From an uncultured Fibrobacter sp. (GTDB lineage Bacteria; Fibrobacterota; Fibrobacteria; Fibrobacterales; Fibrobacteraceae): a DNA stretch of 64,000 nt. The stretch is from positions 1 through 64,000 of the forward strand of contig NZ_CAMVDO010000013.1 in NCBI RefSeq assembly GCF_947166265.1, read 5' to 3'. How positions within the stretch are numbered: position 1 is the stretch's first letter; each line of letters starts with the position of its first letter. The notes under the pieces are model-generated. The model was given only the letters and a program-made list of their open reading frames with translations. It searched no databases and was not told where the DNA came from. The position numbers and the translations under genes are program-made. Below, piece after piece: positions 1 through 64,000 of the stretch.

Positions 1-48
1 TTGAAAGCCATAAATTCCTCGAAAGCTGTGTCCAACTTTCGGGGTTCA
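1..48 (-). mobile_element. Probable end of an IS3-family insertion sequence (partial)
   Basis: Read on the minus strand from position 48, the sequence begins TGAACCCCGAAAGTTGGACA. This resembles the terminal inverted repeats recalled for IS3/IS150-group elements (TG start, CCCC, AAAGTTGGACA). About 25 nt further on, GAGG precedes an ATG at positions 11-9 that would open a transposase orfA running out of the window. The ATPase gene upstream stops exactly where this end begins, its TGA stop being supplied by the element's terminal TGA. Only one end is visible, so family and length are inferred. Confidence 0.55.
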
Positions 49-597
49 CTTCACAACAGCATTTTTAGAATCTTCATCTACGGAACTCAACTGTTTCATT
101 CGTTCACCATCGAATATAATACCCGACAAAATCTTCTGAGGGATAATTTTATTAAGAAAAAGTTTTACTTCATCAGCATTCTCAATAGGAAGAGCATCTT
201 CGCCATTTTCTTTGATATAAGAAAGAACAACAGACTGCGTGACACTTATACCCTGTTTTATTTTTTTTGAATACTCTTCCGTTCTCTTAATTGTATATTC
301 AATACCATCTGCCTCAAAAGAGAGTTCAACAAAACAACTCTCTTTTTTCTCTTGATCTGTATTATTCAATTCATGATATAATGCGGAATTAAGCGCATAT
401 GCCGTACTCTCTTTTCCCTTCAACTTATTAAAATCGAATCCATAGAGAACCCACCAGAAAGAGAAAAGCATTTCGGTTTTTCCGCCACCATTGGGCGCAA
501 CAATGAGGGTTATATTTTTCGAACCATTAGTCTTAAAATCTATCGTGAGATCGCGAAAACAGCGATAGTTAGAATATTTAATGCTACACAGTTTCAT
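46..597 (-). pseudogene. DndD/SbcC-like AAA ATPase, N-terminal fragment
   Basis: This 183-residue product is the N-terminal part of an SMC/SbcC/DndD-type ATPase. It has the 'NYRCFRDLTIDF' opening strand and a Walker A motif APNGGGKT at residues 34-41, followed by the typical FSFWWVLYG helix. The fragment ends near the Q-loop/lid region (FDGERMKQLSS, DEDSKNAVV), just where a long coiled coil would follow; family members usually exceed 600 residues. The ATG at 597 is preferred over an in-frame TTG at 606. It overlaps the upstream 59-codon gene by 14 nt, so the two are translationally coupled. In the family such ATPases serve DNA phosphorothioation or repair. Here the protein cannot be functional alone, because the rest is probably displaced by an IS end at 48. 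Confidence 0.7.
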
Positions 598-763
598 TCT
601 TTGCAACCTCGCTGATTTTATTATCTACAAAACTTTTTAGGTTTTCACGACCAATAGTTTTTTGACAGGATTTAGCATACTCAATAATATCAAGAAAAGC
701 TTTTTTCTCTTTTTCAGAAAAACCTTCTTGTTCAAGAACAACTTCAATAGGATTATTCTTCAT
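584..763 (-). CDS. Small protein between helicase and ATPase of a defence-type operon
   Basis: A 59-residue ORF runs from ATG at 763 to TAG at 584. It is charged and probably helical (residues 17-30 rich in E/K, then IIEYAKSC and FVDNKISEVAK), with no membrane segment. It overlaps the end of the helicase gene by 11 nt and the start of the ATPase gene by 14 nt; this double overlap is the main evidence that it is translated. I do not recognise the family. It is shorter than DndE (about 110 residues) and does not resemble it. By position it is probably an adaptor or regulatory subunit of the same system. Confidence 0.6.
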   Translation of the reverse strand: MKNNPIEVVLEQEGFSEKEKKAFLDIIEYAKSCQKTIGRENLKSFVDNKISEVAKNETV

Positions 764-2795
764 TAGATAAATCCTCCATAGTCAAATTATATTTTTTCAT
801 AATGTTTTCAACAATCCTTTTGTTATCTTCAAGATTTTCAGATAAACGGCTATATTCACAGAAACGAGCCATTTCCGATGCAATTATAGAGCGGCAACCC
901 ACACCATAGTTTTGGAGAGTAGGAAGTACGATCATGTCATAAATGTTCGCTTCGCTTTTGCCGCTTTCAGCACATAGCCTCAATACTCGCCCACGACGCT
1001 GGACTGTTTGACGTAAAGAACTATCACTGGACAAGATGTATATTTTATCCAATTTCGGAACATCAACACCTTCATCAAAACATTTAATCGCCACAAGGAC
1101 ATCAAAATAACCTTGAGAAAACTTTTCCAAGACCCTTGTTCTATCTACGGTTTTACTCGTAAACTGCGACACTCGCATCTTCATATTGTGAATGATTTGA
1201 GTTACCCGATCAATAATAGATTCTTCTTCCGCTTTTCCCTGACCACAATAAATAACAGAATTACGAAATGGATAATCACCATTCATACTTTCCAATTTGA
1301 GCAATTTTCCCGATGCCTGTTTAATGATTAAACTGCGTTCCGTTCTTAATCGAGAAATTTTATCTTCATCACGATTCTCTTGATTCATTTCAAGAGCCAA
1401 GGCTTTAGATTTCACCTTATACCTATTTGTTTCCTCATCACTGAGATATACGATAATAGGGTGATATCTGTAATGGGACAAGTAACCAGCATCAATCGCT
1501 TCTTCTATGCTGTAGATAAATGTTTCGTTCTTATCCTTGGTAAAAAAGCTCTTAATTCCATCAGCTTGAAACTTTTCAAAACGTTCAAGCGTAGCACTCA
1601 ATCCAAGACGACAAAGAGGATCTTTGGGAACCGACTTTAAATATGCTGGGGTAAGATTATGGGCTTCATCAACAATAAAGAACAAATTGTCAATATCTTT
1701 GCATTGGCTGGCAAACTTTGCAAAAAATGTGTCATAAACAGCGATGCAAATAACTGTTTTACGTTCTCCGTAAAATAGAATGGACGCATCATCATAGTTT
1801 TCGTCACTTTTTCCAGCTGCAAGCCCTCCAAGATAATATATATCTTCGAAACCGCATTCATCAAAGGCCGCTTTCCATTGAGGTTGCAGATCTGTTTGCG
1901 GGACACATACAACAACAAAAAGGGGACCTTTATCCTTTATTGCTCGTTCAACGGTTTTCACAGCGGTAAATGTTTTTCCCGTTCCTGTAGCCATTTCATA
2001 AAAATGGGCGTATTCATTGTTTACGAATTCATTTATCGCTTGTTCCTGATAAGGACGTATTTTTTTTGAATGCCTTGATTGCTCTTTTTTGCTTTTTTGA
2101 AAAGACTCTATCGCCTGTTCAAGAGATGCGCTTTTACGATATTTCTCAAAAATCTGTTTTTCTACTGCTTCCGGGAAATCCATTACCTGTATTTTTTCTC
2201 CAAAGCAATTATTCCAAAGTTTATTAAAATAATCTTGTTGGAGTTCGATCATTTTACTTCCACCATTCCACGATAACGCGACACCGATACATTCTGCATT
2301 GCGCAACTTTGCATTTACAGTCTCATTTGCAGAACCCGAAAAATAAATCTTATTGCCATCTTCATCCGAAAAGATTCCTATTTTTTCGTGATACAAACCG
2401 TCTGGCATATATGCAATCTTTATTATAAGATTTTTTTCATAAATCATATTGCATATAATATCAAGAGCAGCGAGTTCTGATTCTGAAAAATGGTCCCCTT
2501 CGCTTAATTCGCGCAGCAAGGATCTTGTTATGCATTCTTTATCGAGTTTTTGTCCTGCAATAATTATGTTAATATCTTCCTCAGACAAGCGCGGATTGCA
2601 TACTAGGTGTATTTTTCCACCATTCTCTAAAAATGATATAATGCCTTCAATATCAAGAATTAAGGAACCTAACGAGAAAAAGCCAACCCCTCTTTCAAGA
2701 AAGACGCTCTCTCGATAACAAGGAATAAAAAAATCCCTGTCCAAATCATTTGTCAGACTTCTGTATATAGGCAAATAATTGTTTTGCGTAAGCAT
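753..2795 (-). CDS. PLD-nuclease/DEAD-type helicase fusion (restriction-like)
   Basis: A 680-residue protein with an N-terminal phospholipase-D-type nuclease half-domain (H136-x-K138, then SGSANE at 153-158) followed by a superfamily 2 helicase. The helicase has Walker A ATGTGKT at about 269-275, DEAH at 376-379, SAT near 400 and a QRRGRVLR motif VI near residue 610. PLD-helicase fusions of this layout occur in restriction modules linked to DNA phosphorothioation and in other defence islands. It would use ATP to track along DNA and cut it with the PLD site. The neighbouring DndD-like ATPase supports a DNA-modification/restriction role, but no dndC/dndE homologue is inside the window. ATG at 2795 is the first start; the upstream DNA is very AT-rich. 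The operon continues with overlapping genes downstream. Confidence 0.75.
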   Translation of the reverse strand: MLTQNNYLPIYRSLTNDLDRDFFIPCYRESVFLERGVGFFSLGSLILDIEGIISFLENGGKIHLVCNPRLSEEDINIIIAGQKLDKECITRSLLRELSEGDHFSESELAALDIICNMIYEKNLIIKIAYMPDGLYHEKIGIFSDEDGNKIYFSGSANETVNAKLRNAECIGVALSWNGGSKMIELQQDYFNKLWNNCFGEKIQVMDFPEAVEKQIFEKYRKSASLEQAIESFQKSKKEQSRHSKKIRPYQEQAINEFVNNEYAHFYEMATGTGKTFTAVKTVERAIKDKGPLFVVVCVPQTDLQPQWKAAFDECGFEDIYYLGGLAAGKSDENYDDASILFYGERKTVICIAVYDTFFAKFASQCKDIDNLFFIVDEAHNLTPAYLKSVPKDPLCRLGLSATLERFEKFQADGIKSFFTKDKNETFIYSIEEAIDAGYLSHYRYHPIIVYLSDEETNRYKVKSKALALEMNQENRDEDKISRLRTERSLIIKQASGKLLKLESMNGDYPFRNSVIYCGQGKAEEESIIDRVTQIIHNMKMRVSQFTSKTVDRTRVLEKFSQGYFDVLVAIKCFDEGVDVPKLDKIYILSSDSSLRQTVQRRGRVLRLCAESGKSEANIYDMIVLPTLQNYGVGCRSIIASEMARFCEYSRLSENLEDNKRIVENIMKKYNLTMEDLSNEE

Positions 2796-3087
2796 AAATA
2801 ATATCGGTTTGCAAATAATATAAATAATTTACAAAGACAATTTGCGACAAAAACAAATTTTTTCGATTTAAATGTAACAAATAAGCGAAGGCCGTTATAA
2901 GGAAAAAAGGATGAATTTTCGTTGTTTTCTATTCAAGATTGGTCCTTTTTCGGGAGTGGCGCTACAAGATGTTCGCTGTTTTAAAGGATCTTTCTTAATT
3001 ACAATCTCCAATCCTTGCATTTCTACCTTAATTCACCTCACAGTTCGGTCCCTTGACGCCCAAAATACGCGAGTATAGATTTGGGGT
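2796..3087. other. Intergenic region between divergent genes
   Basis: This holds the AT-rich upstream region of the helicase operon (minus) and the phosphoesterase promoter (plus, 3053-3081). No convincing ORF or RNA gene was seen in 2796-3050, and no clear promoter for the helicase operon could be assigned. Confidence 0.6.
3053..3081 (+). promoter_or_regulatory. Sigma70-type promoter for a leaderless phosphoesterase mRNA
   Basis: TTGACG (3053-3058), a 17-nt spacer, and TAGATT (3076-3081). Only six nucleotides separate the -10 box from the ATG at 3088, so transcription should start at or next to the A of the start codon. Confidence 0.65.
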
Positions 3088-3933
3088 ATGACTTACTATT
3101 TTATCAGCGATCTACATCTCGATTTCTATGTGTCGCCAGTGTTTCGCACAATCGACATACTGCGTATGGAATTTGAAGACTTCTTTGAACGAAATTTCTT
3201 GCCTGCGGATGCGTGCTGCATCGCGGGCGATATCGCAAATGACTACTTCAATTATATGGAGTTCCTGAAGTTCATTGCCGAGAAATACAAAAGTGTTTAT
3301 GTTTGCCTGGGAAACCACGACATCATCACCGAACGCATTGGAAAATTCGGCTCCGACAGGGATTTTCTCACCTCCGAGAGCAAGATAAAATACTTTCTTG
3401 ACGAAACCAAAAAGATTCCGAATCTGCAACTGCTTGAAAACCGCATCGCAGACGATGTCGCCGGCTGCATGGGCATGTGCGATTTCAAGTTCAAACATAC
3501 GCCTTCGGCTTCCGAGATGGTGAACAAAATCCTTTGGGCGACGCGCTGGTTCGATGGTCGGCACTGGAATTACAAACTGAACGACGCCGACAAACTCTGG
3601 CGACACTACGATAGCGTATTCCGCAAACTTACCGCACAACGCCCTAAAATCATAATGTCACATTTTCTGCCGTTGGAATTCGACATGCCTGAGCGCTACA
3701 AACAAGATCCCTGCTCAAACTTCTTCTACTTCCACGGAGCAAAATACCTCGAAAAGATGGATGACGGAAGTATCTGGCAAGCAGGTCATACACACACCGC
3801 CATCAAGCGCGAATTCACCGATAAACTCGGCAAAAAACACCTGCTACTTTGCAATCCCGTTGGTTACCCCGAAGAAAATCCATACGCAGAATATGGACTA
3901 AAGCGAGAAGACTTTTTAGTGGAAGTAGAGTAA
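3088..3933 (+). CDS. Calcineurin-like metallophosphoesterase
   Basis: A 281-residue protein carrying all core motifs of the binuclear metallophosphoesterase fold: DLHLD near residue 8-12, GDIAND near 49, GNHD near 77, SHF near 190 and GHTHT near 233. These bind two metal ions and activate water to cleave phosphoesters. There is no signal peptide, so it is cytoplasmic. The substrate cannot be told from sequence; relatives act on nucleotides, nucleic acids or protein phosphates. The ATG at 3088 is supported by the promoter whose -10 box ends 6 nt before it and by the lack of a properly spaced ribosome binding site. A small gene starts 14 nt after its stop and may be co-transcribed. Confidence 0.85.
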   Translation: MTYYFISDLHLDFYVSPVFRTIDILRMEFEDFFERNFLPADACCIAGDIANDYFNYMEFLKFIAEKYKSVYVCLGNHDIITERIGKFGSDRDFLTSESKIKYFLDETKKIPNLQLLENRIADDVAGCMGMCDFKFKHTPSASEMVNKILWATRWFDGRHWNYKLNDADKLWRHYDSVFRKLTAQRPKIIMSHFLPLEFDMPERYKQDPCSNFFYFHGAKYLEKMDDGSIWQAGHTHTAIKREFTDKLGKKHLLLCNPVGYPEENPYAEYGLKREDFLVEVE

Positions 3934-3947
3934 AAAAAGAGCACATT

Positions 3948-4145
3948 ATGGACACACCCGAAATTAGCAACCGCTTTGATGCAGAAGACATTCGCAAACT
4001 GCGCGAATACAATTCCCTGAAGCATTCCAAGATGACCCACAAAGAAATCTTGGAAGATATCCGACAAGGAGCAGAATCCTTTATGTCAGAATTCAGTAGT
4101 TGCGTTGCTGAAAAATTTATCGCCATCAAAATTCAAAATCGGTGA
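3948..4145 (+). CDS. Small uncharacterised protein, possibly antitoxin-like
   Basis: A 65-residue protein starting with ATG at 3948, 14 nt downstream of the phosphoesterase stop; only a weak purine-rich stretch precedes it. The body (FDAEDIRKLREYNSLKHSKMTHKEILEDIRQGAE) looks like a short helical DNA-binding or antitoxin-type protein; similar short proteins are common next to toxins. No toxin gene lies beside it. A longer in-frame ORF begins at 3849 inside the phosphoesterase gene but has no start support. Function not recognised. Confidence 0.5.
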   Translation: MDTPEISNRFDAEDIRKLREYNSLKHSKMTHKEILEDIRQGAESFMSEFSSCVAEKFIAIKIQNR

Positions 4146-4191
4146 CAAATCGGTGATAAATATGGCGGTAAATTTAATTTCCAAAAACCAC

Positions 4192-4220
4192 TTGACAGGA
4201 TCTTGCTAAAAAATTATAAT
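4192..4220 (+). promoter_or_regulatory. Perfect-consensus sigma70 promoter
   Basis: TTGACA (4192-4197), exactly 17 nt, TATAAT (4215-4220). Both hexamers match the textbook consensus. Predicted start near 4227, giving a leader of about 110 nt before the gene at 4339. Confidence 0.8.
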
Positions 4221-4256
4221 TAGTGCACAGATGTACAGAAGCCAACTTTTTTAACC

Positions 4257-4280
4257 CCGCCTTTTTTAGCATGTAGGCGG
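4257..4280 (+). promoter_or_regulatory. Hairpin in the mRNA leader
   Basis: CCGCCT (4257-4262) and AGGCGG (4275-4280) form a 6-bp stem with a 12-nt loop, directly followed by the AAAGGAG ribosome binding site (4281-4287) of a short upstream ORF. There is no U-tract, so it is not a terminator. Confidence 0.45.
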
Positions 4281-4295
4281 AAAGGAGTATCTAGC

Positions 4296-4349
4296 GTGTT
4301 GACCATAATGACTAAAAAAGATAAATTATGGGGGAATTATGGCTCTTGA
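4296..4349 (+). CDS. Possible 17-codon upstream ORF
   Basis: A GTG start at 4296 lies 8 nt after AAAGGAG (4281-4287), an ideal spacing. The frame runs to TGA at 4349, overlapping the first 11 nt of the next gene (ATG 4339). The peptide is lysine-rich and ends in WGNYGS. The arrangement would allow translational coupling or leader control of the 4339 gene. Evidence is only the ribosome-binding site and overlap. Confidence 0.35.
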   Translation: MLTIMTKKDKLWGNYGS

Positions 4350-4533
4350 AATAAGAAACATTCCGGTTCTGACAGGCTCTACGGCAGAGTCGTTTGTGCG
4401 TGCTGCCGAAGAACGCGAAAAGAACCCCCGTCATCTCGGGCTCAAGGTTTCCTTCGCCCAGATTGACGAAATGGCCGCCCGCGCCCGTTCTTATAGAGAG
4501 TCCCATAATGGAAAGAATCCGTTTAGCATCTGA
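4339..4533 (+). CDS. Small uncharacterised protein, possible orphan antitoxin
   Basis: A 64-residue soluble protein (MALEIRNIPVLTG start, then acidic/basic helices and an SFAQIDEMAARAR segment). The ATG at 4339 follows a GGGGGAATT ribosome-binding site. It resembles small MALEIR..PVLTG proteins that I recall beside toxin genes, but no partner ORF follows; the next gene is convergent. It is driven by a perfect-consensus promoter, so high expression is likely. The antitoxin idea is a guess by resemblance. Confidence 0.55.
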   Translation: MALEIRNIPVLTGSTAESFVRAAEEREKNPRHLGLKVSFAQIDEMAARARSYRESHNGKNPFSI

Positions 4534-4588
4534 TTACAAGTCAGATTTCGCATCATTGAAAAATTGACAACCTCTCCACATCGCAAAA

Positions 4589-4609
4589 ACTCCCCCAGTC
4601 TGGAGGAGT
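4589..4609 (-). terminator. Terminator of the cysteine operon
   Basis: On the minus strand ACTCC-T-CCA, loop GAC, TGG-G-GGAGT is followed by TTTTTG. It lies about 90 nt beyond the stop of the cysteine synthase gene. Confidence 0.6.
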
Positions 4610-4650
4610 CTTGAAGACAGAAGGCAAATGTTGTGTCGTTCCCTTCGGCG

Positions 4651-4673
4651 GTGCTTCGACAGGCTCAGCAACC
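4651..4673. repeat. Intergenic repeat, CTTCGACAGGCTCAG family, copy 1
   Basis: GTGCTTCGACAGGCTCAGCAACC matches two further copies at 7751-7772 and 7788-7809. It is a short dispersed intergenic element with imperfect dyad symmetry. Confidence 0.6.
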
Positions 4674-4699
4674 GACTCAGGTAACCGAACTAGCGTGAT

Positions 4700-5611
4700 T
4701 TACTCGTACAATCCTTTGCTGAAGTAACGGTCACCACGGTCGGGGGCCACGAACACAATGTTTCCGCGTGCGCCCGAGGCGATGAGTTTCTTGGCTGCGG
4801 TGAATGCGGCACCTGAAGAGGAGCCTGCGAAGATTCCTTCTTTCTTGGCGAGTTCGCGAGCGCCACCAAAGGCGTCGTCATCGTTGATTTTGATGACCTG
4901 GTCCACGAGCGACATGTCCATGGTGTCGGCGATAAAGTCGTTGCCGATTCCTTCGATGTTGTAGTCGCCGTGTTCGCCGCCGCCCATGGTAGAGCCGATG
5001 GGGTCTGCGAGCACACCCTTGATGTTCGGGTTCTTTTCCTTGAGCGCCTTGAGAATTCCGCTAAAGGTGCCGCCACTGCCTGCGCCTGCGACCACGTAGT
5101 CGATTTGTCCGTCTAAATCTTCGTAGATTTCGGGGCCGGTGGTTTCGTAATGGGCGAGCGGGTTGGCCATGTTGCGGAACTGCCTGAGCGATACGGAGCC
5201 CGGAATTTGCGTCAGGAGTTCTTCGGCCTTCTTTTCGGCGCCGAGCATGCCGTCTTCACGCGGGGTGTTGATGAGTTCTGCGCCGAGGGCGCGCATGAGC
5301 GTCTGCTTTTCTTGCGAGAACTTGGTGGGCACCACGAATATCACGCGGATGCCACGGTTGAGGGCTGCAAAAGCGATGCCGAGGCCGGTGTTGCCTGCGG
5401 TGGCTTCGACAATGGTTCCGCCCGGTTTCAGGAGCCCCTTTTCAATCGCGTCGTTCACCATGTAAAGACCGGTGCGGTCCTTCACGCTACCCGAAGGGTT
5501 CCAAAGCTCGAGTTTGGCAAACAGGTTTACACCTTCGGGGAGTCCCACGTGCGTAAGCTTTACAAGCGGAGTCTTCCCGATTAAAGATTGCATCGATTCA
5601 TAGTAATGCAT
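4700..5611 (-). CDS. Cysteine synthase / cystathionine beta-synthase family PLP enzyme
   Basis: A 303-residue fold-type II PLP enzyme. K44 in GSVKDR is the Schiff-base lysine, TAGNTG (71-76) binds the substrate carboxylate, GAGSGGT (176-182) holds the PLP phosphate, and the GSSSGAA loop (263-269) contacts the pyridine nitrogen. The family makes cysteine from O-acetylserine plus sulfide (CysK) or cystathionine from serine plus homocysteine (MccA/CBS-like). No CBS regulatory domains are present. It starts 1 nt after the stop of a cystathionine lyase/synthase gene. This pairing matches the mccA-mccB arrangement and makes the reverse transsulfuration role plausible, but CysK cannot be excluded. 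Expression is probably controlled by the cysteine attenuator upstream of the operon. Confidence 0.85.
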   Translation of the reverse strand: MHYYESMQSLIGKTPLVKLTHVGLPEGVNLFAKLELWNPSGSVKDRTGLYMVNDAIEKGLLKPGGTIVEATAGNTGLGIAFAALNRGIRVIFVVPTKFSQEKQTLMRALGAELINTPREDGMLGAEKKAEELLTQIPGSVSLRQFRNMANPLAHYETTGPEIYEDLDGQIDYVVAGAGSGGTFSGILKALKEKNPNIKGVLADPIGSTMGGGEHGDYNIEGIGNDFIADTMDMSLVDQVIKINDDDAFGGARELAKKEGIFAGSSSGAAFTAAKKLIASGARGNIVFVAPDRGDRYFSKGLYE

Positions 5612-5612
5612 A

Positions 5613-6773
5613 TTATGCTTCCTTCGTGGCGTTGATGCCGGCGTTCAAATCCAAGATAATGTCATCGACTTTTTCGATACCTACAGACAAACGAATCAGT
5701 CCATCGGTAATGCCCACCTTCTCGCGAATTTCCTTCGGAATAGAGGCATGGGTCATGGTAGCCGGATGGCATACGAGGCTTTCAACACCGCCCAAACTTT
5801 CGGCGAGAGAAATCAGCTGCAGGGCCTTGAAGAATTTCTTGATGTCATAGTTTTCGTAAAGTTCGAACGAAATCATGGCGCCGCCGTTCTTGGCCTGCTT
5901 CTTGTTGATTTCGTAACCCTGAGCAGTCGGGAGTCCCGGATAATAAACACGCTTCACGGCTTCGTGCTGTTCCAAGTAGCGGGCAATGCGTTCCGCATTT
6001 TCGGTATGGCAATCGAGGCGCACGCCAAGCGTCTTGATGCCGCGAATCAAGAGGAAGGAATCGAAGGGGCCGAGCACGGCGCCCACGGCATTCTGGTTGA
6101 ACGCGAGCTTTTCTGCGATTTCTTTATTGTTGGTCACTGCAAGGCCAGCCACCACATCGCTATGGCCGCCCAAATACTTGGTTGCAGAATGCACCACGAT
6201 GTCGGCGCCAAGTTCCAGCGGACGCTGCAAATAAGGAGTCATGAAGGTGTTATCGACAATGGTCAGAATTCCATGCTTCTTGGCGATGGCAGCGACGCCA
6301 GCCAAGTCCGTCACGGTCAGGAGCGGGTTTGCCGGGCTTTCGATAAAGAAGGCCTTCACATCGGGCGTCACCTTGGTATCGAGCGTTGCCAAATCGGTCG
6401 TATCTTCGATAGAATAGGTAATGCCGAGGTTCTTGAAAACTTTGTCCAGAACGCGGAAGGTTCCGCCATAAACGTTGCTAGAGATAATGATGCGGTCACC
6501 CTGCTTAAAAAGCGAAAGCACCGTAGAAGTTGCAGCCATGCCGCTACCAAAAGCAAAGCCCGCCACACCGCCTTCGAGGTCGGCAATCAACGCTTCGAGC
6601 GCTGCACGCGTGGGGTTACCCGTGCGGGAATATTCCCAACCGGTATTTTCACCGAGGCCCGCCTGCTTATAGGTAGAAGTCTGGTAGATAGGAACGTTGA
6701 CAGCTCCCGTGACCTTGTCGCCATCGATGCCGCCATGGATGAGTTTCGTTTCGATATATTTAGAAGTTGACAT
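5613..6773 (-). CDS. Cystathionine gamma-lyase/synthase family PLP enzyme
   Basis: A 386-residue fold-type I PLP enzyme of the Cys/Met metabolism family. The lysine that binds PLP is K199 in SATKYLGGH; EYSRTGNPTR (47-56), GSGMAA (77-82) and D174 in IVDNTF are the other cofactor-site motifs. Members interconvert cystathionine, cysteine and homocysteine or use O-acyl-homoserine. The sequence alone does not decide between MccB-like lyase and MetB-like synthase. It is the first gene of a two-gene operon with the CysK/MccA-type enzyme. The start at 6773 is preceded by AAAGGA. Upstream lie a promoter, a cysteine-rich leader peptide and an intrinsic terminator, indicating attenuation by cysteine supply. 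Confidence 0.88.
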   Translation of the reverse strand: MSTSKYIETKLIHGGIDGDKVTGAVNVPIYQTSTYKQAGLGENTGWEYSRTGNPTRAALEALIADLEGGVAGFAFGSGMAATSTVLSLFKQGDRIIISSNVYGGTFRVLDKVFKNLGITYSIEDTTDLATLDTKVTPDVKAFFIESPANPLLTVTDLAGVAAIAKKHGILTIVDNTFMTPYLQRPLELGADIVVHSATKYLGGHSDVVAGLAVTNNKEIAEKLAFNQNAVGAVLGPFDSFLLIRGIKTLGVRLDCHTENAERIARYLEQHEAVKRVYYPGLPTAQGYEINKKQAKNGGAMISFELYENYDIKKFFKALQLISLAESLGGVESLVCHPATMTHASIPKEIREKVGITDGLIRLSVGIEKVDDIILDLNAGINATKEA

Positions 6774-6829
6774 TTTTTGAAGTCCTTTAGCGCCATGCGC
6801 CTTTTATTGTTTAAATTCGGATAAAAAAA

Positions 6830-6858
6830 TCCCGCTCTGGAGACACAGCCGAGCGGGA
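6830..6858 (-). terminator. Attenuator terminator hairpin of the cysteine operon
   Basis: Minus strand: TCCCGCTC (6858-6851), a 13-nt loop, GAGCGGGA (6837-6830), then seven T residues (6829-6823). It sits between the leader peptide stop (6885) and the first structural gene (6773), the position of a classical attenuator. Confidence 0.85.
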
Positions 6859-6901
6859 ATCTGTTTTAGATAAAAGCCTAAAAACTAGTCGCCCGTTCGA
6901 C
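6848..6901 (-). promoter_or_regulatory. Predicted antiterminator pairing
   Basis: GTCGAACGGG (minus, 6901-6892, inside leader codons 16-19) can pair with CCCGCTCGGC (minus, 6857-6848), which is the terminator's 5' arm and loop edge. Nine of ten positions pair, one as G-U. The two structures are mutually exclusive. Confidence 0.65.
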
Positions 6902-6947
6902 ATCGACCCCAACAGCAACAACACATGTTCATCAGGTTTTGATTCAT
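6885..6947 (-). CDS. Cysteine-rich leader peptide controlling the operon
   Basis: A 20-codon ORF from ATG (6947) to TAG (6885), preceded by TAGGA (6960-6956) at good spacing. Residues 9-12 are four consecutive cysteines (codons at 6923-6912) followed by Trp, with a fifth cysteine at 16. The location is between a strong promoter and an intrinsic terminator, in front of cysteine-metabolism genes. That is the layout of ribosome-mediated attenuation: scarcity of charged tRNA-Cys would stall the ribosome at the cysteine run, free the antiterminator segment and let transcription continue. The peptide itself probably has no other job. Cysteine-run leader peptides controlling sulfur genes are known in mycobacteria; I do not recall one described in this phylum. 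Confidence 0.8.
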   Translation of the reverse strand: MNQNLMNMCCCCWGRCRTGD

Positions 6948-6976
6948 TTTTATTTTCCTATCATTTACATAGGGAT

Positions 6977-7005
6977 AATATAGACAAAAACAATAACGCT
7001 GTCAA
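6977..7005 (-). promoter_or_regulatory. Promoter of the cysteine operon
   Basis: Minus strand TTGACA (7005-7000), a 17-nt spacer, TATATT (6982-6977). Start predicted near 6970, about 23 nt before the leader peptide. Confidence 0.8.
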
Positions 7006-7054
7006 CTGAAAACGGGCTATCCAGTTATACTATTTTTCTTTGGTTTGTTATAGT

Positions 7055-7729
7055 TTAAAACGATAACCAGCCTGTATCAAGGCCTGTCACGGGCTCAATC
7101 CGCTTCACATTCTTCTGCGCATCGGTAACCACGGCCATTCCCGTCAGATAATTCATCCAGCGTTGCGGCGTAAAGGTCATCTTGCAAAAGTGCGTGAGGC
7201 TCGGAACCACCCAAGCATCATGCGTCGCAAAAATGTTGAAGCGACAATTTCCCTTTTCAAGCATCATCGAAAGCATTTCTTCGGAACGTGCAGGCAGCGG
7301 AGCAAAAGCTTCTTTTTCACCACGCGGGTTACCTGCAGCCTCATTCTTTAACCATTCGCAAATGCCTTCGTAAAATCCGGCGCGCAACACCTTGGTGTAT
7401 TCATCGTAATCTTGAACAAAGTATTCTGCCAAGCAATCGAGCTTTTCGATATGCGGATTTTCAACGCCGCGACCTTTCGCGATACAAGAAGCAGTCTCCA
7501 TGCAACGCCCTACCGGGCTTGAATAAAAGCAGATATCGCCTTCGGCAGGAATGCACTTACCCAGCGACAGAGCCTGCTCGCGCCCGCGCTCCGTAAGACC
7601 TACATGCGCACCGAAGTCAGGATCGTTGGGAGTAATATGGTTGCGTTCACCGTGACGCACCAACAGGAACACGCGTTCGTCAGACAAAAGAGATGCAAAG
7701 AAATCTGCGGCTTTTATAAAATCATTCAT
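7055..7729 (-). CDS. Histidine phosphatase superfamily protein
   Basis: A 224-residue protein with the phosphoglycerate-mutase-like RHG motif (LVRHGERN, H26 as the phosphoryl acceptor) and the second catalytic histidine in ATHDAW near residue 169. An SSPVGRCMETA segment corresponds to the conserved arginine region. The fold hydrolyses phosphomonoesters through a phosphohistidine. The substrate is unknown; the protein lacks a signal peptide. AAGGATCT precedes the start at 7729. It lies between the cysteine operon and a PAP2 phosphatase on the same strand but is separated from both by intergenic repeats or a promoter, so it is probably monocistronic. Confidence 0.8.
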   Translation of the reverse strand: MNDFIKAADFFASLLSDERVFLLVRHGERNHITPNDPDFGAHVGLTERGREQALSLGKCIPAEGDICFYSSPVGRCMETASCIAKGRGVENPHIEKLDCLAEYFVQDYDEYTKVLRAGFYEGICEWLKNEAAGNPRGEKEAFAPLPARSEEMLSMMLEKGNCRFNIFATHDAWVVPSLTHFCKMTFTPQRWMNYLTGMAVVTDAQKNVKRIEPVTGLDTGWLSF

Positions 7730-7750
7730 CTTTTAGATCCTTCGACTTTG

Positions 7751-7809
7751 CCCTTCGGCAGGCTCAGGGACCTTATTTCGGTTGGTGCCCTTCGACAAGC
7801 TCAGGGACC
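7751..7809. repeat. Two tandem copies of the intergenic CTTCGACAAGCTCAGGGACC-type repeat
   Basis: Copies at 7751-7772 (CCCTTCGGCAGGCTCAGGGACC split by two base changes from the other) and 7788-7809, 37 nt apart, between the histidine phosphatase start and the PAP2 gene stop. Related to 4651-4673. Half-sites CCCT and AGGG give partial dyad symmetry. Confidence 0.65.
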
Positions 7810-7817
7810 TTACTCGA

Positions 7818-8363
7818 TTAAATCCCAAGCATTCCAGAAATGGGGATCCAGATCGCATGCGCAATCGCAAAACTCAAAATGCCGAGCAAGAATCCACAAA
7901 CAATATCCGTCAGCCAATGCACACCAAAGTACACGCGCAAAAGTCCCCATGTAAGCGGCAAGAGCATCATGATCCAGCCATACTGCGGTACCGCATAGAA
8001 CACCGCCGATGCCACCGCCAGGTTGTTCATCGTATGTCCCGATGGAAAGCTGTACTTGTCGAGCGGCGGGACTTCCGCCTTGATTTGCGGATTGGCAGCA
8101 AAGGGCCTCGGGCGCTTGGTCGAAAGCTTAACGCCCTCGTACAAGGCGAGCGCCACTCCCACCGCTACCAAAGCCTGCGCCAAAATCGGCCAGAACGCAG
8201 ACCAGCCAATATGCAAAAAAAGCAACAACGCAAAAACGCCCCAAATGTATCCGTCGCCCAGGCGCACGTAAAACTTGAGGAACTTGTTCACCTTCGGCGA
8301 AAAATGCCGATTCGTCCAATAGACCGAAACCCGGTTGTCAAACTCTGCAATTTTCTTGAACAT
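7818..8363 (-). CDS. PAP2-family membrane phosphatase
   Basis: A 181-residue integral membrane protein with the three-part PAP2 active site: KLSTKRPRP (79-87), PSGH (107-110) and RVYFGVHWLTD (143-153, with R143, H149 and D153). About five hydrophobic segments surround these motifs, placing the active site at the periplasmic membrane face. Relatives dephosphorylate phosphatidic acid, phosphatidylglycerol phosphate or undecaprenyl pyrophosphate; the last is a plausible role in recycling the cell-wall lipid carrier, but the substrate is not determined. A -10-like TACATT ends 7 nt before the ATG and there is no ribosome-binding site, suggesting a leaderless mRNA. Confidence 0.85.
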   Translation of the reverse strand: MFKKIAEFDNRVSVYWTNRHFSPKVNKFLKFYVRLGDGYIWGVFALLLFLHIGWSAFWPILAQALVAVGVALALYEGVKLSTKRPRPFAANPQIKAEVPPLDKYSFPSGHTMNNLAVASAVFYAVPQYGWIMMLLPLTWGLLRVYFGVHWLTDIVCGFLLGILSFAIAHAIWIPISGMLGI

Positions 8364-8370
8364 CGGGGTA

Positions 8371-8376
8371 AATGTA
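8371..8376 (-). promoter_or_regulatory. -10-like element of a leaderless PAP2 mRNA
   Basis: TACATT on the minus strand with seven nucleotides to the ATG at 8363. No good -35 box at the standard distance. Confidence 0.4.
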
Positions 8377-8431
8377 GATTTTTCAGTCTACGTAGCTTCT
8401 TCAAAATTCTTATTTTTTTTATGAAAAGGAG

Positions 8432-8475
8432 ATTCCCGCCAGTTTATCCCGGACTTGTTCCGGGACGGGAATGAC
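8432..8475. repeat. Nested inverted repeat (REP-like) upstream of ackA
   Basis: Outer arms ATTCCCG (8432-8438) and CGGGAAT (8466-8472) enclose inner arms CCCGGA and TCCGGG. The element ends in GAATGAC, shared with degraded copies near 38022-38082 and 19095-19140. It lies 27 nt before the ackA start codon. Confidence 0.55.
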
Positions 8476-8501
8476 AATTATAAATAGTAAAGGAAACTAC
8501 A

Positions 8502-9674
8502 ATGCGCGTACTCGTACTTAACTGCGGCAGCTCTTCGGTGAAGTTCGCTGTCATCGACACCCAGACCAAGGAATCCATCTCCAGCGGCCTCGTCGAAAAT
8601 ATCGGCGTCAACGGCCACGTCAAGGCCAAGGGCCCCGCCGGCAACATCGACTTCAATTTCGATTGCCCCACGCACGCCGAAGCCGTCGCCGAGGTACAGA
8701 AGTTCCTCGCCGAACAGAAGCTCACCGACACCATCGAAGCCATCGGCCACCGCGTAGTGCACGGCGGCAAGTACGTCAAGAGCGAGCGCGTCACGCAGGA
8801 AGTCATCGACTACATCCGCAGCATCACGCTGTTCGCCCCGCTCCACGAACCCGCACACGCCACCGGCATGGAATGCGCCACCAAGTTCTTCCCGGGCCTC
8901 CCGCAGGTCGCCGTGTTCGACACCGCCTTCCACCAGACTATGCCGCGCAAAGCCTACCTCTACGGCATCCCCTACAAGTTTTACGAAGAAGACAAGATCC
9001 GCCGCTACGGTGCGCACGGCACGAGCCACCGCTTCGTGACGGCCGAAGCCGCCAAGATCTTGGGCAAGAAGCCGGAAGACTGCTGCTTCATTACCGCCCA
9101 CCTCGGTAACGGCTCCAGCTGCTCCGCGATTCTCAACGGCCAGTGCGTCGACACCACCATGGGTTTCACCCCGCTCGAAGGCTTGATCATGGGAACCCGT
9201 TCCGGTTCCATCGACCCGGCAGTTCTCTTCTTCATCAGCAAGAAGTACGGTTACGATATCGACCGCCTCGACAAGCTCGTGAACAAGGAATCGGGCCTCC
9301 TCGGCCTCTCCGGACTCTCTAACGACATGCGCACCCTGACGCAGGCCGCAAGCGAAGGCCACGTGGGCGCACAGATCGCCCTCGAAACGTTCGCCTACAG
9401 GCTCACCCGCGAAATCGGCGGCATCGCCATGGCACTCCCGCGCATCGACGCGCTGGTATTCACCGGCGGTATCGGCGAGAACAGCAAGCTTGTCCGCAAG
9501 ATGGCGATGGACAACCTCAAGATTCTCGGCTACCAGATCGACGAAGCCCGCAACGAAAAGAACGGCAAGGAATCCGGCCACATCATCAGCAAGGACGGCA
9601 CGCCGACCGCCATGGTCGTCGCTACCAACGAAGAACTGCTCATCGCCCTTGACACCGAAGCTCTGGTGAAATAA
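8502..9674 (+). CDS. ackA: Acetate kinase
   Basis: A 390-residue acetate/propionate kinase (acetate + ATP to acetyl phosphate + ADP; the fermentative direction yields ATP and acetate). It shows the phosphate-binding LVLNCGSSSVKF start (residues 4-15), GHRVVHGG near 86, and the later FDTAFH, GTSHR, HLGNGSS and GENS motifs of the ASKHA fold, all at full family length. AAAGGAAA precedes the ATG. No phosphotransacetylase gene is adjacent, which is common when the two are unlinked. Acetate is an expected end product of a fibre-fermenting anaerobe. A strong terminator follows. Confidence 0.95.
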   Translation: MRVLVLNCGSSSVKFAVIDTQTKESISSGLVENIGVNGHVKAKGPAGNIDFNFDCPTHAEAVAEVQKFLAEQKLTDTIEAIGHRVVHGGKYVKSERVTQEVIDYIRSITLFAPLHEPAHATGMECATKFFPGLPQVAVFDTAFHQTMPRKAYLYGIPYKFYEEDKIRRYGAHGTSHRFVTAEAAKILGKKPEDCCFITAHLGNGSSCSAILNGQCVDTTMGFTPLEGLIMGTRSGSIDPAVLFFISKKYGYDIDRLDKLVNKESGLLGLSGLSNDMRTLTQAASEGHVGAQIALETFAYRLTREIGGIAMALPRIDALVFTGGIGENSKLVRKMAMDNLKILGYQIDEARNEKNGKESGHIISKDGTPTAMVVATNEELLIALDTEALVK

Positions 9675-9808
9675 ACGAGAGACGAAAGAACGCCGCTCCG
9701 CGGCTACAGACGAGAGAAGGCTCCGCTAAAGCGGAGCCCTTTCTTTTAAATATCGTTACGAAATATCTCTCGTCTTTCGTCTGTAGGGCCGTAGGCCCGT
9801 CCTCTCGT
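9675..9808. repeat. Repeat-rich convergent intergenic region
   Basis: The motif CAGACGAGAG/ACGAGAGACGAAAG occurs on the left (9676-9690, 9707-9716) and in inverted form on the right (about 9766-9783 and 9800-9809), around the ackA terminator. Long-range pairing is possible. No ORF. Confidence 0.5.
9719..9746 (+). terminator. Terminator of ackA
   Basis: GGCTCCGC (9719-9726), loop TAAA, GCGGAGCC (9731-9738), then CTTTCTTTT. Confidence 0.85.
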
Positions 9809-12454
9809 CTATTTAATCGTCCAGGTCTGTCGATTGACTTGCAGGATCTTTCTGCCTTGCACCTGAGCGGCTGCGGCGCGTACCTGAGCCTCGGACACCG
9901 GGAGCTTGGCCTGCCACATCACGCGGCCCTGCATATCGAACAGAGCCACCGAGCCACGATTTGCAACAATGGCATTCTGCCAGGTCGCCTTGTACGTCAC
10001 CACCACAGGGGCAATTCCCGAAGCGGCTTCGCCAACCAGAATCACAATCGTCGCCGTGGTAGAATCGGCAGCATCCTTTGCCTGAACCTTCACGCGGAAA
10101 ATGCCGTCATTCAGCACCGTCGAATCGGTTGCAGGGGCAATCGTCAACACGCCGTCGACAATCTCGGTCGCAAGCACTATCGGAGCGGTAACCTTGTATG
10201 CAAGGCTGTCGCCATCGGCGTCATAGAACAGGGAATCCAGCACGATAGATTCGCTCCAGCCCGTCTTTTCGACGCGCAGCGTGTCACGCATCGCCACGAC
10301 CGGGCCATCGTTCACCGGGGTGATATAGATATGAATCTTGAACGTCTCCGGAACAGAGACGCTGTCCGTAACGCTCACCGTCACATAAGCATCGCCAAAG
10401 GCATCCCTTTCGGCAAGCACCCACCAGGCGCCCTTGTTGTTCTGAGTCTTCGTCTTTCCGTCATCGCTCGTAAAGGTGTAATACAGCTTGGACTTGCCAT
10501 CAGATGCCTTCGCCCAGGTGCTGTAAAGCTTTTCGGCATACGTCAGGGAGCCGCTATCTTCACGGATAGTCGTATCGAGGGTTGCCGGTTCCACCACCAC
10601 AATCGGAGGTTCGGGCATGTCGATTACCGTAAGGGTGACAATCGCGAAACCCGATTTCTGACCCTTGGCAGTTTCCACATGATAGGCAAAGTAGTCTTCG
10701 CCATAGAAATCCTTTTCGGGCATATAGGTGAAGCTACCATCTTCGTTAAGAGTAAGTTCGCCATGGTCCGGGACTTCGTCAAGAACGGCAATCAAGGCAA
10801 CCGTGCGGTCGTCGGGGTTGTAATCGTTGGCGAGAACACCCTTTGCAGCCTTCACAGAGAATTCCACATCTTCCTTGACTTCGTAGGCATCCTTGGCTGC
10901 CACAGGCAAATCATCCACAGGATTCACTTTCACATAGAAATTGACACCCACGGAATCGACTCCGGACTTCGCCCAGAAGGTCAACTTTGCAAGGCCATAG
11001 GCATCGGCTACCGGGGTAAACATAATGTAATGCGTTCCGCCCGTCAGCAAATGTTCCGCATTGATAACGCCCTTTGAGGTCACGCCATACACCACCTGTT
11101 CAAGTCCGTCAGCATCTTCCAAAACAAAAGCCGTCGCAGGGAACTGCAGCGCATCTACAGTATCGGGGTTAAAGTCTTCGTCCAGTTCGAGGGTATCCTT
11201 GAAATAGGACATATCGACCTCGGCGAGTACCATCGGGTCATTCACCGGAGTAACTTCAATCGACACAGTCGCAGGATCACTTTCCTTGCTAGTCGCATCC
11301 GTAACCGTATAGGTGAAGAAGTCAACACCGTTAAAGTTTGCCTCCGGCGTGTAGGTAAACGTTCCGTCGTATTCGCCAGCAGCATTCTTACCCAGCACCA
11401 GGGTCCCGTGCTGTACGTCGTCTACAAGGGCAATCGTAAGAGGCTTCGATCCTTCAGGATCATCGACATCGTAGTCGTTCTTCACGAAATTATTCGTAAT
11501 CTTGACCTTCAGGGTCGAGTCTTCCTTGACCGTATAGGAATCGTCAACAGCGACAGGAGCGTTATCGCGGTCCTTGACCGTCACCGTGAGAGTGTACGAG
11601 ACTGCAGCGTGGATTCCGTCGCTTGCTTTCAGGTTAACGGTAACATCGCCACTGACATTGGGGGTAGCCACCATATAAACATGGCCGTCCTGTTCATAAG
11701 AAGCCTTCGCATTGACAAACGAGGCGTAGCTCTTGTTCAAAAGGATCGATGCCGTCACGGTCGCGTCGCCATCTTCATCACTGAAAATCGTGGAGAGGTC
11801 GATATCCAGGGTATCGCCTTCGTTCAGGACTGCAGTTCCCTCTGCATCGCCCACAAGTTCCGTAGGATTGGTCACGCACTCGTCTGCAAGGATAAAGCTC
11901 GAAATCTCGATGTTGTTTGTCGTGGTCGAGGCCGACTTTGCGTGGTTATCCTTGAATGCGAACTGCACGCCCGTCTGGTAAACCGCCGACCAGTTCACCT
12001 TCGTCTTGGAAGTCCAGCCCTGGGTAAGGGAGGAGAATGCGATAAAGGTCTTCTTAAAACCGGCTGACGCCTTGAGTTCTGCACCATAGTAGTTGTAGTC
12101 CTTAATCGTGGACTGCTTGAAATCGATGCGGAACGGAGCCTCTGCGCTATAAGTCAGGCACACGCCCTTATAGGCCGCAAGGGAAAACACGACGTCATCC
12201 TGCTGCCAGCCAAAACCAAAACCGGCCGAATTGGTCTTGCCGCTAGTTACGCTCAACGTGGCGGACTTGATCAATCCGTCAACCGACTCAGTAATAGAAC
12301 TGAGCGAACCGTTAGCCGGGTCAGTGTAAGTATACCAATAGGCAGGAACCTTGTCGCCATCGCCTTCTTCGGTCCAGACCGTCGTCGTCGCGGCATAAGC
12401 GGATCCAAACAGGGCTCCCAAAGCCCCCATCAACGAAATCATTTTTTTCATCAT
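9809..12454 (-). CDS. Large secreted cadherin/Ig-like repeat protein with a carbohydrate-binding-like N-domain
   Basis: An 881-residue protein with an N-terminal signal peptide ending at AYA-ATT (residues 1-21). A beta-sandwich-like domain (about 22-195) resembles carbohydrate-binding modules. Tandem cadherin-type/VCBS repeats follow (VAVDDSYTVKEDSTL, NDYDVDD, GTFTYTPEANFNGVDFFTYTVTD and later copies). The C-terminal 70 residues (VALFDMQGRVMWQ and beta strands ending in WTIK) look like a sorting domain for a type IX-like secretion route; the pectate lyase at 42956 ends similarly. The protein is probably exported to the cell surface for adhesion to plant polymers. AGAGGT precedes the ATG at 12454. 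No catalytic domain was recognised. Confidence 0.75.
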   Translation of the reverse strand: MMKKMISLMGALGALFGSAYAATTTVWTEEGDGDKVPAYWYTYTDPANGSLSSITESVDGLIKSATLSVTSGKTNSAGFGFGWQQDDVVFSLAAYKGVCLTYSAEAPFRIDFKQSTIKDYNYYGAELKASAGFKKTFIAFSSLTQGWTSKTKVNWSAVYQTGVQFAFKDNHAKSASTTTNNIEISSFILADECVTNPTELVGDAEGTAVLNEGDTLDIDLSTIFSDEDGDATVTASILLNKSYASFVNAKASYEQDGHVYMVATPNVSGDVTVNLKASDGIHAAVSYTLTVTVKDRDNAPVAVDDSYTVKEDSTLKVKITNNFVKNDYDVDDPEGSKPLTIALVDDVQHGTLVLGKNAAGEYDGTFTYTPEANFNGVDFFTYTVTDATSKESDPATVSIEVTPVNDPMVLAEVDMSYFKDTLELDEDFNPDTVDALQFPATAFVLEDADGLEQVVYGVTSKGVINAEHLLTGGTHYIMFTPVADAYGLAKLTFWAKSGVDSVGVNFYVKVNPVDDLPVAAKDAYEVKEDVEFSVKAAKGVLANDYNPDDRTVALIAVLDEVPDHGELTLNEDGSFTYMPEKDFYGEDYFAYHVETAKGQKSGFAIVTLTVIDMPEPPIVVVEPATLDTTIREDSGSLTYAEKLYSTWAKASDGKSKLYYTFTSDDGKTKTQNNKGAWWVLAERDAFGDAYVTVSVTDSVSVPETFKIHIYITPVNDGPVVAMRDTLRVEKTGWSESIVLDSLFYDADGDSLAYKVTAPIVLATEIVDGVLTIAPATDSTVLNDGIFRVKVQAKDAADSTTATIVILVGEAASGIAPVVVTYKATWQNAIVANRGSVALFDMQGRVMWQAKLPVSEAQVRAAAAQVQGRKILQVNRQTWTIK

Positions 12455-12627
12455 ATAGACCTCTTATGATTTCCCAATACAATCCATTGGAATAAATGTA
12501 ACATAAGAATACGAATATTGCAAATTGGAATATTGCAAAAACGACCCCTCCCGAGCGGAAATGTAAAGATTTTTGAACAAAGAGACTGTAGGAATTCATT
12601 TTTTCGTTGCGGGCGGCTTTTTTCCCG

Positions 12628-14499
12628 TTACCCTAGCGAGTCGAGTTCCTCGTAGCGTTCGTAGGCTTTTTCGAGTTCGGCTTCGCGGTCGGAGATTTCT
12701 TTCTGGAGTTCCACGATGCGGGCGGCATTTGTGAACACTTCGGGTTTAGAGAGTTCTGTCTGGCGCTCCGAAATTTCCGATTCGAGTTTTTCGATTTTCT
12801 CGGGAAGAGCGGCGTATTCGCGCTCCTCGTTGTAGCTGCGTTTTTTCTTCTTTGCGGGAGCGCCGGCAGACCCTGAAAGGGCCTGCGCCGCCGAAGCAGC
12901 TGAAGAATTCTGCGCAGACCTCGCCGCTTTTTCCGCTTCTTTTTCGGCGGCAATACGCGCGGCGTTTGCAGCTTCCTTATCGCGGACTTTTTTCTTCGCT
13001 TCGTAATCGCTGTAGCCGCCTACCGATTCGAAAATGTTGCCGCCATCTTCGATGGCGAGGATGCTTGTCGCCACGGAATCGAGGAAGGCGCGGTCATGAC
13101 TTACGGTAAGCACGCTTCCCTTGTAGTCCGCCAAAAGTTCCGCGAGCAGGTCTAGCGTTTCCATGTCGAGGTCGTTCGTCGGTTCGTCAAGTACCAGCAC
13201 GTTGCTCGGATGGCTGAAGAGGCATGCAAGCAGCAGGCGGTTCCTTTCGCCGCCGCTAAGCGCACTGATGGGGCCTCGGGCACGGTCCGCCGAGAAAAGG
13301 AAGTCTTGCAAATAACTTAACACGTGGCGCTTAACGCCGTTCAATGTAATGTAGGCTTGTCCGTCGCCGATGTTTTCCACAAGTGACTTGTCTTCACGCA
13401 GGCGTGTACGCATCTGGTCGAAGTAGGCAATCTGCAAGTTCGTTCCCAGGCGCACGTCACCGGTATCCGGCGTGAGTTCGCCCAGAATCAGGCGTAAAAG
13501 CGTCGTCTTTCCAGAACCGTTCGGTCCTACGATACCGATGCGGTCGCCACGGGAAACTTCGGTCGAAAGCCCGCTAATAAGAGGCGCCCCGTCGTAGGAG
13601 TAGCTTACGTCGGTGAGTCTTGCCACCAGGCGCCCCGAACGGTCGGCCTCGGTAATCTGCATATTCACGTTGCCCGTTCGGGTGCGGCGCGCCGCACGCT
13701 CCTCGCGCATTTTAATGAGCGCCCGCACGCGGCCCTCGTTCCGGGTCCTACGCGCCTGGATTCCCTTGCGAATCCACACTTCTTCTTCGGCGAGGCGTTT
13801 GTCGAAAAGCGCGTTCGCCTTGTCCTCTTCGGCAAGCGCCTGGTCGCGGAACTGCACGAACTTATCGTACGGGAAATCCCAGCAGCGTACACGGCCACGG
13901 TCCAAATCAAAAATGCGGTTCGCCACCCGGCGTACAAAGGTGCGGTCATGACTTACGAACAAAAGCGCACAGTTCAGTCTCGTCACGATTCCTTCGAGCC
14001 ACTGGATCGCGGGAATGTCCAGATGGTTCGTGGGTTCGTCGAGCAGCAACAGGTCCGGGTCCTGCGCAAGTGCTCGCGCAAAAAGGGTGCGGCGTTTCTG
14101 TCCGCCACTCAAGCTGTCGTATAATGCCTCGGGATCGATTCCCGTCTTTCCTAGAATCGCCTCGGCGTGGGTGTCACGCGATGCGTCATCGCCCACCTTC
14201 CATGCCGCCGAATTCCCTACAGAAACGGTGCCCATCACCACATCGCGAACGGTTCCATCAATATGCGCGGGAATCTCCTGAATCATACGCGAAATGCGAA
14301 GCCCCGACTTTTTCACGATGTCACCCGACTGCGCCTCGGTCTCGCCCGAAAGCACCCGTAAAAGGGTGCTCTTGCCGCAACCGTTGCGGCCGACCAGACA
14401 AATCCGGTCGCCGGCCTCGATGTCAAAGCTCACGTTATCCAGCAGCGGGGCGTTCGCCCCTATTCGCAACAACAGGTTCTGGGCAGAAAGAATCGGCAT
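12628..14499 (-). CDS. uup: ABC-F family ATPase, Uup-like
   Basis: A 623-residue soluble protein with two ABC ATPase domains: Walker A GRNGCGKST near 38-46 with LSGGQKRR near 130, and GPNGSGKTT near 328 with LSGGERNR near 415. The interdomain linker is charged and a C-terminal coiled coil (about 540-623) follows an alanine/lysine-rich stretch, the Uup layout. There are no membrane domains. ABC-F proteins act on ribosomes or branched DNA; the C-terminal coiled coil of Uup binds DNA. Its start lies 5 nt after the nagZ stop, so the two are co-transcribed. No terminator of quality was seen after its stop. Confidence 0.85.
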   Translation of the reverse strand: MPILSAQNLLLRIGANAPLLDNVSFDIEAGDRICLVGRNGCGKSTLLRVLSGETEAQSGDIVKKSGLRISRMIQEIPAHIDGTVRDVVMGTVSVGNSAAWKVGDDASRDTHAEAILGKTGIDPEALYDSLSGGQKRRTLFARALAQDPDLLLLDEPTNHLDIPAIQWLEGIVTRLNCALLFVSHDRTFVRRVANRIFDLDRGRVRCWDFPYDKFVQFRDQALAEEDKANALFDKRLAEEEVWIRKGIQARRTRNEGRVRALIKMREERAARRTRTGNVNMQITEADRSGRLVARLTDVSYSYDGAPLISGLSTEVSRGDRIGIVGPNGSGKTTLLRLILGELTPDTGDVRLGTNLQIAYFDQMRTRLREDKSLVENIGDGQAYITLNGVKRHVLSYLQDFLFSADRARGPISALSGGERNRLLLACLFSHPSNVLVLDEPTNDLDMETLDLLAELLADYKGSVLTVSHDRAFLDSVATSILAIEDGGNIFESVGGYSDYEAKKKVRDKEAANAARIAAEKEAEKAARSAQNSSAASAAQALSGSAGAPAKKKKRSYNEEREYAALPEKIEKLESEISERQTELSKPEVFTNAARIVELQKEISDREAELEKAYERYEELDSLG

Positions 14500-14504
14500 A
14501 AATC

Positions 14505-15680
14505 CTATTTCTTGATATTCTCTTTAAGTTTCAAAATGCGGCGAACGCTTTCGTCAATACGGGATTCTTCAATCTTTCCGTCTTCGACGGCCTTCACCAC
14601 GGCATCAAACGCATTCACGAAATGAAGCGGACAAAGGACAATGTCGATTCCCGCCTGAATCGCCTTGATAGCCGCATCTTCGTTGCCATAGTCGTTCACG
14701 ATGGCACCCATATCCATGGCATCGGCGACAATCACGCCCTTAAAGCCGAGTTCACCGCGCAGCTTGTCCTGCAGAATGACCGGCGAAAGCGTAGACGGCA
14801 GATTGTTCCCCGTCACCTTGGGTGCTGCGATATGCGCCGTCATGATTATCTGGGCGCCCGCCTTGATTCCCGCCTTGAACGGAACCATTTCACACTTTTT
14901 CATTTCGTCCCAGGTCTTGTCGGTCGCCACGTAACCCGTGTGCGTATCTGCCTTCACGTCGCCATGTCCAGGAAAATGCTTGAGCGTTCCGACAATCTTT
15001 GCCGAATCGAGCCCTTCCAGGTACTTCACCACCATCTTCGCCGCCACTTCCGGCTTGTCCGAAAACGCGCGCGGACCGATTACGATATTTTCCGGATTCG
15101 TGTTCACGTCGGCTACCGGCGCAAAGTCGATATCGAAACCGTATTCCTTGACATAGGAACCGATAGTAAAAGCCGCCTCGTAGACATCATTCGGATCGCC
15201 CGACTTGGCAATGGCCTCCATGCTTTCATACTTGGGAAGGTCAAAATTTTCGCTATTTGCAATACGCGCCACACGGCCGCCTTCCTCGTCAACCGCAAGC
15301 AGGGGCGAACCGTTCAAGGTCTTTATTTTCTTGACAAACGATACCAGCTGCGATTCGTCCTTGATGTTGTGGGCAAAAAGGATCATACCGCCTATAGGGT
15401 AATCCTCATTCACGGCGGACATGGTCGCGTTCACCTTTTGCAGCTTGTAATCGACCAGTTCGCTATAGTGGCTCCAGTGGATGCTCGTGTCCAAGGCCTC
15501 CGGACGCACAATGAACATCTGCCCCACCTTTTCGCGCAGGCTCATCTTGCCGATGGCATCTTCGATCGAATCGCTTTCTACCCCGGAACTACCGACGGAC
15601 AAGTCCGATTCGGAACAGGACGAAAGGATAAATCCGGCCGCCAAAACAAAAGCCGAAAGCCATATTTTGGAACATTTCAT
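14505..15680 (-). CDS. nagZ: Glycoside hydrolase family 3 beta-N-acetylhexosaminidase lipoprotein, NagZ-like
   Basis: A 391-residue protein starting at MKCSKIW (ATG 15680), preceded by GAGGTG. A longer frame open to 15887 is rejected because it runs into the divergent gene and lacks a signal. Residues 1-24 form a lipoprotein signal with lipobox LSSC, so the enzyme is membrane-anchored, unlike cytoplasmic E. coli NagZ. The catalytic block KHFPGHGDVKADTHTG near 230-245 carries the Asp/His dyad loop typical of GH3 NagZ, and DAMDMGAI marks the nucleophile region. It would remove N-acetylglucosamine from cell-wall muropeptides or other hexosaminides. First gene of an operon with uup. Confidence 0.85.
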   Translation of the reverse strand: MKCSKIWLSAFVLAAGFILSSCSESDLSVGSSGVESDSIEDAIGKMSLREKVGQMFIVRPEALDTSIHWSHYSELVDYKLQKVNATMSAVNEDYPIGGMILFAHNIKDESQLVSFVKKIKTLNGSPLLAVDEEGGRVARIANSENFDLPKYESMEAIAKSGDPNDVYEAAFTIGSYVKEYGFDIDFAPVADVNTNPENIVIGPRAFSDKPEVAAKMVVKYLEGLDSAKIVGTLKHFPGHGDVKADTHTGYVATDKTWDEMKKCEMVPFKAGIKAGAQIIMTAHIAAPKVTGNNLPSTLSPVILQDKLRGELGFKGVIVADAMDMGAIVNDYGNEDAAIKAIQAGIDIVLCPLHFVNAFDAVVKAVEDGKIEESRIDESVRRILKLKENIKK

Positions 15681-15743
15681 CAAACACCTCGTTAATACAT
15701 CTTTCTTAAAAATAAAAAGTTTTGAGCTTTCAATGGAAAAATT

Positions 15744-15752
15744 TGTTATAAT
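15744..15752 (+). promoter_or_regulatory. Extended -10 promoter, leaderless
   Basis: TG (15744-15745), one nt, TATAAT (15747-15752), then seven nt to the ATG at 15760. There is no ribosome-binding site. Confidence 0.55.
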
Positions 15753-15759
15753 TAAAAGT

Positions 15760-16722
15760 ATGAAAACCTTTTCGCCGTTGAACCTCTTGACAAACCGCTT
15801 GGCGGTCGCACTTCTTGCAGGCGTCCTTTCCACCCCTCTTTTTGCGCAGGGTGTTTTCGAAGGCAGCGGCGAAGTAAGTGACCCCAACTGCGTTGGCGAC
15901 GGATGCGGCTATGTCCCCGCCGGAGAGGCCACGCAGAGCAACGGCGAACAGGGCTATTCCTACGGCGAAAGCGCCAACAGCGAAGACAACTCCAGCGAAG
16001 GCGATTCCACGCAAACATCGGCTGACAGCTCACAGGCACCCGCAAAAGTCGCAACGGCGAACATCGACGAAGAAGACGATGACCGCCCCCACTACGTCAA
16101 CGAAAGTGCCGCCGAATACCGCGCCCGCAAGGAAGGCTTTTCAAAAGGGGTCCAGTTCGGTGTCCGCGCCACAGGGGGCGCAAACAAGAGTTTCGGCAAG
16201 AAAGCCGACGACTGGAACATCGGATACGACTTCGGCGGAGGCCTCATGGCAAGGCTCCCCCTCGGCGGCACCTTCGGAGTCGCGACCGAACTTTCCTTCA
16301 GCTACCGCCACTACAGCTACGAAGGCAAGACCAACTACAGCAAGAACTCGGCGACCATCGACGAGATGCTCTTCGAAATCCCCATCATGGGGCAATACAT
16401 CTTTGACGAAGACGGACTGTTCGTTGGCCTCGGAATCAATCTCGGCCTCAAGATGAATGGAGATTCCGAATTCAAGCAGACCACGACCATCGACGGCAAA
16501 CAGGTCAAGTCCACGAACAGCAACACGGTGCCTACCTCGGGTGTCGAAATCGGCGGCCTTTTCGACCTAGGCTACATCGTCAACCGCTGGCTGGTCGTCG
16601 ATATCCGCGTCGTACAGAACTTCTCGAACACGCTCGACATGAACCTGATCGCCGAATCACCCCTAATGCATTCAAAACTTTACACAATGCATACCTCGCT
16701 TGGGCTCACATTCCTGCTCTAA
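15760..16722 (+). CDS. Outer-membrane beta-barrel protein, paralogue 1
   Basis: A 320-residue protein: signal peptide ending in PLFA-QG (about residue 28), a low-complexity acidic/Ser/Gly segment (about 30-120), then a barrel domain from KEGFSKGVQFGVRATGG to the C-terminal phenylalanine-like strand SLGLTFLL. Alternating hydrophobic strands and the glycine-rich GYDFGGGLMARLPLGG turn fit a small porin/PorT-type barrel. The start at 15760 is chosen because the signal peptide begins there and a TATAAT box ends 7 nt upstream. The next gene encodes a clear paralogue with the same order of parts, a tandem duplication. Ligand unknown. Confidence 0.75.
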   Translation: MKTFSPLNLLTNRLAVALLAGVLSTPLFAQGVFEGSGEVSDPNCVGDGCGYVPAGEATQSNGEQGYSYGESANSEDNSSEGDSTQTSADSSQAPAKVATANIDEEDDDRPHYVNESAAEYRARKEGFSKGVQFGVRATGGANKSFGKKADDWNIGYDFGGGLMARLPLGGTFGVATELSFSYRHYSYEGKTNYSKNSATIDEMLFEIPIMGQYIFDEDGLFVGLGINLGLKMNGDSEFKQTTTIDGKQVKSTNSNTVPTSGVEIGGLFDLGYIVNRWLVVDIRVVQNFSNTLDMNLIAESPLMHSKLYTMHTSLGLTFLL

Positions 16723-16823
16723 ATCAGCACTCGGCACCCCAGTTCCGCTAAGTAAAAAAAATTTTCTGCACTATTTTTACACGCTGAAATTATTTTATAG
16801 GCGGTCTTTACGTGTTCTTTTAT

Positions 16824-16829
16824 TATAAT
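16824..16829 (+). promoter_or_regulatory. -10 box of a leaderless mRNA
   Basis: TATAAT with six nucleotides (TTGATT) to the ATG at 16836. No ribosome-binding site and no clear -35. Confidence 0.5.
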
Positions 16830-16835
16830 TTGATT

Positions 16836-17669
16836 ATGGATTTCAAGAGATTGAGTGTAATTGCCACCCTGGCACTTGCCCTAGCGATTCCCGCCTGGGC
16901 ACAGGACGATTCTAACGATGACGAAGGCTGGGCTACCGCAGCAGACGCATCGACCGCAGCTGCCCCTTCGGACGAAGCCCCCACCTACGACGGATCGACC
17001 GACAGCGAATTTGCAGACGACGAAGAATACGCGAGCGCTTACGCCCGCTACAAAGCCGAAACGACCAAGAGATCCGAAATCAACAAGCTCCGAAACGAAG
17101 GCTTCCAGCGCGCCGTGCTGCTCGGCATTCGTGCCCAGGTCGGTACCAATACCTTCTTCGGCGAAAACTCCGACGGCTGGGGCATGGGTTTCCAGACGGG
17201 CGGTGGCCTCATGGTCAAGATGAACTTCCTGGTCAAGAACCTGAGCCTCGTTCCCGAACTTACCTTCAACTACAGGCACTACGCCTACGAGGAAGAGATG
17301 GAATCCGGCTACACCAACGAGGCCTCCATCGACATTTTCATCTTCGAAATTCCCATCATCTTCCGCTACACCTTCGAAGACTACAATTTCTTCGTGGGAC
17401 TCGGCCTGAACATGGGGCTCAAGCTGAAGGGTTCCTCCGAGTTCAATACGAGCGGCGAAACGCGTGAAAACACCGTAGCCACCTCCGGCATGGAAGTGGG
17501 CGGAGCTTTCGACATCGGCTACATGATTACCCGCTGGGTGAGCATCGACCTGCGCGTGGTGCAGTGCTTTACGAGCCTCCTGAACAAGACTCTCGTCGCC
17601 GAACAGTCGTTCGAAAACTCCTCGCTGAACACCTTCTATTCGACCATCGGCATCAGCGTTCTCTTCTAG
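16836..17669 (+). CDS. Outer-membrane beta-barrel protein, paralogue 2
   Basis: A 277-residue protein with a signal peptide (MDFKRLSVIATLALALAI then PAWAQ), an acidic linker (about 22-85) and a barrel domain. It shares with its upstream neighbour the segments NEGFQRAVLLGIRA, GFQTGGGLMVK, FNYRHYAYE, FEIPI and VEVGG/MEVGGAFDIGYMITRW, so the pair arose by duplication. It ends in a hydrophobic strand (STIGISVLF) with a terminal Phe, the usual signal for outer-membrane assembly. The ATG at 16836 follows a TATAAT box by 6 nt. Function beyond membrane insertion is not known. Confidence 0.75.
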   Translation: MDFKRLSVIATLALALAIPAWAQDDSNDDEGWATAADASTAAAPSDEAPTYDGSTDSEFADDEEYASAYARYKAETTKRSEINKLRNEGFQRAVLLGIRAQVGTNTFFGENSDGWGMGFQTGGGLMVKMNFLVKNLSLVPELTFNYRHYAYEEEMESGYTNEASIDIFIFEIPIIFRYTFEDYNFFVGLGLNMGLKLKGSSEFNTSGETRENTVATSGMEVGGAFDIGYMITRWVSIDLRVVQCFTSLLNKTLVAEQSFENSSLNTFYSTIGISVLF

Positions 17670-17701
17670 CAAAATTCACGAGGACATACCAGAAATCGCA
17701 C

Positions 17702-17723
17702 AAGGGGTCTTGACAGGCCCCTT
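17702..17723 (+). terminator. Terminator of the barrel gene, overlapping the next promoter
   Basis: AAGGGG (17702-17707) and CCCCTT (17718-17723), extended by a T-G and a C-G pair, followed by CCTTTTAG. The loop is the TTGACA -35 box of the following promoter. Confidence 0.6.
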
Positions 17724-17739
17724 CCTTTTAGTGTATATT
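17710..17739 (+). promoter_or_regulatory. Promoter upstream of rarA
   Basis: TTGACA (17710-17715), 18-nt spacer, TATATT (17734-17739). A second -10-like TATATT (17795-17800) lies 6 nt before the rarA ATG and could give a leaderless transcript. Confidence 0.6.
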
Positions 17740-17794
17740 TGTGCAGTGCAGGAACAGGCCTGGCCTCCCCTGCGAAGAATTTCACGCGTTTTAG

Positions 17795-17800
17795 TATATT
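17795..17800 (+). promoter_or_regulatory. Second -10-like element, leaderless rarA start
   Basis: TATATT with six nt (TGAATT) to the ATG at 17807; no ribosome-binding site is present in the leader. Confidence 0.4.
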
Positions 17801-17806
17801 TGAATT

Positions 17807-19093
17807 ATGGACCAGCCGCTCGCCGAAAGATTACGCCCGCAAAACCTGGATGAGTTTCTAGGCCAGAACAAGATTCTGGGCGAGCAGAGTTTGCTTCGCA
17901 AAAGTCTCGAAAACGACAACGTGCCGAGCATGATTTTCTGGGGCCCGCCGGGCTGCGGAAAGACGAGCCTCGCCCACGTGATCCGCCAGCATACGAAAAA
18001 GTCGTTCGTCGCCCTTTCTGCGGTGGCAAGCGGAGTGAAAGAAGTCAAGGAAGTCCTCGCAGATGCCCGACGGATGAAGGGGATGTTCCACGACACGATC
18101 CTTTTCATCGACGAAATCCACCGGTTCAACAAAGGACAGCAGGATGCGCTGTTGGGTGCCGTCGAGGACGGCACGGTGACGCTTATAGGCGCCACCACCG
18201 AGAACCCTGGGTTCGAGGTCAACAGCGCATTGCTCAGCCGCTGCCAGCTGATTCTTTTTGCGCCCTTAAGCAAGGAAGATTTGCGTACGCTGATTTTCAG
18301 TGCGCTACGCGACCATCCGCGCGGCCTGCAACTCAAGGATGTAGAAGTCGAAGAAGCCGTCGTCGACAAGCTCATCGCGCAATCCGACGGCGACGCACGA
18401 TTCCTGCTGAACCAGATCGAATGGATCGGCAAGAACCTCGGCGACAAAAAAGTCATCGACGAAAAACTCCTCGAAGAATTCCAATACAAGAAGCCCCTGC
18501 GTTACGACAAGGGCGGCGAAGAACATTACAACCTGATTTCTGCCTTGCATAAGTCTATCCGCGGCTCGGACCCCGATGCGGCCCTCTACTGGCTGCACCG
18601 CATGCTACAAGGCGGCGAAGACCCGCGCTTCATTCTGCGCCGACTCATGCGCATGAGCATGGAAGATATCGGCCTTGCCGACCCTAACGCGCTACTGCTT
18701 GCCACATCTGCCCGCGAAGCCTACGACTTCATGGGAATCCCCGAAGGCCTCATCGCCCTCGACGAACTCGCCATCTACCTTTCGCTCGCTCCCAAGAGCA
18801 ACAGCGTGGAACTCGCCGGGATGAAAGCGGATTCTATCGTTAAGCAGACAGGTACGCTCCCCGTTCCCCGCGCCTTCCGCAATTCGGTCACGAAGGTCGG
18901 CAAAAAATTGGGCTACGGAATCGACTACCAGTACGACCACGACAGTCCTGGCGCCTATTCCGCACAGGAACATTTGCCCAAGCAGCTCGAAGGCACCGAA
19001 ATTTACCAGCCCAAGCCCTACGGCAAGGAAAAGCAACTCGGCGAACGCCTCGCGCAGCTCAAGCAAATCAAGCGGGAAAAGAACTCCAAATAA
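17807..19093 (+). CDS. rarA: Replication-associated recombination protein A (RarA/MgsA)
   Basis: A 428-residue AAA+ ATPase related to clamp loaders. Start motif RLRPQNLDEFLGQ, Walker A GPPGCGKTS near 47-55, Walker B FIDEIHRF near 101-108, sensor GATTENPGFEVNSALLSRC near 127-145, and the C-terminal MgsA tetramerisation domain (IRGSDPDAALYWLHRML, EDIGLADP). It acts at stalled replication forks, unwinding DNA ends in partnership with single-strand binding protein. Length and motif order match the family. No operon partner: the gene is followed by convergent genes and degenerate GATGAC repeats. Confidence 0.93.
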   Translation: MDQPLAERLRPQNLDEFLGQNKILGEQSLLRKSLENDNVPSMIFWGPPGCGKTSLAHVIRQHTKKSFVALSAVASGVKEVKEVLADARRMKGMFHDTILFIDEIHRFNKGQQDALLGAVEDGTVTLIGATTENPGFEVNSALLSRCQLILFAPLSKEDLRTLIFSALRDHPRGLQLKDVEVEEAVVDKLIAQSDGDARFLLNQIEWIGKNLGDKKVIDEKLLEEFQYKKPLRYDKGGEEHYNLISALHKSIRGSDPDAALYWLHRMLQGGEDPRFILRRLMRMSMEDIGLADPNALLLATSAREAYDFMGIPEGLIALDELAIYLSLAPKSNSVELAGMKADSIVKQTGTLPVPRAFRNSVTKVGKKLGYGIDYQYDHDSPGAYSAQEHLPKQLEGTEIYQPKPYGKEKQLGERLAQLKQIKREKNSK

Positions 19094-19147
19094 AAGATCC
19101 CCGCAGCGCAGGGATGACAAGTAAGGTCGTGGGGATGACAGAAGAGC

Positions 19148-19936
19148 TTACTTTCTCATAAGCTTGAGGCCGATCCAAATGGAATAGCCGCTCGCGTCCT
19201 TGTGGTTTTCACCGATATCGCCCAACGACATAACGTCGGCCCCCACGGCGACTCCGGCAAACATTCTGTCGGACACCTCCCAAACATAGCCAAGCTCGCC
19301 CATCAAGTTGACGTTTATGGCACCAATGCCACCGCCGCTACCCAGCAGAAAATTTCCGGCAAAACCGAAATACATATTCTTGAGACCATCATCCTGAAGG
19401 CCAAACGGAAAAATCGTTATACCAGGACCGGCACCCAGAAAAACGGAACCAGGGTCAATATCCTTGTCATCCCAACCAGAAACAGACCCCTCCGTAAACT
19501 CGAGCTCCACATTTGCAAAAAAGGCGATAATCTTTCCGAAGTGGCCACCAAAGCGTGCGTCAATCAAGGTTCCCACACCCGTGTACCCAACTTCGTCTTC
19601 CTTTTTAGCAGGCTTATTTTTTTCGCAAACATACCGTCCATCACTTTCAAAATGGCAACCGTCTGCCAGACCATCGCTCGATTTACGACGTTTCACCACT
19701 GTCGCCTCTAGGTGCCGAAAAGTGCCACCCAGCGTCATGTCAAAATAAAAACCATTCCCCGCAACCGCGCGGGCAGGGCCGTACTGCTGAGCGGGCGCAC
19801 CCTGCTGTTCAACAGGCATAGGTTCTACAGCGGAAGGCGGCTTTTCGCAAGGCGAATACACCGAACATTCCCTATAGCCATCCTGTGCAGCAATTACCGC
19901 GACAAAAGCGATTATAAATAAAATAACACGCTTCAT
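19148..19936 (-). CDS. Secreted outer-membrane barrel-like protein
   Basis: A 262-residue protein with a signal peptide (MKRVILFIIAFVAVIAAQ), a short Cys-containing segment (CSVYSPCEKPP) with a proline/glutamine-rich linker, and alternating beta strands from NGFYFDMTLGGTF to the C-terminal IWIGLKLMRK. The pattern suits a small outer-membrane beta-barrel with long loops (about 80-125). It starts 8 nt after the stop of a lipoprotein gene, so they form an operon, and the two products may work together at the envelope. No family name is recognised. Confidence 0.65.
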   Translation of the reverse strand: MKRVILFIIAFVAVIAAQDGYRECSVYSPCEKPPSAVEPMPVEQQGAPAQQYGPARAVAGNGFYFDMTLGGTFRHLEATVVKRRKSSDGLADGCHFESDGRYVCEKNKPAKKEDEVGYTGVGTLIDARFGGHFGKIIAFFANVELEFTEGSVSGWDDKDIDPGSVFLGAGPGITIFPFGLQDDGLKNMYFGFAGNFLLGSGGGIGAINVNLMGELGYVWEVSDRMFAGVAVGADVMSLGDIGENHKDASGYSIWIGLKLMRK

Positions 19937-19944
19937 CGGCTCGC

Positions 19945-21006
19945 CTATTCCCTATAAATTACGTAAATCGTAAAGTCGTCTTCGCCTTTGGGCCCCTGCT
20001 TTTCCAGATAACTTTCCGTATGCCAGGAATGCCTATGCCCACGGAGTCCGCTAAAGCCCTTGGCATCTGCGGGCAAAGATTCCCGAACAGCCTCTTCCAT
20101 CCGCGATACCGAATAAAGGTCCGAAACCGTAAGCTTCTTAGGAGCAGGACTAAGTTCATTTCTGTAACAATCAATGGAGCTGTAATGCCACCCTTCGTAG
20201 TTTCTGACATCTAAGTAGAAACGTTTCGACTTGCAGCTACTCGAATCCTGGACGCGGACATACTGTTCCATCGTTTCCGAAACGATCGTTATCGTCCCGC
20301 TTCCATCCGTAGGCTGCCCCTCCGTAAAGGCGCAATAAAGCAAGGTGTCTGTATAGTTACTATCGAGAGAGTATTCGTAGCAGCCAAATTCACGGTTCGG
20401 ATCGTACGTATAGACATCAGCACTGTCTTCTTCGACAGAGCCGCGACTATAAGACGTAAACGAACTCTGCGGAGGGAACTTGAAATCGAAGGTGTCACCG
20501 TGGACCTTGTACATCCCTACGTAATCCGAGAGATCCACGTCCATTTTCTTTTCCTTCTTTTCGCGGTCGACCAAAGTGAATCGCAGATGGTTGTCGTCAT
20601 CGAGAGGAATGCTGGCATACGATTCAAGCGCATAACCATAAGGAGAAACCACGGGCTTGCCATACAGGTAGCTGTAGTTATAGCTGTACTTGCTCAATTG
20701 CGGCAGGTGAACTAACGATTTGCTTTTGTCAAACTTGAGACTATCGACACAGAACGTGCTGACCTGGGAGGAATCTTCGTCGGAAAGGTAGGCGCAGTCC
20801 AGCGTAAAGAGACGCGCAACCGGCGACTCACTCGAATCATTCAGCTGAAGCTCCAGCGCAAACGACGTCGGACGTTGACGCACCTCGGACGAGGGCTTGC
20901 ACTGGTGGCTTTCGCAATAAGACGGGGTGGCCGGAATGTCGTTACACCCCAGCAGCAATGCCCCCAAACAGGCCAGGCCCATCCATAAATGCAAAATACG
21001 CTTCAT
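19945..21006 (-). CDS. Uncharacterised lipoprotein
   Basis: A 353-residue protein starting at MKRILHLWMG (ATG 21006) after GAGAGG. Residues 1-19 are a lipoprotein signal with lipobox LLLGC. The mature part is polar, rich in Ser/Tyr/Asp, with several cysteines (CESHQC near 30-36 and later pairs) that could form disulfides. No known domain was recognised. A longer frame open to 21231 lacks a signal peptide and overlaps the upstream gene, so it is rejected. It is co-transcribed with the barrel-like gene immediately downstream. Confidence 0.65.
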   Translation of the reverse strand: MKRILHLWMGLACLGALLLGCNDIPATPSYCESHQCKPSSEVRQRPTSFALELQLNDSSESPVARLFTLDCAYLSDEDSSQVSTFCVDSLKFDKSKSLVHLPQLSKYSYNYSYLYGKPVVSPYGYALESYASIPLDDDNHLRFTLVDREKKEKKMDVDLSDYVGMYKVHGDTFDFKFPPQSSFTSYSRGSVEEDSADVYTYDPNREFGCYEYSLDSNYTDTLLYCAFTEGQPTDGSGTITIVSETMEQYVRVQDSSSCKSKRFYLDVRNYEGWHYSSIDCYRNELSPAPKKLTVSDLYSVSRMEEAVRESLPADAKGFSGLRGHRHSWHTESYLEKQGPKGEDDFTIYVIYRE

Positions 21007-21083
21007 CCTCTCAGCCTCCCATAGAAAGTGTTCCTCCCCTAGAATATATATAAAATAATGGGAAAGCGCAAAGGATATGGATT

Positions 21084-21431
21084 TTATCGGTGATTTTTCT
21101 CGTAAATTTGGTCGATTGCCGCACCGATAGGACTGTGCTGCACCTTGTCGATTGCTTTCAGGCTCTTTTCCTCGGCACCATCCAAGAAGTTCATCACCTT
21201 GTTGTAGATACGGTCGCAGCCGGCCTCCCACGAGGGGCCAATTTCTTCCATATAATTGGCAGCGCGTTCCAGGGCATCACCCACCTTCGCATGGAACTTT
21301 TCGACGGCTTCGGGAAACAGGTCATGAGCAATGTCATAAATATCGTCCATAATGCCGAATAGCAGGCCTTCGGATTCTTCCTCTTCGACTTCTACAGCTT
21401 CAATCGGTTTGGTGTTTGCATTTTTAGCCAT
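21084..21431 (-). CDS. Small acidic uncharacterised protein
   Basis: A 115-residue soluble protein with an acidic stretch (VEVEEEESE, 14-22) followed by amphipathic helices containing conserved-looking aromatic positions. There is no signal peptide. The ATG at 21431 follows AAGGAG, and a promoter with TTGAGC-16-TAGATT is present upstream. Function not recognised; separated from the lipoprotein gene downstream by 77 nt. Confidence 0.6.
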   Translation of the reverse strand: MAKNANTKPIEAVEVEEEESEGLLFGIMDDIYDIAHDLFPEAVEKFHAKVGDALERAANYMEEIGPSWEAGCDRIYNKVMNFLDGAEEKSLKAIDKVQHSPIGAAIDQIYEKNHR

Positions 21432-21455
21432 AATGTACTCCTTTGTTTTTGAATA

Positions 21456-21483
21456 AATCTAGCCACGAGCGTTCTTTGCTCAA
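21456..21483 (-). promoter_or_regulatory. Promoter of the small acidic protein gene
   Basis: Minus strand TTGAGC (21483-21478), 16-nt spacer, TAGATT (21461-21456). Confidence 0.55.
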
Positions 21484-21636
21484 ATAGGCATTATTTTTTT
21501 GTTCTACAAGCCGGGACCTTTAAAAACCGCATATTTACGGATTTTGCCCTTTTTATTGAAAAAACGCAAACGGCAACTTCAAAAATGGAACTTTCGTTTT
21601 TAGGGCGCTGGGGTTCCTTTTGGGCGATTTGAAATG

Positions 21637-21642
21637 TATCTT
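21637..21642 (+). promoter_or_regulatory. -10-like element, leaderless
   Basis: TATCTT with six nt to the ATG at 21649; it supports choosing 21649 over the upstream ATG at 21634, which would lie before the -10 box. Confidence 0.45.
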
Positions 21643-21648
21643 TATGAC

Positions 21649-22599
21649 ATGATCAACGTATCACAGAAAATAAAAGTCGCCGTTTCGCACCTGCTGCGTT
21701 CGCAGATGGAATTGGACGTCGAGGACTACGGACTGAAAAGCCTGAGCGATCTTTGCAACAGGATACTCGCCCGCTATGCAGAATTTACGCCGCCCGATCC
21801 GACCAAAATCGGTACGGACGATACGCTGTACAAGAACGTGCCCCCGCTCCAGTTCACGCTGAACCAACCCGGCGAAAGCTTTGCGAACTTCGCGAATTCA
21901 TTTACCAAGAACGCGGGCACCAAAATCGCGACCCTCTGCCGCTACTACTTTGAATGCTACGTGAACATGCCTCGCGGCAAGCGCGAATGTTTTATATTCC
22001 GCGACGAACTGGACAAGCTGAATGCCGCCACGGAGGCCCGCACCAACGTTTCGCTCACCTACCGCGGAGAACGAAAGTGCGTTTCGCCCTGCTTCTTGGC
22101 GTTCTCGCCGTCGCAGGTGCGGGCATACGTGGTGGTGTGCGACGACAAAGTAGAGTGTGCCGCTGCCGGTGCGCGATTCCATTCACTGCGACTCTGTCAC
22201 ATCCGGGGAGTCGCCCCCGACACCGCAAGCAAGGCGTTCCACTGCGAAAACTTTGAACTCTCGCACCAGGCGGAAGTGTTCCGCGAACACTTCGACCCAT
22301 TTTTGTGCTACGGGCAGCAGGTAAAGGTGAAACTCACCGAAGAAGGCGCCAGGCGCTACAACAAACTCACCACCAACCGCCCGAAAGTGATCGCCTTTGG
22401 CGAAAGCGAATCAGCGCAAGCTGCCGCAACCGCCGAGGTAAACGGCGCCGGCACCTACACCTTCGAGTGCTCCGAGAAACTCGCAAAAGTGTACTTTCCG
22501 CAATTCCTAAGCGACGCCGATGTCCTCGCCCCGCGTGAACTGCGCCTATGGTTCAAGGAACAGTTCGAAAAGGCTGCGGGAGTGTATAAGGGCATTTAA
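21649..22599 (+). CDS. WYL-domain-like protein, putative transcriptional regulator
   Basis: A 316-residue cytoplasmic protein. Residues 1-45 form a helical region (KIKVAVSHLLRSQMELDVEDYGLKSLSDLCNRI) that could bind DNA. The middle (about 130-195: VSLTYRGERKCVSPCFLAFSPSQVRAYVVVCDD ... FHSLRLCHI) has the strand pattern of WYL ligand-binding domains. The end (DADVLAPRELRLWFKEQFEKAAGVY) resembles the WCX extension. WYL proteins sense nucleic acid or nucleotide ligands and often regulate defence genes. It is convergent with the chaperone island, separated by a perfect inverted repeat. Assignment is by pattern only. Confidence 0.55.
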   Translation: MINVSQKIKVAVSHLLRSQMELDVEDYGLKSLSDLCNRILARYAEFTPPDPTKIGTDDTLYKNVPPLQFTLNQPGESFANFANSFTKNAGTKIATLCRYYFECYVNMPRGKRECFIFRDELDKLNAATEARTNVSLTYRGERKCVSPCFLAFSPSQVRAYVVVCDDKVECAAAGARFHSLRLCHIRGVAPDTASKAFHCENFELSHQAEVFREHFDPFLCYGQQVKVKLTEEGARRYNKLTTNRPKVIAFGESESAQAAATAEVNGAGTYTFECSEKLAKVYFPQFLSDADVLAPRELRLWFKEQFEKAAGVYKGI

Positions 22600-22626
22600 C
22601 ATTTTGTATACTACAAAATGTTAAAT
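22594..22626. repeat. Perfect 15-bp inverted repeat, terminator or operator
   Basis: Left arm ATTTAACATTTTGTA (22594-22608), loop TAC, right arm TACAAAATGTTAAAT (22612-22626). It begins inside the stop codon of the WYL-like gene and ends 9 nt before the convergent FISUMP gene's stop. There is no T-tract beyond the stem, so simple intrinsic termination is uncertain. Confidence 0.7.
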
Positions 22627-22634
22627 GGATTTCG

Positions 22635-23267
22635 TTATTCCGCATCCTTGATCAGACGGACAGAAGCGTAAGCCGGATAATCCTCGTCATCGATTTCATC
22701 ACAGCCGTCTTCGAAACGCACACACGTATAGAATTTTTCGCGACCAATCGCGTGACTTATTGGATCAACCGTTTTTTCGACGCACCAAAAATGAGCCGAA
22801 AAATCAATCAGTTCAAAATCATCGTTGTCATCACGCCTTCCACCAGGTACCATCGAAAAGCCGTACTTGTCAGAGCTTGACTCGATCCATTCCTCCGAGG
22901 CTATGACGCTCAAAACGTCCCTGCAACGGGAATCCTTCTTTGCAAAGCGGACCATCGTTTCCCATTCCTTTTTGCTCGGCAAGTGCCAACCCTCGGGAAT
23001 CGCTTCTTTCAACCCTTTTTCGCTATACAGATAACCGTACTTATCGAAGTACTGGTAATCTTCGTCGTAGGCGACGCAGTCGTCTGAATCCAGCTCGAAT
23101 TTCAGGTTCTCGGCCAGCCAGACCTGATTACCGATTTTGCAGGTCTTGTATTCAGTACCGTCGCGCGGATCCACGAAAGTCCCCATCTCGGCAGCGGTTC
23201 TCTTTGCAGTCTTTTCGCCCTCGGCCTGGGGCTGGGTGGTTTTCTTGGCCATAACCATAATGGACAT
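22635..23267 (-). CDS. Cytoplasmic FISUMP-domain protein 1
   Basis: A 210-residue protein with the Fibrobacter paralogous (FISUMP) domain: FVDPRDGTEYKTCKIGNQVWLAENL (31-55), a GYLYSEKGLKEAIPEGWHLPS block, and a C-terminal SVRLIKDAE. Most such proteins carry lipoprotein signals; this one has a Lys-rich cytoplasmic N-terminus (MAKKTTQPQAEGEKTAKR). The fold belongs to the C-type-lectin/formylglycine-enzyme type, so ligand recognition is plausible. Start at 23267 follows AAGGA at good spacing. It lies directly downstream of the Hsp70/HerA operon on the same strand, with a terminator between. A second FISUMP protein sits on the other flank. Confidence 0.75.
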   Translation of the reverse strand: MSIMVMAKKTTQPQAEGEKTAKRTAAEMGTFVDPRDGTEYKTCKIGNQVWLAENLKFELDSDDCVAYDEDYQYFDKYGYLYSEKGLKEAIPEGWHLPSKKEWETMVRFAKKDSRCRDVLSVIASEEWIESSSDKYGFSMVPGGRRDDNDDFELIDFSAHFWCVEKTVDPISHAIGREKFYTCVRFEDGCDEIDDEDYPAYASVRLIKDAE

Positions 23268-23387
23268 AAGCTTTCCTTTTTTAAGTGATTTACCTTTTGC
23301 TATAAGGCAAATCTAGGTAAAAAGGGATGCTCCAGGAACGATTTTTTATTTGCCCAAATTTTTCGGAACTTTGGGAGCAAGAAAAAA

Positions 23388-23404
23388 GTTCCAGTTTCTG
23401 GAAC
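23388..23404 (-). terminator. Terminator of the Hsp70/HerA operon
   Basis: Minus strand GTTCCAG, loop AAA, CTGGAAC, then TTTTTTC. It is near-identical to the palindrome at 32343-32359 on the other side of the island. Confidence 0.75.
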
Positions 23405-23419
23405 CTGAAAAAAAAACAT

Positions 23420-24061
23420 TCAATTATAATTTTCATCAATGAATGTTTTAATAGCCACATTACCAATAGCATTCGTGGCGGCAGCATCCATTGCAGCCCC
23501 TAAAACGCCGCCAATAAACGGAACCGCTTTTCCCAAATTTACAGCGCCTTTAGTCCCGAATTTTGTTATTAGACGAAAGCCCACAGCTTTGTTTATCTGA
23601 CCAATTACCGTTTTGGGAATCTGCTTGATGAGCCCCTTCGCAGCCGCAGTTGCAACCGAAATTCCGGCAGTTTTCAAAACATCTTTTGCAGAATTCCCTG
23701 CTAGACAAACAAACACCAAGGTTTTCACTCTGTCATCATGCAGGTCATAGCCACCAATTTTCGCAATAGCAGCAATCATACGAATCTGCACATAGATGAC
23801 AGACGTAATATTAGCAGGCAAAGCAACAGGTATTGTTATTAAGCCGCCCAATCCAGTAACAAAACCAGACGTTCCGGCCTTCACATTTTGCCACCTTACT
23901 AAGGCCTCAGCCGCCTTCAACGGCTCATCATAATCATTTTGATAATCTCGCGCCAAGTCTTCGGCAGAATCAGTACCCGGAACACTTCCTGAAACAGCCG
24001 CATCATAGGCCTTGTCAAGAAGTTGCATCATAAAAGAATGATTATCAGAGTCGGAAGACAT
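23420..24061 (-). CDS. EcsC-family protein
   Basis: A 213-residue protein matching the EcsC pattern: a helical N-terminus (LARDYQNDYDEPLKAAEALVRWQNVKAGTSGFVTGLGGLITIPVALPANITSVIYVQIRMIAAIAKIGGYD), then hydrophobic Ala/Gly-rich segments (about 125-200) such as PFIGGVLGAAMDAAATNAIG. EcsC proteins associate with membranes; their biochemical function is not known. Last gene of the six-gene operon; it begins 18 nt after the preceding gene's stop and is followed by an intrinsic terminator. Within the operon it may dock or neutralise the glycine-rich membrane protein. The ribosome-binding site is weak (AGGTC). Confidence 0.75.
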   Translation of the reverse strand: MSSDSDNHSFMMQLLDKAYDAAVSGSVPGTDSAEDLARDYQNDYDEPLKAAEALVRWQNVKAGTSGFVTGLGGLITIPVALPANITSVIYVQIRMIAAIAKIGGYDLHDDRVKTLVFVCLAGNSAKDVLKTAGISVATAAAKGLIKQIPKTVIGQINKAVGFRLITKFGTKGAVNLGKAVPFIGGVLGAAMDAAATNAIGNVAIKTFIDENYN

Positions 24062-24079
24062 ACAAGAGACCTATGTGAT

Positions 24080-24700
24080 TTACGTTTTCTTTAGTACCAC
24101 AGATGAATTTTTAAAACGAGTACGATTAGAAGCATTAGCCTTCATTTTAGCTTCAAAATATTCAAATCCAATTCCTGTTGAATCATCTGTAGATTCATTA
24201 TTTTCTACAGTCAGGGGAATGTCTTTTTCGCTAATTTCTTTTATCTGTTTTGTTAGAGATCCCTTCAAAAAACCGTCAATGAAGAATTCTTCAACCTTAT
24301 CGCACCCTACTTTTTCTATTGCAAATTTTTGGACTTTCTTTTCTATTAAAAATTTTAAAATAATACTAGAATCAGTCACAATTTGCAACAGCGATTTTTC
24401 AATATCTTCAGCATCAATATTATAAGTCCAATGACAATCCCTTTCTATTTTGGAAAAAACAGTCTTCGTTTTTGCTAAAAAAGAAATAGACAGGGTATCA
24501 CTTGAAAGAAGCGATTCCCGTTTTCGAAATTTCTTCCAAAATTCCTTTTGGTCAGTCCAAAAAGCATCTTCTTCAACAGAAGACTCCCCATGGAATTTGA
24601 CTAAATCCATACATGAAGAACCTTGGCTTAAATTAACAACAAAAAGTCGCTTCTGCCAAAACACGAAAACATAGGATCTGTCATTGGACGTATCAATCAT
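24080..24700 (-). CDS. Uncharacterised protein of the Hsp70/HerA operon
   Basis: A 206-residue mixed alpha/beta protein without signal peptide or membrane segment. The N-terminal third has strand-like patches (SYVFVFWQKRLFVVNLSQGSS); the rest is charged and helical. No family is recognised. It begins 2 nt after the stop of the glycine-rich protein gene (GAAGG upstream), so the products are expected in comparable amounts; a cognate chaperone or immunity role for the membrane protein is possible. Base composition is AT-rich like the other island genes. Confidence 0.6.
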   Translation of the reverse strand: MIDTSNDRSYVFVFWQKRLFVVNLSQGSSCMDLVKFHGESSVEEDAFWTDQKEFWKKFRKRESLLSSDTLSISFLAKTKTVFSKIERDCHWTYNIDAEDIEKSLLQIVTDSSIILKFLIEKKVQKFAIEKVGCDKVEEFFIDGFLKGSLTKQIKEISEKDIPLTVENNESTDDSTGIGFEYFEAKMKANASNRTRFKNSSVVLKKT

Positions 24701-24702
24701 TT

Positions 24703-25491
24703 TTATTTACCTTCTCTTTTGTCATCTTCCGCTTTACGCTCGACATCGGTCTTTTGGAACTCTGCCTTAATATCATCCATAATATTTGCAGATTTCTGAG
24801 GATCCAAATTTAAATCTGAGAAAAATCCCTTGAGTTCCTTTCCAGTCTTTACAAAGTCAATATTACCTTTCCCCGCAAAATATTCATAAACTGCAGTTAA
24901 ATCAGACCATCCATTAGCCTTCAAGTTTTTCAAGAAATCAGCAAAATTAGGCGCCGTCATATAAGGAGCCGCACGTTTAATTAAACCTAAGGCATTAATC
25001 CCTTTTACCCCAAGATCCAATCCAACCTTTTCTGAAATGGCATTTCCTGTAATAGTGGCTCCAACTGCAGCATAGGCATATTGTTTAACAGGATTTTCCT
25101 TCATTTCGGCTTCCGCTTTTTTACGGTCATACTCAATATCATTTTTCAAATGATTGATGTACTCTTCGGTTGATTTGAAATCCTCCGGCTTTTTATCAGA
25201 TTGACAAGCTCTGCATCCCAAGTCATCCATATCTTCATCATCTTCTTTGGTAAAAAGTCCCATCACATTTCCAATGCCGCCTAGAACATCCGATATACTC
25301 AAGCTACCGAGCAATTTACCGCCAATAGAAGCAATGCCCGATGCCAAAGATTTGGCTCCAGCAACAAGGGTTCCGCCAATACTAGAAGCAAAACCTCCAA
25401 TGGCACTTGTTACAGCAGAAATGCCAGAACCAATAAAGCCCGCGACACATGAAAATGCAGCGCCAATACCAGCAAGTATTCCAAACAACAT
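24703..25491 (-). CDS. Glycine-zipper membrane protein, candidate effector
   Basis: A 262-residue protein whose first 80 residues are a long hydrophobic Gly/Ala/Ser stretch with many GxxxG/SxxxG steps (MLFGILAGIGAAFSCVAGF, then IGSGISAVTSAIGGFASSIG and further copies). This is the kind of sequence found in pore-forming or membrane-inserting domains. An acidic linker with CRACQSDKK (about 93-101) follows, then a helical soluble domain with a second Ala/Gly-rich patch (AYAAVGATITGNAISEKVG). There is no cleavable signal. AAGGAG precedes the ATG at 25491. Its place beside Hsp70-, GrpE- and HerA-like proteins suggests an aggregation-prone effector that needs chaperoning. Function is inferred from composition only. 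Confidence 0.6.
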   Translation of the reverse strand: MLFGILAGIGAAFSCVAGFIGSGISAVTSAIGGFASSIGGTLVAGAKSLASGIASIGGKLLGSLSISDVLGGIGNVMGLFTKEDDEDMDDLGCRACQSDKKPEDFKSTEEYINHLKNDIEYDRKKAEAEMKENPVKQYAYAAVGATITGNAISEKVGLDLGVKGINALGLIKRAAPYMTAPNFADFLKNLKANGWSDLTAVYEYFAGKGNIDFVKTGKELKGFFSDLNLDPQKSANIMDDIKAEFQKTDVERKAEDDKREGK

Positions 25492-25511
25492 AATGATTCT
25501 CCTTTTTTTTG

Positions 25512-28500
25512 TTAGTTGTTAAAGCCCATAAAAAGATCACTTCTTAAATCTTTTAGCAGGCCGTTGTTGAAAATTTCAATGAAAGACTGTTTTCGTTCCT
25601 CCGAATACTTCGAATTCTCTTTACTAGAGTACAATAAGCGGTCCAAATATGAACTCAAGTATTCCAATGCTAAACCATTATTCACCAACAATTCAATTGT
25701 GATCAATAATTCTTTTTCTTCATCGCGTCCCTCTTTATGATATCTAGAGCCTCCAACATAATTTACAAATTTTCTAGCAAAGTCAAGGCTTAAAATTTCT
25801 TTGGCAAAAAAATCCAAGGTGTTTGTCGAAACTTTTTTCCCTATTGAGGATTCTGCATAAAATTCAAGGCATGTTTTACGCAAAATCTCATCTGAATAGG
25901 GTTTGCGTCCAGTGTCATTATCTTCTTGGCGTTCAACCTTAATTTGCACAGGCTTATTCCAAGATCCAGATTTCCCTGTAGAGGTTGCATTTCCTGCATT
26001 TTGAGAAAACATAATGGCACGTCCTGTTTCAAGAGATGACAGGAAATTTTTCTGTTCGTCTTCCAAGGCCATCGTATTTCCAATAGCCTCCTTGTCATCT
26101 TGAGCAAAAAGACGGTGCACTATTTTAGTATTCGTATTCTTCAACACATCTGGTGTCAGTTTATTCGGAATCTGATCCGCAATAATGAAACACTCACCAT
26201 ATTTTCGAACCTCTGCAAGCATATCGGCAAAGATTTCTACGCTTTGCTTTCGATTCATACCATCACCAGGAGCCCACTTTGCAAGCAATCGGTGAGCTTC
26301 TTCAACAAGCGTAATATGCTTAAATCCACTAGAATCGCGATACTTTTGTTTAATAATCTCTCCTAATACAGAAAGAATCAACCCCATAATAAGAGCTTTT
26401 TCGCCTGGATTCCTGATGGGTTCAAGTTCCAAGACAACCTTTCTGTCAAGAAGTTTGTTAAAATCTATGGAACGTGGTGTATTAAGCATTTTTCCTTTAG
26501 CACCATGAGTGAGCGCCTGGAATCGTGCAACGATGGAGCCAATATATTCGTCTTTGAGGCGTTCATCAAATCCCTGCTCCCTTACAACTTCAGGGACCGC
26601 CGCAATGAAGTCATCAATCATCGGGAAGGAGCAAACTCCTTCTGCATAGGGATCGTCGTAATGGCTATTCGTGTCATCCTCTTCATTCCATCCCTTGGCC
26701 TTGTAAATTTTATAGATCGTAGCCTCTACAATTTGCGGAATCGCAGCTTCCATATCAAAAGATGCTTCAAAGCAGGCCTTAAGCATATCCACATGCGACG
26801 ACAGACTTTCGCCAGGCAGTAGCTCAAAAGGATTCAGTCTGAATGGAGCAACCCTATCATCGCCTAAAGTAAACACAAGTAAATCTTCATATTTTTGCTT
26901 TAGAATTCGATATTCCGTTTTGGCCGGTTCAATAACACAGAACGGCAATTTGCTTTCTATAAGCAGACGCTGACACGTTGTAGTTTTTCCGCTACCAGTT
27001 ACGCCCGTAACAAATACATGCTTGTCAAGGATATCTTTATCAAGATACACTTCCGTATCCAGGACATTGCCGCTTTGAACAAGCTTACCCATCAAAATAG
27101 ACGATTCACTTTTTAAAGGCGTGTTCAAACCAAATTCAACTTCAGCCCTAAGCGGAAGTCCCCGAACTTCTTTTTGCGGTAAACCAGCAATTAAGCTAAG
27201 TTCCCTAGCCGAATAACAATTGCCAATGCTATAGAATGGAGAACGAGAATACACCGCATATACAGACTGTTTATCTTTGCCTATCAAGGGTCTATTGGCA
27301 TGAGGTAATTGAAAATGCCTCATAGCATCAATGAGAGATTTATCATTAAGTTCCTTTACATTCTGTATTCGCAAAGGATTTTTGTTACCGCTTTCACCGG
27401 AATATAAAGCACAAATAGTGGATTTAAGTTCCTGCATCTGATCCGGTGTTTCCGTAAACAACAAAGCCGATGTCAAGAACAAGCCCTTACCTTTACTATA
27501 GTCAAGACGTGGCAAAAGAACTTCATCTAGATATTTTTGCAAATCAACCAAACGTTTATCCAGCCTTTCTATAGTGAAAGACGTAGATGTATTTGTAGAT
27601 GAACCTACATTCTCTGAAACTGATTCTGTCTTCCCAGAAGTTTTGTTAACTGTTTTACTTTCAGAAACGGTTGTTGATGTAGAAGATCCTCTTTGATCCG
27701 TATGGCTTGTTCCGCCGGACTCATTTGTGCTGTGTTTTCCCTGATTTGAAGACGTCCCTTTCCCTTCAGAGTGCGATTTTGTATCAGAATATCCTGTGTT
27801 AGAGCCATCTGTTTTAGATTTTGCGGAACTCGCACCTTCCGACGATGAGGAACTCGATCCATTTGTGGTCGTAACCCCCATAGTTTTACCATCAGAAAAA
27901 CTTCCCTGCTGAGACATTTTTGAAAATGTTGCCATTTCACTGTAAAGATCATAGACATCATTTTCAATATCTAATATTTCTGCATCCTTCAAAGGACGAG
28001 CAATCAGCATAAATGCAAAATTTTCATTCTGCATTACGTCAACAAGCCTGTTCACCGCTTGAAATTCTTCATCATCCTTATTAATTCCCGGAATACCTTG
28101 CATCAAGTGAATATTCTTGTACACCTTATCATTATTGAGCAAACTCAATATCTGTTTTTTTTCTTCAGGTTCAAGACTTTTTACGGAACTGCCTCTAAAA
28201 TTTCCTAAAATACTAGTTTTGAGAATACGGTCCGCGATATCACATAAAGCAACATCCGTTTTTTGGGAGTCATACAAATCAGATGCCACCCCAAAATAGA
28301 AAGACACGCCTTTTTGTCTATCACCTATTAAAAGGTAAATAAAGTTGATTCCTTCCATACGTAATGCGGAAACAACATTCTCAAGAGCTTCCTTACGTGG
28401 CGCAGTCTTTTCGTAGGTAACTTCTTCGATACGGAACAATTCAAAATTGCTCAGCAAATCTAGTTTTTTATCAATCGCCTTTACCGGAAGCGATTCATTG

Positions 28501-28556
28501 GGAACTATTCTTAAACACTTTAGCAAGTTATTGATTTTCGATTGATCTGCTAACAT
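25512..28556 (-). CDS. HerA/FtsK-like hexameric ATPase (DUF87 type) with a Ser/Thr-rich linker
   Basis: A 1014-residue P-loop ATPase. The N-terminal part (1-215) is a mixed alpha/beta domain containing IYLLIGDRQKGVSFYFGVASD, as in HerA-type proteins of secretion and conflict loci. Residues about 220-320 are a low-complexity Ser/Thr/Gly/Asn/Lys linker. The motor follows: Walker A GVTGSGKTTT near 520, Walker B TLVEEAHRLL near 745, and conserved DQIPNKLTPDVLKNTNTKIVHRL sensor/arginine region near 800. C-terminal helices (about 900-1014) may bind partners. HerA relatives pump DNA or protein as hexamers. AGGAG precedes the ATG; it lies 8 nt after the Hsp70-like gene. A DNA-translocating sensor/motor role is inferred. 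Confidence 0.75.
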   Translation of the reverse strand: MLADQSKINNLLKCLRIVPNESLPVKAIDKKLDLLSNFELFRIEEVTYEKTAPRKEALENVVSALRMEGINFIYLLIGDRQKGVSFYFGVASDLYDSQKTDVALCDIADRILKTSILGNFRGSSVKSLEPEEKKQILSLLNNDKVYKNIHLMQGIPGINKDDEEFQAVNRLVDVMQNENFAFMLIARPLKDAEILDIENDVYDLYSEMATFSKMSQQGSFSDGKTMGVTTTNGSSSSSSEGASSAKSKTDGSNTGYSDTKSHSEGKGTSSNQGKHSTNESGGTSHTDQRGSSTSTTVSESKTVNKTSGKTESVSENVGSSTNTSTSFTIERLDKRLVDLQKYLDEVLLPRLDYSKGKGLFLTSALLFTETPDQMQELKSTICALYSGESGNKNPLRIQNVKELNDKSLIDAMRHFQLPHANRPLIGKDKQSVYAVYSRSPFYSIGNCYSARELSLIAGLPQKEVRGLPLRAEVEFGLNTPLKSESSILMGKLVQSGNVLDTEVYLDKDILDKHVFVTGVTGSGKTTTCQRLLIESKLPFCVIEPAKTEYRILKQKYEDLLVFTLGDDRVAPFRLNPFELLPGESLSSHVDMLKACFEASFDMEAAIPQIVEATIYKIYKAKGWNEEDDTNSHYDDPYAEGVCSFPMIDDFIAAVPEVVREQGFDERLKDEYIGSIVARFQALTHGAKGKMLNTPRSIDFNKLLDRKVVLELEPIRNPGEKALIMGLILSVLGEIIKQKYRDSSGFKHITLVEEAHRLLAKWAPGDGMNRKQSVEIFADMLAEVRKYGECFIIADQIPNKLTPDVLKNTNTKIVHRLFAQDDKEAIGNTMALEDEQKNFLSSLETGRAIMFSQNAGNATSTGKSGSWNKPVQIKVERQEDNDTGRKPYSDEILRKTCLEFYAESSIGKKVSTNTLDFFAKEILSLDFARKFVNYVGGSRYHKEGRDEEKELLITIELLVNNGLALEYLSSYLDRLLYSSKENSKYSEERKQSFIEIFNNGLLKDLRSDLFMGFNN

Positions 28557-28564
28557 ATTTGCTC

Positions 28565-31531
28565 CTATCTTGACAAAATAATTTCTTTCCCGTTATTACA
28601 TTCGTTTTCAGACTTAGCAATAGCCCATTCCAATGTATGCGGATCTTTTGCACGGATGAAAAAGCCAGCTTCTTTATCTACGGCATTAAAACTGCATCGG
28701 ATTCTTTTAGTTTTAACAATATTCAATTTGTTAGTTATCGCAGACGGAGTGTCTGTATAATAAATTTCCATCGCATCATCATCCTCTTCAACATCCATAA
28801 ACCTATACCAAACACCTATTTCAAGCCGACCCGCATTCTGGTCAACATTCTTATCGTTGATAATTTGGAATTTATTCCTAGAGTTAAAACCAACATAGAA
28901 GGCAAAGAATTTTTCGCCGTTATCGTTATCAAGATTAAGATTTTCAACTTTAATTCGCCCACCTTTTCTAGACAACAAGAGACCAAAGGCGACACCAGTC
29001 TTTCCTGTGGGTCGTTCCATCTCATCCCTTGAATCCGCATAATCTGGATTCGATTCCTGCAATGTTTTGTAGAAATCTTCCGAGCCAATAGGCGGGAGAA
29101 TTCGGCACTCAATTGGTAAATCTTCTTTATGCTGTTCAAGATATTGATTAAAAAGTTCCTTGACGATTGGAGATTTTGAAGAATTACCAGCCAAAAGAAT
29201 GTTGAACGACTCCATCCTCATTTCTTTATCATTTCTCTTATAGAAGGCAGAATGGAATGCTGCAAAAAATTGTTGGACCCCCATATCAATTCTTGATTTC
29301 AAAATAGCCATGATTTCATTTCGATTGGCGTCCAGCCTAAAACCGGTAATCAATTCGCCTTTAGCATTGAGTAGGTTTACTTCCAACGACTCCTGATTGT
29401 CAAGAGAATTCTTCTCACCTTCAGTTTCAGTGCCTTCCCAAATAGGTCGCAACGCTTTCATTAAGTTCTTGATATTGTAAGCAGCTTCACATGAGTTATT
29501 ATCAATCAGCATTTCAGAACCCTGAAAATCATTGCACTCCGCAGGCTGCATAAAGGTAATTCCTTCTTTGCTAAGGATCTTTGCATTCTTTTTGAATATT
29601 TCAAAAGCCAGTAAGGCAAGCAAATTTTCCCCACCAAGATAGCGATCTCCCTGCGCTCCGTAATGGGTTATGATAAAATCATACCTTGGTTTTGTAGAGG
29701 TCTGCCATTCACCGAAATCAAAATCCGTTGTACCGCCACCGAAATCAAAGACTCCAAAATAAACTTTCTTACCATCTTCGGGAATAAAATTATATTCTCG
29801 CATAGCACATGCAGCATAAGCTGCCGGCTCGTTAATTTGCCCATTGACCCTAAATCGCTCCATCAACTCCTTTTTCTCAACAACCGCTGTAGGAAGTGAT
29901 TTCAGCAAGCCTCTTCTAAAGCTCTCCGTAATATGCTTTTGAACTGCAACTTCATAAGTTACAGGGAACGAAAGATAGTAATCCAAAAAAATTCCATTTC
30001 GCATATTGTTGATGTACAATCCCAAGTAATAAGCATATACTTCTATGGGATCAAAATCATTTTGCGAATCCAACTCTTTAAAAGGAGGCAATTCAATCTT
30101 TGTCTTTGACTTATCTATCAACACATATTTTTTATTGCTGGATGAATTACCGGCCCACTGCTTCAAATCTGAGAAAAAAGCAGTATATTCACCATTTGTT
30201 GTGCTTGCAAAAAAATCCTCATAAGCCTGATGTGAAATTTTCAAATCATTCCATTCCGTTTGAGGACGATTTCCAATGGCATAAGCATTCATAAACTGAT
30301 TGATTGAAATCAGTTCCATTGTAGTGGGATTTTCATAATGTTGCTTAGAAACCTCTTTTCTCAGTTCTCCCGTTCCAATTCGCATCGGAACAATGCGTTC
30401 GCTGTCAGATTGGAAAACAACAACCGTGCTTTTTGTGCCAAAATCAATCCCAACAACACCACTTTCATGAACATCTTGACACGGATTTCGAGCATACAAG
30501 CCGTCATATTGATCTTCCGCACCCCAAAGTTCCCAATGACCTCGGTTCGGATCCTTTACTAGCTTCTCGTCATAAGGTTCCAAGTCTGCACGATTTTTAT
30601 CGCAATTAAGAAGATCATCGAGAATATTTTCCGAATGTAGCTTCGATATAATTGTTTGTGAAGAAAAATCGGATATGTTATCTTTTATGGATTTGATTCG
30701 TTGTAATTGTTCATTTACGATTTTAAGAAGTTCTAACAGATCTTTTCTTGAGATTTTTTCTTCTTTATGATTTACTGAAATAAAGCAATCTAAAACATTT
30801 ACAAATAACTTCTGAATACCTTTGTCATAAAGGTATGAAATTTGAAGATTATGAGAACATATTGTATGCAATAAGCTCTGTACCGAATAAATTCTTTCTT
30901 TTAATTCGAAAGTCGGCCATTTGTATGATTCACTTGTATAGCTACTTCTATTTCTATTAATGCTATTTACGCCATAAACGTTATAGCAATCGTTGCTTCT
31001 TGTTGCAAAATATCGATCACCTTCTAAAACAGAATTATTACCCAAATTTAAGTTCTTTAAAAAGGAGGATAATGAGGAAAAATCTAATTTTTCAATATGA
31101 CTGTTTCTAGGTAGAGTCCATGAAAAGTCGGGGTCATTATATGGCGTAATAAGTTCTTGCTTGCTGATTCTGCCTGTGGGATCAAGAACGAATACATCTA
31201 AATCTTTACAGTAGACAACTCGGACATTTTCACTTATATTAAAAAGAATAAACGGTTTGTATTGTACTAAAAATTCAAGAACCTTTACCAATATTGAATG
31301 CCGTTGTTCATAGAATTCTTTTGTATCGGGCGCAGTTTGTTCATTCTCTTTGAGCGTTTGCAATGCACTTAGCAATATGGTTTCCGCATCCATAGTTTTC
31401 AATTCTTCTTCGTCCATCATTTGACTATCCTTTTTTTGATTTTGTTTATAATTCTGATTAATTTGATTAACAGTCTCTCTTACAATTGAGCCTACTATTC
31501 CACCAATTAGACCACTAGTGCTTTCAGACAT
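28565..31531 (-). CDS. Giant Hsp70/DnaK-like ATPase with a large N-terminal extension
   Basis: A 988-residue protein. Residues 1-30 include a glycine-rich hydrophobic stretch (GLIGGIVGSIV) that might touch a membrane. Residues 40-350 are a unique helical domain. The Hsp70/actin ATPase fold follows: phosphate-1 VGIDFGTKSTVVVF near 360, NEPAAYAA connect-type motif near 565, phosphate-2 FGVFDFGGGTTDFDF near 597, and adenosine motif LLAGNSSKSPIV near 780. A C-terminal beta-rich part (850-988) replaces a canonical DnaK substrate-binding domain. It overlaps the GrpE-like gene by 25 nt; AAGGGTGAAGT precedes the ATG. With a GrpE-like partner it is probably a dedicated chaperone machine of this operon, not housekeeping DnaK. 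Confidence 0.75.
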   Translation of the reverse strand: MSESTSGLIGGIVGSIVRETVNQINQNYKQNQKKDSQMMDEEELKTMDAETILLSALQTLKENEQTAPDTKEFYEQRHSILVKVLEFLVQYKPFILFNISENVRVVYCKDLDVFVLDPTGRISKQELITPYNDPDFSWTLPRNSHIEKLDFSSLSSFLKNLNLGNNSVLEGDRYFATRSNDCYNVYGVNSINRNRSSYTSESYKWPTFELKERIYSVQSLLHTICSHNLQISYLYDKGIQKLFVNVLDCFISVNHKEEKISRKDLLELLKIVNEQLQRIKSIKDNISDFSSQTIISKLHSENILDDLLNCDKNRADLEPYDEKLVKDPNRGHWELWGAEDQYDGLYARNPCQDVHESGVVGIDFGTKSTVVVFQSDSERIVPMRIGTGELRKEVSKQHYENPTTMELISINQFMNAYAIGNRPQTEWNDLKISHQAYEDFFASTTNGEYTAFFSDLKQWAGNSSSNKKYVLIDKSKTKIELPPFKELDSQNDFDPIEVYAYYLGLYINNMRNGIFLDYYLSFPVTYEVAVQKHITESFRRGLLKSLPTAVVEKKELMERFRVNGQINEPAAYAACAMREYNFIPEDGKKVYFGVFDFGGGTTDFDFGEWQTSTKPRYDFIITHYGAQGDRYLGGENLLALLAFEIFKKNAKILSKEGITFMQPAECNDFQGSEMLIDNNSCEAAYNIKNLMKALRPIWEGTETEGEKNSLDNQESLEVNLLNAKGELITGFRLDANRNEIMAILKSRIDMGVQQFFAAFHSAFYKRNDKEMRMESFNILLAGNSSKSPIVKELFNQYLEQHKEDLPIECRILPPIGSEDFYKTLQESNPDYADSRDEMERPTGKTGVAFGLLLSRKGGRIKVENLNLDNDNGEKFFAFYVGFNSRNKFQIINDKNVDQNAGRLEIGVWYRFMDVEEDDDAMEIYYTDTPSAITNKLNIVKTKRIRCSFNAVDKEAGFFIRAKDPHTLEWAIAKSENECNNGKEIILSR

Positions 31532-32205
31532 ACTTCACCCTTAAGCATTAACCCACAAGTCAAAACTCTTGTTACTTTCACACGGTTTTTCCCTTCGCAA
31601 TGAATATGTTTTTCGTCATCAAAAACTTCTCCTGGTTTAACTTTTAATTCCTTGGCTTTATCATTCATTCTCTCATAAATAGAGATAAAGTATTTTAAAA
31701 TTTTTCCCATTTTTTCCGCCAAATCAAATTCTTTTTTCGTTGTGTAGACACGAATCGTTTCAGCAAAATTCCTAATGCGGCTAAGATCTGTTCCACAAAC
31801 AATGAAATCTTCAAAATTATCACTTAATATGTTTCGCAAAGTCTTTTTGACCGTATCAGGCAAAGCCTGATAAGTTTGCTTTATTTCGATCAACCGTTCA
31901 AAAGGTTTTAAGGCATCTTCGGTTTCTTTAAGCTTCGCTTTCAAATCACGAACAGAATCGCTTACTTCTTTTTGCTGATTCTTACTTTCAGCAAGATCCT
32001 TTTGTAGAATTTCATTCTGCTTCTTGAGTTTCGAGCACTCCTCCTGAGCATTTTTCAATTTTTCATTACATTCCTTGATCTTTTTCGCATCATCCAAACA
32101 CTCTTCTTCATCGGAAGATTGTTCCAAAAGGCGTTGTACCTTTTTGCAGATTTTTGAATCTTTCAAAGTTTCTAAAAGCATATTCTCAAACTCTTCTTGT
32201 TCCAT
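31507..32205 (-). CDS. GrpE-like coiled-coil protein, putative exchange factor
   Basis: A 232-residue protein starting with ATG at 32205 after AAGGATC; an upstream in-frame ATG at 32241 lacks a ribosome-binding site. Residues 40-105 form a long charged coiled coil. A helical segment follows, and the last 40 residues (PGEVFDDEKHIHCEG, then VKVTRVLTCGLMLKGEVCLKALVV) follow the GrpE beta-domain pattern (FD..H, V..VL..GY....VLRPA.V). GrpE releases ADP from DnaK; adjacency to a divergent Hsp70-like ATPase strongly supports that role here. First gene of the six-gene operon. Confidence 0.65.
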   Translation of the reverse strand: MEQEEFENMLLETLKDSKICKKVQRLLEQSSDEEECLDDAKKIKECNEKLKNAQEECSKLKKQNEILQKDLAESKNQQKEVSDSVRDLKAKLKETEDALKPFERLIEIKQTYQALPDTVKKTLRNILSDNFEDFIVCGTDLSRIRNFAETIRVYTTKKEFDLAEKMGKILKYFISIYERMNDKAKELKVKPGEVFDDEKHIHCEGKNRVKVTRVLTCGLMLKGEVCLKALVV

Positions 32206-32231
32206 TTTTGATCCTTTTTTACTTATCAAAC

Positions 32232-32237
32232 AATATA
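32232..32237 (-). promoter_or_regulatory. -10-like element of the Hsp70/HerA operon
   Basis: Minus strand TATATT (32237-32232), about 27 nt before the ATG at 32205, in very AT-rich DNA; no convincing -35. The palindrome 32291-32305 lies about 55 nt upstream. Confidence 0.4.
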
Positions 32238-32290
32238 ACATATTTTTTCGTTACATTCTAAAAAAAATTCATTTTTTTTCGATCCTCGTT

Positions 32291-32305
32291 ATTCCAACTT
32301 GGAAT
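32291..32305. promoter_or_regulatory. Palindrome ATTCCAA-C-TTGGAAT in the divergent control region
   Basis: A perfect 7-bp dyad around a single C, between the divergent starts of the GrpE-like gene and FISUMP gene 2. It shares TTCCA/TGGAA half-sites with 32343-32359, so it may be an operator. Confidence 0.45.
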
Positions 32306-32342
32306 ACATCTTTTTAAGGCAAAGAGCCATTTTTCTATAAAA

Positions 32343-32359
32343 GTTCCACTTTCTGGAAC
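32343..32359. promoter_or_regulatory. Palindrome GTTCCA-N5-TGGAAC upstream of FISUMP gene 2
   Basis: Differs by one base from 23388-23404. It lies 18 nt before the -35 box of the FISUMP 2 promoter; no clean T-tract follows (TTGGATTTTTTG). Operator or terminator remnant. Confidence 0.5.
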
Positions 32360-32376
32360 TTGGATTTTTTGTGTAT

Positions 32377-32404
32377 TTGAATCCGGTCGTAGCCGAGGTA
32401 TATT
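32377..32404 (+). promoter_or_regulatory. Promoter of FISUMP gene 2
   Basis: TTGAAT (32377-32382), 16-nt spacer, TATATT (32399-32404); start near 32411, then AAAGGA before the ATG at 32429. Confidence 0.6.
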
Positions 32405-32428
32405 TATCCTCCCAACCAAAGGATTCTT

Positions 32429-33178
32429 ATGAACAGCGAAAATGAAGCGATAAAGTATTGTCCATTTTGCAAGAACCAAGTAAAGAAATCTCTTGACGAC
32501 ATCCGTAGCGACATCAACAAGTTCCTGTCGCCTTATTTTGACATGTACGGAGACGACATTATTACCGATATTCTTGACGACGAGATTATTCAGAGAAAGC
32601 CCGCAATGTCTGCGCTGCACATTGAACAAGGCTTATTCGAGGACCCGCGCGATGGCGAGCTCTACGAGACGGTCACTATCGATGGCAGGGAATGGTTTGC
32701 CGAGAACTTGCGATTCCATTGCAGAAATAGCGTCGTTCTCGACGACAACAACATTTATCAAGACACTTTCGGTCTACTGTACACTTACCATGACGCCAAG
32801 AAATACATCCCCGAGGGGTGGCGGCTCCCCACGATCGAAGATTGGGATTCCCTGATTAATTTTGCCGATGAAATCACGTGCAATTCCACCAGGTCGCTTA
32901 TGCATAAAGACGGCTGGAAAGGCACCGACGGAGTGTACCCCATTGACAATTTCGGTTTCGGAATTTACGCCGCGGGCTACATCGATATCTTAGGAGAATC
33001 CGCCTACGTTGCAGAATCGGGAGATTCCGAGGTGACGTGTTTCTGGGCCGACAGTTCAACGGATTGCGATAGCGAAGGCCACCACGCCGTCAACAGTTTG
33101 TCTTTGAGCAAGCACGGATGGGAAAAGAACTACCGCGCCCCGGATTACAAGTTCTCTGTCCGGTTGGTGCGGGAATAG
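32429..33178 (+). CDS. Cytoplasmic FISUMP-domain protein 2 with an N-terminal Cys motif
   Basis: A 249-residue protein. Residues 8-14 read KYCPFCK, a single CxxC knuckle with no second pair visible. A helical stretch (16-60) follows, then the FISUMP domain: FEDPRDGELYETVTIDGREWFAENLRF (69-95), a YIPEGWRLPTIEDWDSL block and terminal FSVRLVRE. It lacks a signal peptide, like FISUMP protein 1 on the other side of the Hsp70/HerA operon, and both share an approximately 25-residue opening pattern. It is divergently transcribed from that operon. AAAGGA precedes the ATG. The last five codons are included in a 393-bp repeat that recurs at 34613. Confidence 0.75.
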   Translation: MNSENEAIKYCPFCKNQVKKSLDDIRSDINKFLSPYFDMYGDDIITDILDDEIIQRKPAMSALHIEQGLFEDPRDGELYETVTIDGREWFAENLRFHCRNSVVLDDNNIYQDTFGLLYTYHDAKKYIPEGWRLPTIEDWDSLINFADEITCNSTRSLMHKDGWKGTDGVYPIDNFGFGIYAAGYIDILGESAYVAESGDSEVTCFWADSSTDCDSEGHHAVNSLSLSKHGWEKNYRAPDYKFSVRLVRE

Positions 33179-33556
33179 CAAAAATCATCCCCCACCTCCC
33201 CCTATTGCCATCATCCGCAAAAGTTTGTATATTCATTTCAGTAGATTCCGCTAATCCTGCTATCACCGAGAAAATGACGCCGTTGGCGTCCGTATCATAG
33301 TCTCGGTCATAGTTTCAAGCAAGCTTGAAACTGCGACTCTCGACTCAGTACTATTCAGGGCAGGAAGTTCCACTATCTGCTTGAGGTCGTTTCCCTTCGC
33401 GAGGCCGACTACTTCGCGAATCGATACAGTCGCCCTGCGGAGAAAAACGGCTCCGTGGCTATCAACGTAGAGCACCGTCTGTCATCTGATGGACGTTAAA
33501 ACCTTGTCATTCAACAGGTTTGCAAGCGGTTGCCTTGACGACCGCAGGTGTTCTAC
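33164..33556. repeat. 393-bp direct repeat, copy 1
   Basis: Starts in the last codons of FISUMP gene 2 (TTGGTGCGGGAATAG) and ends at AGGTGTTCTAC. It matches 34613-35005 over its entire length with about a dozen substitutions and no indels seen. It contains perfect hairpins GTTTCAAGC-AA-GCTTGAAAC (33312-33331) and GACGCC-GTT-GGCGTC. A 70-codon minus-strand frame is open in both copies but has no ribosome-binding site. Each copy precedes an Rpn/PD-(D/E)XK nuclease gene. Confidence 0.9.
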
Positions 33557-33608
33557 CAAATGTCATTGCGAGCATAGTGAAGTAACCTCATAGCCGCATC
33601 ATCAAGCA

Positions 33609-33645
33609 TCCGTTTGCAAGCCATAGCCAAAAACTTTCAAACGGA
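33609..33645 (+). promoter_or_regulatory. Hairpin overlapping the nuclease gene's ribosome-binding site
   Basis: TCCGTTTG (33609-33616) pairs with CAAACGGA (33638-33645). The right arm contains most of the ACGGAG ribosome-binding site 5 nt before the ATG at 33650. Confidence 0.5.
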
Positions 33646-33649
33646 GATT

Positions 33650-34582
33650 ATGATGATTCATAAGCCCCATGATTCATTCTTTCGTTGGCTGTTTGCTATA
33701 GCAGCCCACCTTCATTCATTGCTCAAGCTTGCAGAAAACGTCAACCATGAAATCGCCGAATTTCTCAAAGCGATAAATCTTGAAACTCTGGTGCGCATTC
33801 CTGACTCGTATTCGGAAGTAGACGATACTGGCGAAGCGGATCTCGCTTTCCGTGTGAACGTTTCCACGGGGGCACCCTTGATTGTTGGAGTTCTGCTAGA
33901 GCACAAGTCCGGGCGCGATTCGAACGTCTTTGAACAGATTGCCGATTACGTACATTCTGTCATGAGGATTTATGACAAAACACGCGCATACAGTGGAATC
34001 CCGACAATGACCATCATCATTTACAACGGTCCTACCAACTGGAATCCACTCGATAAGTTGGAAGATGGATATCCTGAATTTTTCCGCGGCAGGGTTCTGC
34101 CTTTCCGTTGCGCGTTTGTAAATGTGGCTGATATTCCCGATAGAGCTTGCTTTGCGAGTGACGATATCGCGACAGGAATGGGCATCATCGCAATGAAATA
34201 TGCGTATAATGAACAGAAAATCAAGGAAATCCTACCGAAATTCGCGGATTCCTTGCGCAAGATGCCGCACTACGAGGCCTCTTGCCTTCTGCATAAAATT
34301 AGTGTATATTTAGCAGAGTACCTCAGTGAAGAAGTGCAAAAGGAGCTTGATATGGCGTTCGTAAGCGTGGGACAGAAATACGGGTTCGTCAGTGCCGGCG
34401 ATGTTTTCCGTCAGCGGATTGCAGATGCCCGTGCCGAAGAGCGCAAGAAAGCCGAGGACGAACGCGCAAAATCCGAAGCCGAAAAGCTAAGTACAGCTCG
34501 CGGTCTCTATGAAGATGGCGTTGCGATGGACGTACTTGTTCGCAGGTTCAACCTGACAGAAGAACAAATTCGTGGCAAGTAG
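33650..34582 (+). CDS. Rpn-family recombination-promoting nuclease/putative transposase
   Basis: A 310-residue protein of the Transposase_31/Rpn type. HKPHDSFFRWLFA (3-15) is the family signature, followed by PD-(D/E)XK nuclease residues in EADLAFRVN and VGVLLEHKSG (Asp, then E-x-K) near 65-90, then PTMTIIIYNG. The C-terminus is a charged coiled coil (RIADARAEERKKAEDERAKSEAEK). Rpn proteins are DNA endonucleases that stimulate recombination rather than true transposases. ATG at 33650 follows ACGGAG, which lies in the arm of a hairpin. The gene sits between two 393-bp direct repeats. Confidence 0.85.
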   Translation: MMIHKPHDSFFRWLFAIAAHLHSLLKLAENVNHEIAEFLKAINLETLVRIPDSYSEVDDTGEADLAFRVNVSTGAPLIVGVLLEHKSGRDSNVFEQIADYVHSVMRIYDKTRAYSGIPTMTIIIYNGPTNWNPLDKLEDGYPEFFRGRVLPFRCAFVNVADIPDRACFASDDIATGMGIIAMKYAYNEQKIKEILPKFADSLRKMPHYEASCLLHKISVYLAEYLSEEVQKELDMAFVSVGQKYGFVSAGDVFRQRIADARAEERKKAEDERAKSEAEKLSTARGLYEDGVAMDVLVRRFNLTEEQIRGK

Positions 34583-34612
34583 TTCTTAATTCACTGCAAT
34601 TGATGTCAAGGA

Positions 34613-35005
34613 TTGGTGCGGGAATAGCAAAAATCATCCCCCACCTCCCCCTATTGCCATCATCTGCAAAAGTTTGTATATTCATTTCAGTAGATTCAGT
34701 TAATCCTGCTATCACCGAGAAAATGACGCCATTGGCGTCCGTATCATGGTCTCAGTCATAGTTTCAAGCAAGCTTGAAACTGCGACTCTCGACTCAGTAC
34801 TATTCAGGGCAGGAAGTTCCACTATCTGCTTGAGGTCGTTTCCCTTCGCGAGGCCGACTACTTCGCGAATCGATACAGTCGCCCTGCGGAGAAAAACGGC
34901 TCCGTGGCTATCAACGTAGAGCACCGTCTGTCATCAGATGGACGTTAAAACCTTGTCATTCAACAGGTTTGCAAGCGGTTGCCCTGGCTGCCGCAGGTGT
35001 TCTAC
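34613..35005. repeat. 393-bp direct repeat, copy 2
   Basis: Second copy of 33164-33556. It begins with the same TTGGTGCGGGAATAG that encodes the last codons of FISUMP gene 2 in copy 1, but here no gene precedes it, so copy 2 carries a remnant of a gene end. It ends 62 nt before the start of the second nuclease gene. Confidence 0.9.
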
Positions 35006-35021
35006 ATCTCACGTTTTCGGT

Positions 35022-35062
35022 TTCCGTTTGCAAATCAACCCATCCATTTCTAGCAAACGGAA
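35022..35062 (+). promoter_or_regulatory. 10-bp hairpin before the second nuclease gene
   Basis: TTCCGTTTGC (35022-35031) and GCAAACGGAA (35053-35062) form a perfect stem; the right arm holds the only purine-rich sequence before the ATG at 35068. The arms match those at 33609-33645. Confidence 0.55.
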
Positions 35063-35067
35063 AAAAT

Positions 35068-36272
35068 ATGAACCGTACACAACATTATTCCTTGCTCAAG
35101 GCGATGGAAATCGACAAGAGCAACCTTCTCAAGTACCAGGAGCTTTACAAGTACGCCTATCTCCTTAGCGACGGCATTTTCAAGATTGTCTTCGCCAAGG
35201 AAAAGGATCACTTGCTCCTGATTTCGCTCGTGAACGCAATGCTCAATTTGCAGGGCGCTGACGCCATCAAGGATATCACCCTCGAAATGCAGGAGTTTCC
35301 GGGCGCCTTCAACAAGAAGGACTGCATTCTGGTCTTCTTTCGTGAAGTTTTAACGCAACTAAAGTTGCGAAACTTCATCGAAAAAGACATCCTTCGACTA
35401 TCAAACGGCAAAGCCGTTCTCCCGTGCTAAAGCACGGAGTCTCAGGAGACATTATCGGCACCACGAACGCAGGCGAAAAGGTGCTGGTCGAAGTACAGCA
35501 GCAGGGGGACGATTTCTTCCGCGACCGCGTGGAATACTACCTCTCGCGCGTCATCGAAAACCAGGTGCACACGAGTGAAAAGTACGAACTGCCGCGCATC
35601 TACTTCTTGGGTCTCCTGGATTTTGAACTTTTCCCCGAAGAACCGCAGAAGTACATCCACCATGTTGACGAAATGTGCAACGGACGGAAGTTCTTCCCCA
35701 AGATCCAGAAGATTTTCGTGGAAATCGACAAGTTCTTCGAGCTTGAAAAGGCGGGCATCACCAAGGACGACAATTCCGAAGCGGCCCAGTGGCTCCGTGC
35801 CATCAAGGTGGCTATCAAGGAAGAGCCCGTCCCTGAAAAGATTATGCAGAACGAAACGTTCCGCCGCTTGCTTGATTCGGTAAAATTGATTAACTTTGTA
35901 GAAGAACTTTTCAATGCCGAGGTAAAGAACATGACGGATCTGAAGGCTGAACATGAAATCGGTTTTTCTGAAGGCAAGGCCGCAGGTTTTGTTCAGGGCA
36001 AGACTGAAGGACACGCCGCAGGTTTTGCCGAAGGTAAGACCGAGGGACACGCCGCAGGTTTTGCCGAAGGTAAGACCGAGGGACACGCCGAGGGTTTTGC
36101 AGAAGGCAAGACCGAAGGACATGCAGAAGGTCTGTCCGAAGGCGAACGCAACAAGGCCTGCGAAATGGCGTTCAAGATGCTTGCGAAGAACAAGCCTCTC
36201 GAAGAGATTATTGAATTTACGGGCCTGACGGAATCCGAAATATATGCTCTCAAGGCAGGCGCTACGACCTAG
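35068..36272 (+). pseudogene. PD-(D/E)XK nuclease family transposase-like gene, disrupted by an insertion
   Basis: The N-terminal part (88 codons from ATG 35068: MNRTQHYS ... LLSDGIFKIVFAKEKDHLLLISLVNAML ... NKKDCIL) and the C-terminal part (from 35448: DIIGTTNAGEKVLVEVQQQGDDFF ...) belong to one PDDEXK_2-type protein. Between them lies a 116-bp hairpin-rich insertion (35332-35447) that shifts the frame. Removing it joins DCIL to DIIGTT and would give a 362-residue protein of normal length, with the catalytic E-V-Q. The C-terminal region has about five copies of an 11-12-residue GKTEGHAAGFAE repeat (about 35995-36140). The fragments could be translated separately (35068-35430 and 35424-36272), but the catalytic site would be split. 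Confidence 0.8.
35332..35447. repeat. 116-bp hairpin-rich insertion (MITE/REP-like)
   Basis: It contains three hairpins in a row: GAAGTTT-TAA-CGCAACT / AGTTGCGAAACTTC (35344-35376), AACGGC-AAA-GCCGTT (35404-35418) and CCGTGCT-AA-AGCACGG (35422-35437). The ends read GTCT and AGAC. Precise removal restores the host gene's frame. Confidence 0.75.
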
Positions 36273-36302
36273 CGATAATTAAATAAAGCCAATTACACAA
36301 AG

Positions 36303-36332
36303 TGCCCTCGATTCTTATCAGAACCGAGGGCA
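36303..36332 (+). terminator. Terminator after the nuclease pseudogene
   Basis: TGCCCTCG-A-TTCT, loop TATC, AGAA-C-CGAGGGCA, then TTTTTAG. Confidence 0.8.
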
Positions 36333-36351
36333 TTTTTAGTACGCATCTTTC

Positions 36352-37404
36352 CTAGAACTGTTCCAGAATCTTGATTCTCTCCGGCGTATCGGGGTGGGTG
36401 CAGAACATGATGTTCGCCTTTGCGATGATGCCCTTGAGTTTCATGTCGTTGTCGAATTCTTCGTCGGGGTGAATAATATAAAGTTGCGCCACGTCGCTAC
36501 GGCGCACGGTGTCGAGGCCGGGGTAATCCGAAATTTTTTGCAGGGCAGAGGCGAGCGCCCACGGGTCGCCACAGAGTTCGGCGCCGCCCGCATCGGCCAC
36601 GTACTCGCGCGAACGCGAAATGGCAAGGCGCGTGAGCCAGCTGAACAAGTAGCCGATCGTGCTCCAGATCAAAACTAGAATCAGCGCAAAGATGATGATG
36701 ACGCCGCCGCTTCCACCGCCGCGCCTGCCGCGGGAATGGTTGCGGGGGCCGCGGAGCATTGCCGAAAGCAGCTTCATCGACACCATCTGAATGGTCGAAA
36801 AGATTCCAACGAACACGATGCACACCACCATGAGTCGCGTGTCGCGGTTCTTGATATGCGTGAGTTCGTGCCCCACGACGGCGGCGAGTTCCGCATCGTT
36901 TAATTTATCTATAAGTCCGGTCGTGAGCGTAATTGTAAACGAGGGAATGTCGATTCCGCTCGCAAACGCGTTCAGGCCGTTATCCTCAACAATGTTGATC
37001 TGCGGCATCTCGATTCCGCCTGCAATGCAGAGGTTCTCGACAATGTTGTAGACGCGCAGGTTATCCTTGCGCTCAAGTGGTTTCGCATGCGTCGCATGGC
37101 GTATAATGGCTGTATTCGCGCAATAGGCGATAATGAACCATACGCCGACAATCTGCAATGTGTAAGGAAGCACCTCCCAAAAACTATGCCGCACTTCGGG
37201 CCAATGCAGAATACCGTACTTCATATATGTGGCGTGGCCTTCGGGACACCCGCCTTCGACAATCGGGCAGAGTATGCCAAAAAAGTCCAGACATAAAATG
37301 ACTGCAAACACCATTCCCAAAATAATAAGGGGGAACATACACAACAGCAAAATACTGTTGCGGTTGTTCCGCCAAATCTGGGTCTGGATACCGACGTATT
37401 TCAT
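36352..37404 (-). CDS. M48-family membrane metalloprotease (HtpX-like)
   Basis: A 350-residue membrane protease. Two N-terminal membrane segments (about 18-45 and 82-100) and further hydrophobic segments (about 190-215 and 240-265) surround the zinc site HELTH at 179-183; a downstream glutamate in SREYVADAGGAEL is the third ligand. HtpX-type enzymes degrade misfolded membrane proteins. The segment at residues 140-155 (EDNGLNAFASGIDIPSFTITLTTGL) is the usual family block before the zinc motif. It begins 10 nt after the lemA stop, a linkage common for LemA and M48 proteases. A glycine/arginine-rich stretch (GPRNHSRGRRGGGSGG) lies between membrane segments. Confidence 0.85.
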   Translation of the reverse strand: MKYVGIQTQIWRNNRNSILLLCMFPLIILGMVFAVILCLDFFGILCPIVEGGCPEGHATYMKYGILHWPEVRHSFWEVLPYTLQIVGVWFIIAYCANTAIIRHATHAKPLERKDNLRVYNIVENLCIAGGIEMPQINIVEDNGLNAFASGIDIPSFTITLTTGLIDKLNDAELAAVVGHELTHIKNRDTRLMVVCIVFVGIFSTIQMVSMKLLSAMLRGPRNHSRGRRGGGSGGVIIIFALILVLIWSTIGYLFSWLTRLAISRSREYVADAGGAELCGDPWALASALQKISDYPGLDTVRRSDVAQLYIIHPDEEFDNDMKLKGIIAKANIMFCTHPDTPERIKILEQF

Positions 37405-37414
37405 GAAGGCGAAG

Positions 37415-37975
37415 TTAGAACTTCACTTCGGGGGCCTTGTTGAGCGTATCGCGGCTTTCGGTCGCCTCGTACATGGAAGCGCGCTTGAAGCCAAACATTC
37501 CGGCAACGATATTGCTCGGGAAAACTTCGCAGGCGTTATTGAGTTCGCGGGTCGTCGAATTGAAGAAGCGACGTGCAGCAGAGAGCTTGTTCTCGATATC
37601 GGCAAGTTCATTCTGCAGCTGCAAGAAGTTCTGGTTCGCCTTGAGTTCGGGGTAAGCCTCGAGCGAAATGCGAAGCCCGGCAAGCGCACCGGAAAGCGCC
37701 TTGTCCGCCTGGACCTTTTCATCGACCGTAGTTGCGCTCATGGCGGCGGCACGGGCAGAGGTCACCTTTTCGAGTGTTTCCTTTTCGTGGGCCGCATATC
37801 CCTTGACAGTATTCACCAGCTGCGGCACCAGGTCAAAGCGCTGCTTGAGCTGCACATCGATATTCGCGAACGCATTTTCACGGTTGTTGCGCAGTTTCAC
37901 CAGGCCATTGTACATACCGATGAACCAGCCAATAAGAACGACCACGACGATGCCGGCGATAATTCCGATAGACAT
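37415..37975 (-). CDS. lemA: LemA-family membrane protein
   Basis: A 186-residue protein: one N-terminal membrane segment (IGIIAGIVVVVLIGWFIGMYN) followed by the LemA helical domain with YNGLVKLRNNRENAFANIDVQLKQRFDLVPQLVNTVKGYAAHE, the family's most conserved block. The function is unclear; it is linked to envelope remodelling and often precedes M48 peptidases, as here. The ATG at 37975 follows AAAGGAGC. Upstream DNA holds degenerate GATGAC-type repeats. Confidence 0.9.
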   Translation of the reverse strand: MSIGIIAGIVVVVLIGWFIGMYNGLVKLRNNRENAFANIDVQLKQRFDLVPQLVNTVKGYAAHEKETLEKVTSARAAAMSATTVDEKVQADKALSGALAGLRISLEAYPELKANQNFLQLQNELADIENKLSAARRFFNSTTRELNNACEVFPSNIVAGMFGFKRASMYEATESRDTLNKAPEVKF

Positions 37976-38021
37976 AACTTGCTCCTTTCTGTTTTCTTAT
38001 TGGAAATGTATATAAAAAAGA

Positions 38022-38082
38022 GATCCCCAAACAAGTCGGGAATGACGATTGCGCCTGAAATGCCCGAAGTCGGGCATGACAA
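38022..38082. repeat. REP-like intergenic repeats between lemA and yggS
   Basis: Two units ending GGGAATGAC and GGGCATGAC, the second with the hairpin ATGCCCGA-AG-TCGGGCAT. They resemble the element before ackA (8432-8475). Confidence 0.5.
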
Positions 38083-38100
38083 AATTAGGGAGCGGAGGCG

Positions 38101-38889
38101 TTAAACAGGGTCATTGACCGGTTTGCTGTAGTCACGTTCGCCGAAAAGGGCCGTTCCCACGCGAATCATCGTAGATCCCTCTTCGATAGCGACTTCCAAA
38201 TCGCCCGTCATGCCCATCGAAAGCTGGTCGAAATTCGCGAATACGCCGCCTTTCGCGAGAAATTTCTGCTGCAGATTGCGGAGGAAAGCAAAACATTCGC
38301 GGCTGTCCTCGGCGACACCGGTGTTCTTTCCGATCGTCATCAGGCCACGGAAACGCAGATGCGAATACGCACTTGCCCCGCGCGACTCCAAATTCGCAAG
38401 GAACGCCTCGGCAGCGTGTACGTCCAAGCCGCTCTTGGTCTCTTCTTCGCCGGCGTTAATCTGGAAAAGGATCTCAAGAATCTTGCCCGCACCGTTTTCA
38501 CCGGGAAGCGCCGCACAGACCTTCTCCAGCTTTTCCACGGCTTCGATACTTGCAATGGAGTGGATGCAGTCAGCAACAATCGCCGCCTTCTTGAGCTTAT
38601 TACTTTGTACAGGGCCAATCACGTGACAACGCACACGGCTTCCGTCAAGGGCTGTACGCGGCGCCGAGAACTTGAGTTCGGCTTCCTGCACACGGTTTTC
38701 GCCAAAGTCGGTAGCGCCGAGCGCAATCGCATTTTCCACAGCTTCTGCCGGGTGGAACTTGCTCACCCACACGAGTTTCACCGAGTCGCGACTGCGGCCC
38801 GCAATCTTACAAGCTTCGGTAATCCTTGCTTCGAGAGCTGCAAGGTGCTCGCGCATTTGTTCAAGTGTAAATTCCATAGTAGTAGACAA
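38101..38889 (-). CDS. yggS: YggS/PLPBP-family PLP-binding protein
   Basis: A 262-residue TIM-barrel PLP-binding protein. K54 in KLVWVSKFHP is the PLP lysine; FGENRVQEAELKF, HVIGPVQSNKLKKA, LFQINAGEEETKSGL, RGLMTIGK and LSMGMTGDLEVAIEEGSTMIRVGTALFGER are consecutive family motifs. It has no known catalytic activity and buffers vitamin B6 and amino-acid pools. It is monocistronic, and an AT-rich two-gene module is transcribed away from it. ATG at 38889 starts MSTTMEF; an alternative ATG three codons in is also possible. Confidence 0.92.
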   Translation of the reverse strand: MSTTMEFTLEQMREHLAALEARITEACKIAGRSRDSVKLVWVSKFHPAEAVENAIALGATDFGENRVQEAELKFSAPRTALDGSRVRCHVIGPVQSNKLKKAAIVADCIHSIASIEAVEKLEKVCAALPGENGAGKILEILFQINAGEEETKSGLDVHAAEAFLANLESRGASAYSHLRFRGLMTIGKNTGVAEDSRECFAFLRNLQQKFLAKGGVFANFDQLSMGMTGDLEVAIEEGSTMIRVGTALFGERDYSKPVNDPV

Positions 38890-39015
38890 TAGGAAGTAGG
38901 CCGTGGTTTGAGGTTAAATTCTCATAAAAAGATAACAAATCTTTGACAATGAATCACAAACGAAACTCATCATTCTTCTTTCAAAAGCTATATTTCATCA
39001 AAACGCGAGATTTTT

Positions 39016-39369
39016 ATGGGACTCTTTAGAAAAAAAACACCAATAGATAAAGTCAAAAATAAAACAATCAAAATATTAAAAGCGGGAGGAATTATAAAGA
39101 AAAGCCCCTTGGAAAAAGGTATAGAAAAAGCAAAACAGAAAGCGGAAGCAAAAGCATCTGCTTTGATGGAAGATTTAATTGAAGATGCTATGAATGCTGC
39201 GGCCAATGTAATTAGAAATAAAATTTCTGATTTTTGGATACATGTAACTTCAGAACCCCCAAAAGTAGAAATACCTTACAACAGCGAACAGCAAAACAAA
39301 ATTTCATACAATCCAACAACCTCTACCGAAGGCAAGGACGAAAAAAAAATTCCATTAAGCAAATTCTAA
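39016..39369 (+). CDS. Uncharacterised protein, first gene of an AT-rich two-gene module
   Basis: A 117-residue basic protein: residues 1-50 are Lys-rich and probably helical (MGLFRKKTPIDKVKNKTIK ... KAKQKAEAKA), then an amphipathic helix (LMEDLIEDAMNAAANVIRNKISDFW) and a polar tail. No signal peptide and no family recognised. A GAG-containing purine stretch precedes the ATG. The downstream gene starts 17 nt after its stop. Base composition is clearly more AT-rich than the yggS and lon genes on either side, suggesting acquisition by transfer. Confidence 0.6.
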   Translation: MGLFRKKTPIDKVKNKTIKILKAGGIIKKSPLEKGIEKAKQKAEAKASALMEDLIEDAMNAAANVIRNKISDFWIHVTSEPPKVEIPYNSEQQNKISYNPTTSTEGKDEKKIPLSKF

Positions 39370-39386
39370 AGGATTTCGGCTCACAA

Positions 39387-40436
39387 ATGGTAATAAGTTC
39401 TAAAAAGGACGAGTTACTGTACACCTCCGATTTAAAAAAAAGAAATTCCTATGAAGCTGTAGCTTACATTGAAAGCGATAACGAGAAAAAAATTGCAAAG
39501 CAACTTCTGCAAGAAATCGGAAGTACGTCAGCGGGAATAGCTATAAATGCAAGCAAGTACTCCGGCCTCCTTCAATGTAATGTTGATCCTTCACAACTCG
39601 CAAAAGCGGCCGATGGCAGTGGTATGCTAAGAGGTTTCTGTTGTGAAGGAGGGCGCATAAACCAACAGGCTTTATTTAAATCTATTTCCTTTTCTTCTCA
39701 ACTACTAAGTGTATCAACGGCATTTGTCGTCTTATCTGTAGTAACGCAAAAATACTACCTACACCAAATAACAGAAAAACTTAAAAGAATTGAGAAAGGT
39801 GTTGAAGACATCATAAATATTTTGCAAGAAGAAGATCGTGCAGTCATTATGCAATCTATGCATACATTGCAACGTTTGGAATCATATGATTCTTTTAGGA
39901 TTATGGATCTTGAAGAGGCCAGATCCGAGCAGAAAAATGCAGACAAAATAAGAACGAAATATCATAACTTAGTTAATGGTATAAATATTCAAGCAGACAA
40001 CTGTTTCAAAAATGTGAACAAAGCGCGATCAATATATGATAAATTTAATGATTCCCAATATAAGACAAGAATGCAAATTGCTTTTGGTGCTGAAATGCTC
40101 TACTTTGCATATGGTGTGTTAATTGCAAGAATCTACTCAATTTTAGAGGGTGAAGACTCCAGCAGAGCAAAACATGCAACTCTATCTTTAGATTCTAATT
40201 TCGGGCGCTCTTACACGAAAAAGCATCACGAAATAAAAGAATCCGTGGTTCAAGCATTATGCGCTCTTGATTGGGAAAATTCTACTTTTGGTCGCGAAAA
40301 AATTAGAAATATGTACTCAACCGTAGCAGATGACTTTAAACAAATTGAGGAAATGTTCCAAAAAGGACAAGAGGGTCTGCAGCCAGTCATTTGTTATGAA
40401 TTTGAAAATGGTGAACCAATAAGAAAAGGTTTATAG
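39387..40436 (+). CDS. Uncharacterised membrane/coiled-coil protein, second gene of the module
   Basis: A 349-residue protein from ATG 39387; AAAGGA lies 13 nt upstream, overlapping the previous stop codon. The frame is open to 39234 but the earlier part overlaps the preceding gene out of frame and looks non-coding. Residues about 75-85 contain CCEGGR. A hydrophobic segment (LLSVSTAFVVLSVVTQKYYL, about 107-126) is followed by a coiled coil (ITEKLKRIEKGVEDIINILQEEDRA) and a helical domain to the end. The segment QKYYLHQITEKLKRIE resembles proteins I recall from mobile elements with similar hydrophobic-plus-coil layouts. Function unknown; an abortive-infection-like membrane effector is one possibility. 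Confidence 0.6.
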   Translation: MVISSKKDELLYTSDLKKRNSYEAVAYIESDNEKKIAKQLLQEIGSTSAGIAINASKYSGLLQCNVDPSQLAKAADGSGMLRGFCCEGGRINQQALFKSISFSSQLLSVSTAFVVLSVVTQKYYLHQITEKLKRIEKGVEDIINILQEEDRAVIMQSMHTLQRLESYDSFRIMDLEEARSEQKNADKIRTKYHNLVNGINIQADNCFKNVNKARSIYDKFNDSQYKTRMQIAFGAEMLYFAYGVLIARIYSILEGEDSSRAKHATLSLDSNFGRSYTKKHHEIKESVVQALCALDWENSTFGREKIRNMYSTVADDFKQIEEMFQKGQEGLQPVICYEFENGEPIRKGL

Positions 40437-40480
40437 AAGTAATTTTTTTTGCCACAAAAAATTTGTCGATTATATAAAAA

Positions 40481-40502
40481 AGAACCATAAATTCATGGTT
40501 CT
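40481..40502. terminator. Bidirectional terminator between the AT-rich module and lon
   Basis: AGAACCAT, loop AAATTC, ATGGTTCT with TTTTTT on the plus side and AAAAAA before it, so it can serve both convergent units. Confidence 0.85.
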
Positions 40503-40528
40503 TTTTTAACAATTAGCATTTTAGAAAG

Positions 40529-42874
40529 TTACTTTTTCTTCAAAGAAATTTTCTTTTCCACAAACAGCACCTTGATGATTTCGTCGATGTGCTTGTGCGT
40601 GAAAATCTTGAGGCCCTTCTTTGCGGGAGCAGGAAGTTCGTTCACGTCCTTCTGGTTACCAGCCGGGAGTCGAAGCGTCTTCACGCCCGCCTGGAGTGCA
40701 GCAAGCGCCTTCTCGTTGAGTCCGCCAATCGGGAGGCAAGCGCCCGTAAGACTCACTTCGCCGGTAAAGGCAATCTCGGGGGACACGGGCTGCTTCGTAA
40801 ACGCAGAAAGCAGACAGAGCGTGAGGGCAATACCCGCAGAAGGTCCATCCTTCGGAACGGCGCCTTCGGGCACGTGAATGTGGATGTCCGTCTTCTTCAC
40901 GATATTCGGATCGATGCCGAAACGGCTCAGGCGTTCGCGCACAAGGCTGAGCGCAATCTGCGCCGATTCCTTCATCACGTCACCAAGCTTACCCGTCATC
41001 AGGAGCGTTCCCTTGCCGGGCAGGAGCATGCATTCAATCGGCAAGATTTCGCCACCAACACTTGTCCATGCAAGGCCCACGATAACGCCCGGGCGGCCCG
41101 CTGCGGGCAGCTGATTGTCGAGGTAACGCGGAGCGCCCAAATAATCCTGCAAGGTCTTCTCGGTGATTTCGGCCTTGTACTTCTTGCCCATCACCTTGTC
41201 CTTTGCACGGTGACGCACCACGTTTTCAAGGGTACGTTCCAGTTCGCGCACGCCCGCCTCGCGGGTCCATTCGCGGATTACCTTCGCGATCATATCGTCA
41301 TCGAAAGAAACATCCTTGCCGTTTTCGATACCGGTACGTTCGCAGATGCGCGGCACCAGATACTTGCTTGCAATCTGCAACTTTTCGTGCGGATAGTAGC
41401 CGGGCAGGCGCACCATTTCCAGACGGTCGCGCAGGGCTTCGGGAATTTCGGCCTCGTTGTTCGCGGTCGCAATGAACAGTACGCGGCTAAGGTCAAGCCC
41501 CACTTCCATGAAATGGTCTGTAAAGTCGTGATTCTGCTCAGGGTCCAAAACTTCGAGCATGGCACTGGCGGGGTCGCCCCTAAAGTCGCTCGCCATCTTG
41601 TCGATTTCGTCGAGCAAGATAATCGGGTTCATGCACTTTGCACGGCGCAACGCCTGAATAAAGCGGCCAGGCATAGCTCCAATGTAGGTGCGGCGGTGTC
41701 CACGAATTTCGGCTTCGTCACGCACGCCACCCAGAGTAATGCGGACAAAGTTACGCTGCATGGCATTCGCGATGGACTCCACCAGAGTCGTCTTGCCTAC
41801 ACCCGGAGGGCCCACCAGGCAAAGAATCGGCGCCCTGCGTTCGGTTCCCGTAAGCTTCAGGATCGCCACGTATTCCATGACGCGTTCCTTCACCTTGTCA
41901 AGGCCAAAGTGCTTCGAGTCAAGCTCGCTTTTCACCTTCTTCATGTTGAGGACGGTGTCGGTATATTCGCCATACGGCAAGTTCAGGAACCAGTCCAGGT
42001 AGTTGCGGCTTACGGCGTATTCCGGAGACGTCGGCTGCATCAGCTTCATGCGGCCGACTTCTTCTTCGAGTTTTTCCTGGATGGCCGGGGAGAACTTCTT
42101 CGCCTTAATTTTCTTGAGCAACTGGTCGGGTTCCGAAGCGTTTCCGCCCTCACCGTCCAGTTCATCCTGCAACTGACGAATCTGTTCAGAAATGAACCAT
42201 TCCTTCTGCTGCTGCGCCATCTTCTGGCGAACGTTCTGCTGCACCTTGACCATCATGGTGTCGGTGTCGGCAGCCACCTGCATAATTTCAATCAGGCGTT
42301 CCGCGAGTTCATCGATTTCTCCGATTTCGAGCAAGCGCTGACGTTCGTCCATCGAAATCTGCAAGAAAGGAATCATCCCGTAAAAAGCGTTCACCTGACT
42401 ATCCATGGTGAACAATGCATCCACCATACCTTCCGAAATGTTTCTGTGCAGGGAATATTCCTTGAACTGCGTAAGCACCATTTCAAAACGGGGAGTCTTG
42501 TCCTTCGCCGTAATGGAGGGGCTGTGCGGCGAAACGGTCACCGCCAAATAGTCATTCTTGGTCGCAATGGAACGAAGGTCCACTACACACTGGCCTTCAA
42601 GAACCACCTTCACGCAACCGTTCGGAAAGGGAGTCACGTTACTCACGTGCGCAAGGATACCCACCGAATAAAGGTCAAGCATCGGATTTTCGATATCTTC
42701 CTGCTCGATATTCTTCTGGGCAGAAAGAATAATGTTACCATCGTTCGATTCGGCATTCTCAAGGGCGCGCAAAGAAATGTCCCGACCAACAAGGATACGG
42801 CGGGTCGTATGCGGAAAAATAATAGCATCCCTCAAAGGGAGCAAAGGATACATTTTAGAATAGTCAAAATCCAT
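40529..42874 (-). CDS. lon: ATP-dependent Lon protease
   Basis: A 781-residue Lon (LonA type): N-terminal substrate-binding domain (LLPLRDAIIFPHTTRRILVGR), helical linker, AAA+ domain with Walker A GPPGVGKTT near 356 and Walker B LLDEIDKM, and a C-terminal serine-lysine protease with PKDGPSAGIALT (nucleophile Ser near 677) and catalytic Lys in GGLNEKALAA near 720. Length matches the family. It degrades misfolded and regulatory proteins in the cytoplasm. A -10-like TATCTT lies 9 nt before the ATG and no ribosome-binding site is obvious. Monocistronic, ending at a bidirectional terminator. Confidence 0.96.
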   Translation of the reverse strand: MDFDYSKMYPLLPLRDAIIFPHTTRRILVGRDISLRALENAESNDGNIILSAQKNIEQEDIENPMLDLYSVGILAHVSNVTPFPNGCVKVVLEGQCVVDLRSIATKNDYLAVTVSPHSPSITAKDKTPRFEMVLTQFKEYSLHRNISEGMVDALFTMDSQVNAFYGMIPFLQISMDERQRLLEIGEIDELAERLIEIMQVAADTDTMMVKVQQNVRQKMAQQQKEWFISEQIRQLQDELDGEGGNASEPDQLLKKIKAKKFSPAIQEKLEEEVGRMKLMQPTSPEYAVSRNYLDWFLNLPYGEYTDTVLNMKKVKSELDSKHFGLDKVKERVMEYVAILKLTGTERRAPILCLVGPPGVGKTTLVESIANAMQRNFVRITLGGVRDEAEIRGHRRTYIGAMPGRFIQALRRAKCMNPIILLDEIDKMASDFRGDPASAMLEVLDPEQNHDFTDHFMEVGLDLSRVLFIATANNEAEIPEALRDRLEMVRLPGYYPHEKLQIASKYLVPRICERTGIENGKDVSFDDDMIAKVIREWTREAGVRELERTLENVVRHRAKDKVMGKKYKAEITEKTLQDYLGAPRYLDNQLPAAGRPGVIVGLAWTSVGGEILPIECMLLPGKGTLLMTGKLGDVMKESAQIALSLVRERLSRFGIDPNIVKKTDIHIHVPEGAVPKDGPSAGIALTLCLLSAFTKQPVSPEIAFTGEVSLTGACLPIGGLNEKALAALQAGVKTLRLPAGNQKDVNELPAPAKKGLKIFTHKHIDEIIKVLFVEKKISLKKK

Positions 42875-42903
42875 ACAATACCAAAGATAGCATCTTTAAA
42901 AAA

Positions 42904-42935
42904 AAGCCAGTCTGCATTTAGTTGCAAACTGGCTT
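42904..42935 (-). terminator. Terminator of the pectate lyase gene
   Basis: Minus strand AAGCCAGT, 16-nt loop region, ACTGGCTT followed by a run of eight T. Confidence 0.8.
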
Positions 42936-42955
42936 ATGGTTTGGTTAGGAAGTCA

Positions 42956-44728
42956 CTATCGAATTCGAACAGTGTGGCTCTCGGAGCCCACGCGCACCAG
43001 GTAGCCGCCCGCGCCAGGGAGCGTTACCGTATGTTGATTGCTGGTGGAGAAATTCCTGTAGATCAAGCGGCCCTGCATATCGAAGACAGTAATCGACTTC
43101 GCCATGGCGCCCATGATCGAAAGTTCGTTGCCAGAGACCGAGAGATTTACGCGAGTCAGCACGACAGCTTGAATGCCCTGCGCCGTTTCAGAAGAGCTAG
43201 ACGACTCCGCCACTTCGCTGCTGCTCAATTTTTCGGAGCTACTGGACTTTGCTTCGCTGGAACTGGATTTAACCTGCGAAGAGCTTGAAGCCACGCTTGA
43301 ACTAGATTTCGTTTCGGAACTTCCATCGCCCGCAACCACGGTAATCGTTCCACTCTTGGACACATTTGTTGTAGCACCGGTCGTGGTAACGGTGAATTTG
43401 TATGCACCCACCGCGGCAGTAGATGCCACCGCGCCCGAAATGTAGTAGTCAAGGCCCTTGAGCGTGCCCGTTACACCCTGCGGAAGTCCCGTTACCGTTG
43501 CACCGGTAGCACCGTCAATCGTGTAGTAGAATTCCACGATGGAGGCGCCTTGGGCCACTTCCTGATTTGCGCTGCCCGAGCCGTGCTTGGTGAGGCTAGC
43601 CTCGCCCGCGACAGGCGTCTGCGACGAGCTGGACTTGGCAGAAGAACTCGATGCCACGCTGGAGCTCGACTTTACGCTGCTGGAACTTGCCGGAGTCACC
43701 GTACCCGAAGCACCCGGATCAGGCAAAGTTGCGCCCGCATACATCTTGATAGAATCGCGCAATGCATAAGCCTTGGCCTGTGTGCTCACGTCGGTGAGGC
43801 TCATGGAATAAGGCGGCGTAAACGCGGTACCTGTTCCCGACTGCGGCTTTTTCACATTTTCTTCATAGTTACTAATCATCTGGGCTGCGGTAATGGTACC
43901 GTCGCTCGTGTAAAGGTCAAGCGCCTTCTGCACGCCAATGAACACGTTTTTCTCGATACGGATGTTGGCCTCGACGGCTGCACGCACGCAGTAGCTCGCA
44001 TTCTTGCTGTCAAAGAGGTTGTTCGCCACATGCACCTTTCCAAAACGCACGCGCGGCATACGTTCCACCACGCCGTCCGCCCACCACGTATGGTGAATCG
44101 TCACATTCAGGTGTCCGCGGTCGCTCGTCTTCGTCTTGCTGTTGCCAATCAGGTTACTGAACTGGTGGCCGCTCGATGCCGAGGTATAGCTGAACTTGGT
44201 CCACGAAATCGTCACGTAGTCCGAAGCGTTGGTAATGTCCAGGTTGCCGTCGTGACCGTCGTAGACATCCACGTGGTCAATCCACACGTTCTTCGATTCA
44301 TGATTCACCTGGAGGCAATCTTCGTCATCGTCGTCGTGCGCGCCCACACCCTTGAATTTCAGGTTGCGGATAATGACGTTTTTCGAGCCGCTCAGCTTCA
44401 TGGCGCTACCCGAAGTAGGCTGCGCAATGATGGCGCCCTGGTAGCCGTAAATCGTCACGTTGCTGCCGACCTCGATGGGGCCCATGTACGTACCCGGCTT
44501 CACGTAGATAACCTTGTTGCCCGCCTTGGCGTAGCTCTTGAGATCGCTCACGTTGCTTACCGTGACCTCGGAATAACCCTTACCGCCCGTGGTGCCGCCG
44601 TTCTGCGTGGCAAAGCCCGCCATCGGAAAGTCCGGCGAAGTGACCGCAAACGCGGAAGTCGCGAGGGCTGCACCCAATGCTGCGCCTACAGCAAGAGTTC
44701 TAGACCAGTTTTTCTGTGTTTTAACCAT
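42956..44728 (-). CDS. Secreted polysaccharide lyase family 1 pectate lyase
   Basis: A 590-residue protein starting at MVKTQKNWS (44728), 9 nt after AAGGG; two ATG codons just upstream (44733 out of frame, 44737 in frame) are too close to it. It has a signal peptide to about SAFA. The catalytic parallel beta-helix (about 30-310) has VWIDHVDVYDGHDG (calcium-binding WIDH region), SSGHQFSNLIG and VVERMPRVRFGKVHVANNLF, with the catalytic arginine in RMPRVR. Two Ser-rich linkers follow (about 345-375 and 470-515), enclosing an Ig-like domain. The C-terminal 70 residues (ITVFDMQGRLIYR ... YLVRVGSESHTVRIR) resemble the tail of the 9809-12454 protein, a likely secretion/sorting domain. It cleaves polygalacturonate by beta-elimination outside the cell. 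Confidence 0.9.
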   Translation of the reverse strand: MVKTQKNWSRTLAVGAALGAALATSAFAVTSPDFPMAGFATQNGGTTGGKGYSEVTVSNVSDLKSYAKAGNKVIYVKPGTYMGPIEVGSNVTIYGYQGAIIAQPTSGSAMKLSGSKNVIIRNLKFKGVGAHDDDDEDCLQVNHESKNVWIDHVDVYDGHDGNLDITNASDYVTISWTKFSYTSASSGHQFSNLIGNSKTKTSDRGHLNVTIHHTWWADGVVERMPRVRFGKVHVANNLFDSKNASYCVRAAVEANIRIEKNVFIGVQKALDLYTSDGTITAAQMISNYEENVKKPQSGTGTAFTPPYSMSLTDVSTQAKAYALRDSIKMYAGATLPDPGASGTVTPASSSSVKSSSSVASSSSAKSSSSQTPVAGEASLTKHGSGSANQEVAQGASIVEFYYTIDGATGATVTGLPQGVTGTLKGLDYYISGAVASTAAVGAYKFTVTTTGATTNVSKSGTITVVAGDGSSETKSSSSVASSSSQVKSSSSEAKSSSSEKLSSSEVAESSSSSETAQGIQAVVLTRVNLSVSGNELSIMGAMAKSITVFDMQGRLIYRNFSTSNQHTVTLPGAGGYLVRVGSESHTVRIR

Positions 44729-44884
44729 ATCATCCATCCCTTATTTTGTCATTTCAAGCCACCACGCTCGAAAATGTTCTCAAATTTCTTCTCAAAATTT
44801 ATAATCAAAACAACCAAAAGTCAATAAGTATCTCAAAAACAAAATACACTTTTTTCGTTATTTTAGCGCACAAAACAAGAAAAC
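44729..44884. other. Intergenic region upstream of the pectate lyase gene
   Basis: Contains the AAGGG ribosome-binding site and an AT-rich presumed promoter region of the lyase gene; no other gene or clear regulatory motif seen. Confidence 0.5.
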
Positions 44885-44907
44885 GGCGATTTTAAGTAAA
44901 AATCGCC
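44885..44907 (-). terminator. Terminator of the tig-clpP-clpX operon
   Basis: Minus strand GGCGATTTT, short A/T loop, AAAATCGCC followed by GTTTTCTTGTTTT. Confidence 0.75.
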
Positions 44908-44945
44908 ATTTCTAAAATGTTCTCAAAAATATATTTTACAATTAG

Positions 44946-46259
44946 CTACGAAGCCTTTTTCCGAGACCTCTTCGCGGGTTCAGAATCAGCGCCCAGCGCG
45001 ACCGTCTTATCTGCAGACTTCTTTTCAGGAGCCTTGAGACCGTTTTTCACGATGTCGGCGGTCACCACGAACTGCTTGTTGCCGGAACCCGGCATGGTAA
45101 ACATCGCCTTCTGCAAGGTCTTTTCCATCACGGAGCGGAGCCCGCGGGCACCCGTCTTGCGGACCATCGTCTCGCGGACAATTTCTTTCAGGGCGTCGTC
45201 TTCGAACTGGAGCTCGATTCCATCCATTTCGAACAAACTCTTGTACTGTTTCACGAGAGCGTTCTTCGGCTGGGTAAGGATGTTGAGAAGCGCGGCCTCG
45301 TCGAGTTCTTCGAGGGCGACAGCGACAGGCAAGCGGCCCACGATTTCGGGAATGAGACCGAACTGAATCAGGTCATCGGGTTCCAGGAGCTTGAAGAGCT
45401 CGGAAAGCGAGTTTTCCTCGGCGCTGCGGATATCGGCACCGAAACCCATTCCGCCGGTGTTTACGCGACGGGAAATGATCTTGTCCAAGGTTTCGAAGGC
45501 GCCACCGCAAATGAACAGAATGTTCTTGGTGTTCACCTGCACCAGCGGCTGTTCCGGATGCTTACGGCCACCCTTCGGGGGAACGGCAGCGACAGTACCT
45601 TCCAGGAGTTTCAAAAGACCCTGCTGCACGCCTTCACCACTCACATCGCGAGTAATGGAGGGGTTGGCAGTCTTACGGGCAATCTTGTCAATTTCGTCGA
45701 TAAAGATGATACCGCGTTCGGCGCGGGCCACATCGTAGTCGGCAGCCTGCAACAGGCGAACGATGATGCTGTCCACGTCTTCGCCCACGTAACCCGCTTC
45801 GGTCAGCACGGTTGCATCGGCAATGGTAAAGGGAACATCCAGGAAGCGCGCCATCGTCTGCGCCAAAAGTGTCTTGCCCGAACCTGTCGGACCCACCAGC
45901 AGCAGGTTCGACTTTTCGACTTCCTGCGCGTCGGGATGAGCTTGTTTGTAACGCAGGCGCTTGTAGTGGTTGTACACCGCCACGGAAAGGGCGATTTTCG
46001 CCTGGTCCTGGCCGATCACGTATTCGTCCAGGTGCGCCTTGATTTCGGTCGGGAGCGGGAGCGGTTTCGAGGAGGCCTCGGCGGCGGCAGATTCCTGCCT
46101 TGCACGCATGCGGTCTTCTTCGATAATGCGGTGACACATCGCAACGCAGTCGCTACAAATCTGAACGCCTGCGCCCGTAATCATCTTTTCGACGCGTTCT
46201 GCGGGCTTGCCACAAAAACTGCAAGTAACCGTCGGGTGATTTTTCCCGCTACGATACAT
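44946..46259 (-). CDS. clpX: ClpX, ATPase subunit of the ClpXP protease
   Basis: A 437-residue AAA+ unfoldase. It has an N-terminal zinc-binding domain CSFCGK ... CSDCV (four Cys within residues 13-40), Walker [11 protein letters not shown] near 122-131, Walker [11 protein letters not shown] near 186-195, and [17 protein letters not shown] and [10 protein letters not shown] blocks. The IGF-type loop that docks ClpP is not separately resolved. The C-terminus has a lysine/serine tail beyond the usual length. It unfolds substrates and threads them into ClpP. The start codon overlaps the clpP stop by one base (TAATG), so translation is coupled. Confidence 0.96.
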
Positions 46260-46849
46260 TAAATTCCCTCTTTACGCGGAACAAAGATTTCATCGATGAC
46301 GCCGAAGGCCTTCGCTTCTTCGGGGCCCATGTAGAAATCGCGGTCGGTCTTTTCGCGGACTTCGTCAATCGACTTGCCGGTATGCTTTGCGACGATTTCG
46401 GCCAAGGTTTCCTTGGTGCGCACGATTTCCTTTGCGGTAATCTGGATATCGGTAGACTGACCGGTAGCAGCACCCGACGGCTGGTGAAGCATGATGCGGG
46501 AATGCGGGAGCGCATAGCGCTTGCCCTTGGTTCCTGCAGCAAGGAGCACCGCGGCCATCGAGGCGCAGTTACCAATGCAGATGGTCGCAATGTTCGGGCG
46601 AACATGCTGCATGGTGTCGTAAATGGCAAGCCCTGCCGACACGTAACCACCCGGGCTGTTAATGTACAGCGTGATATCCTTTTCCGGATTCTCGTATTCA
46701 AGGAAAATCAGCTGGGCCATGACGTTGTTCGCCACTTCGTCGTTAATCGGCGTGCCCAGGAAGATAATGCGTTCCTTGAGGAGACGGGAGTAGATATCGT
46801 AGGCGCGTTCACCGCGTCCGGTGGTCTCAATGACGGTAGGGATAATCAT
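46259..46849 (-). CDS. clpP: ClpP, proteolytic subunit
   Basis: A 196-residue serine protease with the full catalytic triad: S97 in GNCASMAA, H122 in MLHQPSG and D171 in [37 protein letters not shown] is the standard N-terminus. It forms the tetradecameric chamber used by ClpX. It starts 12 nt after the tig stop and shares one base with clpX, the conserved tig-clpP-clpX order. Confidence 0.97.
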
Positions 46850-46861
46850 TCAGTTTACCTC

Positions 46862-48121
46862 TTACTTGTTTTCTTCAGCAGCCGGGCGGATACCGACGAT
46901 GAAGTCGGCAGCCATCTGAACGCGGAGTTCATCGCGGAGCTGGTTGATGCGGCCGGTCTGACGGAAGTGGCCCTTGAGGGTTTCAAAGTCCACATGGTAG
47001 GCGGCGGCCATCTGCTTCAAGCGTTCATCAACGTTAGCCTGCGACGGCTTGATCTTTTCTTTTGTTGCAATAAAGTCGAGAATGCGATGCTTCTTGATTT
47101 CGCGGATTGCTTCCGGAGTAAGGCCGTTCAGCTGTTCTTCGGTCGGTTCCACCACGTCCTTTTCGCTCTGGGCGTTGCGGTTCAGCGTCCACTTGATGAG
47201 GTCGTAGACGCGAGCCTTCGGCACTTCGAACGGGTTGGCTTCGATAATCTTGTCGATCGCTTCGTTAATCGCCTTGTTCTTGGCGGCGTCCTGCTTCTGG
47301 CTAGCGAGGCCTTCGGCGAGGTTGTTCTTCAAGTCTTCGACATCCTTCACGCCAATCTGCTTGCAGAATTCTTCGTCCATGGTCGGCGGAACAATTTCGC
47401 GCACGTCGGTGATTTCGACCTTGAACTGGGCGGTCTTGCCGCGGTAGCGTTCGTCCTTGTGGTCATCGGGGTACTTGAAGTTGATTTCCTTCATTTCGCC
47501 GGCGGCTGCACCGGTAAGGCCTTCGTCGAATCCCGGAGAAGCGGACTGGCCGAGCAGGCTGCGGAATTCCTTGTTTTCGGGGAGTTCCTGCTTTTCACCG
47601 TCGATCACCACTTCGAGGTAGTTGCCCACCACGACGTCGCCCTTCTTGGCGGCGCGGTCCACATGTTCGTCCTTGCTCCACATCTGGATCAAGCGGTCGT
47701 ATTCGGCCTGGACTTCTTCTTCGTGAACGGCGGTTTCAGGAACGGTGATGCCCGTGTCGGCATAACCCTTGATGTCGATTTCCGGATCCATTTCGACTTC
47801 GACCTTCAGTGCGATGTCGTTTTCCTTGTCATCCTTGAAATCCACGACCTTCATGGAGCCGACGGGGATAATGTTTGCGTTCTTGAGCGCATCCTGAACA
47901 AGCTTGTTCACGACTTCGTCCACGGCTTCCTGACGGATAGCACCGCCAAACTGCTTGAGGATCATGGCCTTCGGCACCATACCCTGACGGAAACCCTTCA
48001 TGGAGACCTGCTTCTTGTACTGGCCCAGTTTCTTTTCGAAGGGGGCGGTAAGGTCCGCCTGCGGGATGGTAATTTCGAGGGTGCGCACGGTTGCGCTTGT
48101 TTCTTTGATTTCTACGCTCAT
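46862..48121 (-). CDS. tig: Trigger factor
   Basis: A 419-residue ribosome-associated chaperone and peptidyl-prolyl isomerase. N-terminal ribosome-binding domain with GFRQGMVPKAMILKQFG (near 42-58, the signature loop is GFRxGxxP), central FKBP-type domain with GDVVVGNYLEV, LLGQSASPGFDEGLTGAAAGE, and C-terminal helical arms. The start MSVEIKETSA (ATG 48121) is preferred to an ORF extension reaching into the tRNA gene. First protein gene of the tig-clpP-clpX operon, beginning 42 nt downstream of tRNA-Leu. Confidence 0.94.
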   Translation of the reverse strand: MSVEIKETSATVRTLEITIPQADLTAPFEKKLGQYKKQVSMKGFRQGMVPKAMILKQFGGAIRQEAVDEVVNKLVQDALKNANIIPVGSMKVVDFKDDKENDIALKVEVEMDPEIDIKGYADTGITVPETAVHEEEVQAEYDRLIQMWSKDEHVDRAAKKGDVVVGNYLEVVIDGEKQELPENKEFRSLLGQSASPGFDEGLTGAAAGEMKEINFKYPDDHKDERYRGKTAQFKVEITDVREIVPPTMDEEFCKQIGVKDVEDLKNNLAEGLASQKQDAAKNKAINEAIDKIIEANPFEVPKARVYDLIKWTLNRNAQSEKDVVEPTEEQLNGLTPEAIREIKKHRILDFIATKEKIKPSQANVDERLKQMAAAYHVDFETLKGHFRQTGRINQLRDELRVQMAADFIVGIRPAAEENK

Positions 48122-48163
48122 GATGAACTCCGAGAGTCGGTTGAAAAGAGTAATGAAAAACAT

Positions 48164-48242
48164 GCGAGAGGAGGGAGTCGAACCCTCACACCGAAGTGCC
48201 AGATCCTAAGTCTGGTGCGTCTGCCAATTCCGCCACTCTCGC
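48164..48242 (-). tRNA. tRNA-Leu (anticodon UAG)
   Basis: Minus strand. Acceptor stem GCGAGAG/CTCTCGC, D-arm, anticodon stem CCAGA/TCTGG with loop CTTAGGA (anticodon TAG), short extra arm CAC-TTCG-GTG of the class II type, T-arm GAGGG-TTCGACT-CCCTC. No CCA is encoded. It lies immediately upstream of tig and may be processed from a common transcript. Confidence 0.95.
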
Positions 48243-48246
48243 GATT

Positions 48247-48275
48247 TTGCACCCAAAGATACAAAATCTTAAAGA
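48247..48275 (+). promoter_or_regulatory. Possible promoter of the flippase gene, leaderless
   Basis: TTGCAC (48247-48252), 17-nt spacer, TAAAGA (48270-48275), six nt to the GTG at 48282. The -10 is weak in its last position. Confidence 0.35.
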
Positions 48276-48281
48276 CATCGA

Positions 48282-49541
48282 GTGCGGAAACATCTATTTT
48301 ATGGCTCGTTGCAAGCACTTAGGAACATCAAAATCGGCGTTTTCATATCTCTGGTCAATATCCTCATCCAGGGTGTTTCGGTCGTTGTACAGAATCTTAT
48401 CGCTAATAATCTCGGAATTGTCAAATTCGGATCGTTCGGAATTTTACAAAGCGACTACACTATCTTCTGCGCCCTTGCCGATTTCGGCATGGCAACGCTG
48501 ATTTTGGCCTTTTTTGGGCATCGTGCCACCAAAGGGGCGCTTTTTATCAACGTCCTGCAGCTTCGGCTGTTCATGACATCCATCGCCGCACTGGGGATGG
48601 CGGTTTTCGCATGCACCGTCCGCAGGGGGAGCGACATTTTCGTAGGCGAACTGATTCTTGCGCTCGGCCTCCTTTTCCAGCACGCCTTCTTCGACTGGTA
48701 CTTCATCTGCGGAAAATTCTGGAAGAAACTGCTGATTTCAAAAATTCTCCACACCATCTCCTACTGCACCGTCATGGGAATCGCGCTCGGAGTCCTTAAG
48801 TTCGATTCCATCCCGGCGGTGGCGCTTGCCATGGTTATAGCGGCCCTCCCCGCCTTCGGTTTCGGTGTCGGCCAGGCGTTCACCCTGAAAATTTTCCGTG
48901 CAGGCCTCCATACGGTCAGGTTTTTCAAGCTCATGTTCAAGTCGGCCTGCCCCTACGCCCTTTCGAGCCTCGCAAGCTTTGCTTACCTGCCCGTAGGACT
49001 TTACACGGTCGACCACTTCGCCCCAAGCGAATTCCTGGGAGCCTACAATTTTTCGCACAAGCTGATTATCCTTGCCTCTGGACTCATGGTACATTTCATC
49101 TCGTCAAGCCTGATAACGCTGCACCAGACCGACAGCAAGATCCTTCACCTGCGCGACCAGGCCGTATTCACCCTTTTCATCGTAGCGGTATCATCCCCCT
49201 TCTGGCTCTTTCCGCAATACACGCTCCGCCTCATCTTCTTTGCCGCACCCTGGACACATGACGTCCTGGAAACAAGCTGCTACTGCCTGCGCATACTCGC
49301 ATGTTCCCTGATTCTACAGGCCACCCGCATGGGAATGATTTCGACCATGCTCAAGGAAAAACGCACCTGGCTTTACGGAGCCATGATTACAACCGGCGGC
49401 ATCATCAACATCGCCGTGTGCATCGGAGGGGCAAAAATATTCGACCCCTTCGCCATTCCCGCACTCACCCTCACGGGCGATTTGTGCCTGAGCCTTTTCC
49501 TTCTCTTCTACTTCGTGAAAAACCGAAGGCTCCGCCTATAA
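48282..49541 (+). CDS. Polysaccharide flippase-like membrane protein (Wzx/MATE superfamily)
   Basis: A 419-residue protein with about twelve hydrophobic segments. The start SLQALRNIKIGVFISLVNILIQGVSVVVQNLIANNLGIVKFGSFGI matches the opening of oligosaccharide flippases (GxxQVLxxxxxxGxxxFG). Such proteins move lipid-linked repeat units to the periplasm. GTG at 48282 is the first start giving this N-terminus; no ribosome-binding site is seen. It is convergent with the polysaccharide operon that follows and is its likely flippase. Weak similarity means a transporter of another lipid-linked sugar remains possible. Confidence 0.75.
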   Translation: MRKHLFYGSLQALRNIKIGVFISLVNILIQGVSVVVQNLIANNLGIVKFGSFGILQSDYTIFCALADFGMATLILAFFGHRATKGALFINVLQLRLFMTSIAALGMAVFACTVRRGSDIFVGELILALGLLFQHAFFDWYFICGKFWKKLLISKILHTISYCTVMGIALGVLKFDSIPAVALAMVIAALPAFGFGVGQAFTLKIFRAGLHTVRFFKLMFKSACPYALSSLASFAYLPVGLYTVDHFAPSEFLGAYNFSHKLIILASGLMVHFISSSLITLHQTDSKILHLRDQAVFTLFIVAVSSPFWLFPQYTLRLIFFAAPWTHDVLETSCYCLRILACSLILQATRMGMISTMLKEKRTWLYGAMITTGGIINIAVCIGGAKIFDPFAIPALTLTGDLCLSLFLLFYFVKNRRLRL

Positions 49542-49581
49542 ACGCAGCCTCCACTTGCCGTGAGCCTTACGGCAAGGCCAT

Positions 49582-49908
49582 CTACATCACAAGCATAAAG
49601 GCTCCGCAAACGATAAACGCGAGGCCCATTTTCTGTTTCCGCGAAATACGCTCCTTCAGAAAGCCCGCCGACAGTACCGCCGACCACACATAAGTGAGCG
49701 ACGTAAAAGGGAGCACCACGGAATAGTCCAGATACCTGAGGAGTGCAATATTCATCAGGGCCGTTACAAAGTAAAGCCCCCCACCGCCAAAGAACCAGCC
49801 ATTCCTGTAGATATAGCGCACATTCAAATTGACGCACGCCTTCTTCAGTAAAAGCGAGGCAACCGCACCGAGCAAGGTCATCAGAACAAGCGACACGTAA
49901 AGCATCAT
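49582..49908 (-). CDS. SMR/EamA-type small transporter subunit
   Basis: A 108-residue protein with four membrane helices (MMLYVSLVLMTLLGAVASLLLKKA ... LGLAFIVCGAFMLVM), the size of small multidrug resistance or ArnE/ArnF proteins. It contains VLPFTSLTYVWSAVLSAGFLKE, the glutamate-bearing helix seen in EamA-type half transporters. Its ATG overlaps the stop of the neighbouring, similar gene by 4 nt; the two probably form a heterodimer. In a glycan operon this pair is most likely a flippase for an undecaprenyl-phosphate sugar. Last gene of the operon. Confidence 0.75.
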   Translation of the reverse strand: MMLYVSLVLMTLLGAVASLLLKKACVNLNVRYIYRNGWFFGGGGLYFVTALMNIALLRYLDYSVVLPFTSLTYVWSAVLSAGFLKERISRKQKMGLAFIVCGAFMLVM

Positions 49909-50246
49909 TCCTCATCTCCCGCCGCCACAAGGAATACCCCTGCCACAATGACTACAATCGCGATGCATTTCTGCAAGGTCACGGCTTCGCCCAGCACAAA
50001 GAATCCAAGTACGACACTCAAACCGTAATTGATGCTCAGCATGGGCTGCAACACGGAGAGTTTCCCGAAACGGTACCCTACCACCATCAAAAGCGCTCCG
50101 GCTACATAAAGGGCGAATCCCGCCACCAGAAACAGCCAGCCGTCTTCAACGGAAAGTTTCCAAAACAGCTGCCCTAGGCACACGCACAGGGCAGAGGCAA
50201 GCATCATCAAGATGCCCTTGCGATTTTTCTTTAGCGATTCAAGCAT
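49905..50246 (-). CDS. SMR/EamA-type small transporter subunit, partner
   Basis: A 113-residue four-helix membrane protein (NRKGILMMLASALCVCLGQLFWKL ... CIAIVVIVAGVFLVAAGDEE) with YGLSVVLGFFVLGEAV matching the conserved helix of SMR/EamA proteins. It overlaps both neighbours (1 nt with the upstream glycosyltransferase, 4 nt with the next subunit). Role as in the companion gene. Confidence 0.75.
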   Translation of the reverse strand: MLESLKKNRKGILMMLASALCVCLGQLFWKLSVEDGWLFLVAGFALYVAGALLMVVGYRFGKLSVLQPMLSINYGLSVVLGFFVLGEAVTLQKCIAIVVIVAGVFLVAAGDEE

Positions 50247-51037
50247 TATGGATTGTAGGCCCCCACCAGATTCCTGAAGAGTATCTTGAGCAAAAGCCAG
50301 TTTCCCTTGAACGGGCTGATCTTCGTCGGTGTCTTTTCGTTCTTGGGGTAGGCCCTCGTCACGGGAATTTCACAGGCGCGGTACTTGAGCTGTGTGGCAC
50401 GCACCGACAAATAGGCCAGCAGCTCGTAGGTGTTAAAGACGTCGCGGAACGGGGCGACGCGGGCATCCTGCAAGTACCGCGTAGAGTAAGCGCGGTAGGC
50501 GTTGGTCGTATCGGTAAACCACTGGCGGGCCGTCATAGAAATCACCGGCGCATGCAACAAGCGCACCGCGACAAGGCGACTCAGGGGAGTATTGATCGCA
50601 ACGCCGCCTTTCACGAAGCGGGAACCCTGAACCAGGTCGAAACCTTCTTCCAACTTTTCGATAAAGTGCGGAACGTCCTCGATGCTGTCCTTGTCGTTTC
50701 CGTCGATAGTGATGATTCCCTTGTAGCCACGCTGGAGCGCCCACCAGAATCCCATGCGCAACTGGGCGCCCTGCTTGCCCGCACTTTTCTTGACAAGCAA
50801 CGTATTGACATCCAGTGCGACAAGCACTCCCTTTTCGGTGCTACCGTCGGTACTGCCGCCATCGCAGATGACAATATCTGCGACAGCACTCACTTTTGCA
50901 GCCAGTGCCCTTTTCAGTTCGTTTAGAATACGGTTCCCTTCGTTGATGATGGGAATCAATACAACATAATCCCTTTGACGCGAATTAAATTCCTCGCATT
51001 CAAAATCGGGCACTCCGGAAATATCCTGATACAGCAT
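50246..51037 (-). CDS. Family 2 glycosyltransferase, polyprenyl-phosphate sugar synthase type
   Basis: A 263-residue GT2 enzyme with LIPIINEGNRI at the nucleotide-binding strand (about 31-41), DGGSTDGST near 60, ITIDGNDKDSIEDVPHF (the DxD-equivalent) near 112, and QGSRFVKGG near 140, as in dolichol-phosphate mannosyltransferase-like enzymes that make undecaprenyl-phosphate sugars. No C-terminal membrane helices are seen, unlike GtrB. Overlap with the SMR-type gene suggests its lipid-linked product is flipped by that pair. It follows the sugar isomerase gene by 1 nt. Confidence 0.8.
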   Translation of the reverse strand: MLYQDISGVPDFECEEFNSRQRDYVVLIPIINEGNRILNELKRALAAKVSAVADIVICDGGSTDGSTEKGVLVALDVNTLLVKKSAGKQGAQLRMGFWWALQRGYKGIITIDGNDKDSIEDVPHFIEKLEEGFDLVQGSRFVKGGVAINTPLSRLVAVRLLHAPVISMTARQWFTDTTNAYRAYSTRYLQDARVAPFRDVFNTYELLAYLSVRATQLKYRACEIPVTRAYPKNEKTPTKISPFKGNWLLLKILFRNLVGAYNP

Positions 51038-51038
51038 C

Positions 51039-51836
51039 TTACACCATTTCCTTGACGTAAAGCATCGCCTTCCTTATTTCTTCGAGGTCATCGACTTTTC
51101 CCATCTCGATAGAGACAAAGCCCGCATACCCATTTTCCGAAAGCGTCGAGAGCAGTTCTGCGTGAATCGAACGATGCTGAATCGGCTTCAGGTACGGTTC
51201 GCTGATATGCACATGATTCACCAGATGAATCTTGCCGCGCAGGACATCTACGGATTCGTCGTTTGCAATCATCGTTCCCACATCCAGGTTGAGACGCACC
51301 CCTTCCGAGGCGACGTCTTCAATCAGCGAAAGGGCATCTTCCGTTCGGTTGACGAAATTCGTCCCGTATATCGCGGGGTTCGCCTCAATTCCGACAACGG
51401 TCCCGTGGGCCACGGCATAATCGCCCAGTTCCCCAAAGAAATCGACGGCTATCCGATGAGCGTTCGTAGCGTTCATTCCTTCGGGAACCGCACGGTTCTT
51501 CGGACAACCGAACACCAGGTTCCTGCAACCGATCGCCTGGGCAAAATCAATGGCCGCTTCGGTATACTGCACCAAAGCAGCCCTTTCCTCGGCGGAACCG
51601 AAAAGGCATTCCTTGCGTCCATACCAAATCGACTGCATCGACGGTACGCAAAAACCATGCTCCCGCGACATCTTTTCGCGCCATTCCGCAGCCGCCTGCA
51701 GCTTGCCATACGGCAACTCCGGAAAAACGCGGGTCGGGGCAATTTCCAGCCCCTCGAAAGCCAATTCCTTCATCAGCGCATAGACAAAGGAATCGTTTTC
51801 AACAGCCCAGGCGATATTCGATATCGATAACCTCAA
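51039..51836 (-). CDS. Sugar phosphate isomerase/epimerase-like TIM-barrel protein
   Basis: A 265-residue protein of the AP-endonuclease-2/xylose-isomerase-like superfamily: LSISNIAWAVEND start, GLEIAPTRVFP, FGCPKNR, GIEANPAIYGTNFVN, LNLDVGTMIAN, VNHVHISEPYL and FVSIEMGK, with metal-ligand Glu/Asp/His at the strand ends. TTG at 51836 is chosen as the start because AAGGAG ends 7 nt upstream and the upstream gene's stop is at 51838; a longer frame to 51884 would overlap that gene. It probably modifies a sugar or sugar nucleotide used in the pathway. Confidence 0.75.
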   Translation of the reverse strand: MRLSISNIAWAVENDSFVYALMKELAFEGLEIAPTRVFPELPYGKLQAAAEWREKMSREHGFCVPSMQSIWYGRKECLFGSAEERAALVQYTEAAIDFAQAIGCRNLVFGCPKNRAVPEGMNATNAHRIAVDFFGELGDYAVAHGTVVGIEANPAIYGTNFVNRTEDALSLIEDVASEGVRLNLDVGTMIANDESVDVLRGKIHLVNHVHISEPYLKPIQHRSIHAELLSTLSENGYAGFVSIEMGKVDDLEEIRKAMLYVKEMV

Positions 51837-51837
51837 G

Positions 51838-54800
51838 TCAATCTCCTTGCAAGATTTGCACCTTTCGAACCGTGCAGGCGCCACATGAGAACTTCACCGT
51901 ATTGATGTTGTACGTAAACCAGTTATAGTCCTGGCTTGAACGAACCAGATACTTGTGAAGTCCTTTCTTCAGGTCGAACGCATAGCCGTATTGCGATTGT
52001 TCCCTACCCGATTCAGAAAGCAGGATCCTTGCCCCGGCAATATCCTCCGGGCTTTCAATTTCTGCGGCGACATAGTTTCCAAGCGAAACCGGATACGTCT
52101 GCGAACCCTTAAATTGCAGGCGCCCCTCCATTCCCTGCGCCTCATCCAGAACTGCATTCCCGGCAGCATTGAACTTGTCCAGATTCGCCCAGATATACGG
52201 ATTCTGTTTCAAGTCAAAAAAGTGATACGCCCCATTCGGTTCGTAACCGTTTTCCTCAAGCTCCAAGGCCACATCCCCGACAGTTCCCAATTTACGTACA
52301 TAGTCTTCATAGCGTTCCGGCTTGCACCAAACAACAAAATCGCCAAGTCGTACAAGCGGCCTGTAATGGGAGTACAGGTATTCCGCAATCTTGTAATAGC
52401 GAATATGGTGGGGAACATTCGCGACCGACTGCAGGTATTCCTTGTCGCTAAATCCCGTAATGGCGACAGGGACCTCGTGCGCCTCGATTTCCTTCAGGAA
52501 CATTTCCTGCGAATAAAGATCCGTCAGGAGTCCGGGACTCTGCGCCGAATAAAACGGGCGCACCCTTTCAGTCAAGGCGTAAAGCAGGGGAACATTGGCA
52601 AAATCGAGGAACGTCTCCCGTTCCGTCAAAATCGTCGAAAGCACCGTGTTCCATTCCACTGCATATCGGCTCAAGGTATCGTCCAGCGAAAAACGATCCA
52701 TACGGGGGATATCCTTCTGGATTTCGCTCCGGACAGATGCTATACTCGAAACCGCCCTGTTCGCAAAGACATTTGTCGAATCGGGTATAAAGTGATTCGG
52801 CAAGTTGCACAGCCACACGGCCACCGCGGTAAGCAAAAGCCACACCATCTTTGTCACGCCGACGGAAAGGTAATTCTTCAACAGGTGAGCGACAAAGAAC
52901 AGTAGCGCAAATACACCGTAACAGAAAATTAGCGAGCCGCACCCTTGCGAATGCAAAAGCGTATGGTAGACAAAGGCACGCATCAACAGGAAAAGCCCCA
53001 CTATCGAAAACAGCAGGGAAAGCGCAGCCGACATTTCCAGGTTTCTTTTCCTGAAACTTTCGATAACGACGAAATACACGATAAACGATTCCGCAAGCGG
53101 AATAAAGTAGTAGGCCGCCACAAACGAAAGACTCACTTTCATGGGCGTAAGCTGTTCAAGAGCCCAATACGGATTCGAATGCAGCGTCAATGAAATCCAT
53201 TCCTTCATTCTTGCCACGGCGTCAATCCCGTTCAAGTGGCAACAAACGAAATAGAAGCAAAGCAATGCGACACCCACCGATACGCCAGAAAGGATAAACT
53301 TGACAAATCCCCTCCAGTCGCGACGGCACGTCAAAAGAACGCACACGCCAAAGAGGGCCGCAATGCCAAACGCAATTCCCGTATCGTACTTGTAAAACGC
53401 AAGGAGGGCTATCAGGAACCAGAACAAGAGAAACTTCGCGACGCTATTCTTACGGTACAGCCCAAAATGCAGGGGAAGCGCCACCAGGCATACATCGACA
53501 AACGAAAACGCATTCGAGTTCAACGGAAAAAGGCACACCAGCGAAAACGCAAAAAACGGTCCCCACAATTTCGAAAGGACAAAGAAGAAAGCGAGCCCAC
53601 CGCAGGAATAGCAGATAAAGTCTCGGTAAGGATCGGCAAGCGCGCCCACATAGCTCCCGTGTATCACTCCATGGACAATCTTCGAGAAAACGTCGCACAG
53701 GGCATGTGCCGAAAAGTAGTCGACAACGGGAATCTTCCCCCTAGCAAGCGTATCTATGGCGCCCAGGAAATTTCCATATTCATAAAATCCCTGGTAATCC
53801 TCCAGAATATGCGGCAGCACGTGATAATAGGAAATCTTGAAATAGGCCAACGCCACAAAGCTTAGCAGGGCGCCGGCATAAAATCCGCGCTCCGGAATTT
53901 TACGCGGAAAGAAACGGAAGTTTCCCTTCCTAAAAAACACCGAGAAGAAAAAGAGAGCCGAAATGGCATACACGCCATAAACTGGGGCAAACCCCACCAT
54001 TCCCTTTTCAAGCAGGGTAAACACCAGTTCAGCGCCCAGGCAATATACCAGCGGGAAAAACACACAGAATTCAAGTAAGCCCGCATCTATTCTTTTCTTC
54101 TGTAAAAATGCAAGGAGCGCAAAGACCATCGCTCCACTCAACACGACCGGAACCGGCAACAGCAGCGACAAGGTTACCGAAACAAAGATGAACGTGACAA
54201 ATGCCCGGTAAACATCGCAAGACGATTTCCTTGCAAAATACAGAACGTACAAAAACGCAAACAGGAAGAGGAACAGCACCGATACATCGGACAGCACGAA
54301 GCCAAACCTTTCGGCATATTTCTCGAACCAAACCGAATGAGCGGCAAGAACGGGAACCGCAAATTTCGAATAAAGGGTAGTAACCGCAAGAACTCCCCCA
54401 AAGGCAGCGATAACGCAGACCTTTCCAAGACCGTGCGCAGAAATTTTTTCCAGTACGCTCTCCCACACGCTCTCGCAAAGTGGTCCCGCCCTTGGGCATT
54501 TCGAAAAATCCGGTCTACGGCATGAGAACGCCACCAAAAGCCACTGCCACCCAAAACAGGCAACGGCAACGACATTTGCCACAATGTTGCATACCGGCGA
54601 CCCCTCGCGCAACGCGTATGCCGCTAACAGGGCCAAGAAAGAAATTCCCCACGACACCCTGGAATGCAGAAGACGCCTTCCCTTCAGCAGCAAAGAAACG
54701 ACCACCGAAAAAACAACACAAAGGAGCGGAAAGTAAACCAGGTAAAGCCTGTAAAAATTGGAAACGCGCTTCGCCGGATCAATTCCCGCAAGCGACGCCT

Positions 54801-54951
54801 CGCAAAAAGAACGGTCCCAGGACATTATCCCTATTCCCGAAAGCGGATCGTAAAAGAACAGCACGGACAAAGCCATCAGAAAAGCGACGGCCACCGACTG
54901 CACCGAAAGCGAACGCATCGAAACCAGGGAAACGATCTTCTGACGAATCAC
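51838..54951 (-). CDS. Large multispanning membrane protein, probable lipid-linked sugar-dependent transferase
   Basis: A 1037-residue protein with about a dozen or more hydrophobic segments in residues 1-720 and a soluble C-terminal part (about 740-1037). The region DYQGFYEYGNFLGAIDTLARGKIPVVDYFSAHALCD resembles the periplasmic first loop of GT-C glycosyltransferases, which use polyprenyl-phosphate sugars. The soluble end is rich in aromatic and beta segments. Overlap with the epimerase gene is 4 nt. Together with the GT2 and SMR-like genes it fits a flip-and-transfer glycosylation unit. The acceptor is unknown. Confidence 0.6.
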   Translation of the reverse strand: MIRQKIVSLVSMRSLSVQSVAVAFLMALSVLFFYDPLSGIGIMSWDRSFCEASLAGIDPAKRVSNFYRLYLVYFPLLCVVFSVVVSLLLKGRRLLHSRVSWGISFLALLAAYALREGSPVCNIVANVVAVACFGWQWLLVAFSCRRPDFSKCPRAGPLCESVWESVLEKISAHGLGKVCVIAAFGGVLAVTTLYSKFAVPVLAAHSVWFEKYAERFGFVLSDVSVLFLFLFAFLYVLYFARKSSCDVYRAFVTFIFVSVTLSLLLPVPVVLSGAMVFALLAFLQKKRIDAGLLEFCVFFPLVYCLGAELVFTLLEKGMVGFAPVYGVYAISALFFFSVFFRKGNFRFFPRKIPERGFYAGALLSFVALAYFKISYYHVLPHILEDYQGFYEYGNFLGAIDTLARGKIPVVDYFSAHALCDVFSKIVHGVIHGSYVGALADPYRDFICYSCGGLAFFFVLSKLWGPFFAFSLVCLFPLNSNAFSFVDVCLVALPLHFGLYRKNSVAKFLLFWFLIALLAFYKYDTGIAFGIAALFGVCVLLTCRRDWRGFVKFILSGVSVGVALLCFYFVCCHLNGIDAVARMKEWISLTLHSNPYWALEQLTPMKVSLSFVAAYYFIPLAESFIVYFVVIESFRKRNLEMSAALSLLFSIVGLFLLMRAFVYHTLLHSQGCGSLIFCYGVFALLFFVAHLLKNYLSVGVTKMVWLLLTAVAVWLCNLPNHFIPDSTNVFANRAVSSIASVRSEIQKDIPRMDRFSLDDTLSRYAVEWNTVLSTILTERETFLDFANVPLLYALTERVRPFYSAQSPGLLTDLYSQEMFLKEIEAHEVPVAITGFSDKEYLQSVANVPHHIRYYKIAEYLYSHYRPLVRLGDFVVWCKPERYEDYVRKLGTVGDVALELEENGYEPNGAYHFFDLKQNPYIWANLDKFNAAGNAVLDEAQGMEGRLQFKGSQTYPVSLGNYVAAEIESPEDIAGARILLSESGREQSQYGYAFDLKKGLHKYLVRSSQDYNWFTYNINTVKFSCGACTVRKVQILQGD

Positions 54952-55877
54952 CGACCCGTTCCCTCTACAAAATTCCGAATCTGCTCCATGACCGACATCT
55001 TGTTCTCAATGTATCCGGCACATCCGCCAAAAAGATCCGCATGAACGGTCCTGTAATCGTAATTCGCGGGAACACCGTTCAGTTCGTTCACAAACGGCTT
55101 TCCCGTGATGAACTTGTGCAGCTCCCCTGCCGAAACAGGTTCCGTCGCCGGGTGCCACAGGGTAATCCCCGAATCCAGGGCCTTTTCTATATCGCCCCAA
55201 AGACGCGCCAAGTTGTAGAACTGGTAACTAGCCCTGCTATCGGTAAAGTTCAGTGCGCTAAAACCAAGTTCCAGGAATTTCCCTTTCAGTGTAGAGCGTT
55301 CCTCGTCCGAAAGCGGCTTCACCTTGAAAAATCCGTTATCCTGCAAGGCATAGTATTCCTTCAGGGCACTTTCGCGCAACGAAAGTTCCTCGAACTTTTC
55401 CCTTTTCAGCATCGAGGGAATCACGTTGATCAGATCAAAGACAAAATTCTTCTTGATATTCTTTCCGAATAAACCCGGAAGCCTTATAATCAAGGCATCA
55501 CGATAGTTCTCGCGAACCCACGTTTCCAGCCGGTAACGGTTATAGCCGTAAGCGTTCAGGCCCTCCGTTTCTATTTCGCTGTTCTCGTCTACCTTCACGG
55601 GGTTCTTGAACACGTCAATCGTCGAAATCAGCACCAGGCGTTTCGGCCGTATCCGCTCGATATTGTTTTGTGCTTCCAGCACCAGGTCGTAATCCCGCTC
55701 CGGGTTCGCGTTCGCCAAGAACTTTTCGGCACGCATTCCCGCATACACAAGCAAGTCGGGGCAAGTTCCGAAAGAATCCTGGATGTTCCTGGTGTTGTAG
55801 GCCGCGTCAAAGTCGCCCGACGAATAGATGTTGCTCCCGACAAAACCGGTATAGCCGACAATAGCCCTCTTCATCAT
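54948..55877 (-). CDS. NAD-dependent epimerase/dehydratase-like protein
   Basis: A 309-residue extended short-chain dehydrogenase/reductase: GYTGFVGSN (8-16) is the dinucleotide-binding GxxGxxG, and LVLISTIDVF (81-90) contains the serine-containing strand. The YGYNRYRLE block (110-118) stands where YxxxK is usual, with arginine at 114 in the lysine position. Such changes occur in relatives with altered activity. The protein may reduce or epimerise a nucleotide sugar. Start at 55877; its stop overlaps the large membrane-protein gene. Confidence 0.7.
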   Translation of the reverse strand: MMKRAIVGYTGFVGSNIYSSGDFDAAYNTRNIQDSFGTCPDLLVYAGMRAEKFLANANPERDYDLVLEAQNNIERIRPKRLVLISTIDVFKNPVKVDENSEIETEGLNAYGYNRYRLETWVRENYRDALIIRLPGLFGKNIKKNFVFDLINVIPSMLKREKFEELSLRESALKEYYALQDNGFFKVKPLSDEERSTLKGKFLELGFSALNFTDSRASYQFYNLARLWGDIEKALDSGITLWHPATEPVSAGELHKFITGKPFVNELNGVPANYDYRTVHADLFGGCAGYIENKMSVMEQIRNFVEGTGR

Positions 55878-55887
55878 TTCAACACCC

Positions 55888-56817
55888 CTAGGTCAGTTTC
55901 TCGATGCTTTCGAAATTGTAGGTCTTGCGCTTGAAAATCAGGTCCACGATAATCTGCAAGTACTTGATGATTACCGTTAGGACACTGAACAGGCCAAAGA
56001 ACGCGAACGAAAGGAACAATATCGTGGTCGTCCAGCCTTCGACCGGATTTTGCGTCAAGTAAATCACAACCGAATAGGTAACCATCGATATGGCAATACA
56101 CATCATGATGACCGCCATGTATATCGAAAAGCTGTAGCCCACGTCCGTAAAAAGAATCAGCGAGTTAATGGCAAGGCCACGCTTATAGCGCCTCTCCCCC
56201 CTGTCGACCTTTCTGCAAGACTCCGTCCGCGTATACGAAAGCCGTGCCGTGCGAAGCCCGCTGCTTGCATAAATCGCCTTGCGGTAGGGAATCGTCTTGC
56301 TCATGCTGCTTATACGGTTAATGGTACGGCGGCTCAGGATACGCACCGTCTCTGTCGAAATCTTCTGCGGATAATTCGAGAAGTCGTTGAACAACTTGTA
56401 GAACGCCTTCGAGAAAAGTCCGTTTCCCCTGTCAGGCGTAAGGCTCACGATATCGAAACCTTCCTGCGTCTTGTAGTACAGTTCCATTATCCTCGACGGT
56501 TCATAATCCACGTCGACCGAATCGAATTCAAATACGAAATCCCCGATCGACAAGTCTACGCCCGCGTTCATGGAAAGTTCGATTCCGTGGAAATAGCTCA
56601 TGTTCAGGGCGGATATACTGACCGACGAACCGGACTTGCAGAATTCCCTGATTCTTGCAAGACTTCCATCCGATGAAAAATCGTTCACGCAAATGATTTC
56701 CGAATGTTCGAAATGCTCTTCAAGGACTCCGGTCAGCATCGAAAGGAATTCAAAGACCTGCGCCTCGTCGTTACGCACGTACACGACCGCCGAAACAAAA
56801 TTTTTTTCTTTAGCCAT
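55888..56817 (-). CDS. GtrB-like membrane-anchored glycosyltransferase 2
   Basis: A 309-residue protein: GT2 catalytic domain (AVVYVRNDEAQVFEF, VNDFSSDGSL, FEFDSVDVDYEP) followed by two C-terminal membrane helices (IYMAVIMMCIAISMVTYSVVIYL and TTILFLSFAFFGLFSVLTVIIKYL), the GtrB/DPM-type arrangement that makes undecaprenyl-phosphate-linked sugars. Unlike family members with DxD it shows DSVDVD, which may serve the same function. Overlaps the FAD-enzyme gene by 8 nt. Confidence 0.75.
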   Translation of the reverse strand: MAKEKNFVSAVVYVRNDEAQVFEFLSMLTGVLEEHFEHSEIICVNDFSSDGSLARIREFCKSGSSVSISALNMSYFHGIELSMNAGVDLSIGDFVFEFDSVDVDYEPSRIMELYYKTQEGFDIVSLTPDRGNGLFSKAFYKLFNDFSNYPQKISTETVRILSRRTINRISSMSKTIPYRKAIYASSGLRTARLSYTRTESCRKVDRGERRYKRGLAINSLILFTDVGYSFSIYMAVIMMCIAISMVTYSVVIYLTQNPVEGWTTTILFLSFAFFGLFSVLTVIIKYLQIIVDLIFKRKTYNFESIEKLT

Positions 56818-57955
56818 TGCTCAGTACCTCATCCAGATCATAGACGGTGTTGATTTTTCCCGAAAGGACGCTAACGAAAGTCGGTTTCTTCGACTGCACC
56901 CTGATCACGGTCGGCCTCGAATCGTCAATTTCGGAGGCCACAAGAATCGGCTTCATGGAAAAAAGCGAATCGACATACTCAAAGGAAAACTTGTCGCGCA
57001 GATACTTACGCGCAAGGTTTGCCATATAAGGGAACGCCGTCTTCGGTCTCGCCGCACACTCGTTGCAGTTCCCCAGCTTGTCACGCGAACAGTATCCGCC
57101 ACTTCTTTCCTGACAACTAAACCTGGGCAGGTTTTCTCCGTGGCAGGTCACATGCGGAGTAAAGGTCACCGACGTCAGGGAATGGTAGGGAGTCTTTCCG
57201 AACGGCATGATCGAGAAAAAGGGGCCATCCATCACGGTAATGCCGTAATGTTTCAGTTGCTCGTTCACGTTGCAGAGGATTATTTCGCAGAGTTCATACT
57301 TTATCTTGAACCCCTCGAATCCAAGCATGTCCTGAACCTGGTTCGTCGAAGCGTAGGTCGCATTCAGCAGGAACGGCGCCACTGCAAGGCTTTCGGCATC
57401 GTTTGGCAGCCTGAAGTTCACGGCGTAATTTTCGCCGTCCAGGTGAATGGCGCAAACATCGGCATTGTAGCAGATTTCGACATTGCTCATCTTGCCGAGT
57501 TCTTCGACAAAGTAATCTCTCAATATTTTCGCGTCGTATGTGTATTCCCGAGTCAGAAAGGCACCGTCGCACATGTCCGGCCTAAAGAACTGTCCCGGGT
57601 GGAGTTCGCGACAAGGAATGTTCGCCGCCTTGCAGAAAGAAATAAACTGTTCACGGTCAGACCACGAATACTTCGTGGACGTCGCATAGACCTTCTCGAA
57701 TTCACGATGGATGCAGAAATCGAAATCCCTGTTGAAACGCTCAAAGTAATAGGCGGACTTCATCGCCGTCGAAAGGCTGCGCGGATAATGGTACCCCTGA
57801 TGGATGCGCGCCTGGTTAATGTATGTCGCGCGCATAAAGGGAGCGCCATCCCTTTCCAGCACAAGAACACGGCGTCCGAGCCTTGCACAGAAAAGGGCCG
57901 CATATAGCCCGTAAAGCCCCGCGCCGAGTATAATGTTGTCGAACGTACCCTTCAT
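56810..57955 (-). CDS. FAD-dependent oxidoreductase with a Cys-rich insert
   Basis: A 381-residue protein with the Rossmann motif NIILGAGLYGLYAALF (7-22) and RVLVLERDG, typical of DAO/GMC-like FAD enzymes. RATYINQARIHQGYHYPRS (43-61) resembles the substrate-side block of sugar/amine oxidases. Five cysteines cluster at about residues 273-307 (CHGENLPRFSC, GGYCSRDKLGNCNEC), possibly binding iron-sulfur or zinc. It may oxidise a sugar hydroxyl in repeat-unit synthesis. First of the processing genes after the polymerase; 6 nt gap upstream, 8 nt overlap downstream. Confidence 0.7.
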   Translation of the reverse strand: MKGTFDNIILGAGLYGLYAALFCARLGRRVLVLERDGAPFMRATYINQARIHQGYHYPRSLSTAMKSAYYFERFNRDFDFCIHREFEKVYATSTKYSWSDREQFISFCKAANIPCRELHPGQFFRPDMCDGAFLTREYTYDAKILRDYFVEELGKMSNVEICYNADVCAIHLDGENYAVNFRLPNDAESLAVAPFLLNATYASTNQVQDMLGFEGFKIKYELCEIILCNVNEQLKHYGITVMDGPFFSIMPFGKTPYHSLTSVTFTPHVTCHGENLPRFSCQERSGGYCSRDKLGNCNECAARPKTAFPYMANLARKYLRDKFSFEYVDSLFSMKPILVASEIDDSRPTVIRVQSKKPTFVSVLSGKINTVYDLDEVLSNG

Positions 57956-57961
57956 AGAAAA

Positions 57962-59251
57962 CTAGGCCTCCGCCAATTTTTTCCGCTGGATGCACACCGT
58001 CGACACAAAGAAAATAAACAGCGACCAGATCCAGTAAATTCCCTGCTTGTAGCCCGGCGTAAAGAACCACCAGCCGATAAAGTAAATGAAGAACGTATAG
58101 AACAGAATCTGGCGCGGCGTAAACGGGAGGCACAGTCGCAAGTGCAGCACCGAAAGCATCAGCCCGCAGAAGAACGGCAAAAGGATCACCCCCGGGAAAT
58201 ACAAGTCCTTGTAGACTTCCCACAGGTAGCTCGCCGTGTTGAACCCCTTGATCTTTTCGATGCGCTCGTTGAAAAGCCCGTCCCAGTGGAAACTGTTCCT
58301 GAAACTAGACGACACCCTCAGGAATTCGAACATCCCGAAAAAAAAATCGATTCCGTAGGTATGCGGATGGTACTCGCGGTCCGACGGCGGGTTCACGGCG
58401 TAATCCAGGTTCCAGTAGTTGTTCGACACGTACTTGTAAGGGAGTTCCATCACGGCCTCTGCCGCCATCTTCTCGACCTGGTTCCCGCCGTACTGGTCGC
58501 GCAAGGTGCTAATTCCCACAAAGGCGCTCACCGCAAGCACAAGGCACACCAAAATCCACATCGCCGAAATCCGCTTATGCAGGTAGTTATAGAGAATCAC
58601 CAAAAAACCGACGCTGAAAAAGAGCGTTCCGCGGCTCGGATAGGCAAGCAGGTTCAAGGCGATCGTCAAGAAAATAACCACGCGCGCAAGAATCCGAAGC
58701 CCCTTCCGCGGATTAAATTTCTTGAAAGCCGCCACGCCGAACAAAAGCACGATCAGCGGGCCCCCGCCGAACAGCACCGGATAGAAACCGTAGTCCGTAT
58801 CCTTCGTCATGTACTTCGCCGGATTCCCCGTCAAAAGCAGCAGGTTTCCCGCCACCTGGACAATGCCGTATATTCCGATCAGGAAAAATACGATCGGGAT
58901 AAAGCTCAATACAATGTGGAGCGTCCAGTTGTAGTCGCGAGCCTCCGTCACGGAAGCGATACGGGTCGGAAGCCCCTTCTGCTTAGCGACAAGCTTCGAG
59001 AGGAACGAACCTGAGCAAAAACCCGCCATGGCCCCGAGCCAGATCATCCACGTCGTCGGCTTGAAATCCGACATGGCGTAATCCAGCTGGAAATAGGCGA
59101 TACCAAGCGTAATGCACTGCGAAAAGCAATAGACCGTCGGAGGACTGAAGAAATCCTTTTTCAACCACCAAGCCTGGAAAAGGCAAAAAAAGACTACCAG
59201 GAAAAGGGTGAAACTTACCGGATATTCGACTATCCACGACAACATCGGCAA
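57962..59251 (-). CDS. O-antigen/repeat-unit polymerase-like membrane protein (Wzy type)
   Basis: A 429-residue multispanning protein (about ten or more hydrophobic segments) with a large periplasmic loop near residues 270-360 (HTYGIDFFFGMFEFLRVSSSF), the usual Wzy architecture. NLLAYPSRGTLFF near 220 is the polar motif often found in Wzy/RfaL-like proteins. It sits between chain-length and sugar-processing genes, which supports the polymerase call. Its start lies 3 nt after the chain-length gene. Confidence 0.7.
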   Translation of the reverse strand: MPMLSWIVEYPVSFTLFLVVFFCLFQAWWLKKDFFSPPTVYCFSQCITLGIAYFQLDYAMSDFKPTTWMIWLGAMAGFCSGSFLSKLVAKQKGLPTRIASVTEARDYNWTLHIVLSFIPIVFFLIGIYGIVQVAGNLLLLTGNPAKYMTKDTDYGFYPVLFGGGPLIVLLFGVAAFKKFNPRKGLRILARVVIFLTIALNLLAYPSRGTLFFSVGFLVILYNYLHKRISAMWILVCLVLAVSAFVGISTLRDQYGGNQVEKMAAEAVMELPYKYVSNNYWNLDYAVNPPSDREYHPHTYGIDFFFGMFEFLRVSSSFRNSFHWDGLFNERIEKIKGFNTASYLWEVYKDLYFPGVILLPFFCGLMLSVLHLRLCLPFTPRQILFYTFFIYFIGWWFFTPGYKQGIYWIWSLFIFFVSTVCIQRKKLAEA

Positions 59252-59254
59252 ACC

Positions 59255-60451
59255 CTAGGACTTCTTGAAGAATCTCTTGAAGCTATTCCATTCTCCGGCA
59301 ACCGAGGAACCGTGTGCGCTCTCGACTTCCAGGAATCCGAGAAGGTTGCAGACAATCGTCGCCAAAAGGAACGAAACTGCAAACGCAAAGAGCAGCGTCA
59401 CGCCACGGAGCGGGTAGACCTTCTTGTCGTTTTCCCAGGGCGGAACAAGGATATGCAGATTCGTGAGCATCTTCGCTTCTTCAAGGCGCATTTCCTCGTT
59501 CTGCTGACGCAAGAGCTTGTACAGCGTTTCCTGGATGCGGATCTCCGCCTCGCGACGGAAGTATTCGGCAGAAAGTTCAGGGGACTTCTTGAGGGCGACC
59601 ATACCGAGCGATTCGTGGCGTCCCTTCAACGTTCCGTTCAGGGCCGTGTTCACGCCCTGGTAGCGCTTGGAAAGTTCGTCGTAGCGCTTGCTCTTTTCGC
59701 CACGGTCCGCCTTTTCGAAAGCCATCTCGATAGACACTTCCTCGCGCTTCGCCTGCAGGGCGCTCAGGTACTTGAGCGTAGACTCCATCTGGATCTCGGG
59801 TTCGTAGAAGTTGTTGTCCACCTGGAACTTCACGAAATCCTGCAACAGGGAATCCAGCTTGCGCTCGCATGAATCCAGCCTGCCCTGGAAGTAGAGTCTG
59901 GACTGTCTGGCCTGGGCCGTCTTGAAGGCATTAAATGCGGAATCCGCCTTTTCGAGCATGAACGACACCATCTTCGCCGCGAGCTTGTAATCCTCATCCT
60001 CGACATAGATGACGAACATGTCTTCCTTGTTCGTCTCGATTCCGAAATTCTTGCGGAACAGCTTCAGCAAGTCCGCATGGAAATGCCCGTCGAACTTGTA
60101 GTGCTCGGCCAGGTTGAACTCCTTGATGACCATGTCGTGCAGTTCCCACGAATTGAATATGGTCCACACCGCATTCGCCTCTTCGTCGCTTCCGGAAAGG
60201 CCAAGCAGCGACCCCATTCCAGCGCCGCCACCCAACATGGAGCCGATTCCACTCAGACTTCCCTGAGACGACGACGGCGGAGTCACGACGGCCGTCGCGG
60301 AATAGGCGGGCTTGATCACCCACATCACGAGCACGAACGCAAATAGGGTCGGTAAAAGCAACAAGGCGAGGAACAGCTTGAAATGCTTCAAGTTGTTGTT
60401 CACCAGGCGAAGGCAGACTTCAACGATACCAGCAGATTCCTGAGATTGCAT
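59255..60451 (-). CDS. Polysaccharide chain-length determinant (Wzz family)
   Basis: A 398-residue inner-membrane protein: one N-terminal membrane helix (LKHFKLFLALLLLPTLFAFVLVMWVIKPAYSATAVV), a periplasmic coiled-coil domain (about 170-320) and a C-terminal membrane helix (LLFAFAVSFLLATIVCNLL), the Wzz/BexC topology. SSQGSLSGIGSMLGGGAGMGSLLGL is an unusual Gly/Ser-rich loop after the first helix. It sets chain length or couples to the export channel encoded upstream. No tyrosine kinase domain is fused. The gene starts 6 nt after the export gene. Confidence 0.85.
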   Translation of the reverse strand: MQSQESAGIVEVCLRLVNNNLKHFKLFLALLLLPTLFAFVLVMWVIKPAYSATAVVTPPSSSQGSLSGIGSMLGGGAGMGSLLGLSGSDEEANAVWTIFNSWELHDMVIKEFNLAEHYKFDGHFHADLLKLFRKNFGIETNKEDMFVIYVEDEDYKLAAKMVSFMLEKADSAFNAFKTAQARQSRLYFQGRLDSCERKLDSLLQDFVKFQVDNNFYEPEIQMESTLKYLSALQAKREEVSIEMAFEKADRGEKSKRYDELSKRYQGVNTALNGTLKGRHESLGMVALKKSPELSAEYFRREAEIRIQETLYKLLRQQNEEMRLEEAKMLTNLHILVPPWENDKKVYPLRGVTLLFAFAVSFLLATIVCNLLGFLEVESAHGSSVAGEWNSFKRFFKKS

Positions 60452-60457
60452 AGACGA

Positions 60458-61633
60458 TTAGTTGTTCTGGTTATAGGTTGCGTAAATGAGGAACGCCGAC
60501 GACACCACCGTCAAAAGCGACACAAGGAACAACGTGAAATCCTTGAACGCTTCGTAGCGGCTCTTCGGAATCTCGATGTAGTCACCTGGTATAATCTGGT
60601 CCTCGGTCACGCTCAGCGAAAGCGCCTTGGGTTCCTTGCCGCGCCAGACCCTCACCTGGCTCCACGATCCCGTAATCGTATTGATGCCGGCCGCCGCGAT
60701 GTAATCCAGCGCATGCCACGAAGGATTGTAGGGGAACTTGCCGATATGGTTCACGGACCCGCCCACGTACACAAGCATCTCCTGCACCGAAAATTCCACC
60801 TCGGTATTGGGAGCGACCTTGGTCTCGCTCATTTCAGCAAGCGTAATCCAGCGCGGAGGTTTCCCCGGTTCGCGGATGCATGCGGCCTTGTAGCCGTAGT
60901 TGTGCATACGCGCCGCACCCGACAGCTCGTAATAGTCCTGCACCGTACGGTCCTTGCTATAGGCGACGCTGCTCCTGAATCCAGGGAAAATCATCGCGAT
61001 GTTGTCGCCCATCTTCACGTATGGAACAAACACGCGGTCGCCCTGTTCCATCATCACGTCGTCCTCGAAGTTGCCCTTGTTCGACATCGCCGAGAAATTC
61101 ACGTGCAGGGTATCCTTGCCGCGAATCACCTGAACGTCCTCAGTGTTAGCGTTCGACAGAAAACCGCCCAGCTGACGGATAAAGAAACTCAGACGCGTCT
61201 GCGGGTCCACCAGTTGCTGGCCCACCACGACAATGGCGCCCATCGCGTTCACCCTGAACCTCTTGAGCGCCGATAGCTGCACATAGCACTGATCGCGCTT
61301 GTAGCGCTTAGACGCAAGGTCAAGAATCATCTCGCGCGCCTCGAACAGGGGCTTTCCGCCTACAAAGGCGACACCGCATTCCTCGATAGCAATAGAGCCG
61401 TCAGGCGCCACCTGCACCGAAAGGTAATTATCCTCAAGCATCAAGTCCAGAAAGTCGCCCGGACCGAGCACGTAGCTGGAATCCACCGACTCTTCGGAAA
61501 AGGCAGGTTCCAGCGCAATCGCGCTTCGCGTCGAAAGCCCGCTACGATTCCCTATCGCCGCAGACTTGAACAAATCTTCATCGGCGAAAAGGGAGCTACA
61601 CAAGAAAAAGACAAATAAAATTAGATAGCGCAT
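60458..61633 (-). CDS. Polysaccharide export protein, Wza-like
   Basis: A 391-residue protein with a signal peptide (MRYLILFVFFLCSSLFADED), then SYVLGPGDFLDLMLEDN (the start of the Poly_export/PES domain), VQVAPDGSIAIEECGVAFVGGK, and two SLBB-type segments (FRVNAMGAIVVVGQ and MLVYVGGSVNHIGKFPYNPS). A C-terminal helix (FKDFTLFLVSLLTVVSSAFLIYATY) crosses a membrane. It forms the outer channel for capsule/exopolysaccharide. There is no lipobox cysteine, unlike E. coli Wza. It opens the eleven-gene polysaccharide operon. Confidence 0.88.
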   Translation of the reverse strand: MRYLILFVFFLCSSLFADEDLFKSAAIGNRSGLSTRSAIALEPAFSEESVDSSYVLGPGDFLDLMLEDNYLSVQVAPDGSIAIEECGVAFVGGKPLFEAREMILDLASKRYKRDQCYVQLSALKRFRVNAMGAIVVVGQQLVDPQTRLSFFIRQLGGFLSNANTEDVQVIRGKDTLHVNFSAMSNKGNFEDDVMMEQGDRVFVPYVKMGDNIAMIFPGFRSSVAYSKDRTVQDYYELSGAARMHNYGYKAACIREPGKPPRWITLAEMSETKVAPNTEVEFSVQEMLVYVGGSVNHIGKFPYNPSWHALDYIAAAGINTITGSWSQVRVWRGKEPKALSLSVTEDQIIPGDYIEIPKSRYEAFKDFTLFLVSLLTVVSSAFLIYATYNQNN

Positions 61634-61665
61634 GTCCGTATAAAATACAAAAATAGAGACACCAT

Positions 61666-61701
61666 AAAAAAACAGGCCGACGTGAGTCGAGCCTGTTTTT
61701 C
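61666..61701 (-). terminator. Terminator after rplQ
   Basis: Minus strand ACAGGC (61696-61691), 13-nt loop, GCCTGT (61677-61672) followed by a T run; arms flanked by complementary A/T stretches. Confidence 0.8.
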
Positions 61702-61722
61702 AATCTTTTCACAAAGATTCAA

Positions 61723-62187
61723 TTATGCCTTGCTTTCGCCTTCGACCATGCTCACAGCTTCGGACTTGGCAGGTTCTGCAGCCTTCTTGGTCTTCACGAC
61801 GATTTCGTCTTCGACGAGACCGACGAGAGCCATTTCAGCAGCGTCACCAGCGCGGTTCGGGCCGAGCTTGATGATACGGGTATAGCCGCCATTACGGCCA
61901 GCGTAGCGAGGACCGAGCGTTGCGAACAGGTCCTGCACAGCCTTCGGGCTCATCACGAAGCGAGAAGCTTCACGACGTGCAGAAAGGTCACCCTTCTTTG
62001 CATAAGTGATCATGCGATCCACGCAGCTACGGACGAGCTTAGCCTTGTGGAGAGTAGTGCGCACATAGCGGTTGCTCTGTTCGGCTTCCATACCCTTCTC
62101 AAGAATAGAAGTGGTAAGGGCGCGGAGGATGGCACGCTTGTGCTGGGCGTTCACGCCCAATTTCTTGTTTTTTACACCGTGTCTCAT
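61723..62187 (-). CDS. rplQ: Large ribosomal subunit protein L17
   Basis: A 154-residue protein with MRHGVKNKKLGVNAQHKRAILRALTTSIL, the L17 signature, and the VQDLFATLGPRYAGRNGGYTRIIKLGPNRAGDAAEMALVGLV block. A 25-residue acidic/Lys-Ala tail extends beyond bacterial L17 (about 127 residues). It binds 23S rRNA near the tunnel exit. It follows rpoA by 2 nt and ends at a terminator. Confidence 0.97.
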   Translation of the reverse strand: MRHGVKNKKLGVNAQHKRAILRALTTSILEKGMEAEQSNRYVRTTLHKAKLVRSCVDRMITYAKKGDLSARREASRFVMSPKAVQDLFATLGPRYAGRNGGYTRIIKLGPNRAGDAAEMALVGLVEDEIVVKTKKAAEPAKSEAVSMVEGESKA

Positions 62188-62189
62188 GT

Positions 62190-63164
62190 TTAATCCTTCA
62201 AGTAGTCATCGACGTCCATGCCAAAGGAAAGGCCCATGGAGGTCAACACCTCGTTAAGTTCCACCAAGGACTTCCGACCGAAGTTCTTGTATTTAAGCAT
62301 ATCGTTTTCCTTGTTGCGCACAAGTTCGCCAACGGTATGGATGTTTGCCATACGCAGGCAGTTGCTGGAGCGAACGGAGAGTTCCAGGTCGTCCACGCGG
62401 GTGCGCAGGAGCTGGGCGATACGCTGACGTTCTTCATCCATTTCAAGTTCTTCGGGGCTTTCAAGATCGCCTTCGAAGTTGATGAAGATTTCCAAGTGGT
62501 CCATAAGGAGCTTTGCAGCGTATGCAAGAGCGTCTTCAGGATCGATGGAGCCGTCAGTCGTAATTTCCAGTTCCAGACGGTTGTAGTCCGTCTTCTGGCC
62601 AACGCGGGTATCGCTGATGTGCATCGCGACTTTCTGCACCGGGTTGAAGTTGGCGTCCATGGCGATAACACCGATCGGAGCGTCCTTGTCCTTCAATTCG
62701 TCGGCAGTGACGTAGCCGCGACCGCTGGAAATCTTCACTTCCAGGGAGAGCGATGCGTTACCGTTCAATGTAGCGATATGGACATCCGGAGTCAAGATGG
62801 CGACATTCGGATTGTCTATAAAGTCCTTGGCCGTGACTTCGCCTTCGCCGGACATGTCCAAGCGGAGCGTTTCGTCGTGGTCGGACAGGAGCTTGACGCG
62901 GATGCTCTTGAGATTCAGGATAATGTCGGTGACATCTTCCTTCACACCCGGAATCGTCGAGAATTCCTTATCGACGCCTTCAATTTTCACGGAGACAATA
63001 GCCGCACCCTGCAGAGAGGAAAGGAGCGAGCGACGGAGGGCGTTACCGAGGGTAATACCCCAGCCACGTTCCAAAGCCTCTACGACAAACTTGGCGTAGC
63101 GACCGTCTTCGCCGGTTTCCACTTTCTGGAAGCTGCGCGGCATCTGAAGTGATTTCCACATCAT
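62190..63164 (-). CDS. rpoA: RNA polymerase alpha subunit
   Basis: A 324-residue alpha subunit: N-terminal assembly domain (FVVEALERGWGITLGNALRRSLLSSLQGAAI, residues 25-55; VTADELKDKDAPIGVIAMD) and C-terminal domain with LELSVRSSNCLRMANIHTVGELVRNKENDMLKYKNFGRKSLVELNEVL, the helix-hairpin-helix that contacts UP elements and activators. Length is normal. It starts 18 nt after rpsK; the usual rpsD gene is not between them. Confidence 0.97.
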   Translation of the reverse strand: MMWKSLQMPRSFQKVETGEDGRYAKFVVEALERGWGITLGNALRRSLLSSLQGAAIVSVKIEGVDKEFSTIPGVKEDVTDIILNLKSIRVKLLSDHDETLRLDMSGEGEVTAKDFIDNPNVAILTPDVHIATLNGNASLSLEVKISSGRGYVTADELKDKDAPIGVIAMDANFNPVQKVAMHISDTRVGQKTDYNRLELEITTDGSIDPEDALAYAAKLLMDHLEIFINFEGDLESPEELEMDEERQRIAQLLRTRVDDLELSVRSSNCLRMANIHTVGELVRNKENDMLKYKNFGRKSLVELNEVLTSMGLSFGMDVDDYLKD

Positions 63165-63182
63165 TGGCGATACCTCTTTTAA

Positions 63183-63623
63183 TTAGACTCTTCTCTTCTT
63201 TTTAGGACGGCAACCATTGTGCGGAACGCCCGTCACGTCTCGAATAGAGAGAACTTCGAGGCCCGCATTCTTGATAGCGCGGACAGCGGATTCACGACCG
63301 CCACCTGCACCCTTGACGCGGACATCTACCTTGCGCATACCGAGGTCGAAAGCCTTGTGGGCAGCGACTTCAGCGGCGAGCTGGGCAGCAAACGGTGTGC
63401 TCTTGCGAGAGCCCTTGAAACCGGAGTTACCCGGAGAGCCCCAAGCGACCACGTTGCCACGAGCATCGGTGATAGAAACGATTGTATTGTTGAAGGAAGC
63501 GAACACGCAGGCGATACCCTGGATGTCAATACGCTTCTTGCCCTTCTTGACCTTGACGTCTTCAGCAGCAGCAACCGGAGCTTCGGCAGCGGCAGCAGTT
63601 TCCTTAATTTCTTCTTCAGCCAC
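63183..63623 (-). CDS. rpsK: Small ribosomal subunit protein S11
   Basis: A 146-residue protein with [49 protein letters not shown] and the C-terminal [18 protein letters not shown], both diagnostic of S11. The first about 30 residues are an Ala/Glu/Lys-rich extension absent from E. coli S11 (129 residues). It contacts 16S rRNA in the platform. It lies 11 nt after rpsM. Confidence 0.97.
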
Positions 63624-63634
63624 GATGAATCTCC

Positions 63635-64000
63635 TTACTTCTTCTTGTTAGCCACAGTCTTCTTGGGACCCTTACGAGTGCGGGCATTGGTACGGGAGCG
63701 CTGACCGCGGACCGGGAGGCCCTTGCGGTGGCGGATGCCACGATAGCAGCCAATATCCTGCAGACGCTTAATGTTCAAGGTGATTTCTGCGCGGAGCTGA
63801 CCTTCCACGGAGTATTCGTCTTCGAGGAGATGACGAATCTTACCTTGTTCTTCTTCAGTGAGGTCATCGCACTTCTTGTTCTTGTCGATACCCAGCTGGG
63901 CACAGACCTTGTTAGCGGTGAACAGACCGACACCATAGATTGCCGTCAGACCGTACTCGACGGTCTTGTTTTTCGGTAAATCGACACCAGCGATACGTGC
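63635..64000 (-). CDS. rpsM: Small ribosomal subunit protein S13 (partial, lacks only the start codon)
   Basis: 121 residues are visible, from [12 protein letters not shown] to TVANKKK, with the window edge directly before the second codon, so only the initiator ATG (just outside) is missing. [19 protein letters not shown] and the C-terminal [25 protein letters not shown] are S13 signatures. It contacts the P-site tRNA and 23S rRNA. First gene of this stretch of the alpha operon. Confidence 0.96.

Follow-up and report, generated by a model that had tools for sequence, protein, structure and literature searches.

How are the two cysteine-metabolism genes of this Fibrobacter locus controlled, and what is the role of the small Cys-rich open reading frame (ORF) and the hairpin that precede them? 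The original prediction, made on the window (the whole 64,000-nt stretch of DNA analysed here), proposed a cysteine-responsive, ribosome-mediated attenuator. Its coordinates for the promoter, the leader, the terminator and the pairing segment proved correct, with all of these elements on the minus strand. The features of the locus are the following.

6977-7005, minus strand: sigma-70-type promoter, TTGACA-17-TATATT (-35 at 7005-7000, -10 at 6982-6977), with 11 of 12 consensus matches
6956-6959, minus strand: Shine-Dalgarno (SD)-like AGGA for the leader ORF
6885-6947, minus strand: leader peptide ORF of 20 codons, MNQNLMNMCCCCWGRCRTGD, with ATG at 6947 and stop codon TAG at 6887-6885
6912-6923, minus strand: regulatory Cys codons 9-12
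6900-6902, minus strand: fifth Cys codon (codon 16), part of a conserved CGA-TGT and lying within the antiterminator segment
6892-6901, minus strand: antiterminator 5' segment GUCGAACGGG, with its partner at 6848-6857
6848-6857, minus strand: antiterminator 3' segment CCCGCUCGGC, overlapping the terminator 5' arm
6823-6858, minus strand: intrinsic terminator, with 8-bp arms TCCCGCTC (6858-6851) and GAGCGGGA (6837-6830) and a T7 tract (6829-6823)
6861-6888, minus strand: A+U-rich apical hairpin (6888-6878 with 6869-6861), which also caps the antiterminator; 87% of cells paired
6888-6907, minus strand: candidate weak protector hairpin, GUCG (6907-6904)/CGAC (6891-6888), recognized by inspection
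6789-6801, minus strand: hairpin GGCGC...GCGCU in front of mccB
5613-6773, minus strand: mccB-like gene of the cystathionine gamma-lyase/homocysteine desulfhydrase family
4700-5611, minus strand: cysK/cystathionine beta-synthase-like gene, mccA candidate

A Cys-codon leader precedes a putative methionine-to-cysteine operon

The 20-codon leader with its four consecutive Cys codons and a fifth, the 8-bp terminator with its T7 tract and the 10-nt segment able to pair with the terminator 5' arm region were all part of the earlier description, and each was found in place. The antiterminator pairing (6901-6892 with 6857-6848) holds at nine of ten positions, the sole exception being an A.C mismatch. 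From the promoter position, a leader 5' UTR of ~20 nt with an SD is predicted, and a comparable promoter is seen in most relatives of the window's leader class (type 1). The terminator had been overlooked by an automated scanner because the 13-nt loop between its perfect arms exceeds the scanner limit of 8. The protector stem GUCG/CGAC is suggestive only, since other clades require a shifted register. Elsewhere in the window, positions 7740-7815 and 8430-8475 hold intergenic short repeats of the type CCCTTCGRCARGCTCAGGGACC, with an inverted repeat around cccggacttgttccggga.

The two downstream genes, which had been assigned to cysteine metabolism, are of the mccB and cysK types. The first encodes a Cys/Met PLP enzyme nearest to the cystathionine gamma-synthase/gamma-lyase families; because the NCBIfam curated cut-offs were not reached, we infer the exact enzyme activities. 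The operon is probably best read as mccB-mccA, that is, as a methionine-to-cysteine operon, with the likely pathway SAM to SAH to homocysteine to cystathionine to cysteine. In this genome the mccB-cysK pair occupies the present locus and a SAM methyltransferase gene lies at a separate locus with its own Cys leader; in Clostridia, the complete mcc set (SAM methyltransferase, luxS, mccB and an mccA-like gene) is found together. A LysR-type regulator gene occurs immediately after cysK at L036:4571-5512, and likewise in several Ruminococcus loci, so that control may have a second layer.

A proposed attenuation mechanism

The region very likely constitutes a ribosome-mediated transcriptional attenuator in which charged tRNA(Cys) is the signal sensed and an mccB-cysK(mccA) operon the target. 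This operon would serve cysteine synthesis, with homocysteine/methionine as the most likely source; conservation and covariation, described below, support the cysteine-responsive reading put forward originally. When cysteine is plentiful, the ribosome would reach the leader stop codon and mask segment 6892-6901, whereupon the terminator (6858-6830) would form and RNA polymerase would halt at the T7 tract. When Cys-tRNA is scarce, the ribosome would stall at codons 9-12, and segment 6892-6901 would stay free to pair with 6848-6857 ahead of the synthesis of the terminator 3' arm, resulting in read-through. The earlier proposal that stalling at codons 9-11 frees this segment holds in our model and extends to codon 12. 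A stall at the conserved codon 16 (CGA-UGU, codons 15-16, at the edge of the antiterminator) would instead cover it; the switch would therefore answer only to stalling in the first run.

The region shows several features by which leader-peptide attenuators are recognized: an SD and an ORF with cognate codons, a terminator before the first gene, conservation of both frame and codons and, by computation, a mutually exclusive antiterminator that is left free by a stalled ribosome and covered by one at the stop codon.

The leader is conserved across Fibrobacter

Loss of the Cys run and the pairings in related species had been named in advance as a result that could overturn the attenuator reading; a comparative search found both conserved, and the reading stands. 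Among 61 genomes searched, 22 retrieved loci encode a product at least 87% identical to the MccB-like protein of the window, and in all 22 of these close orthologue loci the gene is preceded by a leader with its Cys run in frame and by a GC-rich terminator ending in a U-tract. Homologues at most 67% identical to the window protein in the same search were without the leader-terminator unit. Among named relatives, Fibrobacter succinogenes and Fibrobacter sp. metagenome assemblies come closest; in the named collection, 12 of 14 Fibrobacter-type loci have the leader, which is absent from the Fibrobacter mccB loci L040 and L043. The contig of L035 (LVAV01000030), labelled as a Clostridiales bacterium, carries an mccB 98% identical to that of Fibrobacter together with a Fibrobacter-type leader, and is probably misbinned.

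Genus-wide, we parsed 57 distinct leaders encoding peptides of 14-24 residues. In each of them the frame is kept across the Cys run; the N-termini vary, and 2-5 Cys codons lie ahead of the last conserved CGA-TGT. Within the 20-codon class (9 leaders), Cys is invariant at codons 9, 10, 12 and 16 and codon 11 is Cys or Phe, while the amino acid varies at codons 2-5, 7, 8 and 14. At L033:1979-2023, a natural leader has an early stop (CGA to TAA) directly behind its Cys run and retains the antiterminator sequence, providing a ready natural variant for comparison.

The leader type also occurs beyond the present locus, with a further copy elsewhere in this genome and numerous examples among Clostridia and Treponema. 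The further copy, MLPLIVEFCCKNGRC (L142:590-746; G000:C12 near 63,190-63,345), belongs to a shorter class present in ~20 Fibrobacter loci, and precedes a gene for a leucine-carboxyl-methyltransferase (LCM)-family SAM methyltransferase, followed by a serine hydrolase gene and mnmA. In other genomes the LCM-family methyltransferase gene lies immediately upstream of a type-1 leader and mccB, and in L022 and L154 a short-class leader stands directly before an mccB homologue. A scan of the whole genome (3.77 Mb) for AGGA-ATG-TGYTGYTGY, with the triplet in frame with the ATG, returned this locus and only three others; these three Cys-triplet ORFs were rejected as leader-terminator units because each is embedded in a longer open frame and lacks a run of five T in the following 140 nt.

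The alternative pairings change together between leader classes

In an alignment of 29 type-1 sequences, 92% of cells are paired in the antiterminator helix and 95% in the terminator, and both values drop sharply when the helix is slid out of register. The second leader of L036, as well as L022, was misaligned with type 1 by MAFFT, and the classes were therefore analysed apart. By inspection, the antiterminator and terminator partners change together between them: GUCGAACGGG/CCCGCUCGGC in type 1, ACGGGCG/CGCCCGU in the short class and AACAGGCGG/CCGCUUGUU in L046. We regard this covariation between leader classes, strong by inspection of the sequences, as convincing evidence; within type 1, in-register covariation of the antiterminator is not clearly above shuffles and is not significant. 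Outside Fibrobacter, 31 leaders were compared (Clostridia, Treponema and one assembly labelled as an alphaproteobacterium); in 21 of them, the best pairing of the segment following the Cys run with the terminator arm of its own locus surpasses shuffles (p < 0.05). Because the loci are related to each other, they do not amount to 31 independent tests.

These pairings bear on the possibility that the leader acts on translation, as is reported for mycobacterial polycysteine sORFs, with stalling governing access to the mccB start and the hairpin at 6789-6801 contributing. This hairpin does directly precede the mccB SD, and comparable ones are found in relatives, but it leaves the SD uncovered and is distant from the leader; the conservation of a U-tract terminator with a matching antiterminator across leader classes further argues against a translational switch, which we consider highly improbable.

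Stalling at the Cys run frees the antiterminator in masked folding

The behaviour of the switch was modelled by folding the RNA before the terminator 3' arm becomes available, with a ribosome mask extending through the start of the A-site codon plus 12 nt. In the window, the terminator 5' arm pairs upstream with a probability of 0.78 for a stall at each of Cys codons 9-12 and of 0.00 for a ribosome at the stop codon. The upstream pairing exceeds 0.5 upon stalling in all 57 leaders, and the identical script gave stalled and stop values of 1.00 and 0.00 for the E. coli thr attenuator and of 0.71 and 0.01 for trp; for the proven E. coli his attenuator, the method did not reproduce the switch contrast. 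Shuffling the linker matched the stalled-versus-stop contrast of the window, taken alone, in 4.5% of trials; some relatives perform more strongly (0-0.5%), and the contrast is weaker in others, notably L014 and the short class (type-2 leaders).

This procedure, benchmarked on E. coli, superseded full-length equilibrium folding, in which most sequences show little difference between the stalled and stop states. For most sequences, and likewise for E. coli thr, trp and his, equilibrium favours the terminator, and in the window the antiterminator, with its A.C mismatch, loses to the terminator even with the ribosome stalled at codons 10-12. Since the terminator mostly outcompetes the antiterminator at full length despite stalling, the switch must be co-transcriptional, and this calculation leads to an identical conclusion for E. 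coli thr and trp.

In the model the antiterminator also forms in ribosome-free RNA, and nucleotide conservation is high around CGAUGUCGRRCGGGC. Both would favour switching by another sensor, such as a riboswitch, a T-box or an RNA-binding protein, with the leader peptide incidental. Against this, Cys codons are kept across classes of differing RNA sequence, and the window region has no Rfam match at threshold (the best, anti-hemB, has an E-value of 0.51 and falls far under the gathering score); neither a T-box nor an S-box reached the Rfam gathering threshold in the window region or in 20 related loci. We give such a sensor a very slim chance.

The hairpin might instead serve just to terminate transcription of the upstream gene (7055-7729), which shares its strand and stops 50 nt short of the promoter, with the Cys-rich ORF arising by chance or as a decayed fragment. 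This is scarcely credible given that the promoter and leader ORF sit between that gene and the hairpin, that the Cys run, frame and antiterminator are conserved, and that the unit is retained beside unrelated upstream genes in relatives. Because the genes further upstream differ among several of the 22-locus genomes, the leader-terminator unit belongs to mccB.

Related leaders in other phyla

We found a Cys-rich small ORF with a terminator in Clostridia, Treponema and other genomes: across 66 such loci encoding MccB relatives, 38 cases occurred on the coding strand as compared with 2 on the opposite strand. Outside Fibrobacter, these leaders mostly head a methyltransferase-(luxS)-mccB-cysK operon, and the methyltransferase of R. 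flavefaciens, R. bromii and others can be recognized as the protein found in Fibrobacter (motif ESVTAKLCAFARAWHS or close). Examples from Ruminococcus and other Clostridia include L053, L054, L061, L066, L067, L080, L084, L085, L092, L108 and L111, among others; in relatives of R. flavefaciens the Cys leaders end in a conserved YAQRCC. In Treponema/Spirochaetes assemblies (L047:2284-2397 and L049:1399-1473), Cys-rich leaders come with a terminator and an antiterminator segment that matches it.

In a tree of MccB proteins, those of Fibrobacter are nested in a mostly Clostridia set, suggesting horizontal transfer of the operon. The leader label changes 23 times on this tree, which fixes no single origin, and some of the 'none' labels reflect truncated loci or scan misses.

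Relation to known regulatory systems

As in E. coli thrL, trpL and hisL, a run of regulatory codons in a leader ORF is combined with a mutually exclusive antiterminator and intrinsic terminator, and the masked-folding behaviour is alike for thr and trp. The Fibrobacter leader differs from these in sensing, on the proposed reading, cysteine, in preceding mccB-cysK, in belonging to the phylum Fibrobacterota and in having just a weak protector hairpin candidate.

The original prediction had pointed to the Cys leaders of actinobacteria. Such leaders are published, with Cys-codon runs in a short ORF ahead of cys or cbs operons, but they are not the closest precedent because the candidates lack obvious, conserved terminators (PMC1262725). 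In mycobacteria, which have polycysteine sORFs, Cys genes are under translation attenuation, as reported for M. smegmatis (Canestrari 2020, as cited in PMC13236596); the mycobacterial polycysteine sORF lies on a leaderless mRNA, unlike the Fibrobacter leader with its predicted SD and 5' UTR. A nearer precedent is uORFC-8-2 of the Rhodobacterales, a predicted Cys-codon uORF with an intrinsic terminator before cysS (PMC8632094). Compared by its description, it differs in being alphaproteobacterial and in placing a pair of Cys codons within the first stem, usually at positions 14-15; the Fibrobacter unit is not upstream of cysS, and an Rfam scan gave no relevant match.

A Cys T-box mediates the induction of the equivalent methionine-to-cysteine operon of clostridia, ubiG-mccBA-luxS, when cysteine is depleted (PMC2940859). 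There, too, premature termination depends on tRNA(Cys) charging, but the tRNA binds the RNA directly and leader translation is not involved. As the clostridial counterpart carries a Cys T-box and no T-box or S-box is found here, the Cys leader appears to do the job of the T-box, seemingly as the replacement of one tRNA(Cys)-charging sensor by another.

A survey of premature terminators from 2010 limited the demonstrated leader-peptide systems to Proteobacteria and Actinobacteria, and itself contributed a histidine leader from bacilli (PMC2965389). In the literature we searched, mostly non-subscription, no Cys leader is described for Fibrobacter, in agreement with the original prediction; reports for Fibrobacterota, Ruminococcus or Treponema were likewise not found there. 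The unit appears to be a leader-peptide attenuator of the known kind, new in its phylum and in the operon that it precedes. A broader possibility, which we offer tentatively and hold to be rather unlikely, is an unrecorded, widespread family of Cys-codon attenuators that spans three phyla or more (Fibrobacterota, Bacillota and Spirochaetota) and acts on the methionine-to-cysteine operon. It would have moved with the operon and supplanted the Cys T-box, perhaps with the distal CGA-UGU as a second check, a stall there still leading to termination and the first Cys run alone opening the operon.

Cys-specific attenuation with a true intrinsic terminator was otherwise represented by a single published prediction among those we found. 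Fibrobacterota are key fibre degraders of the rumen, and an amino-acid leader attenuator appears to be undescribed in this phylum; the leaders reported here predict cysteine-responsive genes in Fibrobacter and in many gut Clostridia.

Follow-up and report, generated by a model that had tools for sequence, protein, structure and literature searches.

HerA-superfamily ATPases are usually DNA movers, and in known defence systems HerA is partnered by nucleases of the SIR2, DUF4297 or NurA type. Type III-A CoCoNuTs possess a 5′ extension, which encodes an 'EccE3-HerA' ATPase together with a small helical protein (accessible text of PMC11090510). An Hsp70/GrpE pair, sometimes with a second Hsp70, is used by GAP1-N2 GTPase conflict systems according to the accessible text of PMC7159879. 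Here we describe an operon of an uncultured Fibrobacter sp., in which genes for a GrpE-like protein, an Hsp70 and a HerA-like ATPase lie side by side. In our estimation there is an even chance that this operon constitutes an anti-phage system of the abortive-infection type, composed of two modules.

The operon and its products

The window, i.e., the whole stretch of 64,000 nucleotides that was analysed, contains six consecutive open reading frames forming a minus-strand operon. The original prediction of a single operon with gaps of 2-20 nt and one 25-nt overlap was reproduced by the ORF coordinates: the genes of the GrpE-like protein and Hsp70 overlap by 25 nt, followed in operon order by gaps of 8, 20, 2 and 18 nt. 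The products comprise 232 (or 244), 988, 1014, 262, 206 and 213 aa. The island is indeed AT-rich, as had been claimed, with a GC content of 37.6% versus 50.8% in the remaining window. The following features were assigned:

31507..32205, minus strand: GrpE-like protein, 232 aa, ATG at 32205 (alternative start at 32241, giving 244 aa)
28565..31531, minus strand: lid-less DnaK-type Hsp70, 988 aa, by motifs and predicted structure
25512..28556, minus strand: HerA/VirB4-like ATPase, 1014 aa, by Pfam, PADLOC and motifs
24703..25491, minus strand: GZ, membrane-seeking protein, 262 aa, predicted effector, by homology, hydropathy/composition and its fixed slot after HerA
24080..24700, minus strand: X, 206 aa, predicted partner or keeper of GZ, by leave-one-out profile
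23420..24061, minus strand: EcsC-family membrane protein, 213 aa, accessory, PADLOC phage-defence candidate PDC-S29
23386..23406, minus strand: intrinsic-terminator-like hairpin ending the operon and containing the 19-bp sequence AAGTTCCASTTTCTGGAAC
32341..32361, plus strand: second copy of the near-palindromic repeat, approximately 50 bp beyond the right island border
23397..32291, no strand: variable slot, by comparison with the sister genome G098

The 1014-aa protein can be assigned with certainty to the HerA/DUF87 family by its sequence. Pfam DUF87 scored above its cut-off, PADLOC HerA models matched down to 5e-16, and the Walker motifs agreed with the HerA-like ATPase that had been proposed. 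Its Walker A motif, GVTGSGKTTT, is intact, as is its Walker B motif, ...LVEEAHRLL; in 14 homologues, neither the former nor the EE of the latter shows any variation. A linker at about residues 220-330 is rich in Ser, Thr and Gly. The search for phage-borne copies gave no more than two fecal 'phage' records, both short and unannotated, whose HerA is distant.

All Pfam matches of the 988-aa protein were within noise. Its AlphaFold2 model, however, matched DnaK structures (Foldseek E 1.5e-17, probability 1.00), according to which the protein is a DnaK-type Hsp70 with an actin-like nucleotide-binding fold and a substrate-binding beta domain. The best DnaK match was a SBDalpha-deleted DnaK, and the helical lid (SBDalpha) is absent from the predicted structure, which stops at the C-terminal beta domain. 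From the input of two structure predictions, rows derived from plasmid records were excluded. The phosphate and adenosine motifs of the nucleotide-binding domain are intact (IDFGTKST, FDFGGGTTDFD, LLAGNSSKS), while the N-domain (about residues 1-300) is variable. The expectation of an Hsp70-like ATPase of 988 residues was borne out by the motifs and the DnaK-like model. Scans of the genome and of viral contigs with the single Hsp70 sequence gave no matches, but an alignment-based scan did find relatives.

The 232-aa protein possesses an N-terminal coiled coil, as anticipated, and a GrpE-like pattern in its C-terminal domain. Its identity as GrpE is only suggested: the Pfam GrpE profile was nearly fully covered but remained below the cut-off (E 0.0061, 16.7 versus 25.8 bits), E values below 0.01 were obtained for four out of 12 homologues, and GrpE was not among the PDB matches of a C-terminal profile. 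Homologues of the GrpE-like protein are present in 24 of the Hsp70 loci. In Selenomonadaceae, the GrpE-Hsp70 pair adjoins PAAR-like and VgrG-like delivery genes.

The properties of HerA and Hsp70 also bear on a nucleic-acid targeting function, in which HerA would translocate DNA, Hsp70 would recognise viral or aberrant RNA and the membrane protein would anchor the complex. DNA movement is usual in the HerA superfamily, whose members have nuclease partners in defence systems. Furthermore, RNA binding has been proposed for an Hsp70 of the CoCoNuTs, CnuD, in the accessible text of PMC11090510. We nevertheless regard this function as rather improbable, as domain searches disclosed no nuclease domain in any of the six proteins, and the ATP motifs of these Hsp70s are intact compared to the degenerate CnuD described there.

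GZ has a hydrophobic N-terminus rich in Gly, Ala and Ser and a conserved, helical C-terminal part. It is homologous to 12 other GZ proteins, and hydropathy analysis revealed a hydrophobic N-terminal peak in all 40 GZ proteins (40/40). This N-terminal stretch is, as judged from the sequences, the conserved trait of the whole family. The protein had been called a glycine-zipper membrane protein; the hydrophobic Gly/Ala/Ser-rich N-terminus was confirmed, but GxxxG motifs were discarded as a statistical feature, since three were present versus 3.7 in shuffled sequences. Composition and slot are what suggest that GZ may be toxic.

X evolves fast. When 1740 proteins were ranked with a leave-one-out profile, the X of the window came first of all non-X ones, though with a weak score (E 0.0017), and the profile missed several more distant X groups. 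Homology to other X proteins is therefore supported, albeit by weak scores. The N-terminal 65 residues, for which alone the structure model is confident, are predicted to adopt a beta-beta-(beta-beta)-alpha arrangement, and Foldseek retrieved no relatives of the model.

The 213-aa protein is certainly an EcsC protein by full-length family matches (Pfam 2.3e-12, PADLOC PDC-S29 9e-85), in agreement with the original prediction.

Conservation of the gene set and its partners

The GrpE-like protein, the lid-less Hsp70, HerA, GZ and X co-occur in Bacillota, Bacteroidota, Campylobacterota and Pseudomonadota. Its recurrence in several phyla shows that the set is a conserved system and more than a chance neighbourhood. 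This holds for five of the six families. EcsC was rejected as a core member, because none of the other surveyed HerA-GZ loci carries it.

Our HerA survey covered 63 loci, part of which were found through Hsp70, which biases the sample. In the HerA tree, the HerAs of HerA-GZ-X form a single clade (support 100), and across this GZ-type clade the trigger switches at least seven times. The partners of HerA-GZ-X are Hsp70/GrpE (22 loci), a dynamin-like GTPase (nine), McrB/DUF2357 (two), TerY-P-type kinase/phosphatase genes (two) and ZorAB (one); among the neighbours of HerA-GZ are vWA/PP2C/kinase genes. Because the partner changes, Hsp70/GrpE looks like one of several interchangeable trigger modules. 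By the same observation, it is unlikely that Hsp70/GrpE holds the membrane protein inactive, as had been suggested, since HerA-GZ-X adjoins ZorAB, McrB/DUF2357, TerY-P-type genes or dynamin instead. X is the better candidate for a keeper.

Of the 63 loci, 37 have GZ in the gene slot following HerA and 12 an HNH nuclease; in the remaining 14, the gene there is of another kind or unassigned. Dynamins lie upstream in 11 out of 12 HNH cases compared to none of the 37 GZ cases; Hsp70 is present in 11 out of 24 GZ loci compared to none of 15 others when the HerA-sampled loci are counted. On sister HerA branches, the slot often contains an HNH-family nuclease and a SUKH/SMI1 immunity-type gene, with dynamins adjacent. 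HNH is a toxin family and SUKH an immunity-protein family of polymorphic toxin systems (PMC3482391). As the slot alternates between GZ and HNH nuclease plus SUKH, the gene following HerA probably encodes the effector.

The polymorphic-type nuclease and SUKH pairs in the sister slots would also suit a contact-dependent or secreted antibacterial system directed against competitors. A T7SS/T4SS-like HerA pump would then export GZ or an HNH toxin, X or SMI1 would confer self-immunity and Hsp70/GrpE would load the cargo. HerA is VirB4/FtsK-like and could equally export GZ, the N-part of the CoCoNuT HerA has been modelled on EccE3 of the ESX-3 T7SS (accessible text of PMC11090510), and GrpE-Hsp70 pairs lie near delivery genes in Selenomonadaceae (see above). 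We consider such a system unlikely: WXG100, pilus, outer-membrane or channel genes were not recognised in the operon, the hosts are both monoderm and diderm, HerA-GZ pairs with intracellular McrB/DUF2357, ZorAB and TerY-P-type modules, and the site is a defence hotspot.

Genomic location of the island

The left island border (about 23397) falls within the terminator-like hairpin. In the whole genome, AAGTTCCASTTTCTGGAAC occurs only in this hairpin (23386-23406) and at 32341-32359. The flanks of the variable slot are 86-87% identical to the sister genome G098, whereas its interior is unrelated. G098 harbors ZorA/ZorB-like, AAA and patatin genes at the equivalent site, another sister species dynamin-HerA-HNH-SMI1. 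In the sister genome G061, type III CRISPR-Cas genes lie on both sides of the site, with Cas6 past one flank and Cas10/Cas7/Cas5 of type III-D past the other. Another copy of the cassette, in Pseudomonas saxonica (L051), adjoins a type I RM system, and a complete cassette is also carried by Heliorestis (L011). Thus, the island occupies a defence hotspot.

EcsC genes elsewhere also adjoin TerD/TerY, which suggests stress, and Hsp70 and GrpE are a chaperone pair. The operon might accordingly be a proteostasis or envelope-stress locus, in which Hsp70, GrpE and HerA serve membrane-protein quality control without any link to phages. This is very unlikely, as the same genome encodes canonical, housekeeping dnaK (E 2e-266) and grpE (8e-47) elsewhere, on contig C3, while the Hsp70 of the island is rare and patchy (one out of 168 genomes of the phylum), is a family also carried by plasmids, and sits in a defence slot with exchangeable content. 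The data agree with a conserved system rather than a housekeeping locus.

Proposed mechanism and relation to known systems

For the anti-phage system we propose that HerA, GZ and X form the effector core. The hydrophobic N-terminus of GZ would insert into the inner membrane and cause depolarisation or permeabilisation. X would bind GZ and keep it inactive or insertion-competent, and at the expense of ATP a HerA hexamer would strip GZ, thread it or assemble it so that it can insert. Hsp70 and GrpE would be the trigger: the lid-less Hsp70 may capture an infection-derived polypeptide (or nucleic acid) via its N- or beta-domain, GrpE-like exchange would reset it, and its ATP/ADP state would gate HerA. 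EcsC may be an accessory membrane gene acquired by this copy. That phage is the stimulus and membrane damage the outcome is inferred, as are the function of X and the sequence of steps. A precedent for phage sensing dependent on a chaperone is bNACHT25, which requires DnaJ (PMC12169576).

HerA-GZ-X may even be a general plug-in membrane-killing effector for at least five unrelated sensors, here a dedicated Hsp70/GrpE pair with a variable N-domain, whose chaperone cycle would itself read infection in a chaperone-gated immunity, a generalization we hold only tentatively. If right, the CoCoNuT HerA extension, conflict-system Hsp70/GrpE, dynamin-HerA-nuclease and HerA beside ZorAB would share one modular design, in which a HerA motor is combined with an effector slot downstream of it and an exchangeable trigger. 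Bacteria would then offer an example of a dedicated Hsp70 gating an immune effector, and the model predicts that X neutralises GZ and that swapping the trigger alters the phage range with unchanged output.

Among known systems, the Type III-A CoCoNuT HerA, in which a variable insertion accompanies an EccE3-like part and a VirB4-like ATPase, fits the HerA of the window, and the small helical gene in that operon fits GZ, the two being equated by architecture, not sequence (accessible text of PMC11090510). McrB, DUF2357, HerA and GZ occur together in two loci (L004 and L168). However, the six proteins of the window lack the McrB GTPase, DUF2357, TerY-type VWA and HEPN RNase, their partner being Hsp70/GrpE instead, and the accessible CoCoNuT description mentions neither X nor a stand-alone Hsp70-HerA set. 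GAP1-N2 systems are centred on a GTPase and an FNIII protein, and HerA, GZ and X are not described in the accessible text of PMC7159879. ZorA/ZorB-like genes join HerA-GZ in one locus (L095) and replace the island in G098, whereas the operon itself is devoid of ZorA and ZorB. With the HerA-nuclease defence systems (PADLOC HerA models) it shares a HerA-family ATPase, which differs by its long N-part, its Ser-rich linker and the membrane-seeking protein that is encoded next to it in place of a SIR2-, DUF4297- or NurA-type nuclease. In contrast to the three-domain EccC of Type VII secretion (ESX), the HerA has a single ATPase domain, and no WXG100 match was obtained. The last gene is a strong member of PDC-S29, which elsewhere has no HerA, GZ or Hsp70 alongside.

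When the open-access literature was searched for Hsp70 and HerA with EcsC, GrpE, dynamin or Zorya, the only relevant papers were those on CoCoNuTs and on NTP-dependent conflict systems. The claim that no named system has this gene set largely stood, except that the pair of HerA and small helical gene is known from CoCoNuTs; in the accessible text, it has been noted only as the Type III-A extension. The set of Hsp70, HerA and membrane protein is most likely a phage-triggered cell-suicide system, a role in which it has not been described before.

The operon and its recurrence

Recomputation from the window sequence gave six minus-strand open reading frames (23388-32205), encoding the GrpE-like protein, Hsp70, HerA, the membrane-seeking protein GZ, the small protein X and EcsC, whose sizes and spacing match the original prediction. 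The island is indeed AT-rich (37.6% GC versus 50.8% in the rest of the window) and ends with an intrinsic-terminator-like hairpin. The genome comprises 3.77 Mb and is 97% complete; the host resembles Fibrobacter, judging by the Fib_succ_major domain of the adjacent gene (32429-33178).

Scanning 84,980 genomes with an alignment as query yielded 43 strong Hsp70 relatives, whose recurrent neighbours are GrpE-like, HerA and GZ genes. Of the six families whose co-occurrence had been proposed as a check, these four recur together elsewhere. Complete or near-complete cassettes reside in Heliorestis, Selenomonadaceae, Bacteroidaceae, Ignatzschineria, Chromatium, Azonexus, Pseudomonas saxonica and on an Acinetobacter piscicola plasmid. 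Their order is GrpE-Hsp70-HerA-GZ-X in the window and Bacillota, and HerA-GZ-X-GrpE-Hsp70 in Pseudomonadota. Among 168 genomes of the window's phylum, the Hsp70 is present in one and HerA of the island kind in six. Four Selenomonadaceae loci (L014, L025, L034, L035) contain the same GrpE-Hsp70 pair without HerA, next to DUF4280 PAAR-like and VgrG-like delivery genes and a second DnaK-like gene.

Properties of the encoded proteins

By its sequence the ATPase is certainly a HerA; in 14 close homologues neither Walker A nor the Walker B EE varies. A Pfam search of the window Hsp70 protein revealed no such domain; its nucleotide-binding motifs are kept throughout an alignment of 38 homologues. The predicted structure, with a mean pLDDT of 75.5 that rises to around 90 in the nucleotide-binding domain, lacks the lid and matched DnaK in a structure search; lid-deleted DnaK and mortalin with GrpEL1 were among the hits. 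The N-domain of about 300 residues is variable and modelled with low confidence; in an Acinetobacter homologue it matched Lcl_C at 1.8e-6, under the Pfam cut-off. The sequence of the upstream partner is only suggestive of GrpE. At two Helicobacter loci (L005:6215-8739 and L048) the Hsp70 is divided into two ORFs, perhaps by a frameshift; PMC11090510 mentions broken CoCoNuT frames in Helicobacter.

GZ proteins (about 200-320 aa) exhibit a hydrophobic peak within the N-terminal part. The proposed glycine zipper was rejected as a statistical feature, as GxxxG in the window copy is no commoner than composition predicts. X proteins evolve fast. When a profile was built from all of them except that of the window, window X was its top-ranked non-X match (E 0.0017); the sole comparable match outside the training set, L167_02, is encoded two genes past GZ and probably represents an X lacking the label. 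Because leave-one-out profiles missed several other X groups, the unity of the family is partly positional. The EcsC protein strongly matched PDC-S29 in PADLOC. A second, distant EcsC copy is located elsewhere in the same genome (G000:C9:84125-84598), and many genomes of the genus harbor such copies.

HerA neighbourhoods and a possible mechanism

The HerA survey covered 63 loci, including neighbourhoods fetched by HerA-based sampling in two further orders. The next gene after HerA was GZ in 37 loci and an HNH-family nuclease in 12, often with an SMI1/SUKH gene beyond the latter. GZ-type HerAs fall on one side of a tree branch with support 100, joined by two entries whose next gene lay at a contig end or was not identified as GZ. 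The position after HerA behaves like an effector slot, filled according to branch by a nuclease with an immunity-type partner or by a membrane-seeking protein with X.

Partners of HerA-GZ in the survey; the Hsp70 share is inflated, as some loci were sampled via Hsp70
Hsp70/GrpE: 22 loci
Dynamin-like: 9 loci
McrB/DUF2357: 2 loci
TerY-P type: 2 loci
ZorAB: 1 locus
None recognised: 1 locus

In the HerA-first sample alone, Hsp70 accompanied 11 of 24 GZ loci versus 0 of 15 others. At least seven partner switches occurred on the GZ-type HerA clade, versus a mean of 14.2 in shuffles. Significance tests on the 63-locus survey take no account of how closely the loci are related. According to Pfam, VWA, PP2C and kinase genes adjoin HerA-GZ at L163, and PP2C and kinase genes lie downstream at L170. 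In genome G140 (L095:4314-11044) the order ZorA-ZorB-X-HerA-GZ places ZorAB motor genes beside the HerA membrane-effector core. X was found alongside Hsp70, ZorAB and dynamin partners. A dynamin-like GTPase follows HerA-GZ-X at L172, L173, L176-L179, L181, L183 and L184; L176 additionally encodes a hexapeptide-repeat protein, a Cys/Gly-rich protein and a radical SAM enzyme. Another arrangement (L093, L094, L096, L098, L007, L008) comprises a WYL regulator or dynamin GTPases, HerA, an HNH-family nuclease and often SMI1/SUKH; this dynamin-HerA toxin-immunity locus recurs on chromosomes and plasmids, E. coli included.

Since HerA-GZ-X stays constant while its partners change, we regard the partners as triggers or regulators, within a putative abortive-infection system. 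In the window's branch, the Hsp70, whose ATPase motifs are intact, and its exchange-factor-like partner would be the trigger and perform the sensing step; GZ may harm the membrane and X may neutralise GZ. A precedent for phage sensing dependent on a host chaperone is bNACHT25/DnaJ (PMC12169576). Rival explanations are that the operon serves export or nucleic-acid targeting. A third, a proteostasis role akin to the housekeeping chaperone locus that the original prediction had named as a refuting outcome, is weakened by the separate presence of canonical dnaK and grpE in the genome.

The insertion site and relation to known systems

The island occupies a variable slot. In sister genome G098 the flanks are 86-87% identical to the window on both sides, up to 23397 and 32291, and enclose (contig 12, L081:5643-11165) an unusual Zorya-like set: genes for an AAA ATPase resembling IetA, a 411-aa protein whose N-terminus looks amphipathic, ZorA-like and ZorB-like proteins, and a patatin phospholipase. 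In G103 and G122 the conserved left flank is adjoined by genes for a dynamin-type GTPase, a 211-aa protein, HerA, HNH (250 aa) and SMI1; their HerA belongs to a different tree branch from the window HerA, and therefore two distinct HerA systems arrived at one site. In G061 the contigs break inside the slot, with Cas6 past the left flank and Cas10/Cas7/Cas5 of III-D past the right. The slot is a defence hotspot. A 19-bp near-palindrome, AAGTTCCASTTTCTGGAAC, has two copies genome-wide, one at each slot end (window 23386-23404 and 32341-32359). The left copy doubles as the terminator-like hairpin of the operon, so that the repeat can be regarded as no more than possibly involved in recombination.

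Both flanking genes (22635-23267 and 32429-33178) are Fib_succ_major-like, the latter confirmed by Pfam, and the G101 slot also encodes a 761-aa protein with this domain. Just beyond the right border lies a direct repeat of about 390 bp with 97% identity (33164-33556 and about 34613-35005). The ORFs between its copies (33614-34582) and after them (35424-36272) are, by appearance, presumably Rpn/PD-(D/E)XK-type nuclease genes.

The original prediction knew of no named system with this gene set. This holds for the full stand-alone set Hsp70-GrpE-HerA-GZ-X, which is absent from the accessible portions of PMC11090510 and PMC7159879, but not for all of its parts: the third 5' extension of Type III-A CoCoNuTs, described in the former as an EccE3-HerA ATPase plus a small helical gene, is most likely HerA-GZ, and the GAP1-N2 GTPase conflict systems described in the latter include Hsp70/GrpE. 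Features that define CoCoNuT, Zorya and ESX are missing from the window operon.
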